From: Frankia sp. AiPa1
Lineage (GTDB): Bacteria > Actinomycetota > Actinomycetes > Frankiales > Frankiaceae
NCBI RefSeq assembly: GCF_023243075.1
Contig: NZ_JALKFZ020000004.1
Coordinates: 124,001 to 188,000, forward strand
DNA: 64,000 nt
Reading direction: 5' to 3'
Both the position numbers and the translations under genes were made by a program. The notes beneath the pieces were generated by a model. The model was not told the DNA's origin. It made no database searches and saw nothing but the letters and a program-made list of their open reading frames with translations. Positions 1-64,000 of the stretch are shown piece after piece (the stretch's first letter is position 1; each line of letters begins with the position of its first letter).

Positions 1-87
1 GCTGTCGTGGGCTGCCGCGGCGCCGCCGTGACCGGCATGTCCGCCGAAGTCCTCGTGGCGCCGGTCTTCCCGGGCGGCCGGTGCCAT
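1..87 (-). CDS. N-terminus of a His-rich protein, cut by left edge
   Basis: An open frame runs leftward from an ATG whose complement lies at 85-87 and leaves the window without a stop; 29 residues are visible. They are hydrophilic and His-rich (HEDFGGHAGHGG). A purine-rich GGGAAG lies just upstream of the ATG. His-rich N-termini of this kind occur in heavy-metal P-type ATPases and other metal-handling proteins, but nothing catalytic is visible, so the product is unknown. An ECF-like promoter candidate sits upstream at 119-143. It could also be a chance frame in GC-rich DNA. Confidence 0.35.
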   Translation of the reverse strand, partial: MAPAAREDRRHEDFGGHAGHGGAAAAHDS

Positions 88-402
88 CCACTTCCCATCG
101 TGTCGATATATCCCGCTCGACGGGCACACTACGCGCTTGTTCCCAGAATCCTCCGGACTGGGCATAAGCCGGCGTGATCGGATGCGCCACTGTCGTGTGG
201 CTGTGGGCCTCCCGATGCAGCTGTGTGGAGGGCGGCGTGGCACGCTCCCGATCGTCAGGTGCTCGGGCCCGTCCCTTCGGGAGGTGGCAGTCACCGAGAG
301 CACCCGTCAGCACGAAAGGTAACTATGATGACGCTGAGCGTTAACGATCGGGGGCGGCCGATGCTCGCCCGGTGCGTGCGGCGAGGGCTGGCCCGGCGAG
401 AG
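88..402. other. Non-coding stretch with a weak ECF-like promoter
   Basis: No convincing gene in about 315 bases. On the minus strand GGAAC (complement at 139-143) is followed 16 bases later by CGTC (complement at 119-122), a possible ECF-sigma promoter for the gene that starts at 87. A small GGGCCCGTCCCTTCGGGAGG-like hairpin lies near 267-286. An AAAGGTAACTATGATG stretch near 315-330 looks like a ribosome binding site, but the frame after it simply runs antisense into the methyltransferase gene. Confidence 0.4.
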
Positions 403-1065
403 TCAGCCCACCGGCGAGGACTTCGCGACGACCGCGATGAGCAGCCCGCCGCCAGTGGTGAGCATCATCTGGGTCAGTCGGATATCGTCGCGCACCGCGG
501 TTGCCAGCTCGCGGACTGCGATGGCATCGGCGGTGCGCACGGCGGGGTCCGCGGCCTGGCCGTCGGCGAGGATGCCGGCGAACACGACGATGCCCCCGGG
601 GCGCAGCAGCCGCAGCGCCTGGGTGAGGTATTCGCTTCCCTCTCGGCGGTCTGCATCGCAGAACACCAGATCGTAGGCGCCGTCGGTGAGCCGGGGCAGG
701 ACATCCAGGGCCCGGCCGGTGATCAGGCGTGAGCGGCCGGGAGCCATTCCGGCGTCGGCGTAGGTCCGCCGGGCCAGGCGCAGATGCTCGGCCTCGACGT
801 CGATCGTGGTCAGTGTGCCGTCCGGGCGCATGCCACGCAGTAGCCAGGTACCGGACACCCCGGTACCTGTACCGATCTCCACGACCGCGCGGGCACCCAC
901 GGCAGCAGCGAGAAAGCGCAGCACTGCACCGGCGCCTGGACTGACCGGGACGATCCCGACCTCCTCGGCACGGGAGCGGGCAGCACGAAGGATGGGGTCT
1001 TCCAGCAGGAAGCCCTCGGCGTAGGCGGCGGCGAAACCCAGCTCGCCGATGTCTGTCTGGGGCAT
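403..1065 (-). CDS. SAM-dependent O-methyltransferase
   Basis: A 220-residue class I methyltransferase of the O-methyltransferase family 3 (catechol O-methyltransferase-like) type. The SAM-binding loop VVEIGTGTGVSGTWLL is near residues 61-76, followed by an acidic strand end (TTIDVEAEHL) and FCDADRREGSEYL, the metal/substrate aspartate region. These enzymes methylate catechol-like hydroxyls with SAM and a divalent cation; the substrate here cannot be read. It is transcribed divergently from sigE with about 100 bases between them, the arrangement of Rv1220c-sigE in Mycobacterium. The ATG start gives the usual family length. Confidence 0.9.
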   Translation of the reverse strand: MPQTDIGELGFAAAYAEGFLLEDPILRAARSRAEEVGIVPVSPGAGAVLRFLAAAVGARAVVEIGTGTGVSGTWLLRGMRPDGTLTTIDVEAEHLRLARRTYADAGMAPGRSRLITGRALDVLPRLTDGAYDLVFCDADRREGSEYLTQALRLLRPGGIVVFAGILADGQAADPAVRTADAIAVRELATAVRDDIRLTQMMLTTGGGLLIAVVAKSSPVG

Positions 1066-1082
1066 GACACCCGCAGCCTACG

Positions 1083-1108
1083 GGAACGGGAGAGCACAGA
1101 TGCGCGTT
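1083..1108 (+). promoter_or_regulatory. ECF-type promoter of sigE
   Basis: GGAAC at 1083-1087 is followed by 17 bases and CGTT at 1105-1108. This matches the GGAAC-N16-19-CGTT pattern known for SigE/SigH-group ECF promoters. It lies about 60 bases upstream of the preferred sigE start and points toward it. Autoregulation is a common feature of this sigma family; here it is inferred from sequence only. Confidence 0.65.
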
Positions 1109-1169
1109 CATCTGATCGACGCGCGTCGTGTCGAGGATCGTGGCGCGACCATCGAGGGGAGATACAACG

Positions 1170-2075
1170 GTGTCCGCAGCGGGATTCGCCGCTCCCTGGC
1201 CGGGCCGTCGGGTACGTTCGACGCGAACCGACCGAGAGGCGGCCGTGGCTGCGCAGGACTCCGGGGCGGCTAGTGACGCCACCGGCGCCGCCGCCACAGC
1301 AGAAGCCTGGGTGCCTCCGTCGTGGGAGGACGTGGTCCGCGAGCACGGCAACCGGGTGTACCGGCTGGCTTACCGTCTCACTGGCAACGCCCATGACGCC
1401 GAGGACCTCACACAGGATGTCTTCGTGCGCGTGTTCCGCTCGCTCGCGGACTACACCCCCGGCACCTTCGAGGGCTGGCTGCACCGCATCACGACGAACC
1501 TGTTCCTGGACCGGATGCGCCGTCAGCAGAAGATCAGGTTCGACGCCCTCCCGGAGGACACCGAACGTCTCGCCGGGCGCGAGGCTAGCCCGGAGGCCGT
1601 CTACGCCGAGGCTCACCTCGACGCCGACGTCGAAGCGGCGCTCGCCGCGCTGCCGCCCGACTTTCGGGCGGCCGTCGTGCTGTGCGACATCGAGCAACTG
1701 TCCTATGAGGAGATCGCCCAGACTCTCGGGGTGAAGCTCGGCACGGTGCGTAGCCGCATCTCCCGTGGCCGGGCCATGCTGCGGGCGGCGCTGGCCGATC
1801 GCGCCCCCCGCGCCGGTGACGGCGTCCTGCTCGCCGCCGAGGATGAGAAGAACGCGCTGGATGGCGCGTACGCGGCTGCCGCGGCCAGGGCCAAGCCAGG
1901 GCGAGGGCGGTCTGACGGGGCCGGGCCGGCCGCCGGTCCGCAATCTGATCAGCCCGTCAGTGATCCCGTCGCCTCACGGCGGGACCATGACGACGGTCGC
2001 GGCAGGATCGGGCGGCGGCATGACGCCCTCCCCGCTGGGGGCAAGGGCGGTGCTCCGGCGGAGCGTCCCGCGTGA
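1170..2075 (+). CDS. sigE: ECF RNA polymerase sigma factor SigE
   Basis: An extracytoplasmic-function sigma-70 factor that redirects RNA polymerase during envelope stress. Region 2 is visible as [19 protein letters not shown] followed by [10 protein letters not shown], and region 4 as [20 protein letters not shown], then [21 protein letters not shown] chose the GTG at 1170 (301 residues) because GGGGAG precedes it by about 8 bases; an upstream GTG at 1128 in the same frame is possible. The C-terminal tail of about 90 residues is low complexity. The stop overlaps the next start by 4 bases, so the anti-sigma factor is translationally coupled. Order and neighbours match mycobacterial sigE-rseA-htrA-tatB. 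Confidence 0.93.
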
Positions 2076-3067
2076 CCGAGCATCTCGGCGACCGGATCTC
2101 GCCGCTCATCGATCACCAGCTCGACCACGACGCCCGGGATCGCGCCTTCGCCCATCTCGCCGGGTGCAGCACCTGCCAGCACGAGGTCGCCCGGATGCGG
2201 CGGCTGAAAGCACAGCTGGTGGCGTTGCGGGACCCGATGATGTCCGACGCGTTCGTCGCGCGGCTGCGCGATCTCGGCGCCGTCTCGCCGGTGGCAAGGG
2301 CCGGCGGCCATGGACGGTCCCGTCCACCTGGCCGGCCGCTCATCCAGCCGATGACGCGGTCCGGGTTCCTGGGGCACGGCGCGCAGTCCTCCACGCTCGC
2401 GCCCGTGCCGCCGGCGCCCGTGCCAGTGGAACCACCGCCAGGGGCGCCGGCACGCCAGGGTCAGGCTGAGGTTTCAGCTCGGCAGGCGGACCCTCGAAGC
2501 CCGCTGGCCGCGCAGTCGTTGTCGCCGTCAGCGAGCCTGCCGAGGCTGTCAGGGCCGATGCCCGAGTCGATGACGCCGCAGGGAGCAGGGCCTGTGGTTG
2601 AGGCTGGGCCTGCGGCGGAAGCCGGGCCGGCCAGGCCGCTTGGGGCCAGGCCGCTTGGGGCCAGGCCGGATCCGATCGTCGCGTCCCGATCCGGCGTGCC
2701 CCGGATGCGCGCGGACCGCCTGATCGGCCCCGGCCGGTCAGCCGTCCCGCCCAGGCCCGCCCCGCGGCGCGGGCCTGGGCGGGACGGGGTGTCGCGGACG
2801 GGCCCGCGTGGCCGCCCCCGTCGTCGCCTGCCGTCGAGGCCCACCGGCTTTCGCGGGTCGGCTGTGCGGCGAACCTTGCTCGGCTCGGCAGCGCTGCTGG
2901 TGCTCGCGATGACCGGTACCGCCGTCGGAGACGGCGGCGGGAGCGCTCGGCAGGGGCCCGTCGCCGTGCCCACAGTGTCGTCCGTCGTGGCTCCTGGTCC
3001 GCCGGCCGGCAGCTCCCTGCGGCTGATTCCGATGTTCACCCCGATGCGGGTTTCGTTCCGCCGCTGA
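2072..3067 (+). CDS. rseA: Anti-sigma factor (RseA-like, ZAS type, membrane-anchored)
   Basis: This 331-residue protein begins with a short anti-sigma domain carrying the Hx3Cx2C zinc motif (HLAGCSTC, about residues 27-34), the hallmark of ZAS anti-sigma factors that bind and silence an ECF sigma factor. A Pro/Ala/Gly-rich linker of about 190 residues follows, including a duplicated LGARP unit, then a single hydrophobic segment near residues 270-288 ([18 protein letters not shown]) and a short tail. That predicts a cytoplasmic N-terminus and a membrane anchor. The GTG start overlaps the sigE stop. Membrane placement and regulated proteolysis are inferred from the family; the linker is much longer than in mycobacterial RseA. 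Confidence 0.85.
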
Positions 3068-3678
3068 CGCCGCCCGTCCGTGGGCCCTGACCGCCCACGG
3101 GGATCGGCCGTCCGCGGCCGTCTGCGGCCGCCCGCAGCCGTCCGCTGTATCGGTTGCCTGCCGCATCCGCGGGATGGGACCTCGGTATGTCATTGACGAC
3201 GAGCAGACGGTTCGCGAGCGGAGACCGGGGTTCTTTGTTTGTTCACATCGACTGCACGGCGCAGAAACACTGCGCGGTGTCGAGATCTTCGCTCCGGTGT
3301 CCGGTCCGGTCGCGAACGTCGTCGACTTCCTCGTCCCCGCCGTTGGTTCTTGCGTTGTCGTCGTTGTCGAAATTGTGGTTGACAGGTCGACTTCGGCGCG
3401 CCTGCGGGGGTTCACCGTCGGGGGCCCGGGGGACACGCGCCCGGCCGTCCGCACTCCGACTCCGGTCCCTCGGAGATTCGTTACGCTCCGGCGGTCGCGG
3501 GGTGCGATTGGCCGGACCGGAGAAGTCTTTTTCGGACAGTTCTGCGGGAGAGGTCTCCTCTATCGCGATGTGAGGCTTTACCGTGTTACCCGCTCGGAGT
3601 CGTCGGGTGGGCCTTCCAGGACGGAACCGGTTGCCGGCGTTCCGCCGTGCCCCACGACACGCCGAGCTGGGAGGTCGC
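3068..3678. other. Long non-coding stretch upstream of htrA
   Basis: About 610 bases separate the anti-sigma gene from the preferred htrA start. After the hairpin at 3078-3100 there is a GC-rich CGGCCGTC repeat near 3106-3145 and a locally less GC-rich patch around 3220-3390 with a TTGACA at 3378-3383, but I cannot pair it with a good -10. The htrA frame stays open back to 3583, so part of this may be coding. No clear ECF promoter was found for htrA. Confidence 0.5.
3078..3100 (+). terminator. Hairpin after anti-sigma gene
   Basis: CCGTGGGC (3078-3085) pairs perfectly with GCCCACGG (3093-3100) across a 7-base loop, 10 bases after the anti-sigma stop. No T-run follows, as is common for actinobacterial terminators. 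Confidence 0.5.
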
Positions 3679-6534
3679 GTGGAAGGCAGCGCCAGTGAGG
3701 CGACGATCGAGAGTGTGAGCAGGTTCGAGTCACCGGTGAGACCCCGAAGCCTCGAACGGTCCTCGACGATCGCCGCTCACCTGCCCGCATCAGGCCTGCC
3801 CGCATCCGATGTTCCCCAGGATGCTCCGGGTAGCGATAGCACGCGGCCAGGAGCCGATGCGCACGGCTCGGTCGATTCCGTCACCGAGCGTCGCCGCGGG
3901 GATCCGCGTGCCCCCGAAGAGGTGACCATCCCGTCGGAGTCGGCGCGGATGCCATTGCATCCGCCGCCCGACCCGGCCAGGGATCCCCGCGTCTCTGCCG
4001 CCGCTCCCGCCGCGTCGGCCACCGGCACGCCGTCCGCGCTGTCCGAATCGTCGTCCCCGTCCGAACCGTCGCCCCCGCCCGAACCCTCCGAGCCGGTGAA
4101 GCCATCCGTGCTGCCTGCGCCCGCTACCCTGGCGTCACACGCCACGGCCGGGTCGCCGGCCTTGCGCACCGTCGGCCGACCCCGGGCCGAGCCTCCTGCG
4201 GCCAGCGGATTGCAGCGGGCATCTCCCGCCGCTGAGGCCGGTGGCTTCGGCGCCACCGGCGTGTCTGGTGTCATGGGCGCGACGGAGACGGCGAAGACCC
4301 GGCCTCCCCTGCGTCCGCCGGCCCGTCCGCCGGTTCCACCGCCGGGCGAGGAGCGGCTGCGGCCGGCGACCGGCGCGCGCCATGGCCGTCACTCCGGCCG
4401 CCCCAGCGGTGATGAGGCGCCAGCCGCTGACGGCGGTGAGCGGCACCGCGGTGAGCGGCAGGGCATCGAGGGGCAGGGCACCGAACGGCAGGGCACCGAA
4501 CGGCACGGCACCGAACGGCACGGCGGGGGCCACAGCCGTCCTGGTCGAACGTGGAGCCTGCGGGCCAGCGCGGAGCGGGTGGCACCGAGCGCGGCTCGGG
4601 CGGCCACCGGCGCCACGGCGGCCGCCGTCGCCGGTGACGGGCACGGGGGCTCCGCCGCAGGCACCGGCGACGTCGGCGGCCCGGGAGCGAGCCGGGTCGA
4701 GCGGCCGGCGCAGCGGCAGCCGGGTCGACCGGTCACGAGCACCGGGGTGTCCCGGCAGGCAGAGGAGCGCGGGCGGTCCTCGAACACCGGACCATCCCGG
4801 GCACCGGCCGAACCGCCCTCGAGCACCGAACCGCCCTCGAGTTCTGGGCCGCCCTCGAGCTACGGACCGTCGTCGAGTTCCGAATCGTCCTTGGGCTCTG
4901 GAGCGCCCTCGGGTCCTCGGCCGTCCACGGGATCGGGGCGATCCCCGGGATCGGGACAGGCGGCCGGCGCCGCCCAGATGATGGAGCCCCCCCTGCCTGC
5001 AGGGCCGTCGACCTCGGGGGACGGCGGCCGCGCGGGCGGGGTGACGGTGCTCGAGCCGCCGCAGCGGGCGTCGGCAGACCAGGAAGGTGCGGGGCACCGC
5101 GGCGGGACCGGGAGTCCTGGGCGGGAACCAGGTGGGGGCGACGGCGGGAACATGAAGCGGACTGCGCCGCCGGGCCGGCCGGGCGCAGTCAGGCGGCGCA
5201 GCGCGGGGTCGTCGTCCGATCTGCTGTCCGCGGAGCCGGAGTCGTTCACTGGCACGCGGGACAACGGCGCGTGCTCGTCAGCCTCCGCCGGGGCCGACGG
5301 AAAACCTGGGGCGCAGAGGTGGTCCGGGGCTGACGGAACGCTCGGGGCTGACGGGCAGGCCGGGCGGCCACTGCTGCGGCCCGCGCCGGCCGGTGGGCCC
5401 GGCGTGGGCGGGCGGCCGGTGCTGCTCGGGGTCCGACTGCTGGTGGTGTGTCTGATCGCTGCGGCGTTGGCCGGCGGTGCGGTCAGCGGGCTGATCGTGG
5501 CGATCCTGACCGGTGACACGTCGGTCAACCCGGTGAAGACGCTCAGTGTGGGCAGCGCGGCGCCGACCACCGATCGCACCAGCGTGGCCGCGATCGCGGC
5601 CGCCGTGCTGCCGACGGTCGTGACCATCGACGTCGGCGGGAACGGCACCGACGGCGGGGACACCGGCTCGGGCGTGATCATAAGCACGGACGGTTACATC
5701 CTGACGAACAACCATGTCATCGCGCCCGCGGTCGCGTCCGGCAGTCCGATCATGGTCACCCGCTACCAGGAGTTCGAGCGCGTCCAAGCGCAGCTCGTGG
5801 GGCGAGACCCGCAGACCGACATCGCCGTGCTGCGGATTCCGGTCACCGGCTCGCCGCTGCCCGCCGCGACCCTCGGGCAGTCCGGCTCGCTCGTGGTCGG
5901 GGCGCCCGTGGTTGCGGTCGGCGCGCCGCTGGGGCTGTCGGGTACCGTGACGACCGGCGTGGTCAGCGCGCTTGACCGTAACCCGCCCGTTCCCGCGACG
6001 GGCGGGGACGCGGGGACCGTCCTGATCGGGGCGATCCAGGTCGACGCCGCGCTCAATCCGGGTAACTCCGGCGGTCCGCTGCTCGACGGGCTCGGCCAGG
6101 TGGTCGGGCTCAACGCCGCGATCGCGGCCGTGCCCGGGCACGAGGACCAGGGGCAGAGCGGCAGCATCGGCGTCGGCTTCGCCATCCCGATCGACTTCGC
6201 CCGTTCGGTGGCCCAGGAGATCATCTCGACTGGGCGGGCGACCCATCCATACGTGGGCACCGCCACGGCGACGATTACCGAAGGTGAGGCGAAGGCCTCG
6301 GGCGGGGTGCCCGGAGCGCGGGTGATCAGCGTGACGCCCGACGGCGCCGCCGCGCGGGCCGGCCTGCGGGGCGGCGACGTGATCACCAGGCTGGATGTGA
6401 GCGCGATCCGGGGGACGAACGACCTGAACGTCGCGGCCCGCCTACACCGGGTCGGGGACAGAGTGCCGGTCACCTACGTGCGGGACGGCGCGACCAGAAC
6501 CACCCAGCTCACACTTCAGGAGCAACGAGGATGA
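3679..6534 (+). CDS. htrA: Membrane-anchored HtrA/DegP-like serine protease with PDZ domain
   Basis: A trypsin-like envelope protease that degrades or refolds damaged exported proteins. With the GTG at 3679 (GGGAGG just upstream; the frame is open from a GTG at 3583) it has 951 residues. Residues 1-580 are low-complexity Pro/Ser/Gly/Glu-rich with GTERQ/GTERH repeats. A membrane segment follows near 585-608. The protease domain shows His679 in NNHVI, Asp714 in QTDIAVLRI and Ser797 in GNSGGP. A PDZ domain covers about 865-950 (AARAGLRGGDVI). The protease and PDZ are therefore expected outside the membrane and the long tail inside. It lies between the sigE/anti-sigma pair and tatB. The N-terminal extension is far longer than is usual for HtrA. 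Confidence 0.92.
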   Translation: MEGSASEATIESVSRFESPVRPRSLERSSTIAAHLPASGLPASDVPQDAPGSDSTRPGADAHGSVDSVTERRRGDPRAPEEVTIPSESARMPLHPPPDPARDPRVSAAAPAASATGTPSALSESSSPSEPSPPPEPSEPVKPSVLPAPATLASHATAGSPALRTVGRPRAEPPAASGLQRASPAAEAGGFGATGVSGVMGATETAKTRPPLRPPARPPVPPPGEERLRPATGARHGRHSGRPSGDEAPAADGGERHRGERQGIEGQGTERQGTERHGTERHGGGHSRPGRTWSLRASAERVAPSAARAATGATAAAVAGDGHGGSAAGTGDVGGPGASRVERPAQRQPGRPVTSTGVSRQAEERGRSSNTGPSRAPAEPPSSTEPPSSSGPPSSYGPSSSSESSLGSGAPSGPRPSTGSGRSPGSGQAAGAAQMMEPPLPAGPSTSGDGGRAGGVTVLEPPQRASADQEGAGHRGGTGSPGREPGGGDGGNMKRTAPPGRPGAVRRRSAGSSSDLLSAEPESFTGTRDNGACSSASAGADGKPGAQRWSGADGTLGADGQAGRPLLRPAPAGGPGVGGRPVLLGVRLLVVCLIAAALAGGAVSGLIVAILTGDTSVNPVKTLSVGSAAPTTDRTSVAAIAAAVLPTVVTIDVGGNGTDGGDTGSGVIISTDGYILTNNHVIAPAVASGSPIMVTRYQEFERVQAQLVGRDPQTDIAVLRIPVTGSPLPAATLGQSGSLVVGAPVVAVGAPLGLSGTVTTGVVSALDRNPPVPATGGDAGTVLIGAIQVDAALNPGNSGGPLLDGLGQVVGLNAAIAAVPGHEDQGQSGSIGVGFAIPIDFARSVAQEIISTGRATHPYVGTATATITEGEAKASGGVPGARVISVTPDGAAARAGLRGGDVITRLDVSAIRGTNDLNVAARLHRVGDRVPVTYVRDGATRTTQLTLQEQRG

Positions 6535-6600
6535 GATTTCGATATCCCCTCGTTGCCCGGCGGCTCCTCGCCACAACACCCGGAGAGGTACGCTCAGGCC

Positions 6601-7218
6601 GTGTTCAACGGTGTCGGTTGGCAGGAAGTAGCCGTCCTGCTGCTGATCGGGCTGTTCGTCTTCGGCCCCGATCGGCTGCCCAAGGCCGCGCGGGATGCCG
6701 GGCGAATGCTTCGCCAGCTCCGCGAGATGGCGGCCGGCATGCGCAATGATCTGCGTTCCGAGCTCGGGCCCGAGATTGCCGATCTCGATATTCGGGATCT
6801 GCATCCCAAGACGTTCGTCCGCAAGCACCTGTTCGATGACGAGCCGCTGCCGCCTTACCTCACCAAGCGCAGTGCACTCGACGCGCTGCTCGCGGATGAC
6901 ACCCCGCCTCCGTCCCTGACGAAGTCGCCCTCGCTGGGCCGGTCGTCCTCGCTGGCCAAGTCCGCCCTACCGAAGGACCTGACCCCGCCGGCCGCCTTCG
7001 ACTCCGGTCCGGCCACCGGCACTGGTCCAGGGGCCGCGGCCGGTCCGGGCACCGGAAGTCCGGTGCCGGAGGTCACCTCGCCGCTGTTGTCGCCGTCCAC
7101 GCCGTCCACGCTGCCCAAGGCGGTCACACCCCGCGCGATCCCCACCCAGCAGGCGTCCGGTGGCCAGGCCGACCCCGCGGCCGGCCCTGCTGTCCCGTTC
7201 GACGCGGACGCCACCTGA
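6601..7218 (+). CDS. tatB: Twin-arginine translocase subunit TatB
   Basis: TatB binds twin-arginine signal peptides with TatC during export of folded proteins. The N-terminus MFNGVGWQEVAVLLLIGLFV places a membrane helix at about residues 6-21, followed by the FGPDRLPK hinge and an amphipathic helix (ARDAGRMLRQLREMAAGMRN). This is the standard TatB layout. The remaining 140 residues are Pro/Ser/Thr-rich and probably disordered. I placed the start at the GTG of 6601 because the family begins MF(N/D)xxGW; an in-frame ATG at 6553 would add 16 hydrophilic residues. It follows htrA by 66 bases, the conserved arrangement. A Tat substrate, PhoD, lies 11 kb away. Confidence 0.9.
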   Translation: MFNGVGWQEVAVLLLIGLFVFGPDRLPKAARDAGRMLRQLREMAAGMRNDLRSELGPEIADLDIRDLHPKTFVRKHLFDDEPLPPYLTKRSALDALLADDTPPPSLTKSPSLGRSSSLAKSALPKDLTPPAAFDSGPATGTGPGAAAGPGTGSPVPEVTSPLLSPSTPSTLPKAVTPRAIPTQQASGGQADPAAGPAVPFDADAT

Positions 7219-7314
7219 CCTGACCGGGCCCGTTGAGGCAGGCTTCGGGCTGGCCGGCGGGATGCCTTCGTTGTTTGGTCAGTGGGTTCTCGGGCCGCAG
7301 GCCGAGCGCCGGGT

Positions 7315-7348
7315 GGGCCGGCCGATCGGTCTCTCGACCGGCCGGCCC
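7315..7348. terminator. Bidirectional terminator between tatB and mrp
   Basis: GGGCCGGC (7315-7322) pairs with GCCGGCCC (7341-7348), and inner CGGTC/GACCG pairs close the loop with a small CGAT bulge. It sits between two convergent genes, so it probably ends transcription from both sides. Confidence 0.6.
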
Positions 7349-7354
7349 GGGTGT

Positions 7355-8497
7355 TCAGCGTCCGGCGGGGGTGAGGTTGAGGCTGCGCCCGGAGAGGCCG
7401 CGGGAGCGGTAGGTCAGCCGCTCGGCGACGGCGCGCAGAGCCTTGCTGGCCTCGCTGTCCGGCTCGCCCACGACCAGCGGGACACCGTTGTCGCCGCCCT
7501 CGCGCAGACGGACGTCCACGGGGATCTGCGCCAGCAGCGGCACGTCGTGGCCGAGGACCCGGGTGAGCCGCTCGGCGACCGCCGCGCCACCGCCCGAGCC
7601 AAAGACATCGACCCGCTCGTTGCAGTGCGGGCAGGGCAGCCAGGCCATGTTCTCGACGACCCCGACCACGTTCTGCCGGGTCTGGACGGCGATGGTGCCG
7701 GCGCGCTCGGCGACCTCGGTGGCGGCGAGCTGCGGCGTGGTAACGATCAGCAGCTCTGAGGAGGGAACGAGCTGGGCGAGCGAGATGGCGATGTCGCCGG
7801 TGCCGGGGGGCAGGTCGAGCAGCAGGACGTCGAGGTCGCCCCAGAAGACGTCGGACAGGAACTGCTCCAGGGCCCGATGCAGCATCGGCCCACGCCAGGT
7901 GACAGGCTGATTTCCACGAGTGAACATGCCCGTGGAGATGACTCGAACCCCGTGTGCCTGGGGCGGCATAATCATCTTCTCGACCTGGGTCGGCGGGCGG
8001 TCGATACCCAGCATCCGCGGCACCGAGTGACCGTAGATGTCCGCGTCGAGCACGCCGACGGTCAGGCCCGAACGGGCCATCGCCGCCGCCAGATTGACAG
8101 TGATGGAGGACTTGCCGACGCCGCCCTTGCCGCTGGCGATGCCATACACCCTGGTCATCGAGCCCGGTTGGGCGAACGGGACCACCTTGGGCGCAACGCC
8201 GCCACGTAGCTTCGTGTGCAGGGCCGTGCGCTGCTCATCGCTCATGACCTGCAGATCGACCTGGACGGCGCGCACCCCCTCCACAGCGCCGACCGCGCCG
8301 GAAACGCGGTTGATGATCTCATCGCGCATCGGGCAGCCGGACACGGTGAGCAGCACCGTTACGGCAACGGAACCGTCGTCGAGGACATGGACCGCCGAAA
8401 CCATGTCCAGCTCCGTGATGGGACGGCCGATCTCGGGATCGTGCACCGTCGCCAGAGCTGACTGGATCGCGTCGGTGGAAGGCCGGGATGGGGACAA
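7355..8497 (-). CDS. mrp: Mrp/NBP35-family iron-sulfur cluster carrier ATPase
   Basis: This 380-residue protein joins an N-terminal MIP18/DUF59 domain (about residues 1-95) to a P-loop ATPase that carries and delivers Fe-S clusters. Visible motifs are the deviant Walker A GKGGVGKSSITVN near residue 124, the DADIYG motif, the LLLDLPPGTGD switch and a CPHC pair near residue 290 that can hold a bridging [4Fe-4S] cluster. The start is a TTG at 8497 preceded by GAGG at good spacing. Fe-S proteins in this window that could depend on it include WhiB7 and the Cys-rich nucleases, but that link is inference. It is convergent with tatB, as in related actinobacteria. Confidence 0.92.
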   Translation of the reverse strand: MSPSRPSTDAIQSALATVHDPEIGRPITELDMVSAVHVLDDGSVAVTVLLTVSGCPMRDEIINRVSGAVGAVEGVRAVQVDLQVMSDEQRTALHTKLRGGVAPKVVPFAQPGSMTRVYGIASGKGGVGKSSITVNLAAAMARSGLTVGVLDADIYGHSVPRMLGIDRPPTQVEKMIMPPQAHGVRVISTGMFTRGNQPVTWRGPMLHRALEQFLSDVFWGDLDVLLLDLPPGTGDIAISLAQLVPSSELLIVTTPQLAATEVAERAGTIAVQTRQNVVGVVENMAWLPCPHCNERVDVFGSGGGAAVAERLTRVLGHDVPLLAQIPVDVRLREGGDNGVPLVVGEPDSEASKALRAVAERLTYRSRGLSGRSLNLTPAGR

Positions 8498-8840
8498 GGG
8501 AAACCTCAGTCACTGATTGGCACCAGATGCGGCCCCGGGCCGCCAGTGCTTCCACGATAGCCCCGGAGCGGCCCATTGGCGTTGGCGCGCTGCCCGGGTG
8601 TGCGCCGGGAGCTGACCTGCCGACGGCCCGGCCCTTTGCGCCCGCACATGGGTTGTCTCTTGTCCAGTGATTTTCCACCCATCTGGGTCTGTCGCGCTTC
8701 TGACGCTGTCGAGGGAGTTGGTTGGTATGTCGCGAAGCGTTGAGGGTGTTCAGGGTGGAGGGAGTGGGCCTACGTCGAGCGACTCTGGACGCGGGTGTGC
8801 GGCGGCATAGGCTGAGCCGGGGTGCGGCGGGGAGGGCGCG
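8498..8840. other. Divergent intergenic region, mrp / marR
   Basis: About 340 bases between two divergent genes must hold both promoters. A modestly less GC-rich patch runs 8640-8740, but I could not assign -35/-10 pairs. No coding frame has support. Confidence 0.4.
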
Positions 8841-9362
8841 ATGGTGATCGAGGATATGGTCGGCGCCAGTTCGGAGACGGACACCGTGTGGGTGGATGTC
8901 CGCGGGATGCGGGCATGGCGAGCGTTGCTCCAGGCCCATGCGCACGTCACACGGGTGCTGGAAGCCGAGCTGGACAAGTCGCATGATCTTCCGCTCGCCT
9001 CGTACGACGTCCTCGTCCAACTCGCCGAGGCACCTGGGCGCGAGCTGCGGATGAGTGAGCTCGCCGACGCCGTGCTGCTCTCCCGCAGCGGTCTGACCAG
9101 GCTCGTCGACCGGCTTGCCAGGGAGGGCCTGGTGACGCGCCGGTCCTGCCCGTCCGATGCGCGCGGGACGTTGGCCGTACTGACTCCGCAGGGGCTCGAC
9201 CGGCTGCGGTCAGCGTCTGGAACACATCTCAAGGGTGTGGGGCGCCATGTGCTGTCCCATTTCTCCCGCGCCGAGCAGGAGCAGCTTGCCGAGCTGCTCG
9301 AGCGGCTGGGCCCGTCCCGCCCGCCGCAGCGCGGCGAGCAGGGCTGCGGTCAGGGCGTCTGA
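8841..9362 (+). CDS. MarR-family transcriptional regulator
   Basis: A 173-residue winged-helix dimer typical of MarR repressors that respond to phenolic ligands or oxidants. The recognition region is MSELADAVLLSRSGLTRLVD, followed by the wing RLAREGLVTRRSCPSDARGT, a very typical MarR signature (residues about 70-115). The ATG is preceded by GGGGAGGG. No operator is identifiable and the target genes are unknown; its divergent neighbour is mrp, and a PHP gene converges on it downstream. The family is certain, the ligand is not. Confidence 0.88.
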   Translation: MVIEDMVGASSETDTVWVDVRGMRAWRALLQAHAHVTRVLEAELDKSHDLPLASYDVLVQLAEAPGRELRMSELADAVLLSRSGLTRLVDRLAREGLVTRRSCPSDARGTLAVLTPQGLDRLRSASGTHLKGVGRHVLSHFSRAEQEQLAELLERLGPSRPPQRGEQGCGQGV

Positions 9363-9441
9363 CGACGCTGTGATGGGGCGACTTACGACGCTGTGATCAG
9401 GGCGTCCTACGACGCGGTGGCCTGAGCCTGCCTGAGTCTGG

Positions 9442-10296
9442 TCAGCCGGTCACGGGAATCGCGCCGGTGGCGGCGGCGAGGAGGCGGTCGTAGGCCTGTG
9501 GGCTGGTCGTCTCGGCGCCGAGGCCCTGCGGCTTGCTGGCACCGTGGTAGTCGCTGGATCCGGTCATCACCAGGTCGAGTTCGGCTGCGAGGGCACGTAG
9601 CCGACGTCGTTCATCCGGGTCGTGATCGGGATGATCGACCTCCAGGCCGCCGAGCCCGGCCGCGGCCATCCGCACGATGACGTCCGCGCCGACGACGGCA
9701 CCGCGCCGACTGGCGAAGGGATGCGCGAACACGCTCACGCCGCCCGCGCCGCGGATCAGGGCGAGTGTGCGCCAGACGTCCGGCTGGAGTTTGCCCACGT
9801 GGTAGGGCCCACCGGCGCCGATCCAGGCGCGGCTGAACGCTGCGCCCACCGTCGGGACGAGGCCCGCCTCGACCATGGCGGCGGCGACATGTGGCCGGCC
9901 GACCGCGCCGGCGGCGAGCTGGCGGACCCGTTCCCAGCGCACCGGATGCCCGTCGGCGGCGAGCAGTTCGACCATGCGGCGGGCGCGGGTCGCCCGATGG
10001 TCACGGATCTCGGCGCGCACCCGGGCGAACGCGGGTTCCGCCCGGTCGAACAGGTAGGCCAGCACGTGTAGGGAGATCTGCCGGTCGCCCACGTCCACGT
10101 AGCAGGAGATCTCCGCGCCGGGAACGAGGGTGAGCCCGGCGGGCAGTGCCGCGCCGGCACGCCCGAGCCCGGCGGTCGTGTCATGGTCGGTGAGCGCGAC
10201 GACGGTGAGCCCGGCCGCGCCGGCCCGCCGCACCAGGTCCTCGGGGTCGTCCAGCCCATCCGACGCGGTGGAATGGGTGTGCAGGTCGATCAACAC
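9442..10296 (-). CDS. PHP-domain phosphoesterase
   Basis: A 284-residue metal-dependent phosphoesterase of the PHP superfamily, close to the YciV/TrpH (RNase AM) type that trims 3',5'-bisphosphonucleotides or short RNA 5' ends. The metal ligands are visible: HTHSTASDG at residues 6-14, LTDHDTTAG near 35-43, a central GGVSVFAHPF and a C-terminal SDYHG near 252. Start is GTG at 10296. It lies head-to-tail with the aldehyde dehydrogenase gene with a short tandem repeat between. The exact substrate is inferred from the family. Confidence 0.9.
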   Translation of the reverse strand: MLIDLHTHSTASDGLDDPEDLVRRAGAAGLTVVALTDHDTTAGLGRAGAALPAGLTLVPGAEISCYVDVGDRQISLHVLAYLFDRAEPAFARVRAEIRDHRATRARRMVELLAADGHPVRWERVRQLAAGAVGRPHVAAAMVEAGLVPTVGAAFSRAWIGAGGPYHVGKLQPDVWRTLALIRGAGGVSVFAHPFASRRGAVVGADVIVRMAAAGLGGLEVDHPDHDPDERRRLRALAAELDLVMTGSSDYHGASKPQGLGAETTSPQAYDRLLAAATGAIPVTG

Positions 10297-10328
10297 CGAG
10301 ATCCCGTGGTCGTGGGCCGAGCGACGCG

Positions 10329-10391
10329 CACAGGTCGGGTGGTGATCACAGGTCGGGTGGCGGTCACGGATCGGGTGGTGGTCACAGGTCG
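10329..10391. repeat. 18-bp tandem repeat
   Basis: Three full copies of an 18-base unit (CACAGGTCGGGTGGTGAT and variants) start at 10329, 10347 and 10365, with a partial fourth at 10383. The last copies run over the stop codon of the aldehyde dehydrogenase gene. Confidence 0.8.
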
Positions 10392-11824
10392 AGGCCGGTG
10401 AGGACCAGGACGCGTTCCTCGGTCAGGTCATCCATCGCCGAGCGCAGGCCCTCCCGGCCCAGGCCCGAGTCCTTCGTGCCGCCGTAGGGCATCTGGTCCG
10501 CGCGGTAGGACGGGACGTCCCCGACGACGACGCCGCCGACGACGAGCTCGCGGTGCGCGCGGAACGCGGTGGCGAGATCGTGGGTGAACACGCCGGCCTG
10601 CAGGCCGAAGACGCTGTCGTTGATGCGGGCGAAACCCTCGTCCACGCCGTCGACCGGGGCGACGACGATCACCGGGCCGAACACCTCCTCGCGCACCACC
10701 CGGGCCGAGTCGGGCACGCCGGTGAGCACCGTGGGGGCGAGGCTCGCGCCATGGCGGGTGCCACCGCAGACCAGGGTGGCTCCGGCTGCTACGGCTTCGC
10801 CGATCCAGGCCTCGACCCGCTCGGCGGCCGCGGTGTCGATGAGCGGGCCGACATCGGTAGCCGGGTCGGCGGGGTCGCCGTCACGCAGCGCCCGCACAGC
10901 GGTGACGATCTCACCGAGCAACTCGTCGTACAGCGAGCGGTCGGCGTAGACCCGCTGCACGGCGATGCACGACTGGCCGGCCTGGTAGTTGGCGAACAGC
11001 GCGATCCGCCCGGCGGCCCGGGCAAGATCGCCAGGGGCCTGGAAATCGGGCGCGACCAGCACCGCGCCATTGCCGCCGAGCTCAAGCACGACGTGCTTGC
11101 GTGGCACCGCGTCGCGGATCGACCAGCCGATCGGCCCGGAGCCGGTGAACGACACCACCGGCAGCCGTGGGTCGGCAACGAGCCCGCTGACCTGGTCGTT
11201 TGGAACCGTCAGCACCGAGAAGGCGCCAGCGGGCAGTTCGGTCTCGGCGAGCAGCTCACCGAGCAGCAGCGAGGACAGCGGCGTCCGTGGAGCGGGCTTG
11301 ACCACGATCGGCGCGCCGACCGCCAGCGCTGGCGCCACCTTGTGGGCCACCAGGTTGAGCGGAAAGTTGAACGGGGTGATGCCGAGTACCGGCCCGCGCG
11401 GGAAGCGCCGCGACAGGGCCAACCGGCCCTCGCCGGTCGGGTCGGTGTCGAGCCGGGTCAGCTCGCCGGCAAACCGGCGTGCCTCTTCCGCGCCCCACCG
11501 AAACGTCGAGCTTGCCCGGGCGACCTCGGCCCGTGACCAGGTCAGCGGCTTGCCGCTCTCCGCGGTGATGAGCCGGGCGATCTCGTCCCCGCGCCGGGCG
11601 ATCTCCCGGGAGACATGGCCGAGTGCCGACGCCCGCACGTGCGCCGGCAGCGCGGCCAACCGCGGCGCGACCGCCGTTGCCGCGGCCACCGCCTGCTCGA
11701 CCTGTTCGGCCGTCGGCTGGGCGACCGCGGCGATGAGCGCCCCGTCGTACGGATGACGCACCTCGAGCACCGATGGGCCCTCTGCCGGCCGTCCGGCCAG
11801 CCAGAACGGTATGACGTCAGCCAT
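10382..11824 (-). CDS. NAD(P)-dependent aldehyde dehydrogenase
   Basis: A 480-residue aldehyde dehydrogenase that oxidises an aldehyde to the acid through a thiohemiacetal. The cofactor-binding core GITPFNFPLNL lies near residue 148, the general-base Glu in LELGGNGAVLV, and the catalytic Cys in YQAGQSCIAV near residue 286. The fold resembles lactaldehyde / succinate-semialdehyde dehydrogenases. It is divergent from a GABA-type aminotransferase, so a role in oxidising the semialdehyde product is plausible (aminotransferase then dehydrogenase), but the substrate is inferred only from position. ATG start gives the usual family length. Confidence 0.9.
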   Translation of the reverse strand: MADVIPFWLAGRPAEGPSVLEVRHPYDGALIAAVAQPTAEQVEQAVAAATAVAPRLAALPAHVRASALGHVSREIARRGDEIARLITAESGKPLTWSRAEVARASSTFRWGAEEARRFAGELTRLDTDPTGEGRLALSRRFPRGPVLGITPFNFPLNLVAHKVAPALAVGAPIVVKPAPRTPLSSLLLGELLAETELPAGAFSVLTVPNDQVSGLVADPRLPVVSFTGSGPIGWSIRDAVPRKHVVLELGGNGAVLVAPDFQAPGDLARAAGRIALFANYQAGQSCIAVQRVYADRSLYDELLGEIVTAVRALRDGDPADPATDVGPLIDTAAAERVEAWIGEAVAAGATLVCGGTRHGASLAPTVLTGVPDSARVVREEVFGPVIVVAPVDGVDEGFARINDSVFGLQAGVFTHDLATAFRAHRELVVGGVVVGDVPSYRADQMPYGGTKDSGLGREGLRSAMDDLTEERVLVLTGLDL

Positions 11825-12162
11825 CGCGGTCCGCGTCGTGTCGGCCGCCGGCCCGACGCGGCGGATGGGGCCTGTGCGGCGAGTCGGCCCCCGCTGGGAA
11901 CCCTGTCACCGCGCACCTCCCTGGTTGTGGTTGCCCGGCCTGGCCGGGTGGGACCGGTCCGGCCCGGGTCGCGAAGCCCGGCGGGCGTGGAGCGGGGCGA
12001 GAAACGCCCAGCTCGCCGTCCCCCGGTGCCGACAGGGCCAGCGGCGAAGGACGTCAGGGGTCATCCTAGGCGCATCCTGTGACCTGAAGCGGCTATCCAC
12101 GCCCGGCCCGGGCGCTGCCGTGGCCGCGGGCACGCCGACAGACACCCGGAGGTGCCGTCCTC
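11825..12162. other. Divergent region between aldehyde dehydrogenase and gabT
   Basis: About 340 bases with no supported gene. Both divergent promoters should lie here; none is recognisable. ACCCGGAGG at 12144-12152 is the ribosome binding site of the aminotransferase gene. Confidence 0.4.
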
Positions 12163-13599
12163 ATGGAAGACCTGACTGTGCCAGCCCACGGCGTGCCAGC
12201 CCACGGCGTGCCAGCCCACGGCGTGCCAGCCGACGGCGTGCCAGTTCGCGGCGGTCCCGGCCTGCCCCAAGAACGCCGTCTGGTCACCGAGATCCCGGGC
12301 CCGCGCTCGCGGACGCTGGCCGTCCGCCGGGCCAGGTCCGTCGCCCGTGGGGTGAGTTCGACGATGCCGGTCTTCGCGCACGCGGCCGGTGGCGGGGTCG
12401 TCGTCGACGTCGACGGCAACTCGCTGATCGACTTCGGTTCGGGGATCGCCGTCACCGGCGTCGGCAACGCGGCGAGCGAGGTGGTCGCGGCGGTGGCCGA
12501 GCAGGTCGGGCGCTTCACCCACACCTGCTTCATGGTCACGCCGTACGAGGGGTACGTCGAGGTCTGCGAAGCGCTCGCCCGGCTGACTCCTGGCGGCCAC
12601 GAGAAACGCTCGGCGCTGTTCACCTCGGGTGCCGAGGCGGTGGAGAACGCCGTCAAGATCGCGCGTTCGGCGACCGGTCGGGACGCCGTCGTCGTCTTCG
12701 AGCACGCCTACCATGGCCGGACGAATCTGACCATGGCCATGACGGCGAAGGCCATGCCCTACAAGACCGGCTTCGGCCCGTTCGCCGGCGAGATACACCG
12801 GATGCCGCTGGCCTACCCGTACCGCTGGCCTACCGGGCCCGAGCACTGCGGCGAGCAGGCGGCGGCCCAGGTGATCGAGCTGATCCATGCCGAGATCGGC
12901 GCCCGGTCGGTGGCGGCGCTGGTCATCGAGCCGATCCAGGGCGAGGGCGGTTTCATCGTGCCCGGCGCCGGCTTTCTGTCCCGGCTGGCCGAGTTCTGCG
13001 CCGACTCGGGGATTCTGTTCGTCGCCGACGAGGTCCAGACCGGATTCGCCCGGACCGGCGCGATGTTCGCCTGTGAGCACGAAGGCGTGGTCCCTGATCT
13101 GATCGTCACCGCGAAGGGTATCGCCGGCGGGCTGCCGCTGTCCGCCGTCACCGGACGTGCCGACGTCATGGACGTCCCGCAGGTGGGCGGCATCGGTGGC
13201 ACGTTTGGCGGGAACCCCGCGGCCTGTGCCGCGGCCCTGGCGACCATCGGGCTGATCGAGTCCGGCGGCCTGGTTGACCGGGCTCGGCGCATCGGCGAGC
13301 TGGCGCTGCCTCGGCTGCGCTCTCTCGGTGAACAGTTCGCCGCCGTCGGCGACGTCCGTGGTCGCGGCGCGATGCTCGCCGTCGAACTCGTCCGCGGCCC
13401 CGGGGACACCACCCCCGACCGGGCGACCGCCGCCGCTATCGCCGCGGCCTGCCATCGCCGCGGCCTGATCGTGCTGTCCGCGGGCACCTGGGGCAACGTC
13501 CTGCGCCTCCTCCCGCCGCTGGTGATCGGCGACGACCTCCTGATCGAGGGCCTCGACCTGCTCGCCGACGCTTTTGCCGAGGTCCTCGCTGCCCGCTGA
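12163..13599 (+). CDS. gabT: Class III aminotransferase, 4-aminobutyrate type
   Basis: A 478-residue PLP enzyme of the GabT group, which transfers the amino group of GABA (or a similar omega-amino acid) to 2-oxoglutarate, leaving a semialdehyde. Signatures are TSGAEAVENAVKIAR (residues about 151-165), EHAYHGRTN, the PLP-aspartate segment FVADEVQTGFARTG and the Schiff-base lysine in VTAKGIAGGLPLS. GGAGG precedes the ATG. The first 30 residues are a 15-base tandem repeat (VPAHG units) not typical of the family; the true domain begins near residue 40. The divergent aldehyde dehydrogenase could finish a GABA-shunt-like route (inference). Confidence 0.9.
   Translation: MEDLTVPAHGVPAHGVPAHGVPADGVPVRGGPGLPQERRLVTEIPGPRSRTLAVRRARSVARGVSSTMPVFAHAAGGGVVVDVDGNSLIDFGSGIAVTGVGNAASEVVAAVAEQVGRFTHTCFMVTPYEGYVEVCEALARLTPGGHEKRSALFTSGAEAVENAVKIARSATGRDAVVVFEHAYHGRTNLTMAMTAKAMPYKTGFGPFAGEIHRMPLAYPYRWPTGPEHCGEQAAAQVIELIHAEIGARSVAALVIEPIQGEGGFIVPGAGFLSRLAEFCADSGILFVADEVQTGFARTGAMFACEHEGVVPDLIVTAKGIAGGLPLSAVTGRADVMDVPQVGGIGGTFGGNPAACAAALATIGLIESGGLVDRARRIGELALPRLRSLGEQFAAVGDVRGRGAMLAVELVRGPGDTTPDRATAAAIAAACHRRGLIVLSAGTWGNVLRLLPPLVIGDDLLIEGLDLLADAFAEVLAAR
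12178..12252 (+). repeat. Five 15-bp repeats inside gabT 5' end
   Basis: The unit GTGCCAGCCCACGGC occurs at 12178, 12193, 12208, 12223 and 12238, the last two with changes. It encodes VPAHG repeats, and the first three copies are identical, so expansion looks recent. GTG codons in each unit offer alternative starts. Confidence 0.85.
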
Positions 13600-13857
13600 G
13601 ATCGGTGCTCCGTTCGCCCGCGCCAGCGTCCTTGCCTGGACACTTTGTGCAGGTGGCGGGGCGCGCAAAGGTGGCGAAGGGACGGTTGCTGGCGGGACAT
13701 GGCGGGAACAGTCGTAGCGGATTCGCTGAAGTCCGGCGGTCCTGCCGGCCCGATCGTCGGGTGAGTCCCGATGGCCCGGTATCCGACAATTGACGCTTAG
13801 TGGCCACGGTCGCCCATCAATGCCCGGCGATCGTGGTCGTGGCCAAGGAGGCGCTCG

Positions 13858-14502
13858 GTGACCATTGCCGCGGTCTGCCCTCGCTGTCTGGCTCCGCTCC
13901 GCCCGCCGGATGTGTGGAACAACCAGTATCGGTGTAATGATCACGGCGAGGTGAGCCCGTATCGGGCGGCCGTCTCCTCGCGTGAGCACGCTTTGCGCGC
14001 CCTGGCGACAACCTCGACCGTGCCGGTCTGGCTGCCCGATCCGATGCCCGTGCACTGGTATGTCAGCGGTGTCGGCTGGGCGGGCGACGAACGCACCGGT
14101 CCGCGTGCGGGCGCACTGGCGACGGCCGGGCCCTGCCCACTCGGCGGCCCGGCGGAGATGGTGCTGGTGGCAGAGGCACCCGGGATCGGGCTCGGCGCCC
14201 GGCTGGCGGGTATTCGCGGGCCCGATCCGGAGGCCCTGCCAGGCGTCCCGGAGGCCAAGGTCGAGGCGGCGGGCCATCCGACGGCGATGTGGCCGGTGGC
14301 CGCGCCCAGCGACCGGGCGGCGTTCGTCGGCGAGGCCTGCGGCGTGTGGCTGTGGCTGGTGCTCTGGCCGGCGGACGCGGCGCTGATCCTGCTCGAACAT
14401 CTGGTCCTGCGGGATGTGCGGGACGCCCCGGAGCTCGGCGATCGCTCGTTCTTCGGCGCTGTCAGCGAGCATCTGGCCGTGGCCCCAGGCCTCGCGCACT
14501 GA
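13858..14502 (+). CDS. DUF6758-family protein
   Basis: A 214-residue actinobacterial protein of unknown function. It opens with a zinc-ribbon-like CPRCLAPLRPP and, 19 residues later, a second Cys (YRCNDHGE), a layout seen in the DUF6758 family. The rest is a compact hydrophobic domain with a Trp-rich region (GVWLWLVLWPADAALILLEH) near residues 160-180 that is probably buried rather than membrane-spanning. The GTG at 13858 has AAGGAGG 6 bases upstream. In Streptomyces relatives it sits near PHP and MarC genes; here PHP is 3.5 kb away. No function can be assigned. Confidence 0.8.
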   Translation: MTIAAVCPRCLAPLRPPDVWNNQYRCNDHGEVSPYRAAVSSREHALRALATTSTVPVWLPDPMPVHWYVSGVGWAGDERTGPRAGALATAGPCPLGGPAEMVLVAEAPGIGLGARLAGIRGPDPEALPGVPEAKVEAAGHPTAMWPVAAPSDRAAFVGEACGVWLWLVLWPADAALILLEHLVLRDVRDAPELGDRSFFGAVSEHLAVAPGLAH

Positions 14503-14654
14503 CGGCTGGGCGCCGCGGGGCCGTGGCGGCGTCCGGCCTGCGGGCAATGCGGCCTGCGGGAATGCGGCCTGCGGACCGTGCCCTGTCGGTCACGTTCACC
14601 GTAGGCTGGCCAGGCCAGACCGATCGGCGCGGACCGGTGAAGGGGCAGGCCAGC

Positions 14655-15701
14655 ATGTCGCAGCATTCTCCCGCGCCAGTACACGGGAATCCGGTGGCCG
14701 GCCGGCCGGCGCCGACGGACACCCGTGCGTCGGTCGATCCGGTCGCGCGCAACACCGTCCCGGCCGACGCGACGCCGTGCGACGCCGTGCCGGTGGACCG
14801 CGGCCGGCTGACCGTCGTCGTGAATCCGAGTGCGGGGCGCGGGCGCGCCTTGCGGGTGCTGGCGCCGGTGTGTGCCGAACTCACCGGATGGGCATCCGAC
14901 GTGCGGGTCGTGCCCACCCGGGATCTGGCGCACGCGGGCCTGCTCGCGGCGCAGGCCTCGGCTGCGGGGCGCGTCGTGGTGGCGCTCGGCGGAGATGGGC
15001 TGGCCGGCGCGGTGGCGGGGGCGGTGGCGCGGGCGGGCGGGCTGCTGGCGGTGCTGCCGGGCGGGCGCGGGAACGATTTCGTCCGCGGGCTGGGTCTGCC
15101 CGGTGATCCATGCCAGGTTGCGGCGAGCCTCGCGAGCGCCCGTGAGCTGCGGGTCGACCTGCCCGAGGTGGACGGGCGGCCGTATCTCGGCATCGCGAGC
15201 GCCGGGTACGATTCCGACGTCCAGATGATCGCCAACCAGGCTCGCTTTCTCCGCGGCCGGCACGTCTACACCTACGCGGCCCTGCGCGCGCTCGCCGCCT
15301 GGCGGCCGGTGGTCTTTACCGTCACCGTGGACGGCGCCGAACCACGTGTGCTGCGCGGCTACACGGTCGCGGCAGCCAACGCGGCGTACTACGGCGGCGG
15401 GATGCGGTTCGCGCCGGACGCTGACCTCGCCGACGGCCTGCTCGAGGTGGTTCTCGTCGCGGACGCGCCGAAGCTGACGTTCCTCGCGCTCTTCCCCCGG
15501 GTGTTCCGTGGTCGGCACGTGCTGACCCGCCACGTCGAGGTCCTGCGGGGCCGCGACGTGCGCATCGCCGCGGACCGACCGTTCGACGTCTACGCCGACG
15601 GCGATCCACTCGCCGCGCTTCCGGCCCGCGTCATCGTGCGTCCCGGCGCGCTACGCCTGCTCGTCCCGTCCGGTTACGGCCGGCCCAGTGGCGCTGCCTA
15701 G
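14655..15701 (+). CDS. Diacylglycerol/lipid kinase family protein
   Basis: A 348-residue ATP-dependent kinase of the DgkB/YegS type that phosphorylates a lipid hydroxyl. The catalytic domain begins [19 protein letters not shown] near residue 53; the glycine-rich nucleotide loop [15 protein letters not shown] is near 107-121, followed by [19 protein letters not shown], both diagnostic. The C-terminal half forms the usual beta-sandwich ([13 protein letters not shown]). I chose the ATG at 14655 with AAGGGG about 10 bases upstream; the frame is open further up but the added sequence is low complexity. Its stop overlaps the convergent ctaD stop by 4 bases (CTAG). The lipid substrate is not known. 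Confidence 0.88.
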
Positions 15702-17470
15702 CGGTCGTCGACGTCCCGGTGGAGAGCCTCCCGCGGCGGGGCCTCCTGCGTGGCGGGGCTGCGCGTGGGGGCGAACTCCGGAGTGGCGTGGTAGTCGACC
15801 CGGCCGGCGACCTCGGGGTAGTGCAGGTCAAAGGCGGGGCGTTCGGAACGGATGCGTGGAAGGGTGATGAAGTTGTGCCGCGGCGGCGGGCAGGACGTCG
15901 CCCATTCCAGCGAGTTCCCGTAGCCCCAGGGGTCGTCGACGGTCGCCAGCGGGCCGCGGCGGTAGGAATGCCAGAGATTGTACAGGAATGGCAGCGTGGA
16001 CAGGGCGAGCAGGAACGAGCCCGCCGTCGAGACGGTGTTCAGCGTGGTGAAGCCATCGGATGGTCCGTAGTCGGCGTAGCGGCGGGGCATGCCCCGCAGG
16101 CCCAGCCAGTGCTGCACGAGGAACGTCATGTGGAAACCCAGGAACACCGTCCAGAAGTGGACCTTGCCGAGCCGGTCGTTCATCATCCGCCCGGTGGCCT
16201 TGGGAAACCAGAAGTAGGTGCCGCCGAACGCGGCGAACACCACCGTCCCGAACACGACGTAGTGGAAGTGCGCGACGACGAAGTAGCTGTCGCTGACATG
16301 GAAGTCGATCGGCGGGCTGGCCAGTAGCACGCCAGTGAGCCCGCCGAACAGGAAGGTGACGAGGAAGCCGAGCGCGAACATCATCGGCGTCTCGAAGCTG
16401 AGCCGCCCGCGCCACATCGTCCCGACCCAGTTGAAGAACTTGATGCCGGTCGGTACCGCGATGAGAAACGACAGGAAGGCGAAGAACGGCAGCAGCACCG
16501 CCCCGGTGACGAACATGTGGTGTGCCCACACCGCCGCCGAGAGTGCCCCAATACCGATCGTGGCGAACACCAGGCCCTTGTACCCGAACAGAGGTTTTCG
16601 GGCGAAGACCGGCAGGATCTCGCTGATGAGCCCGAAGAACGGCAGGGCGATGATGTAGACCTCGGGGTGGCCGAAGAACCAGAAAAGATGCTGCCAGAGC
16701 AGCGCCCCGCCGTTGCCGGCGTCAAACACGTGTGCGCCGAAGCGGCGGTCCGCCTCCAGCGAGAGCAGCTGCGCCGCCAGCACCGGGAACGCGATCAGGA
16801 CCAGGATCGACGTCACCAGGAACGTCCAGCAGAACATCGACAGCCGGAACATCGTCATGCCCGGCGCCCGCAGGCACAGGATCGTCGTGATCATATTGAC
16901 GCCGCCGAGGATGGTGCCGAGCCCCGACACCACGAGCCCGAGGATCCACAGGTCCGCGCCGGCCGTAGGCGCGTATGGCTTGCCGTTGAGCGGGGCGTAG
17001 GCGAACCAGCCGAAGTCGGCCGCGCCGCCCGGGGTGAGAAAGCCGGAGATGACGACAAGCCCGCCGAACAGGAACAGCCAGTACGACAGGGCGTTCAGTC
17101 GCGGGAAGGCGACATCCGGGGCGCCGATCTGCAACGGTACGAGCAGATTCGCGAACGCGAAGGCCAGCGGCGTCGCGAACAACAGCAGCATGATCGTGCC
17201 GTGGATCGTGAACAGCTGGTTGTACTGCTCGTTGGAGAAGTACTGCAGCCCCGGCCGGGCGAGCTCGGCCCGCATCATGACGGCCAGGACCCCGGCGAAC
17301 AGGAAGAATCCCAGCGATGTCACGAAGTACATCACCGCGATGTCCTTGTGGGACGTCGTGCGCAGGTAACCGAGCAGGTTCGCCCGTGGCCGGCCATGGG
17401 CTGCGGCGATCTGCTCCGGAGCCGGTTCGATGATGACGGCCGGATTCCGCGGCTCCTCGATCGTCGTCAC
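15698..17470 (-). CDS. ctaD: Cytochrome c oxidase subunit I
   Basis: The catalytic subunit of aa3-type oxidase in the cytoplasmic membrane, reducing O2 to water and pumping protons. With the GTG at 17470 (GGGAG upstream) it has 590 residues and twelve expected helices. Heme and copper ligands are visible: a His in [11 protein letters not shown] (heme a), [10 protein letters not shown] (CuB His, the proton-channel Glu and the cross-linked Tyr), WAHHMFVTG (two CuB His) and [10 protein letters not shown] (heme a3 and heme a His). The other oxidase subunits are not nearby, as is common for actinobacterial ctaD. The frame is open to 17653, but the extra residues look like antisense of the next gene. 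Confidence 0.97.
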
Positions 17471-17541
17471 GCTGGGCTCCCGGAGTCGGACTGCCTGAAC
17501 AGTCCGTGACTCTAGCGCGACGCTTGGTGTTCGGTTGGGTG

Positions 17542-19326
17542 TCAGGCCTCGTGCGCGGTGTGCTCGCCGTCCTCGACGACCCAGGTCGCGTCGGTGGTGA
17601 CGGGCGAGCGGCGCTGGGAGATGTCGGCGACGATCCGCTGGTCGGCCCGGCATTCCGTGGGTGTCAGCCGGAACCGGGTGTAACCACGCCGATCTCCGCG
17701 GAAGTAGCGGACGTGCGGGTTGTACCGGGCGTTGTTCGCGCGGACGAACTCGTCGTTGACGAGAAAGAACGCCGAACTGATCGAGGTGCAGACGAACTCG
17801 GCGGCGACCGCGGGCGTCTCCGGCTGGTCGAAATCGACCCGCAGGTCATTCACCCAGGCGCAGTGCAGGTCTCCGGAAAGCACGAGGGGGTTGCGCACCC
17901 GGCTGTCGCGCACGCCGGCCAGGACGCGCCGCCGGTACGGCCGGTAGCCGTCGTTCTGGTCCAGATTCGTGAGGATCTCCCCGTACCCGGCGGGGAGTTG
18001 ACCGTCGAGCTGAGCCATCATCGTCTGCTGGGCGATGAGGTTCCAGCGGGTTCGGGAGGCGTCGAGGCCGGCGCGCAGCCAGCGTTCCTGCTCGGCGCCG
18101 GCCATTGTCCCGTTCGTGTTGGTGCGGCCGAGCTCGGCGGGCCCGATCGCCGAGGCGATGTTGCCGGGCGTCGGCGTGCGGTACTGGCGGGTGTCCATCA
18201 CGTTGAACGTCGCCAGGCTGCCGAACGTGAGCCGGCGGTAGATCCGCAGGTCCGGGGAGCCGGGATCCAGCTGGACCCGGATCGGCATGTGCTCGTAGTA
18301 GGCCTGATAGGCGGCGGCGCGCTGGCGGGCGAACCGCGCCGGGTCCTGGTGCTCGGGACCGGTGTCGCCGGGCTCGTCGACGAGCCCGGCGTAGTTGTTC
18401 TCGACCTCGTGGTCGTCCCAGGTCACAACCCACGGCGCCGCGAGGTGGGCGGCCTGCAGGGCCGGGTCCGCCTTGTACTGCCCATAGCGGTTGCGGTAGT
18501 CGGCGAGGGTCTGCAGCTGGTCGAGGCCGGGAGTCTGCGGGGTGGTGTGCCGTCGGTCGGGGAAGTGGCTGTCCGGGTCGTACTCGTAGATGTAGTCGCC
18601 CACGTGCACGACGAGGTCCGGCCGGTCGGCGGCGATCGCGTCGAACGCCGGCCAGTAGCCGTTCTGGAAGTCCTGGCAGGACACCAGCGCGAAGCTCAGC
18701 GAGCCGGTGGCCGCGTCGGCCCCGCCGTCGGCCGGCGCGGCAGCCGTGCGGGTGCGGCCGACGGGGCTGAGCACGGTCCCGGCCCGGAAGCGGTAGTAGT
18801 AGTCCCGGCCCGGCTCCAGCCCGCGGACGTCGACGTGCACCGAGTGCGCGAACGCCGCCTGCGCGGTCTGGGTGCCGGCCCGCACCACCGAGCGGAACTG
18901 CTGGTCGGTGGCGATCTGCCAGTCGACGGGGACGTCGCGCGGGGGCATCCCCCCGCCCTGCGTCGGCTTCGGCGCGAGGCGCGTCCAGAGGATCACGCCG
19001 TCCGGAAGTGGATCGCCGCTGGCCACGCCGAGCCCGAAGACCCCGTCCGTGACCCCCGGGACGGGTGTCGGAGCGCGCAGGGTCGGCGCCGGGGAGGGGG
19101 CCCCGCCCCCCGAGCCGCCGCAGGCCGCGAGCCCGATCCCGCCCAGCACCGCCGCGCCGCCGAGCCCGAGCCCCCCGAACAACACGGATCGTCGATCCAG
19201 CCGCCGGCCCCCCGCGGCCCGGAGCTGGCCCAGATCCGGGCTGCGCTGCTCCGGGCTGCTGCCCTGGCCAGGATTGCCGGCCCGATCGCGGAACGGGGGA
19301 AGGGCGGCGGCACCATCACGGCTCAC
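17542..19326 (-). CDS. phoD: Alkaline phosphatase D (PhoD) family, Tat-exported
   Basis: A 594-residue secreted phosphodiesterase/phosphatase that frees phosphate outside the cell with Fe/Ca. The N-terminus carries a twin-arginine motif ([10 protein letters not shown], about residues 42-51) and a hydrophobic core ending LAACGG, which also reads as a lipobox, so it may be a Tat lipoprotein. Metal-site motifs are [26 protein letters not shown] and LSGDLHCAW. Length fits the PhoD family with its N-terminal beta domain. A tandem GTTACC-like element 90-110 bases upstream might be a phosphate-regulon site. It lies 71 bases upstream of ctaD on the same strand with no sign of a shared job. Confidence 0.93.
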
Positions 19327-19412
19327 AGTTTCGTGAGCGTAGCCCTTGCCTGGGCATTAGGACGGACTGCATCCTGCGTTCCCGTTGTAATTCCTTGACT
19401 CTTTGCTCGCCG

Positions 19413-19438
19413 GTTACCTCACGTCATCCACTGTTACC
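19413..19438 (-). promoter_or_regulatory. Possible PHO-box-like direct repeats upstream of phoD
   Basis: Read on the plus strand, GTTACC (19413), GTCATCC (19423) and GTTACC (19433) recur every 10 bases. PhoP sites in actinobacteria are direct repeats of a GTTCACC-like heptamer, usually with an 11-base period, so the fit is partial. The phoD start lies about 90 bases away. Confidence 0.3.
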
Positions 19439-19591
19439 GTTTTGGCGTTCGGCGTCATCCTCGCCAGTCGCCTGTTGGTCCCTGTGACCATCCTGCGCTC
19501 GATGTCCTGGGCGACGTGGCGGACAGGCTCCGCGGCAGGCGGGGGATTACTTTTCGTCGGGGGTCAGGACCGTCGGTGCCGTCGAGACCCG

Positions 19592-20299
19592 TCAGGCGAG
19601 GGAGACCTCGCGGCGGGTGGGATCGCGCAGGTCGGTGCCGGCGGCGAGCCAGCGCTGGCGCAGGGCATCGGGGCCGTGGACGCGCTTGTAGGCAGCCTCG
19701 TTCGCGGTCATCGGCAGCACGGGGAGGAAACGGATCGGCGCCGCCACGGCGAGGTGTGGATCGCCGTCACCGCTGCCGTCCAGCGAGTTGCCGAGGGCGG
19801 CGAGAACGTCGTCGGCAGCGCCGATGGCCTGGGAGCCCGCTGTGCCGCCCGGCGGCGTCAGGGGCAGGTCGGGGAGGAGGCCGCCGGGTTCGGCGACGAG
19901 GACGGCCGTGAACCCGGCGCCGTCCCACAGCGGCTCGCCGAGCTCGAGGGCCGCGCCCGCGGTGATGGGACGGCCCTCGACGATCGGGATCGCGGCCAGC
20001 ACGGCGAGGCGGCGCAGCACGCTGTCCCGCCGGCCGCGCAGCGAGAGGACCAGCTCGGCGCGGGGGCCGGCGGGGTCGCGCACCGCCGAGGCCGCGGCCG
20101 TCATCGGCTCGCGGGACATGCCGAGGGTCAGGTAGCGGACGAGCCCGGCGCGGTCGGGGCCGTAGCGCAGGACCTCGATCTGTTCGGTGCCGAGGAAGGT
20201 CACCGCGGCCCGGCCGGTGTCCGGGCCGAACACCTCCGCCACATGCCGCTCGACGAGCTCGCTGTGCGCACTGTCACTCACCGGACCGGTTCCGCCCAT
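19592..20299 (-). CDS. Suppressor-of-fused domain protein
   Basis: A 235-residue protein resembling the bacterial suppressor-of-fused (SUFU-like) domain family. It begins with an HVAEVFGPDTG motif, followed by VTFLGTEQIEVLRYGPD and YLTLGMSREPM, the pattern that marks the domain. The C-terminal part has the FLPVLPMTANEAAYKRVHG segment near residues 190-208, also typical. In bacteria such proteins often sit among toxin-immunity or stress genes, and no enzyme activity is known. ATG at 20299 is used; a GTG at 20281 is equally possible. It is divergent from the TerD-like gene with 123 bases between them. Confidence 0.8.
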   Translation of the reverse strand: MGGTGPVSDSAHSELVERHVAEVFGPDTGRAAVTFLGTEQIEVLRYGPDRAGLVRYLTLGMSREPMTAAASAVRDPAGPRAELVLSLRGRRDSVLRRLAVLAAIPIVEGRPITAGAALELGEPLWDGAGFTAVLVAEPGGLLPDLPLTPPGGTAGSQAIGAADDVLAALGNSLDGSGDGDPHLAVAAPIRFLPVLPMTANEAAYKRVHGPDALRQRWLAAGTDLRDPTRREVSLA

Positions 20300-20352
20300 C
20301 CCATGACACCGATCGTAGGGTCAGGGCAGGAACCGTGCGGTGTTCCCGGCTG

Positions 20353-20379
20353 GGAACCGTCGGGTCCGGCGGGGGCGTT
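20353..20379 (+). promoter_or_regulatory. ECF-type promoter of the terD-like gene
   Basis: GGAAC (20353-20357) is followed by 18 bases and CGTT (20376-20379), the pattern of SigE/SigR-group promoters. The start codon at 20423 lies 44 bases downstream of the -10, a normal leader length. Confidence 0.55.
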
Positions 20380-20422
20380 GGACAGGGTGCGCGACCTTGG
20401 AATGGCCGGTCATGGAGGGTCA

Positions 20423-21880
20423 ATGGGACAGGTGCTGACGAAGGGCGGCAACGCGCCGTTGCCCACCGCGGACGTCCGGGTGGAGATCGCCTCGTCGAGC
20501 CCGTTGGACATCGCCGCGATCCTGGTGACCGCCGCGGGCAAGGTGCGTACCGACGATGACTTCGTCTTCTTCAACCAGCCCACGGGTCCCGGCGTCCGGC
20601 TGCTGCCGCCGTCGGCGCTGGAGTTCAGCCTTGCGGCGGTTCCGCCCGCCATCGACAAGATCGTCGTCACCGGCAGTCTGGATGGCAGCGGCCCGCGGAC
20701 GTTCGCCGGCGTGCGCGGGCTCGGCATCGCCGTGCGGGATGCCCGCGACGGCGCCGAGTTGGTCCGGTTCGACCCGCCCGACCTCAGCACCGAGACGGCG
20801 CTGATCCTCGTCGAGTTGTACCGGCGGGCCGGCGTCTGGAAGGCCCGCGCGGTCGGGCAGGGGTATGCCTCGGGTCTGGCGGGCATCGCCACCGACTTCG
20901 GCATCACCGTGGACGATCCGGGCACCGCACCGTCGCCTGGCTACTCTCAGCCCGGCCCGGCCCGGCCTGGTGGCTCTCCGCCGGGCAGTTCTCCGTCCGG
21001 CCAGTCTCCGTCCGGCCAGCAGTGGGCGCCGCCGGCCACGCCGCGTTCTGGTGGCCCGCAGTGGACGGCGCCGCGGGGTGCGCCATCGGTTCCCCCGGGG
21101 CCTGGCCCTGGTCCTGGGGGGCAGTGGGCGCCGCCCGCGGCACCGCCGCGGCCGGGTGCGCCGTGGGGTCCACCCGCCTCGCCGCCCTCCGGGCCGCGAG
21201 GCGGTCAGCAGTGGGGTCCGCCGCAGCCGCCGCCGGGCCAGGACTGGGGCGTGCCATCGGCTCCGCCCGGTGTGCCGGGTGGTGGGGGTCGGCCGGGTGG
21301 ACGGGTCAACCTGGACAAGGGCCGGGTCTCGCTGAGCAAGGGCCAGAGCGTCTCGCTGGTGAAGACGGGCGCGCCGCCGCTCACCCGGGTGCGGATGGGC
21401 CTGGGCTGGGATCCGGCGCAGCGTGGCCGGTCCATCGACCTTGACGCGTCGTGCATCCTGTTCGACGAGCGGGGCAAGGACGTCGACAAGGTCTGGTTCA
21501 TGTCCAAGAAGGGCGCCCGCGGTGCGGTCCGCCACTCCGGCGACAACCTCACCGGCCGGGGCGACGGCGACGACGAGACGATCGAGGTCGACCTGTCCGG
21601 CCTGCCCTCGACCGTGACTACCCTGATCTTCACGGTGAACAGCTTCCAGGGGCAGCCGTTCACCGAGGTGCGCAACGCCTACTGCCGGCTGTACGACGAC
21701 GTCACCGGCCAGGAACTCGTCCGATTCGACCTGTCGGAGTCCAAACTGTCCACCGGTCTGGTCATGTGCCGGGTCCAGCGGGACCGCGGCGCGCTGACCT
21801 GGTCGATGACGGCGATCGGCGAGTTTCACGACGGCAAGACCGTCCGCGCGATGGTCAACCCGTCGAAGCGGTACCTCTGA
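20423..21880 (+). CDS. Two-domain TerD-family stress protein
   Basis: A 485-residue protein with two TerD-type (calcium-binding, tellurite/stress response) domains. The first, residues about 1-165, opens MGQVLTKGGNAPLPTADVRV; a Pro/Gly-rich linker spans about 170-290; the second, 295-485, shows NLDKGRVSLSKGQSVSLVK, then RVRMGLGWDP, SIDLDASCILFD and HSGDNLTGRGDGDDETIEV, the acidic Ca-binding loops. The first domain lacks the clear DLDAS-type loop. GGAGGG precedes the ATG. The 3' end overlaps the convergent oxidoreductase gene by 26 bases. An ECF promoter upstream suggests envelope or redox stress control. TerD proteins are cytoplasmic; their exact role is unsettled. Confidence 0.9.
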   Translation: MGQVLTKGGNAPLPTADVRVEIASSSPLDIAAILVTAAGKVRTDDDFVFFNQPTGPGVRLLPPSALEFSLAAVPPAIDKIVVTGSLDGSGPRTFAGVRGLGIAVRDARDGAELVRFDPPDLSTETALILVELYRRAGVWKARAVGQGYASGLAGIATDFGITVDDPGTAPSPGYSQPGPARPGGSPPGSSPSGQSPSGQQWAPPATPRSGGPQWTAPRGAPSVPPGPGPGPGGQWAPPAAPPRPGAPWGPPASPPSGPRGGQQWGPPQPPPGQDWGVPSAPPGVPGGGGRPGGRVNLDKGRVSLSKGQSVSLVKTGAPPLTRVRMGLGWDPAQRGRSIDLDASCILFDERGKDVDKVWFMSKKGARGAVRHSGDNLTGRGDGDDETIEVDLSGLPSTVTTLIFTVNSFQGQPFTEVRNAYCRLYDDVTGQELVRFDLSESKLSTGLVMCRVQRDRGALTWSMTAIGEFHDGKTVRAMVNPSKRYL

Positions 21881-22778
21881 CCTCGCCCGCGGTCCCCGTG
21901 GCCGCGACGCGGGTGCCGAGGCGGCGCAGGCGGATGATGGCGGTGGCATCGAGCCGGCCGTCGCCGCGGTCCTGGGCGTCGGCGAGGTCGGACTCGGCGA
22001 GCGTCGTCAGCGGCACCGGGATGCCGCGGATGGTTGCCTCGTCGAGGCAGATGCGCAGGTCCTTACGCATCCAGTCGACGGCGAAGCCGAAGTCGAACTC
22101 GCCGCGAACCATGGTGGCGGCCCGGTTGACCAGGTACCACGAGCTTGCCGCTCCGCCGGACACCGCCGGCAGAACCTGGTCCAGATCGAGCCCGGCGGCC
22201 ATCGCGAAGTTCAGCGCCTCCGCCGCACCCTCGATCGCCCCGGCCACCAGGATCTGGTTCACCATCTTCGTGAGCTGACCCGTCCCCACCGGGCCGATCC
22301 GGGTGATCGTCGTCCCGTAGGCGGCCAGTACCGGTCGGACCCGCTCGATCGTGTCCGGCTCGCCCCCGCACATCACGCTGAGCCGCCCGGCCTGCGCGCC
22401 GGCCTGGCCCCCGGACACCGGCGCGTCGACGAATCCGACGCCCACCGCGCCGGCCCGCTCGGCGATCTCGACCGCGACCCGCGCCGACGTCGTCGTGTGA
22501 TCGACGATCGTCGCGCCGGCCGTCAGCGTGCCGAGCGCACCGTCCGGGCCGATCAGCACTTCTCGCACGTCGTCGTCGGCGCCGACGCACAGGCAGACGG
22601 CCTCGGCCCCCGCCGCGGCGGCGGCCGGCGTCCCCTCGGCGCGGCCGGTGAACTCGCTCACCCACTGGTCGGCCTTCGCCGCCGTCCGGTTGAACACCGT
22701 CACCTCGAAGCCGGCCCGGGCCAGGTGCCCGGCCATCGGGTACCCCATCGTGCCCAGCCCGAGGAAGGCAACCCGCAT
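21855..22778 (-). CDS. 3-hydroxyisobutyrate dehydrogenase-like oxidoreductase
   Basis: A 307-residue NAD(P)-dependent beta-hydroxyacid dehydrogenase. It starts with the nucleotide-binding signature MRVAFLGLGTMGYPMAGHLA, has VDAPVSGGQAGAQAGRLSVM (family signature with the catalytic-region Ser/Gly) near 115-135, and the conserved KMVNQILVAG containing the catalytic lysine near residue 165. Substrate could be 3-hydroxyisobutyrate, tartronate semialdehyde or a similar acid, and sequence alone does not decide. I placed the start at the ATG of 22778 because the fold begins there; an ATG 21 bases upstream would add MTESGSD. It overlaps the convergent terD-like gene by 26 bases. Confidence 0.9.
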   Translation of the reverse strand: MRVAFLGLGTMGYPMAGHLARAGFEVTVFNRTAAKADQWVSEFTGRAEGTPAAAAAGAEAVCLCVGADDDVREVLIGPDGALGTLTAGATIVDHTTTSARVAVEIAERAGAVGVGFVDAPVSGGQAGAQAGRLSVMCGGEPDTIERVRPVLAAYGTTITRIGPVGTGQLTKMVNQILVAGAIEGAAEALNFAMAAGLDLDQVLPAVSGGAASSWYLVNRAATMVRGEFDFGFAVDWMRKDLRICLDEATIRGIPVPLTTLAESDLADAQDRGDGRLDATAIIRLRRLGTRVAATGTAGEVRGTASTG

Positions 22779-23150
22779 GTCAGACCCACTCTCTGTCATG
22801 GCGCACTGGCCGTCGAGCAAACGATCAAGGTGTTCAGCGGAACCGCCCGGGCACCTGCCCGGCCTCCGGAGCTGGGCAGCCGAACGAAGGCCACATACAA
22901 CCGTAGTCGGCATCGATCCCCGGCCCGCGGACCGAACCCACGCGGATGATGGTCCCCGGGCGCCCGCTCGGGTGGGGGTACAGAATGTCGTTGGGGGATT
23001 AGGTGGGGTTGTGGTGGCCGGTGGGAGGGGTAACCTCCGCCCGTGAGGAGCTCTGTGGCATCAGCCCGGACGGATGCGTTCCCTGGCGGACCGCTTTGCG
23101 CCAGTCGAGACGTCCGGTGCGGTGGTCGTGTCCGTGGCGGGTGGTGAGGG
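22779..23150. other. Non-coding region before the MgtE-N gene
   Basis: About 370 bases without a supported gene. A small hairpin GGAGGGGTAACCTCC lies at 23025-23039, and a short frame from GTG 23042 to a stop near 23144 could be a leader peptide but has no support. No Mg-riboswitch core was recognised. Confidence 0.4.
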
Positions 23151-24548
23151 ATGCCCACCCGTCCGGCGCAGTCCCGGGTGTTCTGCCGGCGGTTGGCCGG
23201 CCTGTTGGTGCTTGATCCGAACGGCGACCAGGTGGGCCGCGTCCAGGACGTGATCGTCGCGCTGCGGCTGGGGCATGAGCCGCCCCGGGTGCTGGGTCTG
23301 GCTGTCGAGGTGCAGCGCCGGCCGATCTTCGTACCGATCGGCCGGGTGACCGGGGTGGAGTCCGGCGCGGTGGTGCTGTCCTCGGCGCGACTGAGCTGGC
23401 GGCGGTTCCAGCAGCGGCCGAACGAGACGCGAGTGCTCGGCGAACTGCTCGACCGACGGGTGCGGCTGCTGCCCGCCGGCGAGTCGGGGCAGGGGACGGC
23501 CAGGCCGGAGGCGGTGGGGGAGGAGGTCACCGTCGTGGACGCGGCGATCGAGCCGGCGCGCGGGGGTGACTGGGTGCTGGAGCAGGTGGCGGTGCGCCGC
23601 GGTCGGGGTCGCCGCGGCGAGGTCCGGACGGTGTCGTGGGATGACGTGAGCGGGTTCTCGCTGTTGGAGGAGGGCCAGGGGGCGGCGAACCTGCTGGCCG
23701 CGTTCGAGAAACTGCGACCGGTTGATCTCGCCGGGCTGCTGCACGATCTGTCGGACAAGCGGCGGGCCGAGGTCGCCGCGGCGCTCGATGACGAGCGGCT
23801 CGCCGACGTCCTTGAGGAACTGCCCGAGGATGAGCAGGTCGAGCTCCTCGGCGGGCTGGCCGAGGAACGCGCCGCCGACGTCCTGGAGGCGATGGGGCCC
23901 GACGACGCCGCAGACCTCCTTGGTGAGCTGCCCGCCGAGGATGCCGAACGGCTGCTGCGTCTGATGGAACCGGACGAGGCCGCGGGGGTGCGCCGGCTGC
24001 TGCTCTACGCCGACGACACCGCCGGCGGCATGATGACCAGCGAACCGGTCGTGCTCGCCCCGAACGCGACGGTCGCCGAGGCGCTCGCCCGGATCCGGGA
24101 ACCGGAGCTTTCTCCGGCCCTGGCCGCGCAGGTCTACGTCGTCCGCCCGCCGTACGAGACGCCGACAGGACGTTACCTCGGCCTCGCGCACTTCCAGCGG
24201 CTGTTGCGGGAACCACCGTCGACGCTGGTCGGTGGGGTGATCGAGGTGGACATCGCCTCGTTGCGCCCGGAGACATCGCTGGCCGAGGTGACCCGGCATC
24301 TCGCCTCGTACAACCTGGTCGCGGCGCCGGTGCTGGACGGGTCCGGGCGCCTCGTCGGGGTGGTGACCATCGATGACGTTCTCGACCACGTGCTGCCCGC
24401 CGACTGGCGGGAGCGCCAGCTCGACGCGGACCATGTGGAGCCCGAGACGGCGGCCGGCGCCCGCACGCCGCCGGCCGCCGGTGGAACCGAGCCCGGCGCA
24501 CTGGGCGAGGTCGGGGCGAGCCGTGCGGCCGGCAGGTCTGAGTCGTGA
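23151..24548 (+). CDS. PRC-barrel / MgtE-N / CBS protein without channel
   Basis: A 465-residue soluble protein. Residues about 8-95 look like a PRC-barrel (LAGLLVLDPNGDQVGRVQDV), repeated in weaker form up to 180. Residues about 190-290 are an MgtE_N-type alpha superhelix (LLHDLSDKRRAEVAAALDD, VLEELPEDEQVELLGGL). Two CBS domains follow (DTAGGMMTSEPVVLAPNATV and ASYNLVAAPVLDGSGRLVGV). The membrane channel of true MgtE Mg2+ transporters is absent, so it is likely a Mg- or nucleotide-sensing regulator rather than a transporter. Its stop overlaps the start of a DUF1003 membrane protein by 4 bases, which suggests the two act together; this pairing is common in actinobacteria. Confidence 0.88.
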   Translation: MPTRPAQSRVFCRRLAGLLVLDPNGDQVGRVQDVIVALRLGHEPPRVLGLAVEVQRRPIFVPIGRVTGVESGAVVLSSARLSWRRFQQRPNETRVLGELLDRRVRLLPAGESGQGTARPEAVGEEVTVVDAAIEPARGGDWVLEQVAVRRGRGRRGEVRTVSWDDVSGFSLLEEGQGAANLLAAFEKLRPVDLAGLLHDLSDKRRAEVAAALDDERLADVLEELPEDEQVELLGGLAEERAADVLEAMGPDDAADLLGELPAEDAERLLRLMEPDEAAGVRRLLLYADDTAGGMMTSEPVVLAPNATVAEALARIREPELSPALAAQVYVVRPPYETPTGRYLGLAHFQRLLREPPSTLVGGVIEVDIASLRPETSLAEVTRHLASYNLVAAPVLDGSGRLVGVVTIDDVLDHVLPADWRERQLDADHVEPETAAGARTPPAAGGTEPGALGEVGASRAAGRSES

Positions 24549-25222
24549 TCCGCCGGCGCCATGGCCCGCGCTTGGACCAGCCGCGGGCCTCACGACGCGC
24601 CCGGGTGCGGCCGGCCTACGAACCCGACGCGTTTGGCCGGATAGCCGAGCGCATCGCCCGCTTCATCGGCACCGCGCGGTTCCTGGTGGTGCAGAGCATC
24701 GTCGTCGTGCTGTGGATCGCCTACAACATCGTGGCGCCCGCGAGCGTCCGGTTCGACTCGTTCCCGTTCATCTTCCTGACCCTGGCACTTTCGCTGCAGG
24801 CGGCGTACGCGGCGCCGCTCATCCTGCTCGCGCAGAACCGTCAGGACGACCGGGACCGGGCCAACCTCGCCCAGGACCGGGAACAGACCGTGCGTACCCG
24901 GGAGGACACCGAATACCTCGCCCGGGAGATCGCGGCGATGCGGATCACCATCGGCGAGCTCGCCACCCGGGACTTCCTACGCTCCGAGTTGCGCGGCCTG
25001 CTCGCCGAACTGGACGCGGGCGACCGGCCCCGCGCGCGGGACCGAGCCGGCAAGGGCTCCAGGGACCGGGACGACCGCAGTGACCGGCGAAGCCGCAAGG
25101 ACAAGGACAAGGACGGCGCGGGGCGCGCCCGAACGCCCTCGGCGGGCGAGCCCCCCCACCCGTCCCCCGACGGCGAACACGTCGGTGCGTCGTCGAACGG
25201 CAAGCCCGCCCCGCCCGGCTGA
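24545..25222 (+). CDS. DUF1003 membrane protein
   Basis: A 225-residue protein with two membrane helices near residues 53-70 (FLVVQSIVVVLWIAYNIV) and 80-100 (FPFIFLTLALSLQAAYAAPL) and the conserved ILLAQNRQDDRDR segment that follows in DUF1003 proteins. The C-terminal 80 residues are charged (RDRAGKGSRDRDD, KDKDKD) and likely disordered in the cytoplasm. The GTG start overlaps the stop of the MgtE-N/CBS gene, so the two are translationally coupled. The function of the family is not established; the context hints at a membrane partner for the CBS protein in divalent-cation handling. Confidence 0.9.
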   Translation: MIRRRHGPRLDQPRASRRARVRPAYEPDAFGRIAERIARFIGTARFLVVQSIVVVLWIAYNIVAPASVRFDSFPFIFLTLALSLQAAYAAPLILLAQNRQDDRDRANLAQDREQTVRTREDTEYLAREIAAMRITIGELATRDFLRSELRGLLAELDAGDRPRARDRAGKGSRDRDDRSDRRSRKDKDKDGAGRARTPSAGEPPHPSPDGEHVGASSNGKPAPPG

Positions 25223-25246
25223 CGCGACCGGGCACTGCGGGGCGGC

Positions 25247-25271
25247 GGTCAGGTCAGGTCAGGTCAGGTCA
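25247..25271. repeat. GGTCA x5 microrepeat
   Basis: Five perfect copies of GGTCA run 25247-25271. The last copy supplies the stop codon (complement TCA at 25269-25271) of the chorismate mutase gene, so repeat-length changes could alter its C-terminus. Confidence 0.9.
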
Positions 25272-25616
25272 GGGCTGCTGGCCGGTGGCGCCGCGACACA
25301 GGGTGAGCACGGCCAGGGCTATCTCGACGCCGCGGGGGCCCAGCTCGTCCGCCCAGGAGGCGATGATCTCGTTTTCCCGGGCGTGCTCGATCCGTGGGCC
25401 GCCCTCGACCTGGCGCAGGGCCTGGATCTGGCTGGACAGGCCCCGCCGGTTGGCCAGCAGGGCGCGGAGCTGGGCGTCGATGCCATCGATGAGCCCGCGT
25501 CCCTCGGCGATGGTACTGATCGTCGGCGCGCTGCCCACGGGCTGAGCCGGGCCCGTATCGCCGGGGGTGCTGGGTGCGGGGATCGCGGTATCGGGACGGT
25601 CGACGAGGTTCTCCAC
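25269..25616 (-). CDS. Chorismate mutase, AroQ class
   Basis: A 115-residue monofunctional chorismate mutase, which converts chorismate to prephenate on the way to Phe and Tyr. After a 30-residue flexible start, the helical domain begins EGRGLIDGIDAQLRALLANR, where the conserved Arg/Asp pair lies in helix 1, followed by RRGLSSQIQALR and a C-terminal helix with GVEIALAVLTLCRG. The GTG at 25616 has AAAGG upstream. Size fits the minimal AroQ fold (about 90 residues). No signal peptide is seen, so it is cytoplasmic. Neighbouring genes show no pathway link. Confidence 0.85.
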   Translation of the reverse strand: MENLVDRPDTAIPAPSTPGDTGPAQPVGSAPTISTIAEGRGLIDGIDAQLRALLANRRGLSSQIQALRQVEGGPRIEHARENEIIASWADELGPRGVEIALAVLTLCRGATGQQP

Positions 25617-25883
25617 GATGTGGACCTTTCAGTCGGAGGCCCGGTGCGCCCAGGCGAAAGTAACCCGGGAGACGTCCGGGCCTGGCCTGAGCTTGTACCG
25701 CGAGAGGTCAGCGGCTGAGCGGGGACCGGGCCCGGTCCCCATAAAAGGTGGGCGGCAGCGCACCGTCACACGTGACACCGTGAGACGTGAAGCGACCGCA
25801 CCCCATGACATCAGCATGCCAGCCTCACGCGCATCCGTCCAGGTACGTCGCACCCGCGGCGCAACCCCCCGTTCGCTTCCCGG

Positions 25884-26417
25884 CTATACGGCGTCCCGCA
25901 CCGCGGCCGGCGGTGTCACGGCGGCTGCTGTCCCACCGGCAGCTGTCCCACCGGCTGATGCGGCGGCGGTGCGGGAGCCCGGGCCGGGCAGGCGGATGAC
26001 GTCGGTGACCTCGACCTCCTGGCCACACGTCTCGCAGCGGCGGCGGTCGTCGATGTGGCCGCCGCACCTGCGGTGGTGGATGACGTACGGGGCCTGGCCG
26101 TCCTTGAGGTGCCGGTCGCCCCAGGCCATCAGGGCGTTGAGGATCGGCCAGATGTCGCGGCCCCGGTCGGTGAGGATGTACTCGAAGCGCTCGGGCTGCT
26201 CGCTGTAGCGGCGGCGCTCGAAGACGCCCTCGTCGGTCAGCCGGGCCAGCCGGTCGCTGAGCACCGTGCGCGCGACGCCGAGGCGGGACTGGAAGTCGGC
26301 GAAGCGGGTGACCCCGCGGCAGGCGTCGCGGACGATCAGCAGCGTCCAGCGGTCGCCCAGGACCTCCAGGCTCGCGGCGATTGAGCAGATCTCCTGCTCG
26401 TAGGTCCGCGGAAGCAT
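25884..26417 (-). CDS. HxlR-family winged-helix regulator
   Basis: A 177-residue dimeric HxlR-type regulator, usually redox- or ligand-responsive. The family start CSIAASLEVLGDRWTLLIVR (residues about 11-30) contains the conserved Cys and the GDRWTLLI signature; the wing reads LARLTDEGVFERRRYSEQPE and YILTDRGRDIWPIL. Four more Cys (RRCGGHI, CETCGQE, near 117-133) form a zinc-finger-like tail after the winged helix. The last 30 residues are Ala/Gly/Thr-rich repeats. It is divergent from an MFS exporter, with six palindromic repeats in the shared intergenic region, so it probably controls the exporter and itself (inference). Confidence 0.9.
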   Translation of the reverse strand: MLPRTYEQEICSIAASLEVLGDRWTLLIVRDACRGVTRFADFQSRLGVARTVLSDRLARLTDEGVFERRRYSEQPERFEYILTDRGRDIWPILNALMAWGDRHLKDGQAPYVIHHRRCGGHIDDRRRCETCGQEVEVTDVIRLPGPGSRTAAASAGGTAAGGTAAAVTPPAAVRDAV

Positions 26418-26425
26418 GCCCTGAT

Positions 26426-26559
26426 TGTAGCGTCACCCTACCAACGGTCAGTAGCGTCACCATACCCGATGTCGGTAGCATCACGGGACCGATTGAGGTG
26501 GCGTCATCATGCCATCTGTTGGTAGCGTCATGGGACCAAGTTGGTAGCTTCACGATACT
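26426..26559. promoter_or_regulatory. Six tandem palindrome-like sites, probable operators
   Basis: A 17-base near-palindrome, consensus GGTAGCGTCACGATACC (symmetry GGTANCGTNACGNTACC), is repeated at about 26426, 26450, 26474, 26497, 26521 and 26543, one every 22-24 bases. Copies 1, 2 and 6 keep the right half best; copies 3-5 are degenerate there (GGGACC, CATGCC). The array fills nearly all of the 185 bases between the hxlR start (26417) and the exporter start (26603), so it overlaps both promoters. HxlR proteins bind such dyads, hence an operator array is the simplest reading. Confidence 0.7.
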
Positions 26560-26602
26560 CGGTGTCCACGGAGAGTCATCCACCACCTGTGAGGGGTCGC
26601 TC

Positions 26603-28123
26603 ATGCATGCGGACGTCCGCCTGCGCTGGGTCCTGCTCGTCACCTCCGCGGCGACATTCGTCGCCAGCCTCGATCTGTTCGTCGTCAATGTCGCGTTCGG
26701 TGATCTACAACGGGAGTTCCACCAGCCGGACCCCGCCACGTTGTCCTGGGTGCTCAACGGCTACACGATTGTCCTGGCGGCGCTGCCCATCCCGTTCGGA
26801 CGTTTCGCCGATACCTACGGCCGCCTGCGCTGGTTCGTCGCCGGGATGGTCCTGTTCGCCGCCGCGTCCGCCCTGTGCGCCGCCGCGCCGTCGCTGACCT
26901 GGTTGATCGCTGCCCGGGTGGTGCAGGGGGTGGGCGCCGCGGCGCTGCTGCCGACGTCGCTCGGCCTTCTGCTCGGCGAGTTTCCGCCGCATCGACGCGC
27001 CGCCGCCGTAGCCACCTGGGCGGCCACCGGTTCGGTCGCCGCCGCCTTCGGCACGCCGGTCGGCGCGCTGCTCACCCGGGTGGACTGGCGCCTGATCTTC
27101 CTGATCAATGTGCCGATCGTCGCCGTCACCCTGCTCATCGCCCGGCGGGTCCTGACCGAATCCCGGGCCGAGGCGCCGGCCGGTATGGCGGGTCTGGCCA
27201 GGCCGACGAGGCCCGATCTTTTCGGCACCGCGTTGCTGACCGCCGGGATCGCGCTGGTCACCCTCGGCCTGGTACAGGCGAACGACTGGGGCTGGGGCAG
27301 TGCGCGCACCCTGGGAGCGCTGGTCGGCGGGCTGGTGCTCGTGGCCGCGTTCCTGTGGCAGTGCACCCGGCATCGCGCGCCCGTGCTCGAACTCGACCTG
27401 TTCCGCGACCGCCAGTTCAGCGCGGCCACACTCGCGACCACACTGCTGTTCACCGGGTTCGGCGCGCTGCTGCTCGGCAACGTGCTGCTTCTGACGGACC
27501 TGTGGCACCAGGATGTACTCGCCGCCGGGCTCGAGTTCGCCCCGGCCGGGGTCGTCTCGGCGATCGTGGCGATGTTCTTCGCCGCGCGGCTCGCCGCCCG
27601 GTACGGCTACCGGGTGCTCGGCGCCGCGGGCTGCCTGACGATCGCCGCGTCGATGGTGGCCTACTGCTTCAGTATCGGCGCGAGCCCAGACTTCCCTCGG
27701 GACGTCCTGCCCTACGAGATCCTCTGTGGGGCTGGCATCGGTCTGGTCATCCCGACGCTGGCCGCGGCGATCTCCGCGTCCCTGCCGGCCGCGCGCCGGG
27801 CCACCGGCAGCGCCGTGTTCGCCATGGCCCGCCAGCTCGGCACGGTTCTCGGCGTCGGCGCGATGGTCGCCCTGATGGCGAGCTCGTCCGGCCACGTCGG
27901 CGTCTCGCACTACCAGCGCGTCTGGATCTTCATCGCTGCCGTCGAGGTCGTCGCCGCCCTCGCCTGCCTGCTCCTGCCCGCGCGCACCGCCGGCGTCGCG
28001 CGGTCGGTGCCGGCCGCACGGCTGATGCCAGCGGCGGACAGCAGCCCGGCCGTGGTCGGCGCCTCCTGCGGCCAGCCCACCTCCGAGGCCCGCACTGCAG
28101 ATGTAGGCATCACCGCATCGTGA
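26603..28123 (+). CDS. MFS exporter, DHA2 (EmrB/QacA) type
   Basis: A 506-residue proton-driven drug exporter in the inner membrane. It has the 14-helix DHA2 pattern: helix 1 VLLVTSAATFVASLDLFVVN with motif D1, motif A FGRFADTYGRLRWF near residues 60-75, motif B region LIAARVVQGVGAAALLPTSL, and motif C ATGSVAAAFGTPVGAL in helix 5. ATG at 26603 is preceded by GAGGGG; the frame is open upstream but that part is the operator array. Divergent hxlR and the repeats between them suggest substrate-inducible expression. The substrate is unknown. Confidence 0.93.
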   Translation: MHADVRLRWVLLVTSAATFVASLDLFVVNVAFGDLQREFHQPDPATLSWVLNGYTIVLAALPIPFGRFADTYGRLRWFVAGMVLFAAASALCAAAPSLTWLIAARVVQGVGAAALLPTSLGLLLGEFPPHRRAAAVATWAATGSVAAAFGTPVGALLTRVDWRLIFLINVPIVAVTLLIARRVLTESRAEAPAGMAGLARPTRPDLFGTALLTAGIALVTLGLVQANDWGWGSARTLGALVGGLVLVAAFLWQCTRHRAPVLELDLFRDRQFSAATLATTLLFTGFGALLLGNVLLLTDLWHQDVLAAGLEFAPAGVVSAIVAMFFAARLAARYGYRVLGAAGCLTIAASMVAYCFSIGASPDFPRDVLPYEILCGAGIGLVIPTLAAAISASLPAARRATGSAVFAMARQLGTVLGVGAMVALMASSSGHVGVSHYQRVWIFIAAVEVVAALACLLLPARTAGVARSVPAARLMPAADSSPAVVGASCGQPTSEARTADVGITAS

Positions 28124-28217
28124 TGGTCCACTGGAAAGGCGCTCGTCGCCGGCTCGGCAGCTTGGGGTCATTCATGCACCGGATCAGACTGTCGGAGGGC
28201 GGTGGGATGATCGGGCG

Positions 28218-29117
28218 ATGGCACAGATGGAGCTCGCCGGCATGCCCCGCAGGCTGTTCGCCTGTACGCCGTCGCGGCTGGCCGCGTTTGAGGACTGCCC
28301 CCGCCGGTATCGGATGATCTACCTGGACAAACCGCGGCCGGCGCGCGGTCCGGCCTGGGCGCACACCTCGTTCGGGGTGAGTGTGCACAATGCGCTGCGC
28401 CGGTGGTGGGAGGAGCCGTTCGCGCTTCGCACGCCGGCCCGGGCGGCGCAGCTCGTCCGGCTGCTGTGGGTCGAGGAGGGGTTCCGCGACGGCGAGCACT
28501 CGCTGGCCTGGCGGGAGCGGGCGGCCGAGCTGGTCGCCGCCTACGTCACCGGCCTGGACCCGGCGGCCGAGCCGCGCGGCGTCGAGCGCTCGGTCGCGGC
28601 CCGCACCGAGGCGCTCGCGTTCTCCGGGCGGGTGGACCGGCTCGACGAGCGGGACGGCGAGCTGGTCATCGTCGACTACAAGACCGGCCGCCGCCCCCCG
28701 ACCGAGACCGACGCCCGTAGCTCCCCGGCGCTCGCCCTGTACGCGATGGCCACCGGCCGGATGCTGCGCCGGCCGTGCTACCGCGTCGAACTGCACCACA
28801 TCCCCACCGGTCGGGTCGCCGCTGCCGAGCACACCGAGGAGTCGATCGCCCGGCACGTTCGGCGGGCCGAGTCGGTGGCCGCCGACGTCGTCGCGGCCAC
28901 CGAGCGGCTTCGGGTCAGCGACGATGCCGAGGGCACCTTCCCGCCCCGTCCGGGCTCGCTGTGCTCCTGGTGCGACTTCCGCCACCTGTGCCCCGAGGGC
29001 CAGTCCGCCGGCCCCGACCGCCAGTCCTGGGACGCCCTCGGTGAGGTTCCCCCCGCCGCCGACGCCCCCGGTGCTGGTGCCGGTCTCGGTCGCGGCTGGG
29101 ACGCCACCGGCGTCTGA
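28218..29117 (+). CDS. RecB-like PD-(D/E)XK nuclease with Fe-S cysteines
   Basis: A 299-residue single-domain nuclease of the RecB/Cas4-like family. The catalytic core shows the Asp and Lys in VIVDYKTGRRPP near residues 152-163 and the trailing ALALYAMA helix. Four cysteines fit a [4Fe-4S] cluster: one in FEDCPRRYRM (about residue 30) and three in GSLCSWCDFRHLCPEG (Cx2Cx5C, about 252-262). No helicase is fused. Such genes are widespread in actinobacteria and probably act in DNA end repair, but a partner is not evident. ATG at 28218. Confidence 0.88.
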   Translation: MAQMELAGMPRRLFACTPSRLAAFEDCPRRYRMIYLDKPRPARGPAWAHTSFGVSVHNALRRWWEEPFALRTPARAAQLVRLLWVEEGFRDGEHSLAWRERAAELVAAYVTGLDPAAEPRGVERSVAARTEALAFSGRVDRLDERDGELVIVDYKTGRRPPTETDARSSPALALYAMATGRMLRRPCYRVELHHIPTGRVAAAEHTEESIARHVRRAESVAADVVAATERLRVSDDAEGTFPPRPGSLCSWCDFRHLCPEGQSAGPDRQSWDALGEVPPAADAPGAGAGLGRGWDATGV

Positions 29118-29271
29118 CGGTTGCGCGGAACACTCGTCAGTGCACTGACCGTCCTTGGGGGCGAATCCGCGATCCACGGGGTCCGGCCGGCCTCCGCCGC
29201 CGACCGGCGCCGGCCGGCGGCGTGCGGCGGACATCCGCACCGGCGGGCAGCGGGGATGCCACGATGGGCCG

Positions 29272-30510
29272 ATGGCCGAGCAGACCACCGCATCCATATC
29301 GCCGCAGGCCGCCCCGAACCTGCCGCGGGCTGTCGCGAACCTGCCGCGGGTTTCCGCCAAGGCGATGACCTTCACCGAGTCCGTCATCCGGGAGATGACG
29401 CGCCTTGCCCTCGTCCACGGCGCGGTGAACCTCGCCCAGGGCTTCCCGGACTTCTCCTGCCCGCCGGAGCTCAAGGAGGCGGCCAAGGCCGCCATCGACG
29501 CGGACGTCAACCAGTACGCGATCACCTGGGGTGCGGCCGAGTTCCGCGCCGAGATCGCGGCGAAGGTCGCCCGCACCTACCCGGGCTGGACGGTCGACCC
29601 GGAGCGGGAGATCTGCGTGACCTGCGGCTCCACCGAGGCGATGATCGCCACGATGCTGGCGCTGGTCGACCCCGGCGACGAGGTCGTCATGTTCGAGCCG
29701 TTCTACGAAAACTATGGCCCGGACACGATCCTGTCCGGCGCGGTACCGAAGCTCGTCCGCCTGCATGCCCCGGACTGGTCGATCGATCCGGACGAGCTGC
29801 GGGCCGCGTTCAGCGACCGCACCCGCGCGATCGTCCTGAACACCCCGCACAACCCGACCGGCAAGGTCATGAGCCGCGAGGAGCTCGAGCTCGTCGCCGA
29901 GCTCTGCCAGCGCCACGACACGCTGGTCTTCACCGACGAGATCTACGAGCACATCCAGTACCTCGGCCCAGGCGGCCACATCCCGCCGGCCACCGTCCCG
30001 GGCCTGGCGGACCGGACCGTCACCATCAACGCGCTGTCGAAGACGTATGCCGTCACCGGCTGGCGGGTCGGGTGGACGATCGCCCCGCCCGCGTACACGT
30101 CGGCGATCCGCAAGGTGCACGACTTCCTCACCGTCGGCGCCGCGGCCCCGCTGCAGGCCGGTGGCGTCGCGGCCATGCGGCTGCCGGCCGAGTACTACGC
30201 CGGGCTCGCCGAGCAGTACCGGGCCCGGCGCGACCTGCTGTGTGCGTCGCTCGCCGAGACCGGCTTCACCTTCCGCCCGCCGGACGGCGCTTACTACGTG
30301 ATGTGCGACACCCGCGCGCTCGACCCGGCCGGTGACGACGTCGCCCTGATCCGTCGGATGATCACTGATATCGGGGTCGCCGCGGTCCCCGGCTCGTCGT
30401 TCTTCGCCGATCCGGCGGACGGCCGGCACATCATCCGCTTCGGGTACCCCAAGCGCCTGGAGACCCTACGCGCCGCCGCCGACCGTCTCACCCGCCTGAC
30501 CAGCGCCTGA
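29272..30510 (+). CDS. Class I/II PLP aminotransferase
   Basis: A 412-residue fold-type I aminotransferase, close to the kynurenine/aspartate-methionine (YbdL/DapC-like) group. Motifs are NLAQGFPDFSCP near the N-terminus, NQYAITWGAAEFR, TCGSTEAMIA (phosphate-binding turn), NTPHNPTGKV, TDEIYEHI (PLP Asp/Tyr) and NALSKTYAVTGWRVGW with the PLP lysine, and a C-terminal RFGYPK Arg that holds the substrate carboxylate. I chose the ATG at 29272; a start 117 bases upstream would add a low-complexity leader. Substrate is uncertain, possibly N-succinyldiaminopimelate or kynurenine. It abuts the convergent monooxygenase-like gene (stops adjacent). Confidence 0.92.
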   Translation: MAEQTTASISPQAAPNLPRAVANLPRVSAKAMTFTESVIREMTRLALVHGAVNLAQGFPDFSCPPELKEAAKAAIDADVNQYAITWGAAEFRAEIAAKVARTYPGWTVDPEREICVTCGSTEAMIATMLALVDPGDEVVMFEPFYENYGPDTILSGAVPKLVRLHAPDWSIDPDELRAAFSDRTRAIVLNTPHNPTGKVMSREELELVAELCQRHDTLVFTDEIYEHIQYLGPGGHIPPATVPGLADRTVTINALSKTYAVTGWRVGWTIAPPAYTSAIRKVHDFLTVGAAAPLQAGGVAAMRLPAEYYAGLAEQYRARRDLLCASLAETGFTFRPPDGAYYVMCDTRALDPAGDDVALIRRMITDIGVAAVPGSSFFADPADGRHIIRFGYPKRLETLRAAADRLTRLTSA

Positions 30511-31260
30511 TCAGGCTTCGGTCGTGGGTGCGATGGTGGTGGGCCAGGCCGAGGGGGTGGGCAGCGGGTAGCCGGCCGTCGCGGCGCGCACGTGACCGGC
30601 GAGCAGCTCCCGGTCCAGTTCCGCGAGCGCGCCGCGGACGCCTGCGCGCCGCGGCCGTCCCCGTCCATGCGGCGTGGGTAGCGGCAGGGCGTAGCGGCCG
30701 CGCAGGTACTCGCCGATCCAACGGCCCTGCGCGGCGGCCAGCTCCGGCGGCCCGCCGACGTGGAACACCCACGCGGCCTGGGAGTCGAACACCCCGCCAA
30801 AGCGCGGTGGCCGCGCCGACCCCGCTGGCTCCGAGTCCGCCTGCGCGTCCGCCTCGGTCGACGCGCGGGTCGATGCCTGGGTGAGCGTCCGCGGCAGAAG
30901 GTGTTCGGTGTCGGCGTTCAGCACGACCGCTTCGAACGTTCCGAGCGGCTCCGCATCCGCACCCGCACCCGTGTCCGTCCCCGTCGTCTGTGTCGGTGTC
31001 CGCGCTTCCCCCTCGGCCGGCGTTCCATGGATGTGGAACGGCGGCGCACCTGGACCGGCAGCGGACAGGCGCAGGCTCGGGGGTACGAGGGTGGTGAGGC
31101 GGTCGGCGCAGCCGTAGGCGGCGAGCGGGGCGATGTCGTCCGGTGCGGCCGGGGCCGGGGCGAACAGAGCGACCATCAGGCCGCCGTCGACGAGGGAGAT
31201 CGCGGCGGCGGCGGTGGCGGCGTCGAGGCCGAGGACGGCGACCCGCGGAAGTCCTGTCAC
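30511..31260 (-). CDS. Reduced flavin-monooxygenase-like hypothetical protein
   Basis: A 249-residue protein I cannot assign with confidence. The N-terminus PRVAVLGLDAATAAAAISLV resembles a Rossmann dinucleotide-binding start, but the GxGxxG glycines are mostly replaced. A Ser/Thr/Ala-rich patch covers about 95-150. The C-terminal part (VFDSQAAWVFHVGG, AAQGRWIGEYLRGRYALPLP) resembles the end of flavin-containing monooxygenases (Q-A-R-W ... LP). It is about half the size of a full FMO and lacks the NADPH site, so it looks like a shrunken or decaying relative. GTG start; convergent with the aminotransferase, divergent from parA. Confidence 0.55.
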   Translation of the reverse strand: MTGLPRVAVLGLDAATAAAAISLVDGGLMVALFAPAPAAPDDIAPLAAYGCADRLTTLVPPSLRLSAAGPGAPPFHIHGTPAEGEARTPTQTTGTDTGAGADAEPLGTFEAVVLNADTEHLLPRTLTQASTRASTEADAQADSEPAGSARPPRFGGVFDSQAAWVFHVGGPPELAAAQGRWIGEYLRGRYALPLPTPHGRGRPRRAGVRGALAELDRELLAGHVRAATAGYPLPTPSAWPTTIAPTTEA

Positions 31261-31459
31261 GTCGGGGCACTCTAGTGGTCGAGGCCGTCCCGGCTGTCCC
31301 GGCCGCCGCCGAAGTCCGCTGGTGGTCGTGGCAGGTGCCCTCAGGTCGGCGCCGCCCGTCGGATCGACTGGTGCCAGGCCCGATGTACGCCACGGCGTGA
31401 AGCGAACTCACGGCCGTTAGATGTTGTGACCCATCGATTACCCAGCCACACTGATCGGC

Positions 31460-32371
31460 GTGGCCCATGTTCTCGCGGTAGCGAATCAGAAGGGCGGCGT
31501 AGCCAAGACCACGTCGGTGGCCAGTCTTGGCGCCGCACTGACCGAACTGGGCCGCCGCGTCCTGCTCGTCGATCTCGATCCGCAGGCCTGCCTGACGTTC
31601 TCCCTCGGGCTTGATCCCGACACACTCGAGCTCTCCGTGCACGATGTCCTGCTGGGACGACTGTCCGCGGGCATCGTCGTGTCCACCACGGCGGACGGCA
31701 CCGACCTGCTCCCGGCGACGATCGAGCTTGCCGGCAGTGAGGCGGTGCTGCTGTCCCGCACGGGACGGGAGCACGCGTTGCGGCTGGCGCTCGCGGACGT
31801 GCTCGACGCCTATGACGTCGTGCTGATCGACTGCCCGCCGTCGCTGGGTGTGCTGACCATCAACGGGCTCACGGCCGCCGACGAGGTCATCGTCCCCCTG
31901 CAGTGCGAGACGCTGTCGCACCGCGGAGTCGGTCAGCTGCTGGACACGGTGCATGACGTGCGGCGGCTGACAAACCCGGAGCTGCGTGTCCGCGGGGTGC
32001 TGCCGACCATGTTCGACGGGCGGACGGCACACAGCCGGGCGGTGATCGCCGATGTGGCGGCCCGCTACCACGTCGAGGTGCTCACTCCGCCCATCGCGCG
32101 TTCGGTGCGCTTCGCCGAGGCGCCGGGGACGGGACGGTCGATTCTGGCGACCGCCGGGCGGTCCAAGGGCGCCGACGCGTACCGCCGGCATGCCCGGGTG
32201 ATCGCCGGCCTGGCGGTGGGGGACGAGATTCCCGCCCGCCGGACTCCGCGCGGCCACGCGACGGCCCTGCCCTCGTCAGCCAGCCGGCCTGGGCCCGATG
32301 GGTCTGGGTCTGGCGGCGAACCGGACCCGGAGGGGGACCTTCTGGTCATTGCCCCGCAGGGACGCGCCTGA
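31460..32371 (+). CDS. ParA-family (MinD/ParA) ATPase
   Basis: A 303-residue deviant Walker-A ATPase. NQKGGVAKTTSVASLGAAL near residues 9-27 is the signature (A replaces the usual G before K, as in many actinobacterial homologues), followed by LLVDLDPQA (A' motif) and LIDCPPSLGVLTINGL (Walker B). Residues after 260 are low complexity. There is no parB gene and no parS site nearby, so this is an orphan ParA, likely for positioning of some cargo rather than chromosome partition. GTG start with no clear ribosome site. Its stop overlaps the next start (TGATG), so the two genes are coupled. The pair next to a DEAD-box helicase is conserved. Confidence 0.92.
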   Translation: MAHVLAVANQKGGVAKTTSVASLGAALTELGRRVLLVDLDPQACLTFSLGLDPDTLELSVHDVLLGRLSAGIVVSTTADGTDLLPATIELAGSEAVLLSRTGREHALRLALADVLDAYDVVLIDCPPSLGVLTINGLTAADEVIVPLQCETLSHRGVGQLLDTVHDVRRLTNPELRVRGVLPTMFDGRTAHSRAVIADVAARYHVEVLTPPIARSVRFAEAPGTGRSILATAGRSKGADAYRRHARVIAGLAVGDEIPARRTPRGHATALPSSASRPGPDGSGSGGEPDPEGDLLVIAPQGRA

Positions 32372-32826
32372 TGAGCCCCGGTCCGCCATCCCAGCCACGG
32401 ACGACCCAGCCACGGACGACCCAGCCACGGACGACAGATCCGCGGACAACAGATCCCCAGACGACCGGGCGGTGGTCGGCGGAGCCGCGGGAAGCGGCGG
32501 GGTTCGAGCGGCTGCGGCGGCGTGAGTACCGGGCGCCGGGGGCGACGGCGGCGCCGTCGGGTCCTGCGGTCGGGCGGGACGCGCACGGCAAGCGGATGCT
32601 GTACAGCGGGGTGCGCCCGATGCCAGCATCGGGCGCCGGTCTGACGGTGGAGTGCTCCCGCTGCGGCGGGAACCGCATGCTCGGCGCCTGGCAGTCGTTT
32701 CGGGTCCTGACGCCCAGCGTGCATTTCCCGATGGTGCGGTCGCGGCACTTCTCACTGGTGCGCTGCCCGAACTGTCACCGGGTCAGTTGGGTGCGCCTCG
32801 GTCTGCACCTGCGCGCCGCGGGCTGA
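32371..32826 (+). CDS. Zinc-ribbon hypothetical protein coupled to parA
   Basis: A 151-residue protein of unknown function. The first 35 residues are a TTQPR-type 15-base tandem repeat (32394-32465). The last 60 residues hold two CxxC knuckles, CSRCGGNRM and CPNCHRVSW, about 40 residues apart, a zinc-ribbon arrangement. The ATG shares its A with the parA stop. No catalytic motif is visible; the family sits after parA in many actinobacteria, so it may work with that ATPase. The core looks well conserved, but I do not recognise a named family. Confidence 0.7.
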   Translation: MSPGPPSQPRTTQPRTTQPRTTDPRTTDPQTTGRWSAEPREAAGFERLRRREYRAPGATAAPSGPAVGRDAHGKRMLYSGVRPMPASGAGLTVECSRCGGNRMLGAWQSFRVLTPSVHFPMVRSRHFSLVRCPNCHRVSWVRLGLHLRAAG

Positions 32827-32910
32827 AACCCCGCGGCCGCCAAGCGCGCGGACACAAGCGTGCAGACCAGAGCGCGCGAGCTCCGAGGCTGTTCGGGCTG
32901 CCGTCCGGTG

Positions 32911-34701
<1,791 letters not shown>

Positions 34702-35038
34702 TACCGCGGGGCCTTCGGAGTAGGAAGGGGAAGTTGATAGATCATCTGAAGGTACTGCAACTGTGACGGACAGCGGGACGCTCCTGGTCTTCTCTGAGCG
34801 GTGTCTACGCTGAACCCGCTCACTGTGAGCCACGTGGCGCCCGCGGCCCGAACTCCGTGTGCCCGGTGCCCTGAATGGCAACTCTGGGTGCACAGGAGAC
34901 GAGGCGACGCCTGCTTCGCGGCGGCCGAGGCGACATAACGACCTCTGGCTGGCTCTAGCATAGCCGCTGAGACCGTCGAGCGGGGGCTCCTTCGCTGACG
35001 ATTGCCGTTGCCAGCGTCACGGGTGCCAGAATCCGACT

Positions 35039-35731
35039 GTGATGCAGACATCATTCCCGTCGGCCGACGCTACGCCTTCGGGTGCTGAGGCCCTGCCTGA
35101 CCAGGCAACGGTCGACCTGCTGGGCCTGCTCGCCTACGGCGAACTGACGGCATTCGAGCGGCTGGCGACAGATGCCCGGATGTCGCCGACCCTGGCCGAC
35201 AAAATGGCCTTGGCGACCATGGCCGCGGCCGAATTTTCCCACTTTCAGACGGTTTGTGACGAACTCGACCGAATCGGGGTGGGTCGAGAGGAGGCCATGG
35301 CCCCCTTCATCGGTCCACTGACCGACTTCCACAACTCGACCGCGCCCGCCGACTGGCTGGAGAGCCTGGTCAAGGCCTACGTAGGCGACAACATCGCCGC
35401 GGACTTCTACCGCGAGATCGCGGCCCGCCTGCCCGAGCCGTCCCGCGGCATCGTGCTGCGCGTGCTCGCGGACACCGGTCACGCCGCCTTCGCCGTCGAA
35501 CGGGTCCGAGCCGCCATCGAGGTGAACCCGACCGTCGCCGGACGCCTGGCGCTGTGGGGGCGGCGGCTCGTCGGCGAGGCGCTGACCCAGGCACAACGGG
35601 TCGGAGTGGAGCGTGACGCCCTCACTGGGCTACTCGTCGGGGTCGGCGATCTGGACGCGCTGGCGGCCATCTTCAACCGCATCATGTCCGCCCACAGCCG
35701 CCGGATGTCCGCCCTCGGCCTGTCCTCGTGA
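35039..35731 (+). CDS. Ferritin-like fold protein (MiaE_2-like)
   Basis: A 230-residue four-helix protein with the ferritin-like di-iron pattern of the tRNA-hydroxylase-related family. Glu pairs are visible in LLAYGELTAFERL (helix 1) and MAAAEFSHFQTVCDELD (ExxH, helix 2), and the second half has NIAADFYREIAARL and VLADTGHAAFAVERV. Known MiaE hydroxylates a modified tRNA adenosine, but the actinobacterial branch has no proven substrate. GTG/ATG double start at 35039/35042 without a clear ribosome site. Divergent from the DEAD-box helicase with about 340 bases between the starts, including a long leader for the helicase. Confidence 0.8.
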   Translation: MMQTSFPSADATPSGAEALPDQATVDLLGLLAYGELTAFERLATDARMSPTLADKMALATMAAAEFSHFQTVCDELDRIGVGREEAMAPFIGPLTDFHNSTAPADWLESLVKAYVGDNIAADFYREIAARLPEPSRGIVLRVLADTGHAAFAVERVRAAIEVNPTVAGRLALWGRRLVGEALTQAQRVGVERDALTGLLVGVGDLDALAAIFNRIMSAHSRRMSALGLSS

Positions 35732-36020
35732 CGTGACCCTCTGCCCGACCCGGCTGGCCTCTTCGTGCCTCGCCTGGCCTCTGTGCGCTGTGTCTGGCCT
35801 CTCCCTGCCTCGTCTGCGCTGCCGGACCGGCGGAGATCAGGTGCGGCCTGGGCCGGGCGCGGGGTGAGCTGGGCGGTCGGGCCGTGCCCGACCAGGGCCG
35901 ACCTGCCCCGGACGCGGGCCCGGGGCAGGGACGCCGGTGCGGTGAGCCGGCTCGGCAGCGGCCTGTCTGCCTACCTGGCGTTCCGGCCACCTGGCGTTCC
36001 GGATGCCGGGCCGCCGGCCC

Positions 36021-36245
36021 TCAGCCGCCGAAGCCGACCCGGCGGGGTGAGGCCGCCGCGATCTCCACGTACGCCAGGGCCGCGACCGGAACCACCACCT
36101 GCCGCCCTTTCTCGTCGGAGAGGGTCAGCACGCCATCGCCGGCCTTGACCGCTTCGGCCACCAGCGCGGCGACGGCTTCCGCGGTCTGGTCGCTCTCCAG
36201 CACCAGCTCCCGGCTGACCTGCCGTATGCCGATCTTGACCTCCAC
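36021..36245 (-). CDS. DUF3107 family protein
   Basis: A 74-residue conserved actinobacterial protein. It begins MEVKIGIRQVSRELVLESDQ and contains GDGVLTLSDEKGRQVVVPVA, the family core, ending in a beta-rich AYVEIAAASPRRVGFG segment; a small alpha/beta fold with no catalytic motif. The GTG at 36245 is preceded by GGAGG, which fixes the start. Function is unknown. It follows a TetR-family gene on the same strand by 143 bases, an order kept across actinobacteria, so the two may be expressed together. Confidence 0.9.
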   Translation of the reverse strand: MEVKIGIRQVSRELVLESDQTAEAVAALVAEAVKAGDGVLTLSDEKGRQVVVPVAALAYVEIAAASPRRVGFGG

Positions 36246-36388
36246 CGATGACCTCCGCCTTCGTCGGACCTGCACGCCGGCGGACATCCGCCGCCGAGGT
36301 TGGATCACGGCCCACACTATGGCTTCCGGGACTTCTCCACCGGCGTGGGTGCGCCGTGTTCGCTCCCGGCACACGCCACGCCGGACCG

Positions 36389-37027
36389 TCAGGGGTGATC
36401 CTGGCGGGGGTAACCGCTGATGCCGCGCCAGGCCAGCTCCACCAGAGACTCGATGGCTCGTTCCTTGGGCACGGTCTCCCCGCGCACCAGCCACCAGCGC
36501 GAGGCGGTCTCGGCCATGCCGATCAGCCCGACGGCGAGCAGGTCGGCCTCGGCGGGATCCAGCCCCGTGTCGAGGGCGATGGTCGCCGCGATCGAGCTGA
36601 CGCACTGGGCGCCCGCCGACTCGATGCGCTGGCGCACCGCCGGCTCGCTGCGCAGATCGGATTCCAGCACGAGCTGGTGCGCCCCGGACGGGTCGTTGAC
36701 GAAGTCGAAGTACGCCCGGATCGAGCGGGCGATGCGCGCGTGGTTGTCGGTGGTGGAGGCGAGCGCCTCCTCGACCGCGTTCACGAGCTGGGTCGAGTGC
36801 TCCTCGAGCAGCGCCAGGTACAGCTCGAGTTTGCCCGGGAAATGCTGGTAGAGGACGGGCTTGCTGACGCCGGCCCGTTCGGCGATCTCGTCCATCGCCG
36901 CAGCGTGGTAGCCCTGGGCGACGAACACTTCGCGGGCGGCGCCGAGCAGCTGGAAGCGCCGGGCGGTGCGAGGCAGCCGGGGAGTCCGGCCCGGACGGGT
37001 GCCGGGCGAGGCTGGCTCGGCGGTCAC
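36389..37027 (-). CDS. TetR-family transcriptional regulator
   Basis: A 212-residue repressor. The helix-turn-helix is visible at residues about 28-75: LGAAREVFVAQGYHAAAMDE followed by IAERAGVSKPVLYQHFPGKL, the TetR signature. The C-terminal ligand domain includes YFDFVNDPSGAHQLVLESDL and GMAETASRWWLV. The start GTG at 37027 gives a basic Pro/Arg-rich leader of about 25 residues before the domain. DUF3107 follows downstream. The ligand and target are not known. Confidence 0.9.
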   Translation of the reverse strand: MTAEPASPGTRPGRTPRLPRTARRFQLLGAAREVFVAQGYHAAAMDEIAERAGVSKPVLYQHFPGKLELYLALLEEHSTQLVNAVEEALASTTDNHARIARSIRAYFDFVNDPSGAHQLVLESDLRSEPAVRQRIESAGAQCVSSIAATIALDTGLDPAEADLLAVGLIGMAETASRWWLVRGETVPKERAIESLVELAWRGISGYPRQDHP

Positions 37028-37244
37028 CGGCGCACCTCCAGGTCGACATCGACAACACGGCCCGGGAGCGGGCTCCCGCTGCGGTCACGGCGTCGATCGT
37101 GCCGCCCGCCGGCCCACTTTCGCACAGCAGGACGCTGTGGGGGCTGGTCCGGCGGGATTGTGCGCCCTGGTGGACCACCCTGAGCCGGGGCGCACGAACC
37201 GACGGCGCGCGCGACCCGCCGGCGGCCGGCGCCAGCAGCCGACC

Positions 37245-37442
37245 TCAGCGGTACTCGTCCTCGTCGGTCTCGACATCGATGCTCTGCTCGACAAGATCGA
37301 ACTCGTCGGCCTCACCCGACCGTCCCACCGGGAGCGTGGGCGTGGGCTGCGGCGGACTGACCTCCTGCGCCTGCTCGGCGGCATCGGCGTCGGGTGCCTC
37401 CAAGGGGAGGCCGGAACTGGGCAGATCGGTCGACGTTCCCAT
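37245..37442 (-). CDS. Small acidic conserved actinobacterial protein
   Basis: A 65-residue protein with GLPLEAPDADAAEQAQEV near the middle and a strongly acidic end EFDLVEQSIDVETDEDEYR. The ATG at 37442 has a strong AGGAGG about 9 bases upstream, the main reason to call it a gene. Short proteins with this A-(D/E)-A-x-E-Q duplicated pattern and an acidic ED(D/E)YR end recur in actinobacteria; no function is known. It lies between the TetR and ligD-polymerase genes, all on the minus strand. Confidence 0.65.
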   Translation of the reverse strand: MGTSTDLPSSGLPLEAPDADAAEQAQEVSPPQPTPTLPVGRSGEADEFDLVEQSIDVETDEDEYR

Positions 37443-37599
37443 GGGACGTCCTCCTGTGCTCGTCGAGATGGCACTCGTCGATTGTCGCGCCCGTGTGACG
37501 GGGCGCCGACGCCTGACGGTCCTGGTCCGTGTCGAGGCCCGGACGGCGATGTGCCCGCCATGGGCACCTCTCACGCGGGCTGTCCGTATCCGGATCGGC

Positions 37600-38631
37600 C
37601 TATCCCGGCGTCCCGGCCGCGTCCGGCGCCTCGCCTGCGTCCCGTGCCTGGCCCGCGTCCGGTGTTCCGGCCGGGTTCGGTGACTGATCGTGCGGGGATC
37701 GCTCGGACGGCGCCTGGCCGCCCGGGGAACCCTCGAGCAGCGCGGCGAACAGGTCGCCGTGATCGTCAACACGTCGCAGCACGTCGTCGGCGGTGAAGGT
37801 GAGGTCCTCCGGCTGGCGGCAGGCGCCGACCTCGTCCCAGGTCACCGGAGTGGACACGGTGGGACGCGCCCGGGCGCGCAGCGAATAGACGCTCACCGTG
37901 GTCTTCGCCGGGTTGTTCTGGGACCAGTCCAGCAGGACCCGGCCGCCGCGCAGGTCCTTGCGCATGTTCGCGACGACGAGATCCGGATGGTCGGCCTGCA
38001 GCCGGGAGGCGATGGTCCGCATGTCCGCGCGGACCTGCATCGACGTCCGGCCGTCGCTGACCTTTCCATATACCTGCCGTCCCTTGGATCCGCTGGTCTT
38101 CACGCACAGTGGCCCGGGCAGGATCTCGCGCAGCAGCAGCGCCACCCGGGCACAGTCGACCACGGTGGTCCCGGAACCCGGGTCGAGGTCGGCCACGATC
38201 AGATCGGGCTGGCTGGTGGAGACCCGCCACATCGGGGTGTGCAGCTCCAGCGCGGCGAGGTTCGCCAGCCACACCATGGTGGGCCGGTCGGAGACGACCA
38301 GGTAATCGATGGTCGAACGGTCCTTCGTCGAACCGGGGGACGGCAGCCGCGCCGTCGTCGTCCACTCCGGGCGGTGGGACGGCGCGTTCTTGGTGAAAAA
38401 GCCCTTTTCTGCCACCCCGTTCGGGAAGCGGACCACGGTGAGCGGACGATCGGCCAGGTGCGGCACCAGGACCGTGCTGATCTGCTGGTAGTAGTCGATC
38501 ACGTTGGCCTTGGTAAAGCCGGCATCGGGATAGAGCACCTTGTCGAGGTTGGACAGCCGTAGCCGCCGTCCGTCGACGTCGACGTCGACGCTCGTCTGAG
38601 CTTGTCCTGTGCTCATGCGTCCTGCGCTCAT
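37600..38631 (-). CDS. NHEJ polymerase, LigD primase-polymerase domain
   Basis: A 343-residue stand-alone LigD-type polymerase that fills gaps at double-strand breaks, preferring ribonucleotides. The family start DGRRLRLSNLDKVLYPDAGF is near residues 16-35. RFPNGVAEKGFFTKNAPSHR and the metal-binding VADLDPGSG (DxD-like) follow, then SGSKGRQVYGKV and the C-terminal SLRARARPTVSTPVTWDEV. The ligase and phosphoesterase domains of a full LigD are missing. The C-terminal 50 residues are Pro/Ala/Gly/Asp-rich. ATG 38631 or 38616. Divergent from ku, so both NHEJ genes share the 264-base region between them. Confidence 0.93.
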   Translation of the reverse strand: MSAGRMSTGQAQTSVDVDVDGRRLRLSNLDKVLYPDAGFTKANVIDYYQQISTVLVPHLADRPLTVVRFPNGVAEKGFFTKNAPSHRPEWTTTARLPSPGSTKDRSTIDYLVVSDRPTMVWLANLAALELHTPMWRVSTSQPDLIVADLDPGSGTTVVDCARVALLLREILPGPLCVKTSGSKGRQVYGKVSDGRTSMQVRADMRTIASRLQADHPDLVVANMRKDLRGGRVLLDWSQNNPAKTTVSVYSLRARARPTVSTPVTWDEVGACRQPEDLTFTADDVLRRVDDHGDLFAALLEGSPGGQAPSERSPHDQSPNPAGTPDAGQARDAGEAPDAAGTPG

Positions 38632-38895
38632 GCGGTTCCCGTCGTGCTCGATGCGCCGCGGGTCAGTGCTGGGGTCTGTGCTGTGGGCCTGAGCTGTGCA
38701 TCCGTGCGGTGGGTCCGTGCCGTGGTCGAGTCTGTGCCGTTCCACCCGGCTCGTCCCCGTGGCGATCGTCCCCGGGCGGGCACCCCCCCGGGCAGGCCAT
38801 GGCGCCACGTGATAACTATGGACGTTTACCCGATCTGGCTTACACGTGGGCGTCCGGTGGGTCACCATGGTGGGTAATCTACCTGAGGGGCGAAC

Positions 38896-40305
38896 ATGCG
38901 TTCGATCTGGAGGGGTGTCATCTCTTTCGGCCTGGTGTCGATCCCCGTGCGGCTCTACACCGCTACGCAGGAGCGGGACATCGCGTTCCACCAGGTCAGG
39001 AGGTCGGATGGTTCCCGCATCCGGTACCGCCGCGTGGCAGAGGCGGATGGCGACGAGGTCAACTACGCCGACATCGCCAAGGGCTTCGAGCTACCGGACG
39101 GGCAGACCGTCGTGCTGACCGACGAGGACTTCGCGAATCTGCCGCTGTCCACCTCCAAGGCCATCGACGTGCTGGAGTTCGTACCGCTGGAACAGGTCGA
39201 CCCGATCTACTTCGCGAAGAGCTACTACGTCGAGCCGGACCGCACCGGCGCCAAGCCGTACGTCCTCCTTCGTGACGCGCTGGCCGAGTCCGGCCGCGTC
39301 GCGCTGGTCAAGATAGCCCTGCGCCAGCGCGAGCAGCTCGCGACGCTCCGGGTGCGTGACGGCGTCTTCGTCCTGGAGACGATGGTCTGGCCGGACGAGG
39401 TGCGCGAGCCGGACTTCCCGTTCCTCTCCGACGAGGTCACCGTGTGCCCGCAGGAGCTCGCGATGGCCGGTTCGCTCATCGAGACCCTGTCCGCCGACTT
39501 CGACCCGACCCGCTTCGCCGACGAGTACCGCGAGGCCCTCCAGTCCGTCATCGACGCCAAGGCGGCCGGCCACGAGGTTGTCGCCCCGCCCGAGGGCGAG
39601 GCCACCGAACCCGTCGGTGACCTGATGGCCGCCCTACGTGCCAGCATCGCCGCCGCCCGTCGTGACCAGCCCGACGGCGTCTCCGGATCCGCGGCGTCTG
39701 GATCTGCCGCGGTGTCCGATGCGCGGGACGGCTCCGATGCGCGGGACGGCTCTGGCGCGCGGGATGGCAGGGCAGGGTCCCGCAAGGCTGGGTCGGCGTC
39801 GCGGGCAGGTGGATCGACCCGGTCGACCCGGTCGTCCTCCGGCTCGACGCCGTCCACGACATCCGCCGCGCGTGCAACGGCGTCGGCGTCGGCGTCGGCC
39901 GGGCAGGGCGTCGCCAGGTCCGAAGATGTCGCCGGATCCGGGGGCGAGGAGGCGAACTCCACCCCGGCCGCTCTCGTCGCCGAGGGGTCCTTGTCGACGT
40001 CGGGTAGCGCGGCGGCGAGGTCCACGCGGTCATCCTCGATTTCGAGCCGCGGCGCGCGGTCCGGTTCGTCGGGTACGTCCATCCCGTCGGCCTCATCCCG
40101 GACGGGTTCATCGGAGTCGTCCCGTTCGTCGGGGGCGGCGCGTTCGTCGGGAAGCCCGCGTTCCTCTGCGGGCCCCGCACGGTCGCCGCGGGGTTCGAAC
40201 GGCAAGGCAACGGGGAAGGCAACAACCGCCAAGAGCGCCTCGACGAAAACCCCCGCCAAAAGCGCGACCGAGGACGCACCCCGCACCACCCGACGTTCGG
40301 CGTGA
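38896..40305 (+). CDS. ku: Non-homologous end-joining protein Ku
   Basis: Ku forms a ring on broken DNA ends and recruits LigD. The core of about 260 residues starts MRSIWRGVISFGLVSIPVRL and shows VDPIYFAKSYYVEPD, KPYVLLRDAL and VLETMVWPDEVREPDF. The remaining 210 residues are almost entirely Ser, Arg, Gly, Ala and Thr (many SS/RSS clusters, 18-base repeats near 39716-39770) and end with Lys-rich KATGKATTAKSASTKTPAKS, a typical Ku DNA-binding tail. The extension is much longer than usual. GAGGGG precedes the ATG. It is divergent from the LigD polymerase gene. Confidence 0.96.
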   Translation: MRSIWRGVISFGLVSIPVRLYTATQERDIAFHQVRRSDGSRIRYRRVAEADGDEVNYADIAKGFELPDGQTVVLTDEDFANLPLSTSKAIDVLEFVPLEQVDPIYFAKSYYVEPDRTGAKPYVLLRDALAESGRVALVKIALRQREQLATLRVRDGVFVLETMVWPDEVREPDFPFLSDEVTVCPQELAMAGSLIETLSADFDPTRFADEYREALQSVIDAKAAGHEVVAPPEGEATEPVGDLMAALRASIAAARRDQPDGVSGSAASGSAAVSDARDGSDARDGSGARDGRAGSRKAGSASRAGGSTRSTRSSSGSTPSTTSAARATASASASAGQGVARSEDVAGSGGEEANSTPAALVAEGSLSTSGSAAARSTRSSSISSRGARSGSSGTSIPSASSRTGSSESSRSSGAARSSGSPRSSAGPARSPRGSNGKATGKATTAKSASTKTPAKSATEDAPRTTRRSA

Positions 40306-40364
40306 GCCTCAGTCCGAAGCCGTTCTGCGCGACGGTCGGCCGTGGTCCACGACCCTCCCCGTCC

Positions 40365-40519
40365 GTCGTCCATGACGGTTCGTCCCGTCGTCCATGACGA
40401 TTCGGCCCGTCGTCTACGGTTCGTCCCGTCGTCCATGACGGTTCGTCCCGTCGTCCACGACTGTCCGTCCGTCGTCCACGACTGTCCGTCCGTCGTCCAC
40501 GACTGTCCGTCCGTGGTCC
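40365..40519. repeat. About eight 19-22 bp tandem repeats
   Basis: Units beginning GTCGTCCA(T/C)GAC start at 40365, 40387, 40409, 40428, 40450, 40471, 40492 and 40513. The left copies have a CGGTTCGTCCC end and the right copies a TGTCCGTCC end; the right three are nearly identical, which suggests recent expansion from that side. Confidence 0.9.
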
Positions 40520-40746
40520 GTCGCCGTCTTGCGCGCGAACCCAGCGCCTCTAGCACTACCAGCCGCCCGGCAGGCCGCGTCCCGCGTGATCATCGGACCA
40601 TGCCGGACGAGCTGGCACCTCATGCGCGCCCACCCGACCGCACCGCTTGCGCTTGGTGTCGCGAGCATCCCGGAAAGTATCGATCTCCCGCCCACGGTAA
40701 CCGTCCTCCGCCCGCCGCCGCCGGGAACTCCCAGAGGTGATGCTTC

Positions 40747-40809
40747 CATGTTCCTTCTACAGGGATGAAGCGGGCATAACGCCCTCTGAAACCCTGTAGA
40801 AGCGACATG
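40747..40809. repeat. Inverted-repeat element with nested hairpin
   Basis: An 18-base arm at 40747-40764 (CATGTTCCTTCTACAGGG) is the reverse complement, with two mismatches, of 40792-40809. The 27-base centre holds its own GGGC-ATAAC-GCCC stem (40772-40784). The whole could fold as one long hairpin. It is less GC-rich than its surroundings. It may be a miniature inverted-repeat element or the end of a lost insertion sequence; no target-site duplication is obvious. Confidence 0.6.
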
Positions 40810-41269
40810 TTCGGGCGCTCCGAGGTGAAGATCCGCGAGAGCTGGTTGGACGTCGTTGCTCAGTGTCACGGGTGCGGCGGATCCGAGTTGTTGGCGAAGG
40901 AAACGGGGCAATGGTGGTGGGCCGGAGTCGAGAGGCGGGGGAGGACGGCAGCGGGCCGGAGCCGGTAGGCGGTGGGATGGATGGCGGTGGGCCGGAGCTG
41001 GGAGACGGTGGGTTGGAACCCGAGAGGCGGTGGGGGTGGGGGTCGAACGCAGTGAGGGTTAGTCGTGAGGGGATGTCATCTCGGCGGAGGCGCGATGCGC
41101 TGCGATGCGATGCGCGGAGCCTGGTCGGTCCCGACGGGTTGCCGGCCAGGCTCCGCGGCGGTCGCGTGAGGTTGTGCGCAAGCATGCCGCGTTCCGGGGC
41201 GCAGTAACGCCAACACGGAAAGCGCCAGGCCTATGGGGGGTCAGGGCCTATGGGGGCAGTGCCGGCGGG

Positions 41270-41443
41270 TCAGCGGCGGAAGGCGTCCTTGGCCTTCTCG
41301 CCGGCCTGGCGTAGATCGGCGGTGGCGCGGTCGCCGCGGCCGTCCGCCTCGGTGCGACGGTCGCCAGCGGCTCGTCCAGCCGCCTGCTTGCCCCGCCCGC
41401 GCAGCTCGTCCACCTTGTTGCGAACCTTGTCGACGAAGGACAC
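41270..41443 (-). CDS. CsbD-family small stress protein
   Basis: A 57-residue CsbD-like protein. It begins MSFVDKVRNKVDELRGRGKQ, continues with the family's alanine/glycine-rich amphipathic helix (AAGRAAGDRRTEADGRGDRA) and ends AGEKAKDAFRR. GAGGAG lies 9 bases before the GTG. CsbD proteins accumulate under general stress; their function is not known. It stands alone, facing the repeat-rich region after ku. The repeated K-x-A/G pattern and length fit the family well. Confidence 0.75.
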   Translation of the reverse strand: MSFVDKVRNKVDELRGRGKQAAGRAAGDRRTEADGRGDRATADLRQAGEKAKDAFRR

Positions 41444-41816
41444 GGCGCTCAGCTCCTCACCAGTGGGTGGTCGGTCGCCAGGGTCCTACCCACGCGGCCG
41501 TGGCGAACACCACCCGGTCCCGGCCGCCGTAGCGAGCACCGTATGGTCCTGGCCCGTCGTGGGGAGCACCGATCGGGCCTGGCCGTCGTGACGGCAAACA
41601 TCCGGCTGGGACTTGGCGGGTGGTGTCAGCGGGACGCGCGGCGGTGGCGGTGGCGGTGGCGGTAGGGACGATGTGCGGCGGTGCGGTGCGGGGCAGGGAA
41701 CATGGGGGCGGTCGTGAGCGCTGTGGATCGAAGGAGACGGCGGTCGGCGTATTCGCGACTGAACCGGGCGTCGATGTGGCATCGTCGAAGTACGACAGCG
41801 AACGCGAGGAGCTAGC
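41444..41816. other. Non-coding region upstream of moeZ with 30-bp repeats
   Basis: About 370 bases. Three imperfect copies of a 29-30 base unit (GTGGCGAACACC.. / GTAGCGAGCACC.. / GTGGGGAGCACC.., each ending CCTGGCC or CCGGCC) run 41509-41597. A GGTGGC run at about 41640-41665 is G-rich. moeZ's ribosome site GAGGAG lies at 41807-41812. No gene seen. Confidence 0.5.
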
Positions 41817-42989
41817 GTGTCCCTTCCGCCCCTGGTCGAGCCTGCCGACGGCCTGACCGTCGACGAGGTCCGCCGGTATTCCAGGCATCTGATCATTCCG
41901 GATGTCGCCATGGACGGCCAGAAGCGGCTGAAGAACGCGAGGGTCCTGGCCGTCGGGGCCGGCGGGCTGGGCTCGCCGACGTTGATGTACCTGGCCGCGG
42001 CCGGCGTCGGCACGCTCGGCATCGTCGAGTTCGACACGGTGGACGAGTCGAACCTGCAGCGCCAGATCATCCACGGGCAGTCGGACGTCGGTCGGTCCAA
42101 GGCCGAGTCCGCACGGGACTCGGTCCTCAACATCAATCCGTACGTCAACGTCGTGCTGCATGAGACCCGGCTGGATACCTCCAACGTGCTGGAGATCTTC
42201 AGTCAGTACGACCTGATCGTGGATGGCACCGATAACTTCGCCACCCGGTACCTGGTCAACGACGCGGCCGTGCTGCTCGGCAAGCCGTACGTCTGGGGCT
42301 CGATCTACCGGTTCGACGGGCAGGCGAGCGTCTTCTGGGCCGAGCACGGACCGTGCTACCGCTGCCTCTACCCCGAGCCCCCGCCGCCGGGGATGGTCCC
42401 GTCCTGTGCCGAGGGCGGGGTGCTCGGCGTGCTGTGCGCGTCGATCGCCTCGATCCAGACCACCGAGGCGATCAAGGTGCTGACGGGTGTGGGCGAGCCG
42501 TTGGTCGGCCGGCTGATGGTGTATGACGCCCTGGAGATGACGTACCGGTCCATCAAGGTCCGCAAGGACCCGGAGTGCCCGTTGTGCGGCAAGAACCCGT
42601 CGATCACCGAGCTGATCGACTACGAGGCGTTCTGCGGGGTCGTGTCCGAGGAGGCGCAGCTCGCCGCCGCCGGTTCCACGATCACTGCGGGCGAGCTCAA
42701 GGGCTGGCTGGATGCCGGCGAGCCGATCGAGCTGATCGATGTCCGCGAGCCCGCCGAGTGGGAGATCGTGCGCATCCCCGGTGCCCGCCTCATCCCCAAG
42801 GGTGACCTACCCGCGCATCTCGCGGAGCTGCCGCAGGACCGTCGAGTCGTCGTCTACTGCAAGTCCGGTGTCCGCTCCGCCGACGCGCTCGCGACCCTGA
42901 AGGGCGCCGGCTTCGCCTCGGCCGTGCACGTCCAGGGCGGCGTGACGGCCTGGGCCACCCAGGTCGACAAGACCCTCCCGGTCTACTGA
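41817..42989 (+). CDS. moeZ: Adenylyltransferase/sulfurtransferase MoeZ
   Basis: A 390-residue fusion of a ThiF/MoeB E1-like adenylating domain and a rhodanese domain. It activates the C-terminal Gly of small sulfur-carrier proteins (molybdopterin, thiamine-like or cysteine pathways) and passes sulfur. The ATP site VGAGGLGSP is near residues 43-51; NLQRQIIHGQSDVG and DGTDNFATRYL follow; two zinc Cys pairs are in PCYRCLYPE and CPLCGK. The rhodanese active-site Cys348 is in YCKSGVRS. GTG start with GAGGAG upstream. In actinobacteria moeZ also serves natural-product sulfur incorporation; here it sits between csbD and the alkyltransferase-like gene. Confidence 0.95.
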   Translation: MSLPPLVEPADGLTVDEVRRYSRHLIIPDVAMDGQKRLKNARVLAVGAGGLGSPTLMYLAAAGVGTLGIVEFDTVDESNLQRQIIHGQSDVGRSKAESARDSVLNINPYVNVVLHETRLDTSNVLEIFSQYDLIVDGTDNFATRYLVNDAAVLLGKPYVWGSIYRFDGQASVFWAEHGPCYRCLYPEPPPPGMVPSCAEGGVLGVLCASIASIQTTEAIKVLTGVGEPLVGRLMVYDALEMTYRSIKVRKDPECPLCGKNPSITELIDYEAFCGVVSEEAQLAAAGSTITAGELKGWLDAGEPIELIDVREPAEWEIVRIPGARLIPKGDLPAHLAELPQDRRVVVYCKSGVRSADALATLKGAGFASAVHVQGGVTAWATQVDKTLPVY

Positions 42990-43017
42990 GGCCTCGCGGT
43001 CGGCGGTCGCCTCGGGG

Positions 43018-43045
43018 CGCCGGATCATCGGCCGATGATCCGGCG
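43018..43045. terminator. Terminator-like palindrome after moeZ
   Basis: A perfect 28-base palindrome, CGCCGGATCATCGG and its reverse complement, starts 29 bases after the moeZ stop. It can form a long stem without a following T-run. Confidence 0.55.
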
Positions 43046-43156
43046 TGTCCCGGGGCGGGCTGGCGGACGGTCGTGGCGGCGGGACCTGATCGTCGTGGCG
43101 GCGCGGGACGGCCGCACAGGACGAGAAGAGGAAGAGCAGGAAGAGAAGAGGGCGCG

Positions 43157-43546
43157 GTGAGCGGTCCGAGGGCGCGCCGGTACGCACCGCCGCCAAGCGT
43201 GTCGGCTGGTCTCGGTACCCGGATCCGACTCGGGGATGCCGAGCCAAGCCCGCATGCCCGCGACGTTCTTGACGCCATCGCGCGGATCCCGCCCGGCAAG
43301 GTGATGACCTACGGTGACGTCGCCGAGTTCGTCGGAGCCGGCACCGGCCGCACCGTCGGCGCCGTGCTGTCCCGCTACGCCGAGGACGACCTGCCCTGGC
43401 ATCGGGTGATCCTCTCGACCGGCGAACCCAACCCATCCAACCCGAGCGAGGCGCTACGCCGCCTGATCGCCGACGTCACGCCGCTGACCCCGTCCGGTGC
43501 ACGGGTGGATCTCGCCGCCGCTCGGTGGGACGGCTCCGCGTGGTGA
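43157..43546 (+). CDS. Alkyltransferase-like protein (ATL)
   Basis: A 129-residue DNA-repair protein of the MGMT (O6-methylguanine methyltransferase) family. It has the DNA-binding helix-turn-helix IARIPPGKVMTYGDVAEFVG and GRTVGAVLSRY with the Arg finger, but the active-site PCHRV is PWHRV (residues about 76-80). Trp in place of Cys is the mark of alkyltransferase-like proteins, which bind O6-alkylguanine and flag it for nucleotide excision repair. The GTG at 43157 follows a GAGAAGAGGG purine run. Other repair genes (adnAB, LigD polymerase/ku) are near. Confidence 0.85.
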   Translation: MSGPRARRYAPPPSVSAGLGTRIRLGDAEPSPHARDVLDAIARIPPGKVMTYGDVAEFVGAGTGRTVGAVLSRYAEDDLPWHRVILSTGEPNPSNPSEALRRLIADVTPLTPSGARVDLAAARWDGSAW

Positions 43547-43599
43547 TCGCGGTGGCATCCCACCGAGGCTGTCGGAGGGGACGCCGCTCGCGGCCCGGG

Positions 43600-44367
43600 T
43601 CAGCGGGCGGAGAGGCCACCGTCGGCCAGGTACACGCTGCCGGTGACCAGGGAAGAGCGGTCCGACAGAAGGAAAGCGACGACCTCGGCCACCTCCTCGG
43701 GCGTGCCGAGACGGTTGATCGGGGTGAGCAGCGCCGCCGCGCGATTGGGCTTGCCGTCGACCTGGATGAGCGCCGTGTCGACGAAGCCGGGGGCGACCGC
43801 GTTCACCCGGATCTTCCGGCTGGCGTACTCGAGCGCCGCGGTCTTGGTCAGACCGACGACGCCGTGCTTGGCCGCGACGTACGGCGCGGAGCCGGCGAAG
43901 CCCACAGTGCCGAACACCGAGGCCATGTTGACGATGGAACCGCCGACGCCGCCCTGCAGCATGGCGGTGATCTCGGCGCGCATGCTGTAGAAGACACCGG
44001 AGAGGTTGACCTCCAGCACTCGCTGCCAGTCGTCGGTGCGGGTGCTGCCGACCGGCTCGCGGGTGGCGGTGATGCCGGCGTTGTTCACGGCCAGGTCGAG
44101 CCGGCCGAAGGTGCCGACGGCGGTCTGGGTGGCACGCTCGAGCGCGTCCGGATCCGTGACGTTCGCCTCGACCGCGACCGCCTCACCGCCGTCCCGCTCG
44201 ATCTCGACCGCGACCTCCTTGACCTTGTCGGCGCGCAGGTCAGTGAGCACGACCCGGGCGCCCGCGGCAGCCAGCCGGCGGGCGCACGCCGCGCCGATCC
44301 CGGACGCCGCTCCGGTGACCAGCGCGACCTTGCCCTCACAGTCCTGTGACCAGGCAGACGAGTTCAT
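43600..44367 (-). CDS. Short-chain dehydrogenase/reductase
   Basis: A 255-residue NAD(P)-dependent SDR, FabG-like. The cofactor motif TGAASGIGAACA is near residues 18-29, NNAGITATREP near 92-102, the catalytic Ser in NMASVFGTVG (about 142-151) and the Tyr-Lys pair in YVAAKHGVVGLTK (YxxxK, about 157-169). NAPGFVDT and YLADGG complete the fold. Start at the ATG of 44367 or 44385. The C-terminal AD(G)G end is typical. The substrate is unknown; a 3-oxoacyl-ACP reductase or a hydroxysteroid-type role is possible. Divergent from adnA. Confidence 0.92.
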   Translation of the reverse strand: MNSSAWSQDCEGKVALVTGAASGIGAACARRLAAAGARVVLTDLRADKVKEVAVEIERDGGEAVAVEANVTDPDALERATQTAVGTFGRLDLAVNNAGITATREPVGSTRTDDWQRVLEVNLSGVFYSMRAEITAMLQGGVGGSIVNMASVFGTVGFAGSAPYVAAKHGVVGLTKTAALEYASRKIRVNAVAPGFVDTALIQVDGKPNRAAALLTPINRLGTPEEVAEVVAFLLSDRSSLVTGSVYLADGGLSAR

Positions 44368-44441
44368 GGCACAGGACAGTGCCATGCATGGCCCACGGCA
44401 GTGAACCCGGATCGTGAAAGTCACCCCTTGGTGGGGGTGCC

Positions 44442-47400
44442 ATGCCCGTCGATCGGGATGTCGTAGGTCCGTGGTGTGCTGTCGGGGTGACTCCGTCCCC
44501 TGCGGCTGCTCGGTCCCCGGCCGCGCCGCGTACCGGCTATCGGCTGGTCGCCGCGCCGGTCGCCGCATCACCGCCGCTGGTGCTGGATTCGGCGCAGCGT
44601 CGGGTGGTCGAGCATGCGGGCGGTCCGTTGCTGGTGCTGGCCGGGCCGGGCACAGGCAAGACGGCCACGCTCGTCGAGGCCGTCGCCGCGCGGATCGAGG
44701 CGGGTGCGGATCCTCGGTCCGTGCTGGTGCTGACCTTCAGCCGGCGCGCCGCGGCGGAGCTACGGGAACGGATCACAGCACGCCTCGGCGCAGCGGCCGG
44801 CGGGGCCGGGCGTGGGACGGGGGCGTGGACCTTCCACGCCTGGTGTCTCGCGGCGCTGCGAGCCCATGACCGGCCGGCGCCGCACGGGGGGTTCCGGCTG
44901 CTGTCCGGGCCGGAGCAGGACAGCAGGCTGCGGGAGCTCGTCGACGGATCGCGGGAGGACGGCCGTCCGGCCTGGCCGGAGTCGCTGACTCGGGCGCTGG
45001 GCACCCGCGGGTTCACCGAGGAGGTGCGAGCGCTGCTCGCCCGCGCGCGGGAGGTGGGGCTGGGCCCGGAACACCTCGCCCAACTGGCGCGGCGCACCGA
45101 CCGGCCGGAGTGGGCCGCGCTCGCCGAGTTCTACGAGATCTACCTGGACGTGTTCGGTTTCGAGGGCTCGCTCGACTACGCCGACCTGGTGCACCGGGCC
45201 GCGCTCGTCGCCGAGGGCCCGGCGGGGGAGGAGCTGCGCGCCCGCTATGAGCACGTCTTCGTCGACGAGTACCAGGACACGGACCCGGCACAGGAGCGGC
45301 TGCTGCGGGCGCTGGCCGGTGGCGGGCGCAACCTGGTCGCGTTCGGCGACCCCGACCAGTCGATCTACGCCTTCCGTGGGGCGGAGGTGTCGGGGCTGCT
45401 GGAGTTTCCTCGTCGGTTCCGGGCGATGGGCGGCCGGGACGCGCCGATCCTCGCGCTGCGCACCTGCCGGCGGATGGCCCCGGCGCCGCTGCTGGCCAGC
45501 CGGCACGTCGCCCGTCGGCTGCCGGCGACGCGGCTGCCGGCGCAGGCGCTGCGCGCCCACCGTGACCTGACCGGCCGCGGCGATCTGGGCGCCGGCCTGA
45601 TCGAGGCGCGGACGTTCGTGTCCGCCGGGGCGGAGGCCGGTGCGGTCGCCGACGTGCTGCGCCGGGAGCATCTGGAGCGGGGCACCTCGTGGGCGCGGAT
45701 GGCGGTGCTGGTGCGCACCGCCGAGCGGATCGGCCGGCTGCGCCGCGCGCTGGTGGCCGCGGCGATCCCCGTCACCGTCGATGGGGATGATCTCCCCGTC
45801 GCGCAGGAGCCCGCGGCGGCGCTGCTGCTGCTCGCGCTGCGCTGCGCCGACGACCCGGGCGCCGCGCTCACCGTCGACGCGGCCCGCACGTTGCTGACGT
45901 CCCCGTTCGGCGCAGCGGATCCGGCGAGCCTGCGGGAGCTCGGCCGGGCGCTGCGGGCGTTCGACCGGGATGCCGGGGCGGCGCAGCCCGGCGCGTCCGA
46001 GGAACTGGTCCGCGCGGCCGTCGCCGACCCGGACCGTCTGCTCGTCCGGGTGGACGACGAGGTCGCCGCGCCCGCCCGCCGGGTCGGGGGGCTGCTGGCG
46101 GCCGGGCGCCGGGCGCTGCTGGAGCCAGGCGGTTCCCCGGAGGGTGCGCTGTGGGCGCTGTGGTCGGCGAGCCGCTGGCAGGAACGGCTACTCGCCGCCT
46201 CGGCGGCAGGTGGCGCGGCAGGGCGGGCCGCCGACCGAGATCTTGACGCGGTGGTGGCGCTGTTCGACGCGGTCGCCCGGCTGGCCGCGCGGCGCGGACC
46301 GGGTCTCGGCGTGGCCTCGCTGCTCGGCGAACTCGGCCGGCAGCAGTTCGCCGCCGAGTCGATCGCCCCGGTGGGCGAGGATGCCCGCCGCCGCGGGGTG
46401 CGGCTGCTCACCGCGCACCGCGCCAAGGGCCTCGAATGGGACGTCGTCGCCGTTTGCGGGGTGCAGGACGGCGCCTGGCCGGATCTGCGCCAGCGGGGCT
46501 CCCTGCTGGGCGCCGAGGAACTTGACGCGCCGGCGCGGGGCGGGCTGCGCCCGCCGCTGACCCGCGCGGATCTGCTCGCCGACGAGCGGCGGCTGTTCTA
46601 CGTGGCGCTCACCCGGGCGCGCCGTCGCCTGATGATCACCGCTGTCGACAGTCCCGATGATGACGGCAGCCGGCCGAGCCGCTTCCTCGAGGAACTCGGC
46701 GTGCCCGTCGTCGCCGTGCCGGGGCGCCCCACCCGGCCGCTCACCCTCGTCGGTCTGGTCGCGACACTGCGCCGGCTTGCGACCGAACCCGGCGCGAGCC
46801 CCGGGATGCGCACGGCGGCGCGCCGTCGCCTCGCCGCGCTCGCCGCCGCCCAGGACGACGAGGGCCGCCCGCTGGCCCCGGCGGCGCATCCGCGCACCTG
46901 GTGGGGGATGCTCGAGGTGACCGCGTCGGACGTGCCGGTCGTCGCCGCGGACGTGCCCCTGCGGCTGTCCGGGTCCTCGCTGTCGGGGCTGCGAGACTGC
47001 TCGCTGCGCTGGTTCCTCGAGCACGAGGCGCACGCCGTCACCGTCGCGTCGACCGCCCAGGGTTTCGGCCGGGTGGTGCACGCGCTCGCCGACGAGGTCA
47101 CCACGGGCCGCACTCCCGCGAACCTGGCTGCTCTCGACGCCCGCCTCGACACCGTCTGGCGGCACCTGGCCTACGAGGCGCGCTGGCGCGGCGAGCAGGA
47201 ACGTGCCGCTGCTCGGGAGGCACTCGCCCGGTTCCTGGCCTGGCATGCCGCCGAACGGGGTCGCCGGGTCGTCGACGCGGAGGTCCGCTTCACCTGCCGG
47301 CTGACCGTCGCCGGCCGCGAGGTACTGCTGCGCGGGTTCATCGACCGGCTCGAGCTTGACGACGCGGGCCGCGTGCACGTCATCGACTTCAAGACCGGCC

Positions 47401-47915
47401 GCACGCCGGTCAGCACTGCGGAGGTCGCCGTCCATCCCCAGCTCGGCAGCTACCAGCTTGCCGTCCGCTCCGGCGCCCTCGATGACGCTGTCCGCGCCGC
47501 CACGGCGTCGCCCGGACCGACGACCTTTCCCCAGGCGCCGGCGTCATCGCCCGGCCCGACGGCGTCACCGTCCGGTGCGACAGACCTGTCCGGTTCACCA
47601 GGTCTGCCTGGCTTGGCGGGTCCGCCTGGCTCGGTGGTGGAGCCGGGGGGCGCGGAGCTGGTACATCTGCGGCAGGAGACCGGCGGCGATGCCTCGGTAC
47701 CCAGGCTGCCGGACGAGGCCCCCGGACCGCCGAAGGTGCAGGCCCAGGCGCCGCTGTCGGGCGACGGCCCGACCTGGATGGACGAGATCATCACGGCCGC
47801 GGTGCGCACCGTCGACGCGGAGGCGTTCCGGCCCACCCCGGGCAACGGCTGCGCGACCTGCACCTTCCAGGCCAGCTGTCCCGCCCGTCCCGAGGGACGG
47901 CAGGTCGTCACGTGA
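44442..47915 (+). CDS. adnA: AdnA-type helicase-nuclease subunit
   Basis: A 1157-residue UvrD-like helicase fused to a RecB-type nuclease, the AdnA side of the actinobacterial AdnAB complex that resects double-strand breaks. The Walker A Lys73 is in GPGTGKT, motif II Asp275 in DEYQDTDPAQ and motif VI VALTRARRRLM near 735. The nuclease domain (from about 850) has DFKTG with Asp982/Lys984. An Fe-S set is visible: LRDCSLRW and the terminal GCATCTFQASCPARP (Cx2Cx5C). A Pro/Ser/Gly-rich insert lies near 1020-1110, within the nuclease domain before the last Cys cluster. Its stop overlaps adnB by 4 bases. AdnB is its essential partner. Confidence 0.93.
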   Translation: MPVDRDVVGPWCAVGVTPSPAAARSPAAPRTGYRLVAAPVAASPPLVLDSAQRRVVEHAGGPLLVLAGPGTGKTATLVEAVAARIEAGADPRSVLVLTFSRRAAAELRERITARLGAAAGGAGRGTGAWTFHAWCLAALRAHDRPAPHGGFRLLSGPEQDSRLRELVDGSREDGRPAWPESLTRALGTRGFTEEVRALLARAREVGLGPEHLAQLARRTDRPEWAALAEFYEIYLDVFGFEGSLDYADLVHRAALVAEGPAGEELRARYEHVFVDEYQDTDPAQERLLRALAGGGRNLVAFGDPDQSIYAFRGAEVSGLLEFPRRFRAMGGRDAPILALRTCRRMAPAPLLASRHVARRLPATRLPAQALRAHRDLTGRGDLGAGLIEARTFVSAGAEAGAVADVLRREHLERGTSWARMAVLVRTAERIGRLRRALVAAAIPVTVDGDDLPVAQEPAAALLLLALRCADDPGAALTVDAARTLLTSPFGAADPASLRELGRALRAFDRDAGAAQPGASEELVRAAVADPDRLLVRVDDEVAAPARRVGGLLAAGRRALLEPGGSPEGALWALWSASRWQERLLAASAAGGAAGRAADRDLDAVVALFDAVARLAARRGPGLGVASLLGELGRQQFAAESIAPVGEDARRRGVRLLTAHRAKGLEWDVVAVCGVQDGAWPDLRQRGSLLGAEELDAPARGGLRPPLTRADLLADERRLFYVALTRARRRLMITAVDSPDDDGSRPSRFLEELGVPVVAVPGRPTRPLTLVGLVATLRRLATEPGASPGMRTAARRRLAALAAAQDDEGRPLAPAAHPRTWWGMLEVTASDVPVVAADVPLRLSGSSLSGLRDCSLRWFLEHEAHAVTVASTAQGFGRVVHALADEVTTGRTPANLAALDARLDTVWRHLAYEARWRGEQERAAAREALARFLAWHAAERGRRVVDAEVRFTCRLTVAGREVLLRGFIDRLELDDAGRVHVIDFKTGRTPVSTAEVAVHPQLGSYQLAVRSGALDDAVRAATASPGPTTFPQAPASSPGPTASPSGATDLSGSPGLPGLAGPPGSVVEPGGAELVHLRQETGGDASVPRLPDEAPGPPKVQAQAPLSGDGPTWMDEIITAAVRTVDAEAFRPTPGNGCATCTFQASCPARPEGRQVVT

Positions 47916-50900
47916 GCGTGCTGGGAACCGACGGGCGGCTGCCCCGCCAGCCGTTCCTGCCCGGCTTCGGTACCGACCCGGATGAGGGCGGCGACGGGGC
48001 GTTCACCGGTCCGCGGCTCGAACCGGACGATCTGCGCGAGCTGCTCGACGTGCCCTACACCGACGAGCAGATCGCGGCCGCCACCGCGCCGCTGGAACCC
48101 GGTGTGATCGTCGCCGGGGCAGGGTCGGGAAAGACCTCGGTGATGGCCGCTCGGGTGGTCTGGCTGGTGGCGACCGGTCAGGTGCGGCCTGAGCAGGTAC
48201 TCGGGCTGACCTTCACCACCAGGGCGGCGGCCGAACTCGCCGGCCGGGTACGCCTGGCGCTGCGTCGCGCCGGCGCCACCCGACCCGAGAGTGCCGGTGC
48301 CGGCGGTGCCGGCGGTGCCGGTCTGGGCGGGGCTGGTTTCGACGGTGCGGGTGCGGGACCGGGTGGTTCTGGTTTCGGCGGTGGTGCGGAGAACGCGAGG
48401 GGAGCCGGCGGTGCGGGGGGAACCGGTGGCGTGGGAGATGCGGACGACGGCGAGCCGACCGTGGCGACCTACCACGCGTTCGCCGGGCGGCTCGTCGTCG
48501 ACAACGCGCTGCGGCTAGGGCTCGAACCGGACATCCGGCTGCTCTCCGGCGCGGCGCGCTTTCAGCTCGCCGCCCGGGTGGCCCGCACGCACGACGGGAC
48601 CGTGCAGGCACTGACCCGCTCCCTGGGCGCCGTCGTCGGCGAGATCGTCGCGCTCGACGCCGAGATGAGTGAGCATCTGGTCGACCCGGGCGTGCTCGTC
48701 GCCTTCGACACCGACCTGCTCGAGCAGGTCGCCCTCGCCCTCGACGCGGCCCGCCGACGTCCGCGGACCAAGGGTGTGCAGGACCTGCTGCGGCGGATCG
48801 CCCACACGTCCCGTGGACGGCGCGAGCTGGCCGCGCTGGTCACCGAGTACCGCGCGGCCCGGCGCGAACGGGGCGTGCTCGACTTCGGCGACCAGGTCAC
48901 TTACGCCGCCCACATCGCCGAGACGATGCCGCAGGCCGGACGAGCCGAGCGGGCCCGAGCCCGGGTGGTGCTGCTCGACGAGTACCAGGACACCTCCGTC
49001 GCCCAGCGCCGGATGCTCACCGGCCTGTTCGGCGGCGGTCATCCCGTCACCGCGGTCGGGGATCCCTGCCAGGCCATCTACGGCTGGCGGGGGGCGTCGG
49101 TCGCGAACCTTGACCATTTCCCCATCCACTTCCCGCGGGCGGATGGCACCCCGGCTGCCGTCTACGAGCTCTCGGTCAACCAGCGCAGCGGCGGCCGGCT
49201 GCTCGAGCTCGCGAACGCCGTCGCGGAGCCTTTGCGGGCCCGGCACCGCGTCGTCGAGCTGCGTCCCCGCGCGGACGTCGCCGAACGCGGGCAGACCATC
49301 GTCGCGCTGCACGGGACCTGGTCCGACGAGGTGGCCTGGGTCGCCGCGCGGGTCCGCGCCGCCGTCGACGCCGGCACCGCGCCGAGCGGGATCGCGGTGC
49401 TCGTGCGGGCCCGTGGCGACATCCCGCCGCTGCTGGGCGCGATGCAGGCCGTGGGCCTTCCGGTGGAGGTGGTGGGGCTCACCGGGCTGCTCACCGTCCC
49501 CGAGGTCGCCGAGATCGTCACGGTGCTGGAGGTCCTCGACGCGCCCACGGCGAACACCGCACTGGTGCGCCTGCTCACCGGCCCGCGGGTCCGACTTGGC
49601 GCCCGCGACCTCGCTGCCCTCGGCCGTCAGGCCCGCGAGGTCGTCCGCCTCGACCAGACGGCCGAGTCCCAGTCCCAGCCGGAGTCCCGGTCCGGGTCCG
49701 GGATGGGCGCCACAACCGGGGGCGGGGACGGGGGCGATCCGCCGGAGCGGCAGGACGCGCTGCGCGCGGCGGTCGCCGACGTCGACCCGTCGGACGTGGT
49801 GGCGCTGTCCGACGTCCTCGCCGAACCCGGGCCGGAGATCTCCGCGCAGGGCGCGGCGCGGGTGCGCCGCCTGGGCGCCGAGATCGCGGCGCTGCGCGGC
49901 CACCTCGGCGAAGGGTTGCTCGATCTGCTGCACCGGGTGATCGCCACCATCGGCCTGGACGTCGAGCTCACCGCGACCGATGCCGCCGTGCGCGCCCGCC
50001 GTGAGGAGAACGTCGCGGCGTTCCTCGACGTCGCCGCCGACTTCACCGACCCGGACGGGACGACCTCGCTGCACGCCTTCCTCGGCTTTCTGCGCGCCGC
50101 CCGTGAGCACGAGCGCGGCCTGGACGTCACCGGCCCGTCCGGTGCGGACGCGATCGCGCTGATGACGATCCACCGGTCCAAGGGCCTGGAGTGGGAAGTC
50201 GTCGCCGTCCCGAACCTGAGCGCCGGGGTCTTTCCCGACCTGAAGGTGCGCGACCAGTGGACGAGGACGACCTCTGTCCTCCCGGTGCCACTGCGCGGCG
50301 ATGCCGACGACCTGCCCGCCGCTCCCGTCCGCGACCAGCAGGTGTCCGACCAGAAGGCCGATCACGACGCGTATGCGGCGGCCGCCACCGGCTACGCCGA
50401 ACGGGAGGAACGCCGCCTGGCCTACGTCGCCGTCACTCGGGCGAAGTCGCTGCTGCTCGCCAGCGGTCACTGGTGGGGCCCGACGCAGAAACGCCCGCGC
50501 GGCGCGTCGCTCTTCCTCGAGGAACTCGCCGAGCATGCCCGCTCCAGCGACGGCGGACGGATCGACGGGTGGGCCGAGCGCCCGGCCGAACGCACCAACC
50601 CGGCCCTGGACACCCCACCCGAGTTCGCCTGGCCGGTCCCCTACGACCCCGAGCCGTACGCTCACCGCCTCGAAGCCGCCCGCGAGGTCGTCGCCCGCCT
50701 CGACGCCGCCCTCCACCCACCCGGCCCGTCGTTCGACGAGGAAGCCGGCACCGGCGACGGGGACGGGGACGCAGGCTTCCCCACCGCGGCGACCGTCGGC
50801 CCGGCGGTGGCCGCCGGGCAACGCGTGCCGCCGGATGACGATCTGGCGGGAATGACCGCGGGGGAGCGGGCGCTCCTGGCCGAGCTGGACCGGGAGGCGC

Positions 50901-51535
50901 GGCTGCTGCTCGCCGAGGAGCGCGCCAGCCGCAGGCCGCAGCTGGACGTGCCGCTGCCGGCGAACCTGACCGCGTCCGAGATCGTCCGGATGCACGCCGA
51001 TCCCGCCGCGTTCGCCCGGGAGCTGGCCCGCCCGCTGCCACGCCAGCCGGTGGCGGCGGCCCGCCGGGGCAGCCGGTTCCACACCTGGGTGGAGGAGCTG
51101 TTCGACCATCGCGCGCTGATCGGCGCCGACGATCTGCCCGGTGCCGAGGACGCCACCCTCACCGACGATGACCTGAGCGATCTGAAGGACGCCTTCCTGC
51201 GCACCCCCTACGGCATCCGGCGGCCGTACGCGATCGAGGAGTCGTTCGAGCTGCCGCTCGCCGGACGCATCGTGCGCGGTCGCATCGATGCCGTCTACGC
51301 CCTCGGCGGCGGCCGCTGGGAGGTGATCGACTGGAAGACCGGTGAGTCCCCCGCCGACGAGCTGCAGCTCGCCATCTACAGACTCGCGTGGGCTCGCCTG
51401 CGTGGCATCTCCCCGGACTCCGTGGACGCCGCCTTCCTCTACGTCCGTACCGGCGAGCTCGTCCGCCCCCGGCCCCTGTCCGAGGCCGCCCTCGCGGCCC
51501 TCCTGTCCGCCCCCGGCGGGACAGCCGGTCAGTGA
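47912..51535 (+). CDS. adnB: AdnB-type helicase-nuclease subunit
   Basis: A 1207-residue SF1 helicase with C-terminal RecB-type nuclease, partner of AdnA. The P-loop has Lys74 in GAGSGKTSVMAAR; motif Ia GLTFTTRAAAE; motif II LLDEYQDTSVAQ near 352; motif VI YVAVTRAKSLLL near 840. The nuclease core shows IDWKTGESPADELQLAIYRL with Asp1140. No Cys cluster, so no Fe-S site, unlike AdnA. Residues about 127-180 are an almost pure Gly/Ala/Ser insert placed between the first helicase motifs, and a second low-complexity stretch lies near 585-610. In Mycobacterium AdnB provides the main translocation motor. Convergent with the EEP gene, overlapping it by 7 bases. Confidence 0.93.
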   Translation: MSVLGTDGRLPRQPFLPGFGTDPDEGGDGAFTGPRLEPDDLRELLDVPYTDEQIAAATAPLEPGVIVAGAGSGKTSVMAARVVWLVATGQVRPEQVLGLTFTTRAAAELAGRVRLALRRAGATRPESAGAGGAGGAGLGGAGFDGAGAGPGGSGFGGGAENARGAGGAGGTGGVGDADDGEPTVATYHAFAGRLVVDNALRLGLEPDIRLLSGAARFQLAARVARTHDGTVQALTRSLGAVVGEIVALDAEMSEHLVDPGVLVAFDTDLLEQVALALDAARRRPRTKGVQDLLRRIAHTSRGRRELAALVTEYRAARRERGVLDFGDQVTYAAHIAETMPQAGRAERARARVVLLDEYQDTSVAQRRMLTGLFGGGHPVTAVGDPCQAIYGWRGASVANLDHFPIHFPRADGTPAAVYELSVNQRSGGRLLELANAVAEPLRARHRVVELRPRADVAERGQTIVALHGTWSDEVAWVAARVRAAVDAGTAPSGIAVLVRARGDIPPLLGAMQAVGLPVEVVGLTGLLTVPEVAEIVTVLEVLDAPTANTALVRLLTGPRVRLGARDLAALGRQAREVVRLDQTAESQSQPESRSGSGMGATTGGGDGGDPPERQDALRAAVADVDPSDVVALSDVLAEPGPEISAQGAARVRRLGAEIAALRGHLGEGLLDLLHRVIATIGLDVELTATDAAVRARREENVAAFLDVAADFTDPDGTTSLHAFLGFLRAAREHERGLDVTGPSGADAIALMTIHRSKGLEWEVVAVPNLSAGVFPDLKVRDQWTRTTSVLPVPLRGDADDLPAAPVRDQQVSDQKADHDAYAAAATGYAEREERRLAYVAVTRAKSLLLASGHWWGPTQKRPRGASLFLEELAEHARSSDGGRIDGWAERPAERTNPALDTPPEFAWPVPYDPEPYAHRLEAAREVVARLDAALHPPGPSFDEEAGTGDGDGDAGFPTAATVGPAVAAGQRVPPDDDLAGMTAGERALLAELDREARLLLAEERASRRPQLDVPLPANLTASEIVRMHADPAAFARELARPLPRQPVAAARRGSRFHTWVEELFDHRALIGADDLPGAEDATLTDDDLSDLKDAFLRTPYGIRRPYAIEESFELPLAGRIVRGRIDAVYALGGGRWEVIDWKTGESPADELQLAIYRLAWARLRGISPDSVDAAFLYVRTGELVRPRPLSEAALAALLSAPGGTAGQ

Positions 51536-52326
51536 CGTCCCGGCAGGTCGAGGTCGACGAGCAGGGCGCGATGATCGGAGATCGGGGCGCGCAGGCAGTG
51601 CACGGCGCGGACCTCGCCGACGTGGCCGCGGGCCAGGATGTGATCGAGCTGCACGCGGGGCGAGGGCGACGGATAGGTCGGGGCGACGGCGAGGCGGTGC
51701 CAGCGGGGGAGCAGGCCGGGAAGGCCGCCCGGCAGGTTCAGATCGCCGAGGATGACCACCGGGCCGTCGACGCCCGCGAGCCGGCGGGTGAGCCGGCGCA
51801 GCTGCCAGGCGTTCCATCCCGGGACGAACGACAGATGCGTGGTCACGACGGTGATCGGCCCCTCCTCGGCCTCCAGCGTGGCCGCGAGGGCGATCCGGGG
51901 TTCGTCGTCGAGCAGGATCAGCCGCGCCCTGCCGCCCGGCCTCCCGCCGGGCAACGCGATCGGCGAGCGTACCGGCGAGCGGCCCAGTTCGATCACTCGC
52001 CACTGCCGCACGGGCAGCCGGCTGACCAGGGCGATCCCGTACGCCGGCTCGCCGCCAGCGCGAGGATGGTCCGCAGGGCGCCAGCTCTCGCCAGGGGTGC
52101 CGAAGACGGTGGGGACGAAACGCCAGGTGCCGCCCGCCGCCCCCATGGCCTGCGCGGCCAACGCGGTGAGATCCAGGCGGCCTGACCTGGGCTGGTCGAG
52201 GTCGACCTCCTGCAGGCCGAGCACGTCGGCGTCCAGGCCGGCGATGGCCTCGGTGAACCGCGCCGTCCGCACCTCGCCGTCGGCAAGTGACCGACCGTGC
52301 ATCACGTTGAAGGTGCCCAGCCGCAC
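51529..52326 (-). CDS. Endonuclease/exonuclease/phosphatase-family enzyme
   Basis: A 265-residue Mg-dependent phosphoesterase of the EEP superfamily (DNase I/sphingomyelinase fold). Signatures are LGTFNVMHGRSLADG at the N-terminus, DVLGLQEVDLDQPRSG with the metal Glu, THLSFVPGWNAWQ, ILGDLNLPGG (Asp/Asn) and ISDHRALLVD with the catalytic His near the end. I prefer the GTG at 52326, where the domain starts; an ATG at 52368 would add 14 residues. Whether it acts on DNA, RNA or lipid phosphodiesters cannot be told. No signal peptide. It ends inside the last bases of adnB. Confidence 0.88.
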   Translation of the reverse strand: MRLGTFNVMHGRSLADGEVRTARFTEAIAGLDADVLGLQEVDLDQPRSGRLDLTALAAQAMGAAGGTWRFVPTVFGTPGESWRPADHPRAGGEPAYGIALVSRLPVRQWRVIELGRSPVRSPIALPGGRPGGRARLILLDDEPRIALAATLEAEEGPITVVTTHLSFVPGWNAWQLRRLTRRLAGVDGPVVILGDLNLPGGLPGLLPRWHRLAVAPTYPSPSPRVQLDHILARGHVGEVRAVHCLRAPISDHRALLVDLDLPGRH

Positions 52327-52405
52327 GCGGCGACCGTACCCGACCGCGACACCATCCGCGCGGATCATACTGCCGGTCGCACGCCCTGCTCCGCGTGGGC
52401 GGGCG

Positions 52406-52530
52406 TTATGGCCGCAGGTGCGAGCGGAACCAGTCGGCGACGACCTGATCCACGACCTTGGCCAGCGGGGCGGGGCGAGTCCATCATGTGCCAGGTCACC
52501 ACGAGCGGCGCCGCGCCACCGTCGCCGGCC
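52406..52530 (-). pseudogene. Possible broken tail of an alpha/beta-hydrolase-like gene
   Basis: On the minus strand one frame reads PLVVTWHMMDSPRP, and after a one-base shift in a C-rich run near 52468-52482 the next frame reads LAKVVDQVVADWFRSHLRP then TAA at 52406. The last helix resembles the C-terminal end of alpha/beta hydrolases (ADWFRxHL). Nothing of the catalytic core precedes it; the 15-base repeat lies there instead. Either a decayed gene remnant or a chance match. Confidence 0.3.
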
Positions 52531-52540
52531 CCGTTTCGAT

Positions 52541-52645
52541 CGCCTCGCACTGCGTCGCCTCGCACCGCGTCGCCTCGCACCGCGTCGCCATGGATCGCGT
52601 CGCCATGGATCGCGTCCCCGTGGACAGGATCGCCGTGAACGGGAG
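52541..52645. repeat. 15-bp tandem repeat, seven units
   Basis: Units CGCCTCGCACCGCGT (three copies), CGCCATGGATCGCGT (two identical copies) and two diverged ones follow each other every 15 bases from 52541. The blocks of identical copies show stepwise duplication. Confidence 0.85.
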
Positions 52646-52769
52646 GGAGTGCCGTGAACGGCACGCCGGCCGCCCAGCCGGTGATGGCGCCCTTCTCTCC
52701 CCCGCTTCTGGTTTCCGAGCTGGCCCGGACATGATCTGTCATCGTGGCAACGCTAGGCCATGGGCACGA

Positions 52770-54335
52770 TCACGTGGTGGAATCTCTGCTGTCGGCAGAG
52801 CCGCTCTGCTGCAGGCAGAGCGCAGCCGTTGGGTGACTGGTGGATCGGGGCGCAGGGGCGGCCTGTCGGACACCCCGGCCGCCGCGATCGCCGCCTGTCG
52901 TGTCACCGTCCTGGATGGCGTCTGCCCGGGCACCTCTGCTGGCGGCGCTGGCGCGCAGGACCAGTTCGAGGTCGAAGCGGGTGTCGGGGTCCTCGAGGCT
53001 CGGGCCGAAAAGGTCGCGAAGTTGGTTGACGCGGTAGCGGACGGTCTGCGGGTGGATGTGCAGGCGTTCGGCGATCAGGCCGCGCTGGCCGCGCAGGGAC
53101 AGCCACTGCAGCAGGGTCTCGGCGAGGCGCTCGCGGGTGCGGTGGGGCAGGCCGTCGAAGGGGGCGAGCAGGCGGGTGGCGAGATCGGTGACGAGACCGG
53201 GGTCGCGGGCGAGCAGCAGGGCGCTCAGGTGCTCGTCGGTGAACAGCGGGTCGGCCGCGGCGGCGGCGGCGAGCCGGCCGGCGGCGCGGGCGTCGCGGGC
53301 GAAACGGGCCCGGGCGGCGCTGGCGGCCGACTGGGCCCAGGGCACGGCGGGACCAACGACCGCGGCGAGCCCGGCGAGCCGCCCGGCCAGCGCGGTGCGG
53401 GCCGGGCCGCGTTCGGCCGCGCTCAGGAACAACCAGGTGTCCGTGCCCTGAACGGTCCGCGGACAGTCGTCCGGCAGGTGCAGCATCCGCAGCACCGAAG
53501 CCCTCTCGCCGCCGCTGTCGTCCGGTGCCGCTCGCCCGTCGTTCCCGTCCTTCCCGTCTCGCTCGTGTGCCGTGTGCCGTGCGCCTCTGCTGTTTCGTCC
53601 GGTGTGACCGGTGTGGTTTTCCCGTCCGGAGGGGTCCTGTCGAACTCCGGCGATCGCGCCCATCCGCGCGCCGGCGGCGGATGCGAGGCTGGTGTCGGCA
53701 AAACCGTCGGCGGGGATGCAACCGGGGATGAGGACCGCGGCCAGGCGACGGGGCAGGCTCAGCCGGCCGGACTGGGCGACCTGGGCGACGGCCTCCACCG
53801 GCGCGCCGGTGAGCAGCATCTCGCCCAGCCGGTCCAGCAGCCGTTCGCGCTCGCCGGCGGCGGTGAACTGCTCGGCGGCGTAGCCCTCGGCGGATGCGGC
53901 GGAGATGCTGTCGATGTAGGCGAACATCATCTCGGCGAGGGAGACCAGGCCGGACGCCTCGACGCCGTGGCTGGCCGCGGCCTGACCGAGACGCCGCCAG
54001 GACACCCGGGCGCCGACCCGGTAGGCGCCGAGCAGGTTGTCCAGAGACCGTCCCGCCCGCACCTCGCCGCGGCCGAGGCGGACGTACACGTCCCGGCTGG
54101 CGGCCAGGTCCGGCTCCCGCTGTGGCCCGGCCTCGACAACGGCCAGGAAGCGTCCCAGCGCCTCGTCCACTCCACGGCGCACCCCCCGGCCGAACCCGCC
54201 CTCCAACGGACGGGCGTAGGCGGGCACCTCCTGGGCGATCGCCAGGATGATCTCTTCGCCCAGTTGGTCAAGCTCGGCGGCAAGGGTCGCGGGCAGACCA
54301 GCTGGAAACTGTCCCATGGGAACAGACTGTCTCAT
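52770..54335 (-). CDS. PucR-family transcriptional regulator
   Basis: A 521-residue regulator of the PucR/CdaR type. The C-terminal helix-turn-helix is clear: LSLRGQRGLIAERLHIHPQT followed by VRYRVNQLRDLFG, near residues 440-475. The N-terminal half (VRRGVDEALGRFLAVVE, LLGAYRVGARVSWRRL) matches the ligand-sensing part shared with many actinobacterial PucR-like proteins. A poorly conserved insert with Thr/Arg/Gly-rich sequence lies near 235-290. I chose the ATG at 54335 because GGAG lies 8 bases upstream. It is divergent from the M16 protease gene with 190 bases between. Targets and ligand are unknown. Confidence 0.87.
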   Translation of the reverse strand: MRQSVPMGQFPAGLPATLAAELDQLGEEIILAIAQEVPAYARPLEGGFGRGVRRGVDEALGRFLAVVEAGPQREPDLAASRDVYVRLGRGEVRAGRSLDNLLGAYRVGARVSWRRLGQAAASHGVEASGLVSLAEMMFAYIDSISAASAEGYAAEQFTAAGERERLLDRLGEMLLTGAPVEAVAQVAQSGRLSLPRRLAAVLIPGCIPADGFADTSLASAAGARMGAIAGVRQDPSGRENHTGHTGRNSRGARHTAHERDGKDGNDGRAAPDDSGGERASVLRMLHLPDDCPRTVQGTDTWLFLSAAERGPARTALAGRLAGLAAVVGPAVPWAQSAASAARARFARDARAAGRLAAAAAADPLFTDEHLSALLLARDPGLVTDLATRLLAPFDGLPHRTRERLAETLLQWLSLRGQRGLIAERLHIHPQTVRYRVNQLRDLFGPSLEDPDTRFDLELVLRASAASRGARADAIQDGDTTGGDRGGRGVRQAAPAPRSTSHPTAALCLQQSGSADSRDSTT

Positions 54336-54525
54336 GCGCCACACTCCGAACGGCGACGGGCGGCTGCGTGCCATCGCGTGTCCCGGGCCGTCGCCGGGCC
54401 GTCGGGCAGCCTGGCGGTGGATGGGCGGCGCAGTGTTTCGTGCTCGCGCCGCGGGATGTCACCGGACTGTGGTGGTGCGGCCGGCTCGGCTCCGACGGGC
54501 AGCAGCGGGCAGTAGCGTGGCTACC

Positions 54526-56040
54526 GTGTCCTCGTCCTCGCCCCACGCTCCCGACCCGGTCGGCTCCGCCGCGGTGAGGTCGGCGCCCGCGGTCCCCTCT
54601 CCGACTCCGGCGGACTCCACCCCGTCCCATCCGGCATCGTCTCGGCCGGCCCCCGCTCAGCGGGCGTCGCCCCGGCCGGCGGTGCCCCTGCTGGCGTCGG
54701 CGTACCCGATCGAGCGGGCGCGGCTCGACAACGGGCTTCGTGTCCTGCTCGCGCCCGACCGGACGGCGCCGGTCGTGGCGGTGAGCGTGCACTACGACGT
54801 CGGCTTTCGGTCGGAGCCCGAGGGGCGGACCGGTTTTGCGCACCTGTTCGAACACCTGATGTTCCAGGGCAGTGCCAACATCGGGAAGGCGGAGCATCCC
54901 AAGTACGTCCAGGCCGCCGGGGGAATCTTCAACGGTTCCACCCATCCGGACCACACGGACTACTACGAGCTGCTGCCGTCCGGCGCACTGGAACTCGCTC
55001 TGTTCCTCGAGGCTGACCGGATGCGAAGCCCCAAGATCACACAGCAGAATCTTGAGAACCAGATCGCGGTCGTGCAGGAGGAGATCCGGGTCAACGTTCT
55101 GAACCGGCCGTACGGCGGATTTCCCTGGATCAAGCTGCCCCCGGTCGCCTTCGACACGTTTCCCAACGCGCACAACGGTTACGGCGATTTCACCGAGCTT
55201 GCCGCGGCGAGCCTCGAGGATGCCGAGGACTTCTTCGACAAGTACTACGCGCCGGGCAACGCCGTGCTCACCATCGCCGGCGACTTCGATCCGGATGAGG
55301 CGCTCACCTTCGTCGAGCGCTACTTTGGTGACATCCCCGCCCGTGACGTGCCGGCGCCGCGCAGTTTCGTCGAGCCTGTCCCGAGTACGGAACGCCGGGC
55401 GCGGATCACCGATGCGCTCGCCCCCCGCGCTGCGCTCGCCGTCGGCTACCGAGTTCCTGATCCGATCGCCGACCTGACCGGCTTCCTCGCCTACTACCTG
55501 TTGGCCGACGTGCTCAGCGACGGGGATGCCAGCCGCCTCGAGCGCCGGCTTGTCCAGAAGGATCGGTCGGTGATCGCCGTGCGCACCTACCTCGGCACCT
55601 TTGGCAGCGCGTTCGAGCAGCGCGACCCGATGCTGTTCACCCTGGACGTCCGTCAGTCCGAGGACACCACCGCGGACGCCGTGCTCGCCGCCGTCGACGA
55701 GGAACTCACCCGCCTGGCCGACGACGGCCTGGTCGACGGCGAGCTGGAACGGGTGCAGGCGCGCGTCGCCTCCTCGCTGCTGCGCGAGGCCGACGACGCC
55801 CTGAGCCGAGGCATGGCGATGGGCGTGCACGAGCTTCGCCGCGGCCGTCCGGAGCTGCTCAACGAGCTGCCGGGGGAACTGGCCGCCGTCACCGCCGAGG
55901 CTGTGGGCGCTGCCGCCGGCAGCCTGCTGACCCAGGGCCGCTCGGTCCTCGAGCTGCACGCTGGGGCCGCGTCCACCGCGGCGGCGCCGGCCGCGGCATC
56001 ATCCACTGCGGCAGCCGCAACGACACCGGGAGCACCGTGA
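54526..56040 (+). CDS. M16-family zinc metallopeptidase, catalytic subunit
   Basis: A 504-residue M16B peptidase. The inverted zinc motif HxxEH is present as HLFEH in RTGFAHLFEHLMFQGS (about residue 106), with the third ligand Glu about 75 residues later in VVQEEIRVN. A first half-domain (LDNGLRVLLAPDRTAPVVAV) and a second half-domain without metal (AALAVGYRVPDP) follow the family plan. The first 55 residues are a Pro/Ser/Ala-rich leader without a signal peptide. GTG at 54526 or 54517. Its stop overlaps the next gene's start by 4 bases; the two encode the active and inactive halves of one enzyme. Confidence 0.93.
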   Translation: MSSSSPHAPDPVGSAAVRSAPAVPSPTPADSTPSHPASSRPAPAQRASPRPAVPLLASAYPIERARLDNGLRVLLAPDRTAPVVAVSVHYDVGFRSEPEGRTGFAHLFEHLMFQGSANIGKAEHPKYVQAAGGIFNGSTHPDHTDYYELLPSGALELALFLEADRMRSPKITQQNLENQIAVVQEEIRVNVLNRPYGGFPWIKLPPVAFDTFPNAHNGYGDFTELAAASLEDAEDFFDKYYAPGNAVLTIAGDFDPDEALTFVERYFGDIPARDVPAPRSFVEPVPSTERRARITDALAPRAALAVGYRVPDPIADLTGFLAYYLLADVLSDGDASRLERRLVQKDRSVIAVRTYLGTFGSAFEQRDPMLFTLDVRQSEDTTADAVLAAVDEELTRLADDGLVDGELERVQARVASSLLREADDALSRGMAMGVHELRRGRPELLNELPGELAAVTAEAVGAAAGSLLTQGRSVLELHAGAASTAAAPAAASSTAAAATTPGAP

Positions 56041-57389
56041 CCTCGCCAGCCTCGCCCACGACGGCCTCCACGGCGGAGGTGGTCATTCCCGCCGTGCGGC
56101 CGTCCGAGCCGGCGCGGTTGCCGGTGGTCGCCGATCGCATGCTCGACAACGGGCTGCGGGTGCTTGTGGTCGAACGGTCCAGCGTGCCGCTCGTGGAGGT
56201 GCGCCTGAGGATCCCGTTCGCCGGCCATGGCGTGGAGCATCAGGCCCGAGCGGAGGTGCTGGCGGAGACGCTGTTCACCGGGTCCACCCGCTTTGACCGC
56301 ACCCGATTGGCCATCGAGGTCCAGCGGCTCGGTGGCGCGCTGTCCACCGGCGTCGACAACGACCGGCTCACCGTCGGCGGCTCGGCGCTCGCGAGCAACC
56401 TCGAGCCGCTGTTGCAGATCCTGGCCGAGGTGCTGCTCGGCGCCACCTACCCGCCCGACGAGGTGGCCGGCGAACGCGACCGGATCGTCGAGGACACCGC
56501 GGTCGCCCGCAGCCAGCCCGCGGTGATCGCCCGGGAGGCGCTGCTCGCCCGCGTCTTCGGCGACCATCCGTACGCCACCGGCATTCCCGACCCGGACGTC
56601 GTCGCGGCTGTCGGCGCCGACGACGTGCGCGCCCTGCACGCGCGGCGGGTCTCCCCGGTCGGCGCCATCCTCACCCTCGTCGGCGACGTGACCGCCGAGC
56701 GGGCGTTCACCGCGGTGAACGCCGCCCTCGGCGCCTGGGCCGGCGAGGCCTCCCAGCGCGCCGCGGCGCTCCCGGCGGTCAGCCCCGGGCCGGTTCTCAT
56801 CGTTGACCGTCCCGGCGCCGTGCAGACGAACATTCGCCTCGGCGGGGCAGCCCTGGATCGCAGGGCCCTCGGCGCGCCGGCCCAGCGGCTCGCCAACACG
56901 ATCTTCGGCGGCTACTTCAGTTCCCGGTTGGTCGACAACATCCGCGAGGACAAGGGTTACACCTACTCGCCGCGCAGCTCCATCGACCACTATCAGGCCG
57001 GTTCCCGGCTCACCATCGCCGCGGACGTCGCCACCGAGGTCACCGGCCCGGCACTGCTGGAGATCTGGTACGAGCTCGGTCGGATGGCGCTGCTCGCGCC
57101 CAGCCAGCAGGAGCTGGACGCGGCCCGCCAGTACGCCGTGGGCACGCTCGCGCTCGGCAGCGCCACCGCGGCGGGCCTCGCCTCCACGTTGTCGGCGCTG
57201 GCCAGCGCGGGCATCGGCGTGGAATACCTGCGCGATCATCCGCGGGCCCTGGCCGACGTGTCCCTCGCTGACGTCCAGGCCGCCGCGTCCGATCTGTTCG
57301 CCCCTACCTGTCTGGTGACGGTCCTCGTCGGAGACCGGCAGAAGATCGCCCGTGCGGTCGAGGACCTCCTGCAGGTCACGCCGGACTAG
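56037..57389 (+). CDS. M16-family peptidase, non-catalytic partner
   Basis: A 450-residue M16 protein without a zinc site: at the HxxEH position it has EVLAE (EVLAETLFTGS aligned to the partner's HLFEHLMFQGS). It keeps the Arg/Tyr-bearing NIREDKGYTYSPRSS segment near residue 300, the substrate-binding signature of the inactive half in M16B heterodimers. Start LDNGLRVLVVERSSVPLVEV fits the family fold. A chance HGVEH lies 8 residues before the aligned site. Coupled to the catalytic gene by a GTGA overlap, so a 1:1 complex is expected. Confidence 0.93.
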   Translation: MTSPASPTTASTAEVVIPAVRPSEPARLPVVADRMLDNGLRVLVVERSSVPLVEVRLRIPFAGHGVEHQARAEVLAETLFTGSTRFDRTRLAIEVQRLGGALSTGVDNDRLTVGGSALASNLEPLLQILAEVLLGATYPPDEVAGERDRIVEDTAVARSQPAVIAREALLARVFGDHPYATGIPDPDVVAAVGADDVRALHARRVSPVGAILTLVGDVTAERAFTAVNAALGAWAGEASQRAAALPAVSPGPVLIVDRPGAVQTNIRLGGAALDRRALGAPAQRLANTIFGGYFSSRLVDNIREDKGYTYSPRSSIDHYQAGSRLTIAADVATEVTGPALLEIWYELGRMALLAPSQQELDAARQYAVGTLALGSATAAGLASTLSALASAGIGVEYLRDHPRALADVSLADVQAAASDLFAPTCLVTVLVGDRQKIARAVEDLLQVTPD

Positions 57390-57472
57390 CGGGTCCCTCC
57401 AGTCTGGACGGGCCGCCCACCCGCGCCGGCCCGTCCAGACTGGACGCCTTGATCCGGGTTCGTCCGTCGCCG

Positions 57473-59305
57473 TCAGTGACGGCTGGACGTGGACCGGGGC
57501 GGTGCGGGTCGGGGCGCGCCACCGCCGGGCCCCGAAGCCGGCCCGGGTGGACCGCTGGGGGCTGCGCCGCCCGGGCCCGCCGATGGCGCGCCGGCCGGCC
57601 CCGAGGACAGTCCGCTCCCCGGCCCGGCGGACGCACCGCCTGCACCGCCTGCACCGCGCGGGCTGCCTGACGGGGCGCCACCCGGCGTACCGACCACCCC
57701 GCCACCGCCACCCGTGCCACCTCGCCCGCCGAGTTCACCGGGCAGGGCCACGCGCGGGTCGCCGACCGAGTCGACGACCTGCCGGGCCAGGTCATGCACC
57801 CGACGACCCATGCCGCGGGCGGTGCGCCGCAGCCGCTCGAACGCCTCTCGTGGACGGATCTGGTTGCGCTCGGCCAGAACCCCGATCGCCTGCTCGACGA
57901 CAACCCGGGAGGCCAGCGCGTGTTCGAGCTGGACGACCGACAGCCGTAGCTGCTCGATCTCGCTGAGGTCGCGTTCGGCGCGTCGCGGCCGTCCCGGCGG
58001 CGCGAGATCGTCGGCGAGCAGATCGGCGAGCACCATCGCGGACAGCAGATCGCCGACCGGCCGGACCTCGGGACCCGGTCCTTCGACCACCCACCCGGCG
58101 GAGGTTCGCCGCAGCCGCATGTCCGCGCCGGGCTGGCGGGCAGCCGCCGTGATCGCGGCAGCCGCCGCGGCGTTCGACCCTCGGTTCGCGCCGGACGAGG
58201 GCCCGCCGGGTCCCGCGGTACCCCCACTCGGAACGGCTGGCTGTCCCGGTCGTGGTGGCCCGGGACGCACCGCCCGCGCGACCGTCTGTGGCGTCGGGGT
58301 CCGCCCAGGTCGTGGGGGCGTGGGGCGCGACGTGGCCGATCCCCGACCCGCGGCACCCGCTGGCACCCGTCCGGCCGGGGGAGAACCGGCCGGCGCCGAC
58401 ACCTCGGACCCGTTCGCGGGTCCGCCCCGTGCCGGTTCCGTGGGCACGCCTGCCGTGGACGGGTCGCCCGCCGCCTGGGACACCCGCGTGGGGGCCCCCA
58501 CCCCCGACTGGCCACCCGTCCGAACCACCTCCCCACTACCGTGCGGCGTCGCCTGCACCGTCCGCGTCGCCTCCGGCACGGTGACCTCCGCGGATGTCGC
58601 ATCCGGTGGCGCTGTCCGGGGCGCACCCGACGTCGGTGCCGGTGGCGGCTCCGGCGGTGCCGCTGGTGCTCCCGCCTCGAGCGGGGTCGGTGGCGAGGGC
58701 GGCTGCGCCGGGGATTCACCGGGCGGCGACGCGCCGCCCGCAGGTGCACCCGGTGGTGGCCCGTTTGGCGAGTCGGCGGGCGGGGGCGTCGAGCCCTGTG
58801 GGGATGGTGCGCCCTGGGGGGGGCTCGGCACCTGACCAGATGCGGCCAGCCCGTCGGCAATCCCGCGGATCAGGGCACGATTCTCTGCGGTCACGGGTAC
58901 CTCGCCGTGGTCCAGGCTGACGAGAACGCCGAGCAGTTGGCCATCTGTATGCAGCACCGGCGTCGCGAGATAACTGCGCACCTCCAGCAGGCGATGCTCC
59001 GCGGTGTCGGCGACCGGATGCCCCGGATCGACGCTGGACGCCGCCGCCGGCGCACCGTCGAGCATGCGGGCGATGATGCTCTCCGCACGGGGATAGTTGG
59101 TTCCCACGTCCAGACCGGCGAAGGATCCCGCCACCCGGAGATAGCCCACAGTCGTCGTAGAAACCACGACGAAACAGGCTGCCTCCATCCGGTCCAGGGC
59201 GTGAACGGCCCGCAGCGCGGCATCGATGGTGCTCCACGCCTGTTCTGAAGGTACTGACGACACAGGCCGAACTCTCCCACAAACTTCACGGGCAGTGACG
59301 GACAC
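57473..59305 (-). CDS. GAF and ANTAR domain regulator with long linker
   Basis: A 610-residue predicted RNA-binding antitermination regulator. Residues about 20-150 form a GAF sensor domain (SYLATPVLHTDGQLLGVLVS). About 250 residues of Pro/Gly/Ala/Ser-rich linker follow. The ANTAR domain, about 455-520, shows LEHALASRVVVEQAIGVLAE, RNQIRPREAFERLRRTARG and RRVHDLARQVV, the three-helix RNA hairpin-binding fold. Another Pro/Gly-rich tail ends the protein. The GTG at 59305 follows GGGAC. The signal bound by GAF is unknown, and the target leaders are not evident in the window. A two-domain GAF-ANTAR layout is common; the linkers are unusually long. Confidence 0.85.
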   Translation of the reverse strand: MSVTAREVCGRVRPVSSVPSEQAWSTIDAALRAVHALDRMEAACFVVVSTTTVGYLRVAGSFAGLDVGTNYPRAESIIARMLDGAPAAASSVDPGHPVADTAEHRLLEVRSYLATPVLHTDGQLLGVLVSLDHGEVPVTAENRALIRGIADGLAASGQVPSPPQGAPSPQGSTPPPADSPNGPPPGAPAGGASPPGESPAQPPSPPTPLEAGAPAAPPEPPPAPTSGAPRTAPPDATSAEVTVPEATRTVQATPHGSGEVVRTGGQSGVGAPTRVSQAAGDPSTAGVPTEPARGGPANGSEVSAPAGSPPAGRVPAGAAGRGSATSRPTPPRPGRTPTPQTVARAVRPGPPRPGQPAVPSGGTAGPGGPSSGANRGSNAAAAAAITAAARQPGADMRLRRTSAGWVVEGPGPEVRPVGDLLSAMVLADLLADDLAPPGRPRRAERDLSEIEQLRLSVVQLEHALASRVVVEQAIGVLAERNQIRPREAFERLRRTARGMGRRVHDLARQVVDSVGDPRVALPGELGGRGGTGGGGGVVGTPGGAPSGSPRGAGGAGGASAGPGSGLSSGPAGAPSAGPGGAAPSGPPGPASGPGGGAPRPAPPRSTSSRH

Positions 59306-59376
59306 CGTCCCACGAGCCGGCCGCGTGTGCGGTGGGAAGGTAAGAACTCCCGGGATGTCGTTGCTCTACGTATCCG

Positions 59377-59616
59377 TTATGCGGCAGAAGTGACCTTCTC
59401 GGTGACCTGGCGGAGGCTCGGGTTCGTCATCACGGTGCCATCGGGAAAGAGCACAGTCGGTACGGTCGCGTTCCCGTTGTTCGCATCGCGGACAAGTTGC
59501 TCTGCTGTCGGGTCGTTCTCGATATCGATGGTCGTGTACTCCACGCCGGCGCGGTCGAGTTGGCTCTTCAGCCGAACGCAGTAGCCGCACCAGGAAGTCG
59601 TGTAGATCGTGAGCAC
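59377..59616 (-). CDS. mrx1: Mycoredoxin-1
   Basis: A 79-residue glutaredoxin-like protein that reduces mycothiol-protein disulfides. The active site CGYC is at residues 10-13 (TTSWCGYCVRLKSQL), followed by VEYTTIDIENDPTAEQLVRD and the cis-Pro/TVPT loop (NATVPTVLFPDGT). GGAGG is 6 bases before the GTG at 59616, which fixes the start. Divergent from uvrD2 by 95 bases, the conserved order in actinobacteria. A SigR/SigH-type promoter lies upstream, which fits thiol-oxidative stress control. Confidence 0.93.
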   Translation of the reverse strand: MLTIYTTSWCGYCVRLKSQLDRAGVEYTTIDIENDPTAEQLVRDANNGNATVPTVLFPDGTVMTNPSLRQVTEKVTSAA

Positions 59617-59655
59617 GAATGGCCTCCAAGTCACCGGGACGCTGGCGGTCGCTGC

Positions 59656-59682
59656 AACAGTGTGGCGGCGCCATCCCTTCCC
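59656..59682 (-). promoter_or_regulatory. SigR/SigH-like promoter of mrx1
   Basis: On the minus strand GGGAAG (complement at 59677-59682) is followed by 18 bases and GTT (complement at 59656-59658). The consensus of the thiol-stress sigma factors is GGGAAT-N16-19-GTT. The mrx1 start codon is 40 bases downstream. Confidence 0.5.
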
Positions 59683-59711
59683 GCGCCATACCGGTACTAC
59701 CGTGTCGAGGG

Positions 59712-62039
59712 ATGTCCGTACCCACCGCCCCGACGCCCGCGCCCGCTGCCGGCGCTTCGCCCGCGGCAGGCCCGTCCCCGGTCGCACCCGCCTCGGCGAT
59801 CGTCCTGTCGCCCGCCGACGAAGGCCCGGATCTGCTGGCGATGCTGGACCCGGAGCAGCGGGCCGCCGCGGATGCACCGATTGGCCCAGTCTGCATCCTT
59901 GCCGGAGCCGGTACGGGCAAGACACGCACGATCACCCACAGAATCGCGCACATGGTCGTGGATCGCGCGGTTGCGCCCGATCAGATCCTCGCGGTGAGCT
60001 TCACCACCCGGGCGGCCGGTGAGCTGCGCGGCCGGCTGCGGGCGATGGGCGTGCCCGGCGTGCAGGCGCGGACGTTCCATTCGGCGGCGCTGCGCCAGCT
60101 GCAGTACTTCTGGCCGACGGTGGCCGGCGGACCGCTGCCCCGGCTGGAGTCCAGCAAGATCCCGAATATGGCTCGGGCGGCCGGACGGCTGGGACTGCGA
60201 CCCGACCGGCCGGAACTGCGGGACCTGACCGCCGAGGTCGAATGGGCGAAGGTCACGCTGGTCACCCCCGAGGACTATGCGCGCCTGGCCCCGGCGGCGG
60301 GCCGCGAGACCACCATGACGGCGCAGACCGTCGGGCGTCTCTACGGCGCCTACGAGGAGGTCAAGCGGGAGGCCGGCGTCCTGGACATGGAGGATCTGCT
60401 GCTGCTGACCGCGGCCGTGATCGAGGAGCACGGCTGGGTGGCCGGTGAGATCCGCTCGCGCTATCGGCATTTCGTCGTCGATGAGTACCAGGACGTCAAC
60501 CTGCTGCAGCAGCGGGTGCTTGACGCCTGGCTCGGGGACCGTGACAGCCTGTGCGTCGTTGGTGACCCACATCAGACGATCTACTCGTTCGCCGGGGCCT
60601 CCCCGCGATATCTGCTCGAGTTCCCGCGCCGCTATCCACAGGCGACCCTCGTCCGGCTGGTGCGCGACTACCGTTCGACCCCCCAGATCGTGGGACTCGC
60701 CAACCGGCTGGTGACGGCCGGGCCGCGGGCCGAGCTCATCGCCGTCCCCCCGGCCGGCCCCGCACCGGTCTGGCTCGAGTGCGACACCGAGGCGGACGAG
60801 GCGAGCGCCGTCACTGGACGCATCCGCGCTCTGCTCGCCCGCGGCACGCCGGCCAGCCGTATCGCCGTGCTGTACCGGACGAACGCCCAGTCCGAGGCGT
60901 ATGAGACGGCCATCGGCGGCGCCGGTATCGCCTATCTGCTGCGCGGTGGGGAGAAGTTCTTCGCCCGTCCCGAGGTCGTCACGGCGATGCGGCTGTTGCG
61001 GGCCGCCGTGCGTTCCGCCGACACCGACCGGCCCGCCGGGCTCGCCGACACCGTCGCGGACGTCCTCGGGGCTCTGCAGTGGTATCCCCACACCCCCGCG
61101 GCCGGCCCCGGCGCCGAACGAGAGCGGTGGGAGAACCTCGCCGCCCTGCACCGCCTCGCGGAGGATCTCGCCGCGCGGGTCCCTGAGGCCGGCCTCGAGG
61201 AGTTCGTCGACGAACTGGCCGACCGGGCCACCCATGAGCATCTGCCCACGGTCGAAGGGGTGACCCTGTCCACCCTGCACGCGGCGAAAGGCCTGGAATG
61301 GGATGCCGTCTTCCTCGTCGGCCTGACTGAGGGCACTCTGCCGCTGGTCCACGCTCGCACCGCCGAGCAGGTCGAAGAGGAGCGCCGCCTGCTGTATGTC
61401 GGGGTCACTCGGGCCCGCACCCACCTGGTCCTGTCGTGGTCGCTGGCCCGCACCGAGGGCGCCCGGGTACGACGGCCGTCCCGCTTCCTCGAGGATCTAC
61501 GGCCGCCTCGCCGGGGCGGCCGTCCGTCCGGTTCCAGGCCCGGCTCTGGTCCCGGGTCTGGCATCGGTTCCGACGGCCGAGGCGGTGTACGGGGGAGCGG
61601 CGGGTCCGTTGGTGGCCGTGGAAACCACCATCACGGCGCCGACGGTGCGGGCACTGACGGTGCGGGTGCTGACGGCGCGCAAGAGGCGGACCGGGCAGGG
61701 CGTGGTCCTGGCCGGGGGCGTTCCGCGGTGCGCTGCCGGGTGTGTGGCCAGGCGCTCACCGGCGCGCCGGCGCGGGCCGGACGGTGCGCGGACTGTCCCG
61801 CCGACGTCGACGCCGAACTGTATGAACGCCTGCGTACCTGGCGTGCTGCCGCGGCGAAGGACGCTCGCCTGCCGGTCTTCGTGATCATTACCGACGCGAC
61901 GATGCGCGCGATCGCCGAATGCCGGCCCGGCTCGGTCGCCGAGCTGGTGCGCATCCCCGGGATCGGCCAGGCCAAGCTCGACCGCTACGGAGCGGCCGTG
62001 CTGGCCCTGGTCGCCGGCCGCACCCCGCCATCCCCCTGA
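59712..62039 (+). CDS. uvrD2: ATP-dependent DNA helicase UvrD2
   Basis: A 775-residue SF1A helicase. Walker A Lys70 is in GAGTGKTRTI, motif II in VVDEYQDVNLLQQ near 255-267, motif IV DYRSTPQIV, and motif VI YVGVTRARTHLVLSW near 560. A Gly/Arg-rich hinge follows (about 600-665), then a four-Cys patch (CRVCGQ and CADC, about 676-697), and a C-terminal HRDC domain (RLPVFVIITDATMRAIAE, PGIGQAKLDRYG). Cys patch plus HRDC is the mycobacterial UvrD2 layout, where it is essential. ATG at 59712 follows GAGGG closely. Role: unwinding DNA during repair and replication. Confidence 0.95.
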   Translation: MSVPTAPTPAPAAGASPAAGPSPVAPASAIVLSPADEGPDLLAMLDPEQRAAADAPIGPVCILAGAGTGKTRTITHRIAHMVVDRAVAPDQILAVSFTTRAAGELRGRLRAMGVPGVQARTFHSAALRQLQYFWPTVAGGPLPRLESSKIPNMARAAGRLGLRPDRPELRDLTAEVEWAKVTLVTPEDYARLAPAAGRETTMTAQTVGRLYGAYEEVKREAGVLDMEDLLLLTAAVIEEHGWVAGEIRSRYRHFVVDEYQDVNLLQQRVLDAWLGDRDSLCVVGDPHQTIYSFAGASPRYLLEFPRRYPQATLVRLVRDYRSTPQIVGLANRLVTAGPRAELIAVPPAGPAPVWLECDTEADEASAVTGRIRALLARGTPASRIAVLYRTNAQSEAYETAIGGAGIAYLLRGGEKFFARPEVVTAMRLLRAAVRSADTDRPAGLADTVADVLGALQWYPHTPAAGPGAERERWENLAALHRLAEDLAARVPEAGLEEFVDELADRATHEHLPTVEGVTLSTLHAAKGLEWDAVFLVGLTEGTLPLVHARTAEQVEEERRLLYVGVTRARTHLVLSWSLARTEGARVRRPSRFLEDLRPPRRGGRPSGSRPGSGPGSGIGSDGRGGVRGSGGSVGGRGNHHHGADGAGTDGAGADGAQEADRAGRGPGRGRSAVRCRVCGQALTGAPARAGRCADCPADVDAELYERLRTWRAAAAKDARLPVFVIITDATMRAIAECRPGSVAELVRIPGIGQAKLDRYGAAVLALVAGRTPPSP

Positions 62040-62099
62040 TTCCGGGGCCGGGCTCTACGCGCGCCGTGCCGTGACATCCTGTGTCCGGCACGCGACAGA

Positions 62100-62137
62100 G
62101 AAAATACGTTGAGGTTCTCGCGAAGGCCTTCTACCGT
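62100..62137 (+). promoter_or_regulatory. WhiB7-type autoregulated promoter
   Basis: TTGAGG (62109-62114) and TACCGT (62132-62137) form a -35/-10 pair 17 bases apart, facing whiB7. Directly upstream of the -35 lies AAAATA (62101-62106) within GAGAAAATACG, the AT-rich patch that WhiB7's AT-hook contacts in known WhiB7 promoters. Transcription would start near 62144, about 600 bases ahead of the whiB7 start. Confidence 0.6.
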
Positions 62138-62215
62138 TACCCACGACGCCCTACAGACGCCGAGTGGATGCCATGCGCCACCGGCCCTCCGGAGAATCGA
62201 GGTGATCTCGCAGTG

Positions 62216-62641
62216 GTGAACGCTCTGATGGACGGAGTGGGCCGCGAGGTCGTCGGTCTCCGGGGTCTCCCAGCGGCCTCCGGTGCTACCAGTCCGGCCG
62301 TCTGCGTCACCGTTTTGGCCGCCTTTGCCGAGGCCCGTGTGGATGCGAAATCCGCGGTTGTCGGCGGTACCGTCGCGCCGTCTGTCCGCTTTCGGAATAC
62401 CGGCATGTCTGGCATGACCGCGCGTGGCGTCGCTGCGCAATGGTCGCCGGAGCTCGCCGGCCAGCCGATGCGGGTCGCGCTGCCCATCGTCCGGCCGTCC
62501 ACAGGTCAGCTGTCTGCCGCGAAGTCGTATGCCGCAGCGTTGCTCGCTGCCGTTGCTTCGGCACCCGCGGATGCCTACGGCCTGCCGTCCACGCATCGTC
62601 ACCTCATGTCTGGATCCGTCCTCGATCCGCTCCCGGGCTAA
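62216..62641 (+). CDS. Upstream open reading frame in the whiB7 leader
   Basis: A 141-codon frame starts at a double GTG (62213/62216) with GAGG about 8-11 bases upstream and ends at 62641, only 20 bases before the attenuator hairpin. It resembles no family I know; composition is Ala/Val/Gly/Ser-rich with lower third-position GC than the surrounding genes. In other actinobacteria whiB7 leaders carry a translated uORF whose stalling by ribosome-targeting drugs prevents termination. This frame is well placed for that but is longer than the uORFs I know of, and might alternatively be a small hypothetical gene. Confidence 0.4.
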   Translation: MNALMDGVGREVVGLRGLPAASGATSPAVCVTVLAAFAEARVDAKSAVVGGTVAPSVRFRNTGMSGMTARGVAAQWSPELAGQPMRVALPIVRPSTGQLSAAKSYAAALLAAVASAPADAYGLPSTHRHLMSGSVLDPLPG

Positions 62642-62660
62642 CCGCTCCGGAGCCGACGCG

Positions 62661-62692
62661 AGAGCCGCGATCCCCATGGGGATCGCGGCTCT
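62661..62692 (+). terminator. Attenuator-type terminator before whiB7
   Basis: A perfect 32-base palindrome (AGAGCCGCGATCCCCA and its complement) followed by TTTGTCGTTT. This is the strongest intrinsic terminator in the window, and it stands inside the presumed whiB7 transcript, 60 bases upstream of the gene. Confidence 0.8.
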
Positions 62693-62751
62693 TTGTCGTT
62701 TCGCTTCCTTCCATCCGCTCGAAGCCCAACCGTGTCGGAGGTGACACCCCG

Positions 62752-63039
62752 GTGTTCGATCACTCGATCGTCGCCCGGATCGAGCAGGATCGGCTCGTTC
62801 TGCCCTGCTGGGACGTCGATCCGGAGATGTTCTTCGCGGAATCCCCGGCGGACGTGGAGACCGCCAAAGCCGTCTGCCGGGCCTGCCCGGTCCGGGTCGC
62901 CTGCCTGACGGCCGCCCTCGACCGTGCCGAGCCGTGGGGGGTGTGGGGCGGTGAGCTGGTCGTGACCGGCGTCGTCGTTCCGCGTAAGCGTCCCCGCGGC
63001 CGTCCACGGAAGATCCGCCCCGAGGAGGTCGCGGCCTGA
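62752..63039 (+). CDS. whiB7: WhiB7 (WblC) redox/antibiotic-response regulator
   Basis: A 95-residue Fe-S transcription factor that binds the principal sigma factor and activates intrinsic antibiotic-resistance genes. Four cluster cysteines are at 19, 42, 45 and 51 (LPCWDVDP; VCRACPVRVAC), followed by the GVWGG turn and the AT-hook RPRGRPRK near 80-87, which separates WhiB7 from the other Wbl proteins. GTG at 62752 has GGAGG about 11 bases upstream. It follows uvrD2 and mrx1, the usual actinobacterial neighbourhood. The long leader with uORF, terminator and AT-rich promoter element points to attenuation plus autoactivation. Confidence 0.93.
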   Translation: MFDHSIVARIEQDRLVLPCWDVDPEMFFAESPADVETAKAVCRACPVRVACLTAALDRAEPWGVWGGELVVTGVVVPRKRPRGRPRKIRPEEVAA

Positions 63040-63051
63040 GGTCCACTTCGT

Positions 63052-63083
63052 GGGCGGGACACCGCATGGTCGGTGTTCCGCCC
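63052..63083 (+). terminator. Terminator after whiB7
   Basis: GGGCGG-G-ACACCG pairs with CGGTGT-T-CCGCCC across a CATGGT loop, starting 13 bases after the whiB7 stop. The G/T in the middle is the only mismatch, giving about 13 pairs. Confidence 0.6.
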
Positions 63084-63140
63084 GCTGGCGTTGGCCGTGG
63101 ATTTCTTCCTGTGCTCCCGGTGGCCGGATAGTGTTTTCCC

Positions 63141-64000
63141 GTGCCCAGCCGCGATCGCGTCTATCCGCTGTCGACCGGAGCCACTCCGTCCCCCGAACCG
63201 CCGCAACCCGTGGTGATGCAGCCGTTCCCCGCGGCTGCCCCCCTGCCCGCCGCCGTTCCGGCGCCCGCGCGCGGACCTGGCTCGGCGGCATCGGGCGCTC
63301 CTTCGCCGGGCTCGCCGGCGTCCGGCGGCCTGGTGGACGGCTCCGACGACCTGTCTCGCGCGGTTGCCGCGCTCACCGCACCAGAGCTGGTCACCATCGT
63401 CGATCTGGTCGCCTGGCGGGATGCGCAGTGGCTGCACGTCGCGAACGCGGCCGGATCGGCCCGCATCGCCACGACCGCCGCGGACGGGCCCTGGGAGCTG
63501 CGATCCGGGCGCCATCCGCTTGGCTCGCAGGACCCGATGCACGGGGTGCCGCTCGCGCGGGCACTCGCCGATCCTTCGCCGCCGAACGAGCGCAACGCCT
63601 ATCCGTTCGCCGCGCGTCGACTGCTGTCCGCCTTCGGCGATGCCACGCGCTCCCCGGATCTGATCGTCATCCACACTCCCGGCCACTACTGGCCGGAGCG
63701 TGGCGGTCATCTCGGGGAGCACGGTTCGCTGGACGCCGCCCAGTCCCGGGCCCCGCTGGTGCTTTCCGGAGCCGGTGTGCACGCCCGCGGCCCGCGCGAC
63801 GCGGTGGCCCGGGTTGTCGACATCGCACCGACACTCGCCGCCCTGGCCGGTGTCACCATGCCGGGCGTCGAGGGCACCCCGCTGACTGACCTGGTCACGT
63901 CCGGTGCGCGCCACGTCGTGGGCCTGCTGTGGGACGGGGCGAACTGTAACGATCTTCTGGATCTCGCCCGCTCCGGCGCCCTGCCGAACGTCGCCCGGCT
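63141..64000 (+). CDS. Alkaline-phosphatase-superfamily protein, cut by right edge
   Basis: An open frame from GTG 63141 runs off the window; 286 residues are visible. A Pro/Ala-rich leader (to about 70) precedes a domain with the C-terminal-half features of the phosphatase/sulfatase superfamily: LIVIHTPGHYWP, GGHLGEHGSL (metal His), APLVLSGAGVHARGP and VVDIAPTLAALAGVTMPG. After that comes VVGLLWDGANCNDLLDLARS with GALPNVARL, which reads like the superfamily's N-terminal metal-Asp/nucleophile segment. Order appears permuted, or a second domain begins here. Substrate is unknown. Not membrane-spanning in the visible part, and no signal peptide. Confidence 0.7.
   Translation, partial: MPSRDRVYPLSTGATPSPEPPQPVVMQPFPAAAPLPAAVPAPARGPGSAASGAPSPGSPASGGLVDGSDDLSRAVAALTAPELVTIVDLVAWRDAQWLHVANAAGSARIATTAADGPWELRSGRHPLGSQDPMHGVPLARALADPSPPNERNAYPFAARRLLSAFGDATRSPDLIVIHTPGHYWPERGGHLGEHGSLDAAQSRAPLVLSGAGVHARGPRDAVARVVDIAPTLAALAGVTMPGVEGTPLTDLVTSGARHVVGLLWDGANCNDLLDLARSGALPNVAR

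Follow-up and report, generated by a model that had tools for sequence, protein, structure and literature searches.

A long upstream reading frame in the whiB7 leader of Frankia: comparative evidence for a probable ribosome-controlled attenuator

Why does the leader of whiB7 in Frankia carry a reading frame of some 142 codons, and is that frame kept for its product or for the act of translating it? Attenuation by an upstream open reading frame (uORF) has been described for whiB7/wblC generally; in the published model, a completed uORF hides one arm of an antiterminator and transcription ends, whereas a held-back ribosome allows whiB7 to be transcribed (PMC10727445, PMC11550727, PMC13393426). 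The switch is an actinobacterial one, and its target, whiB7, is a regulator of antibiotic resistance. The Frankia leader is an ordinary but well-preserved member of this known class, and comparison of its sequences makes it very probable that it acts as a ribosome-controlled transcription attenuator of whiB7. What is novel here, and useful, is the comparative evidence bearing on why the uORF is long.

The whiB7 locus and its promoter

In the window, the 64-kb stretch of Frankia sp. AiPa1 DNA analysed throughout, the gene order is a UvrD-like helicase gene (uvrD2-like), the leader and whiB7 (Table 1). The whiB7 product matches the Pfam family Whib (1.4e-16) and, weakly, an AT hook, and it has the WhiB domain, GVWGGE motif and AT hook of a whiB7 orthologue. 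It is 83-94% identical to its counterparts in 12 other Frankia, which with the window's genome form our comparison set of 13 genomes (Frankia sp. QA3 and F. canadensis included). The promoter, uORF, palindrome and whiB7 named in a preliminary description of this DNA are all present where it placed them. The leader RNA matched no Rfam covariance model at gathering score, and the opposite strand gave a chance-level match only.

The AT-rich patch and -35/-10 pair noticed earlier proved to be a real WhiB7-box promoter, laid out as GAAAAT-ACG-TTGAGG-17-TACCGT, that is, GAAAATACGTTGAGG-17-TACCGT. Searching the 64 kb for the pattern GAAAWY-N3-TTG-N18-20-TANNNT returned 62100-62137 as the sole match, with 0 expected from 100 shuffles, and the promoter is conserved in 13/13 Frankia (12 strict, 1 loose). 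As expected of an autoregulated promoter, it fits the published WblC rule by which GAAAWY sits 3 nt upstream of the -35 (PMC7157823). Transcription would start near 62144.

Table 1 Features of the whiB7 leader and flanking genes in the window
Feature	Position	Strand	Remarks
UvrD-like helicase gene	59619-62039		named from its own sequence and its place beside whiB7
whiB7 leader promoter	62100..62137	+	pattern search and conservation
WhiB7/WblC box GAAAAT	62100-62105	+	
-35 TTGAGG	62109-62114	+	
-10 TACCGT	62132-62137	+	
uORF Shine-Dalgarno (SD) GAGGTGATC	62199..62207	+	from sequence
uORF	62213..62641	+	142 codons from GTG 62213; 141 from GTG 62216
GTCACCTC, 8-nt complement to whiB7 SD	62598..62605	+	conserved in Frankia
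Antiterminator 5' half (predicted)	62612..62638	+	last nine uORF codons
Antiterminator 3' half (predicted)	62644..62673	+	contains terminator 5' arm
Intrinsic terminator hairpin	62660..62693	+	15 bp, -30.2 kcal/mol
Palindrome AGAGCCGCGATCCCCATGGGGATCGCGGCTCT	62661-62692		32 nt, perfect
whiB7 SD GAGGTGAC	62738..62745	+	in loop of small GTGTC/GACAC hairpin
whiB7	62752..63039	+	95 aa; WhiB domain, GVWGGE, AT-hook RGRPRK

Extent of the uORF and selection on it

The uORF reported earlier is real, and runs open from GTG 62216 to the TAA at 62639-62641. This GTG is a possible start, yet the relatives begin one codon earlier: the preceding position holds ATG in two of them (L006 and L007) and GTG in most others, at an equal distance from the SD, and GTG 62213 is therefore the likelier start. 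An in-frame GTG at 62081 was rejected because it lies upstream of the promoter. The SD core GAGGTGATCTCG is preserved across the Frankia alignment, with a single base changed in L013.

The length of the open frame was rejected as evidence of translation on its own, since at this GC content a second frame is nearly stop-free too. The frame's history is more telling. In codon-blind nucleotide alignments of three Frankia subclades, 15 of 17 distinct gap segments in the uORF have a length divisible by 3 (binomial p = 4e-6). Both exceptions come from L001, a poorly aligned sequence, where they are near neighbours with a combined length of 6. The frame is intact and SD-led in 13/13 Frankia, at lengths of 91-169 codons. 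The leader has, as members of the attenuator class do, an SD-led uORF selected to stay open.

The preliminary description considered this uORF much longer than those known, having compared it with the mycobacterial leader. Against mycobacteria, where uORFs mostly have about 50 codons, the statement holds; against the class as a whole it does not. Among 92 loci surveyed, the uORF has 37 codons in Rhodococcus globerulus, 66-86 in Pseudonocardia, 88-118 in most Streptomyces and 138-152 in Kitasatospora. An evenly drawn class sample of 118 genomes contained WhiB7 in 89, and 87 loci were read. Of these loci, 82 combine a strong terminator with an SD-led uORF, which ranges from 23 to 160 codons (median 80) and has at least 100 codons in 25/82 and at least 140 in 4/82; since the caller picks the best SD, any single length may be wrong by a few codons. 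The 142-codon uORF is thus long, and within the known range of the class. The window's uORF also has a codon adaptation of 0.525, below all 30 long ORFs of the window that served as the codon-usage reference, and 12.8% rare codons vs 4-8% in relatives.

Substitutions were counted in five phylogenetically disjoint close Frankia pairs. In the middle of the uORF, pS is 0.160 and pN 0.164 (dN/dS 1.03), whereas whiB7 of these pairs has a dN/dS of 0.13; in Streptomycetaceae and their neighbours the corresponding ratios are 0.71 and 0.10. The uORF middle thus preserves its reading frame but does not preserve its peptide. The first 20 codons have a dN/dS of 0.45 (p = 0.04, synonymous vs nonsynonymous) and a nonsynonymous rate half that of the middle (p = 7e-4), which indicates a mild peptide-level constraint. 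The last 18 codons hold 2 synonymous changes in 70 sites, compared with 71 changes over 443 sites for the middle (p = 0.0015), and 12 nonsynonymous changes; so few synonymous changes beside 12 nonsynonymous ones argue for conservation at the level of the RNA.

These patterns bear on the earlier suggestion that the uORF may encode a product in its own right. If the uORF chiefly made a small functional protein of some 140 residues from a transcript shared with whiB7, with regulation as a secondary matter, that would accord with its gene-like GC3 (0.73-0.85) and amino-acid make-up and with the constraint on its first 20 codons. A middle that evolves at a dN/dS of about 1, against the low ratio of whiB7 in these genomes, makes such a product unlikely. 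The variation in length among Frankia and the RNA-level nature of the C-terminal conservation also count against it, as does the uORF's lack of any Pfam family in our search, and we consider a protein-coding role highly improbable. Length and frame of the uORF appear to matter more than the encoded protein.

Terminator, antiterminator and the whiB7 Shine-Dalgarno sequence

The palindrome of the preliminary description is perfect over its 32 nt, with 19 nt separating it from the uORF stop and 59 nt from whiB7; the T-run ascribed to it turned out to be short and interrupted (CTTTGTCGTTT). With its lower stem (62648-62703) the hairpin reaches -41.0 kcal/mol. A Rho-independent terminator with a short T-run is found between uORF and whiB7, as in other attenuators of the class. 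In the class sample, a hairpin occupies the corresponding place at 82/87 loci, and the gap from stop codon to terminator arm stays within 18-26 nt (10th-90th percentile) for short and long uORFs alike. In one genome of the same family (L021), tandem CCGAACCAG-like repeats about 60-230 nt before the whiB7 start stretch the interval between terminator and gene.

Folding of the uORF tail with the terminator 5' arm, the 3' arm being absent, revealed an antiterminator of the kind that the preliminary description proposed looking for. It pairs with 62660-62673, has a minimum free energy of -32.4 kcal/mol for 62600-62678, and is predicted to be mutually exclusive with the terminator, the uORF tail pairing with the terminator 5' arm. 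Such an overlap of the antiterminator with uORF and terminator sequences is a mark of the attenuator class. In 13/13 Frankia this stretch is predicted to fold, at -34 to -41 kcal/mol, into one long antiterminator hairpin, with compensatory changes at only 2 pairs within this set. The stability of the antiterminator exceeds that of the bare terminator hairpin at 92/92 surveyed loci and at 82/82 in the class sample. Against shuffled tails, the mean z over the 92 loci is -2.8, and individual scores within Frankia are weak (-0.2 to -3.4). A locus's own terminator arm pairs better with its tail than swapped arms do (permutation p = 5e-5, 41 distinct arms, shared ancestry still being contained in this p value), and for several Frankia tails the own arm is no better than a swapped one. 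Many unrelated genera have a uORF ending in W(S/G)PPV-stop; it is probably the antiterminator arm (TGGAGTCCACC), and not the peptide, that imposes this ending.

Alternatively, the palindrome might serve as a constitutive terminator or as a bidirectional insulator, and the uORF might be an unrelated chance ORF in GC-rich DNA, given that long chance ORFs are common at this GC content and that another forward frame has 0-1 stops in the same stretches. Indels that keep the frame, a stop-to-hairpin spacing that is fixed across the class, and a uORF tail that is complementary to the terminator arm and co-varies with it all argue against this, and render the idea hardly credible.

When the leader was folded with a ribosome set at one codon after another, the whole antiterminator was predicted to be free to form for positions up to about codon 127, and to be out of reach beyond that point as far as the stop codon. 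Whichever codon the ribosome occupies, equilibrium folding favours the terminator state by some 20 kcal/mol; it was consequently rejected as proof of a switch. As the terminator always wins at equilibrium, the switch would have to be kinetic, taking place during transcription, and kinetics are beyond what folding can prove.

The uORF tail contains another conserved element, GTCACCTC, which is complementary to the whiB7 SD (62738-62745) at 8/8 positions and to the uORF SD at 7/8 plus a G-U pair. Located 44-47 nt before the uORF end and outside the antiterminator in the 13 Frankia, it is identical in 11 of them; the other two carry a C to T change that preserves a G-U pair, and complementarity to the whiB7 SD is kept in 13/13. 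For read-through RNA, this pairing is predicted at values between 0.14 and 0.99. No such anti-SD was found in the uORF tails of other genera of the family, and an anti-SD shared across the class is unsupported; the Streptomyces CACCTT/C sits after the stop, beside the terminator arm. In Frankia, GTCACCTC could limit translation of leaked transcripts. The whiB7 SD also lies in the loop of a hairpin, GTGTC-GGAGGT-GACAC (62733-62748), in most Frankia and several related genera.

Proposed mechanism and relation to known leaders

The uORF-mediated attenuation of whiB7 that had been proposed is well supported by the promoter, the SD, the conserved frame, the terminator and the competing antiterminator, all of them readable in the sequences together with the fixed stop-to-terminator spacing. 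Translation of the uORF itself, the timing of the events and induction of whiB7 by drugs are inferred. WhiB7 and the housekeeping sigma factor would initiate transcription near 62144, and the first ribosome would trail RNA polymerase along the uORF. A ribosome arriving soon enough at the final 15 or so codons would cover 62612-62638 and prevent the antiterminator, so that the hairpin at 62660-62693 could form and transcription would end before whiB7. Under a drug or a shortage of amino acids, the ribosome would be delayed or stalled at any codon up to about 127, leaving the uORF tail free to pair with the terminator 5' arm, and RNA polymerase would enter whiB7. Since the sequence and length of the uORF middle drift freely while the frame does not, the uORF is probably a translated spacer that reports any stall before about codon 127. 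The long middle would set, through its length, the number of stall-reporting codons, and most likely serves to broaden the range of codons over which a stall is signalled. The earlier suggestion that so long a uORF may respond to more kinds of translation inhibition would be compatible with such a wide stall zone.

A more specific sensor might be a codon or nascent-chain motif, perhaps in the first 20 codons, the remaining uORF only linking it to the terminator. Ribosomes exposed to macrolides and lincosamides are often arrested near the beginning of an ORF, which would suit such a motif, as would the lowered nonsynonymous rate of the N-terminal codons. A short uORF would be sufficient for this, yet Frankia retains its long one where the class minimum is 23 codons, and Frankia and Streptomyces have no N-terminal motif in common. 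Sequence-specific stalling seems unlikely to us, and the translated spacer remains the preferred reading. An extension of the latter, in which the uORF is an odometer whose codon number sets the sensitivity to ribosome slowdown and GTCACCTC acts in Frankia as a translational lock on the whiB7 SD of leaked transcripts, is a speculative possibility that we hold to be rather unlikely. If it were true, lineages would tune their sensitivity by in-frame gain or loss of codons, independently of the peptide.

The mycobacterial whiB7 leader (Burian and Thompson 2018; Dinan et al. 2014, PMC4128351) likewise has a WhiB7 promoter, an SD-led uORF with a stem-loop terminator at its 3' end, and whiB7 downstream. 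Its transcription starts about 350 nt upstream of whiB7 (PMC4128351), compared with about 600 nt in Frankia; its uORF has about 50 codons (L050, L052, L054), and its terminator arm is of the GGCCACGG type where Frankia has GCCGCGATCCC. The Streptomyces wblC leader (Lee, Lee and Roe 2022, cited in PMC10727445 and PMC11550727) also has a long uORF in most of the loci surveyed. There too, the uORF tail and the terminator arm make up the antiterminator. The C-terminal tail, however, is RGLEPWRDPA in Streptomyces and RHLxSGSxxDPLPx in Frankia, the middle of the uORF is somewhat more constrained on the Streptomyces side (dN/dS as given above), and the wblC uORF tail lacks the conserved anti-SD of Frankia. 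Amino-acid attenuators such as Corynebacterium ilvB-II (PMC11550727) also let translation of a uORF pick between terminator and antiterminator, and sense the supply of particular amino acids. The Frankia uORF, unlike these, has no particular codon run conserved, and its zone spans about 127 codons.

These analyses bring nitrogen-fixing plant symbionts into the range of a medically relevant resistance switch that has been studied in Streptomyces and mycobacteria, and offer evolutionary evidence that the leader ORF is maintained for being translated and not for its product. They also yield a prediction on how whiB7 could respond to many unrelated translation inhibitors, in that any stall in the first 127 or so codons would count, and a second one, that the length of the uORF should tune sensitivity.
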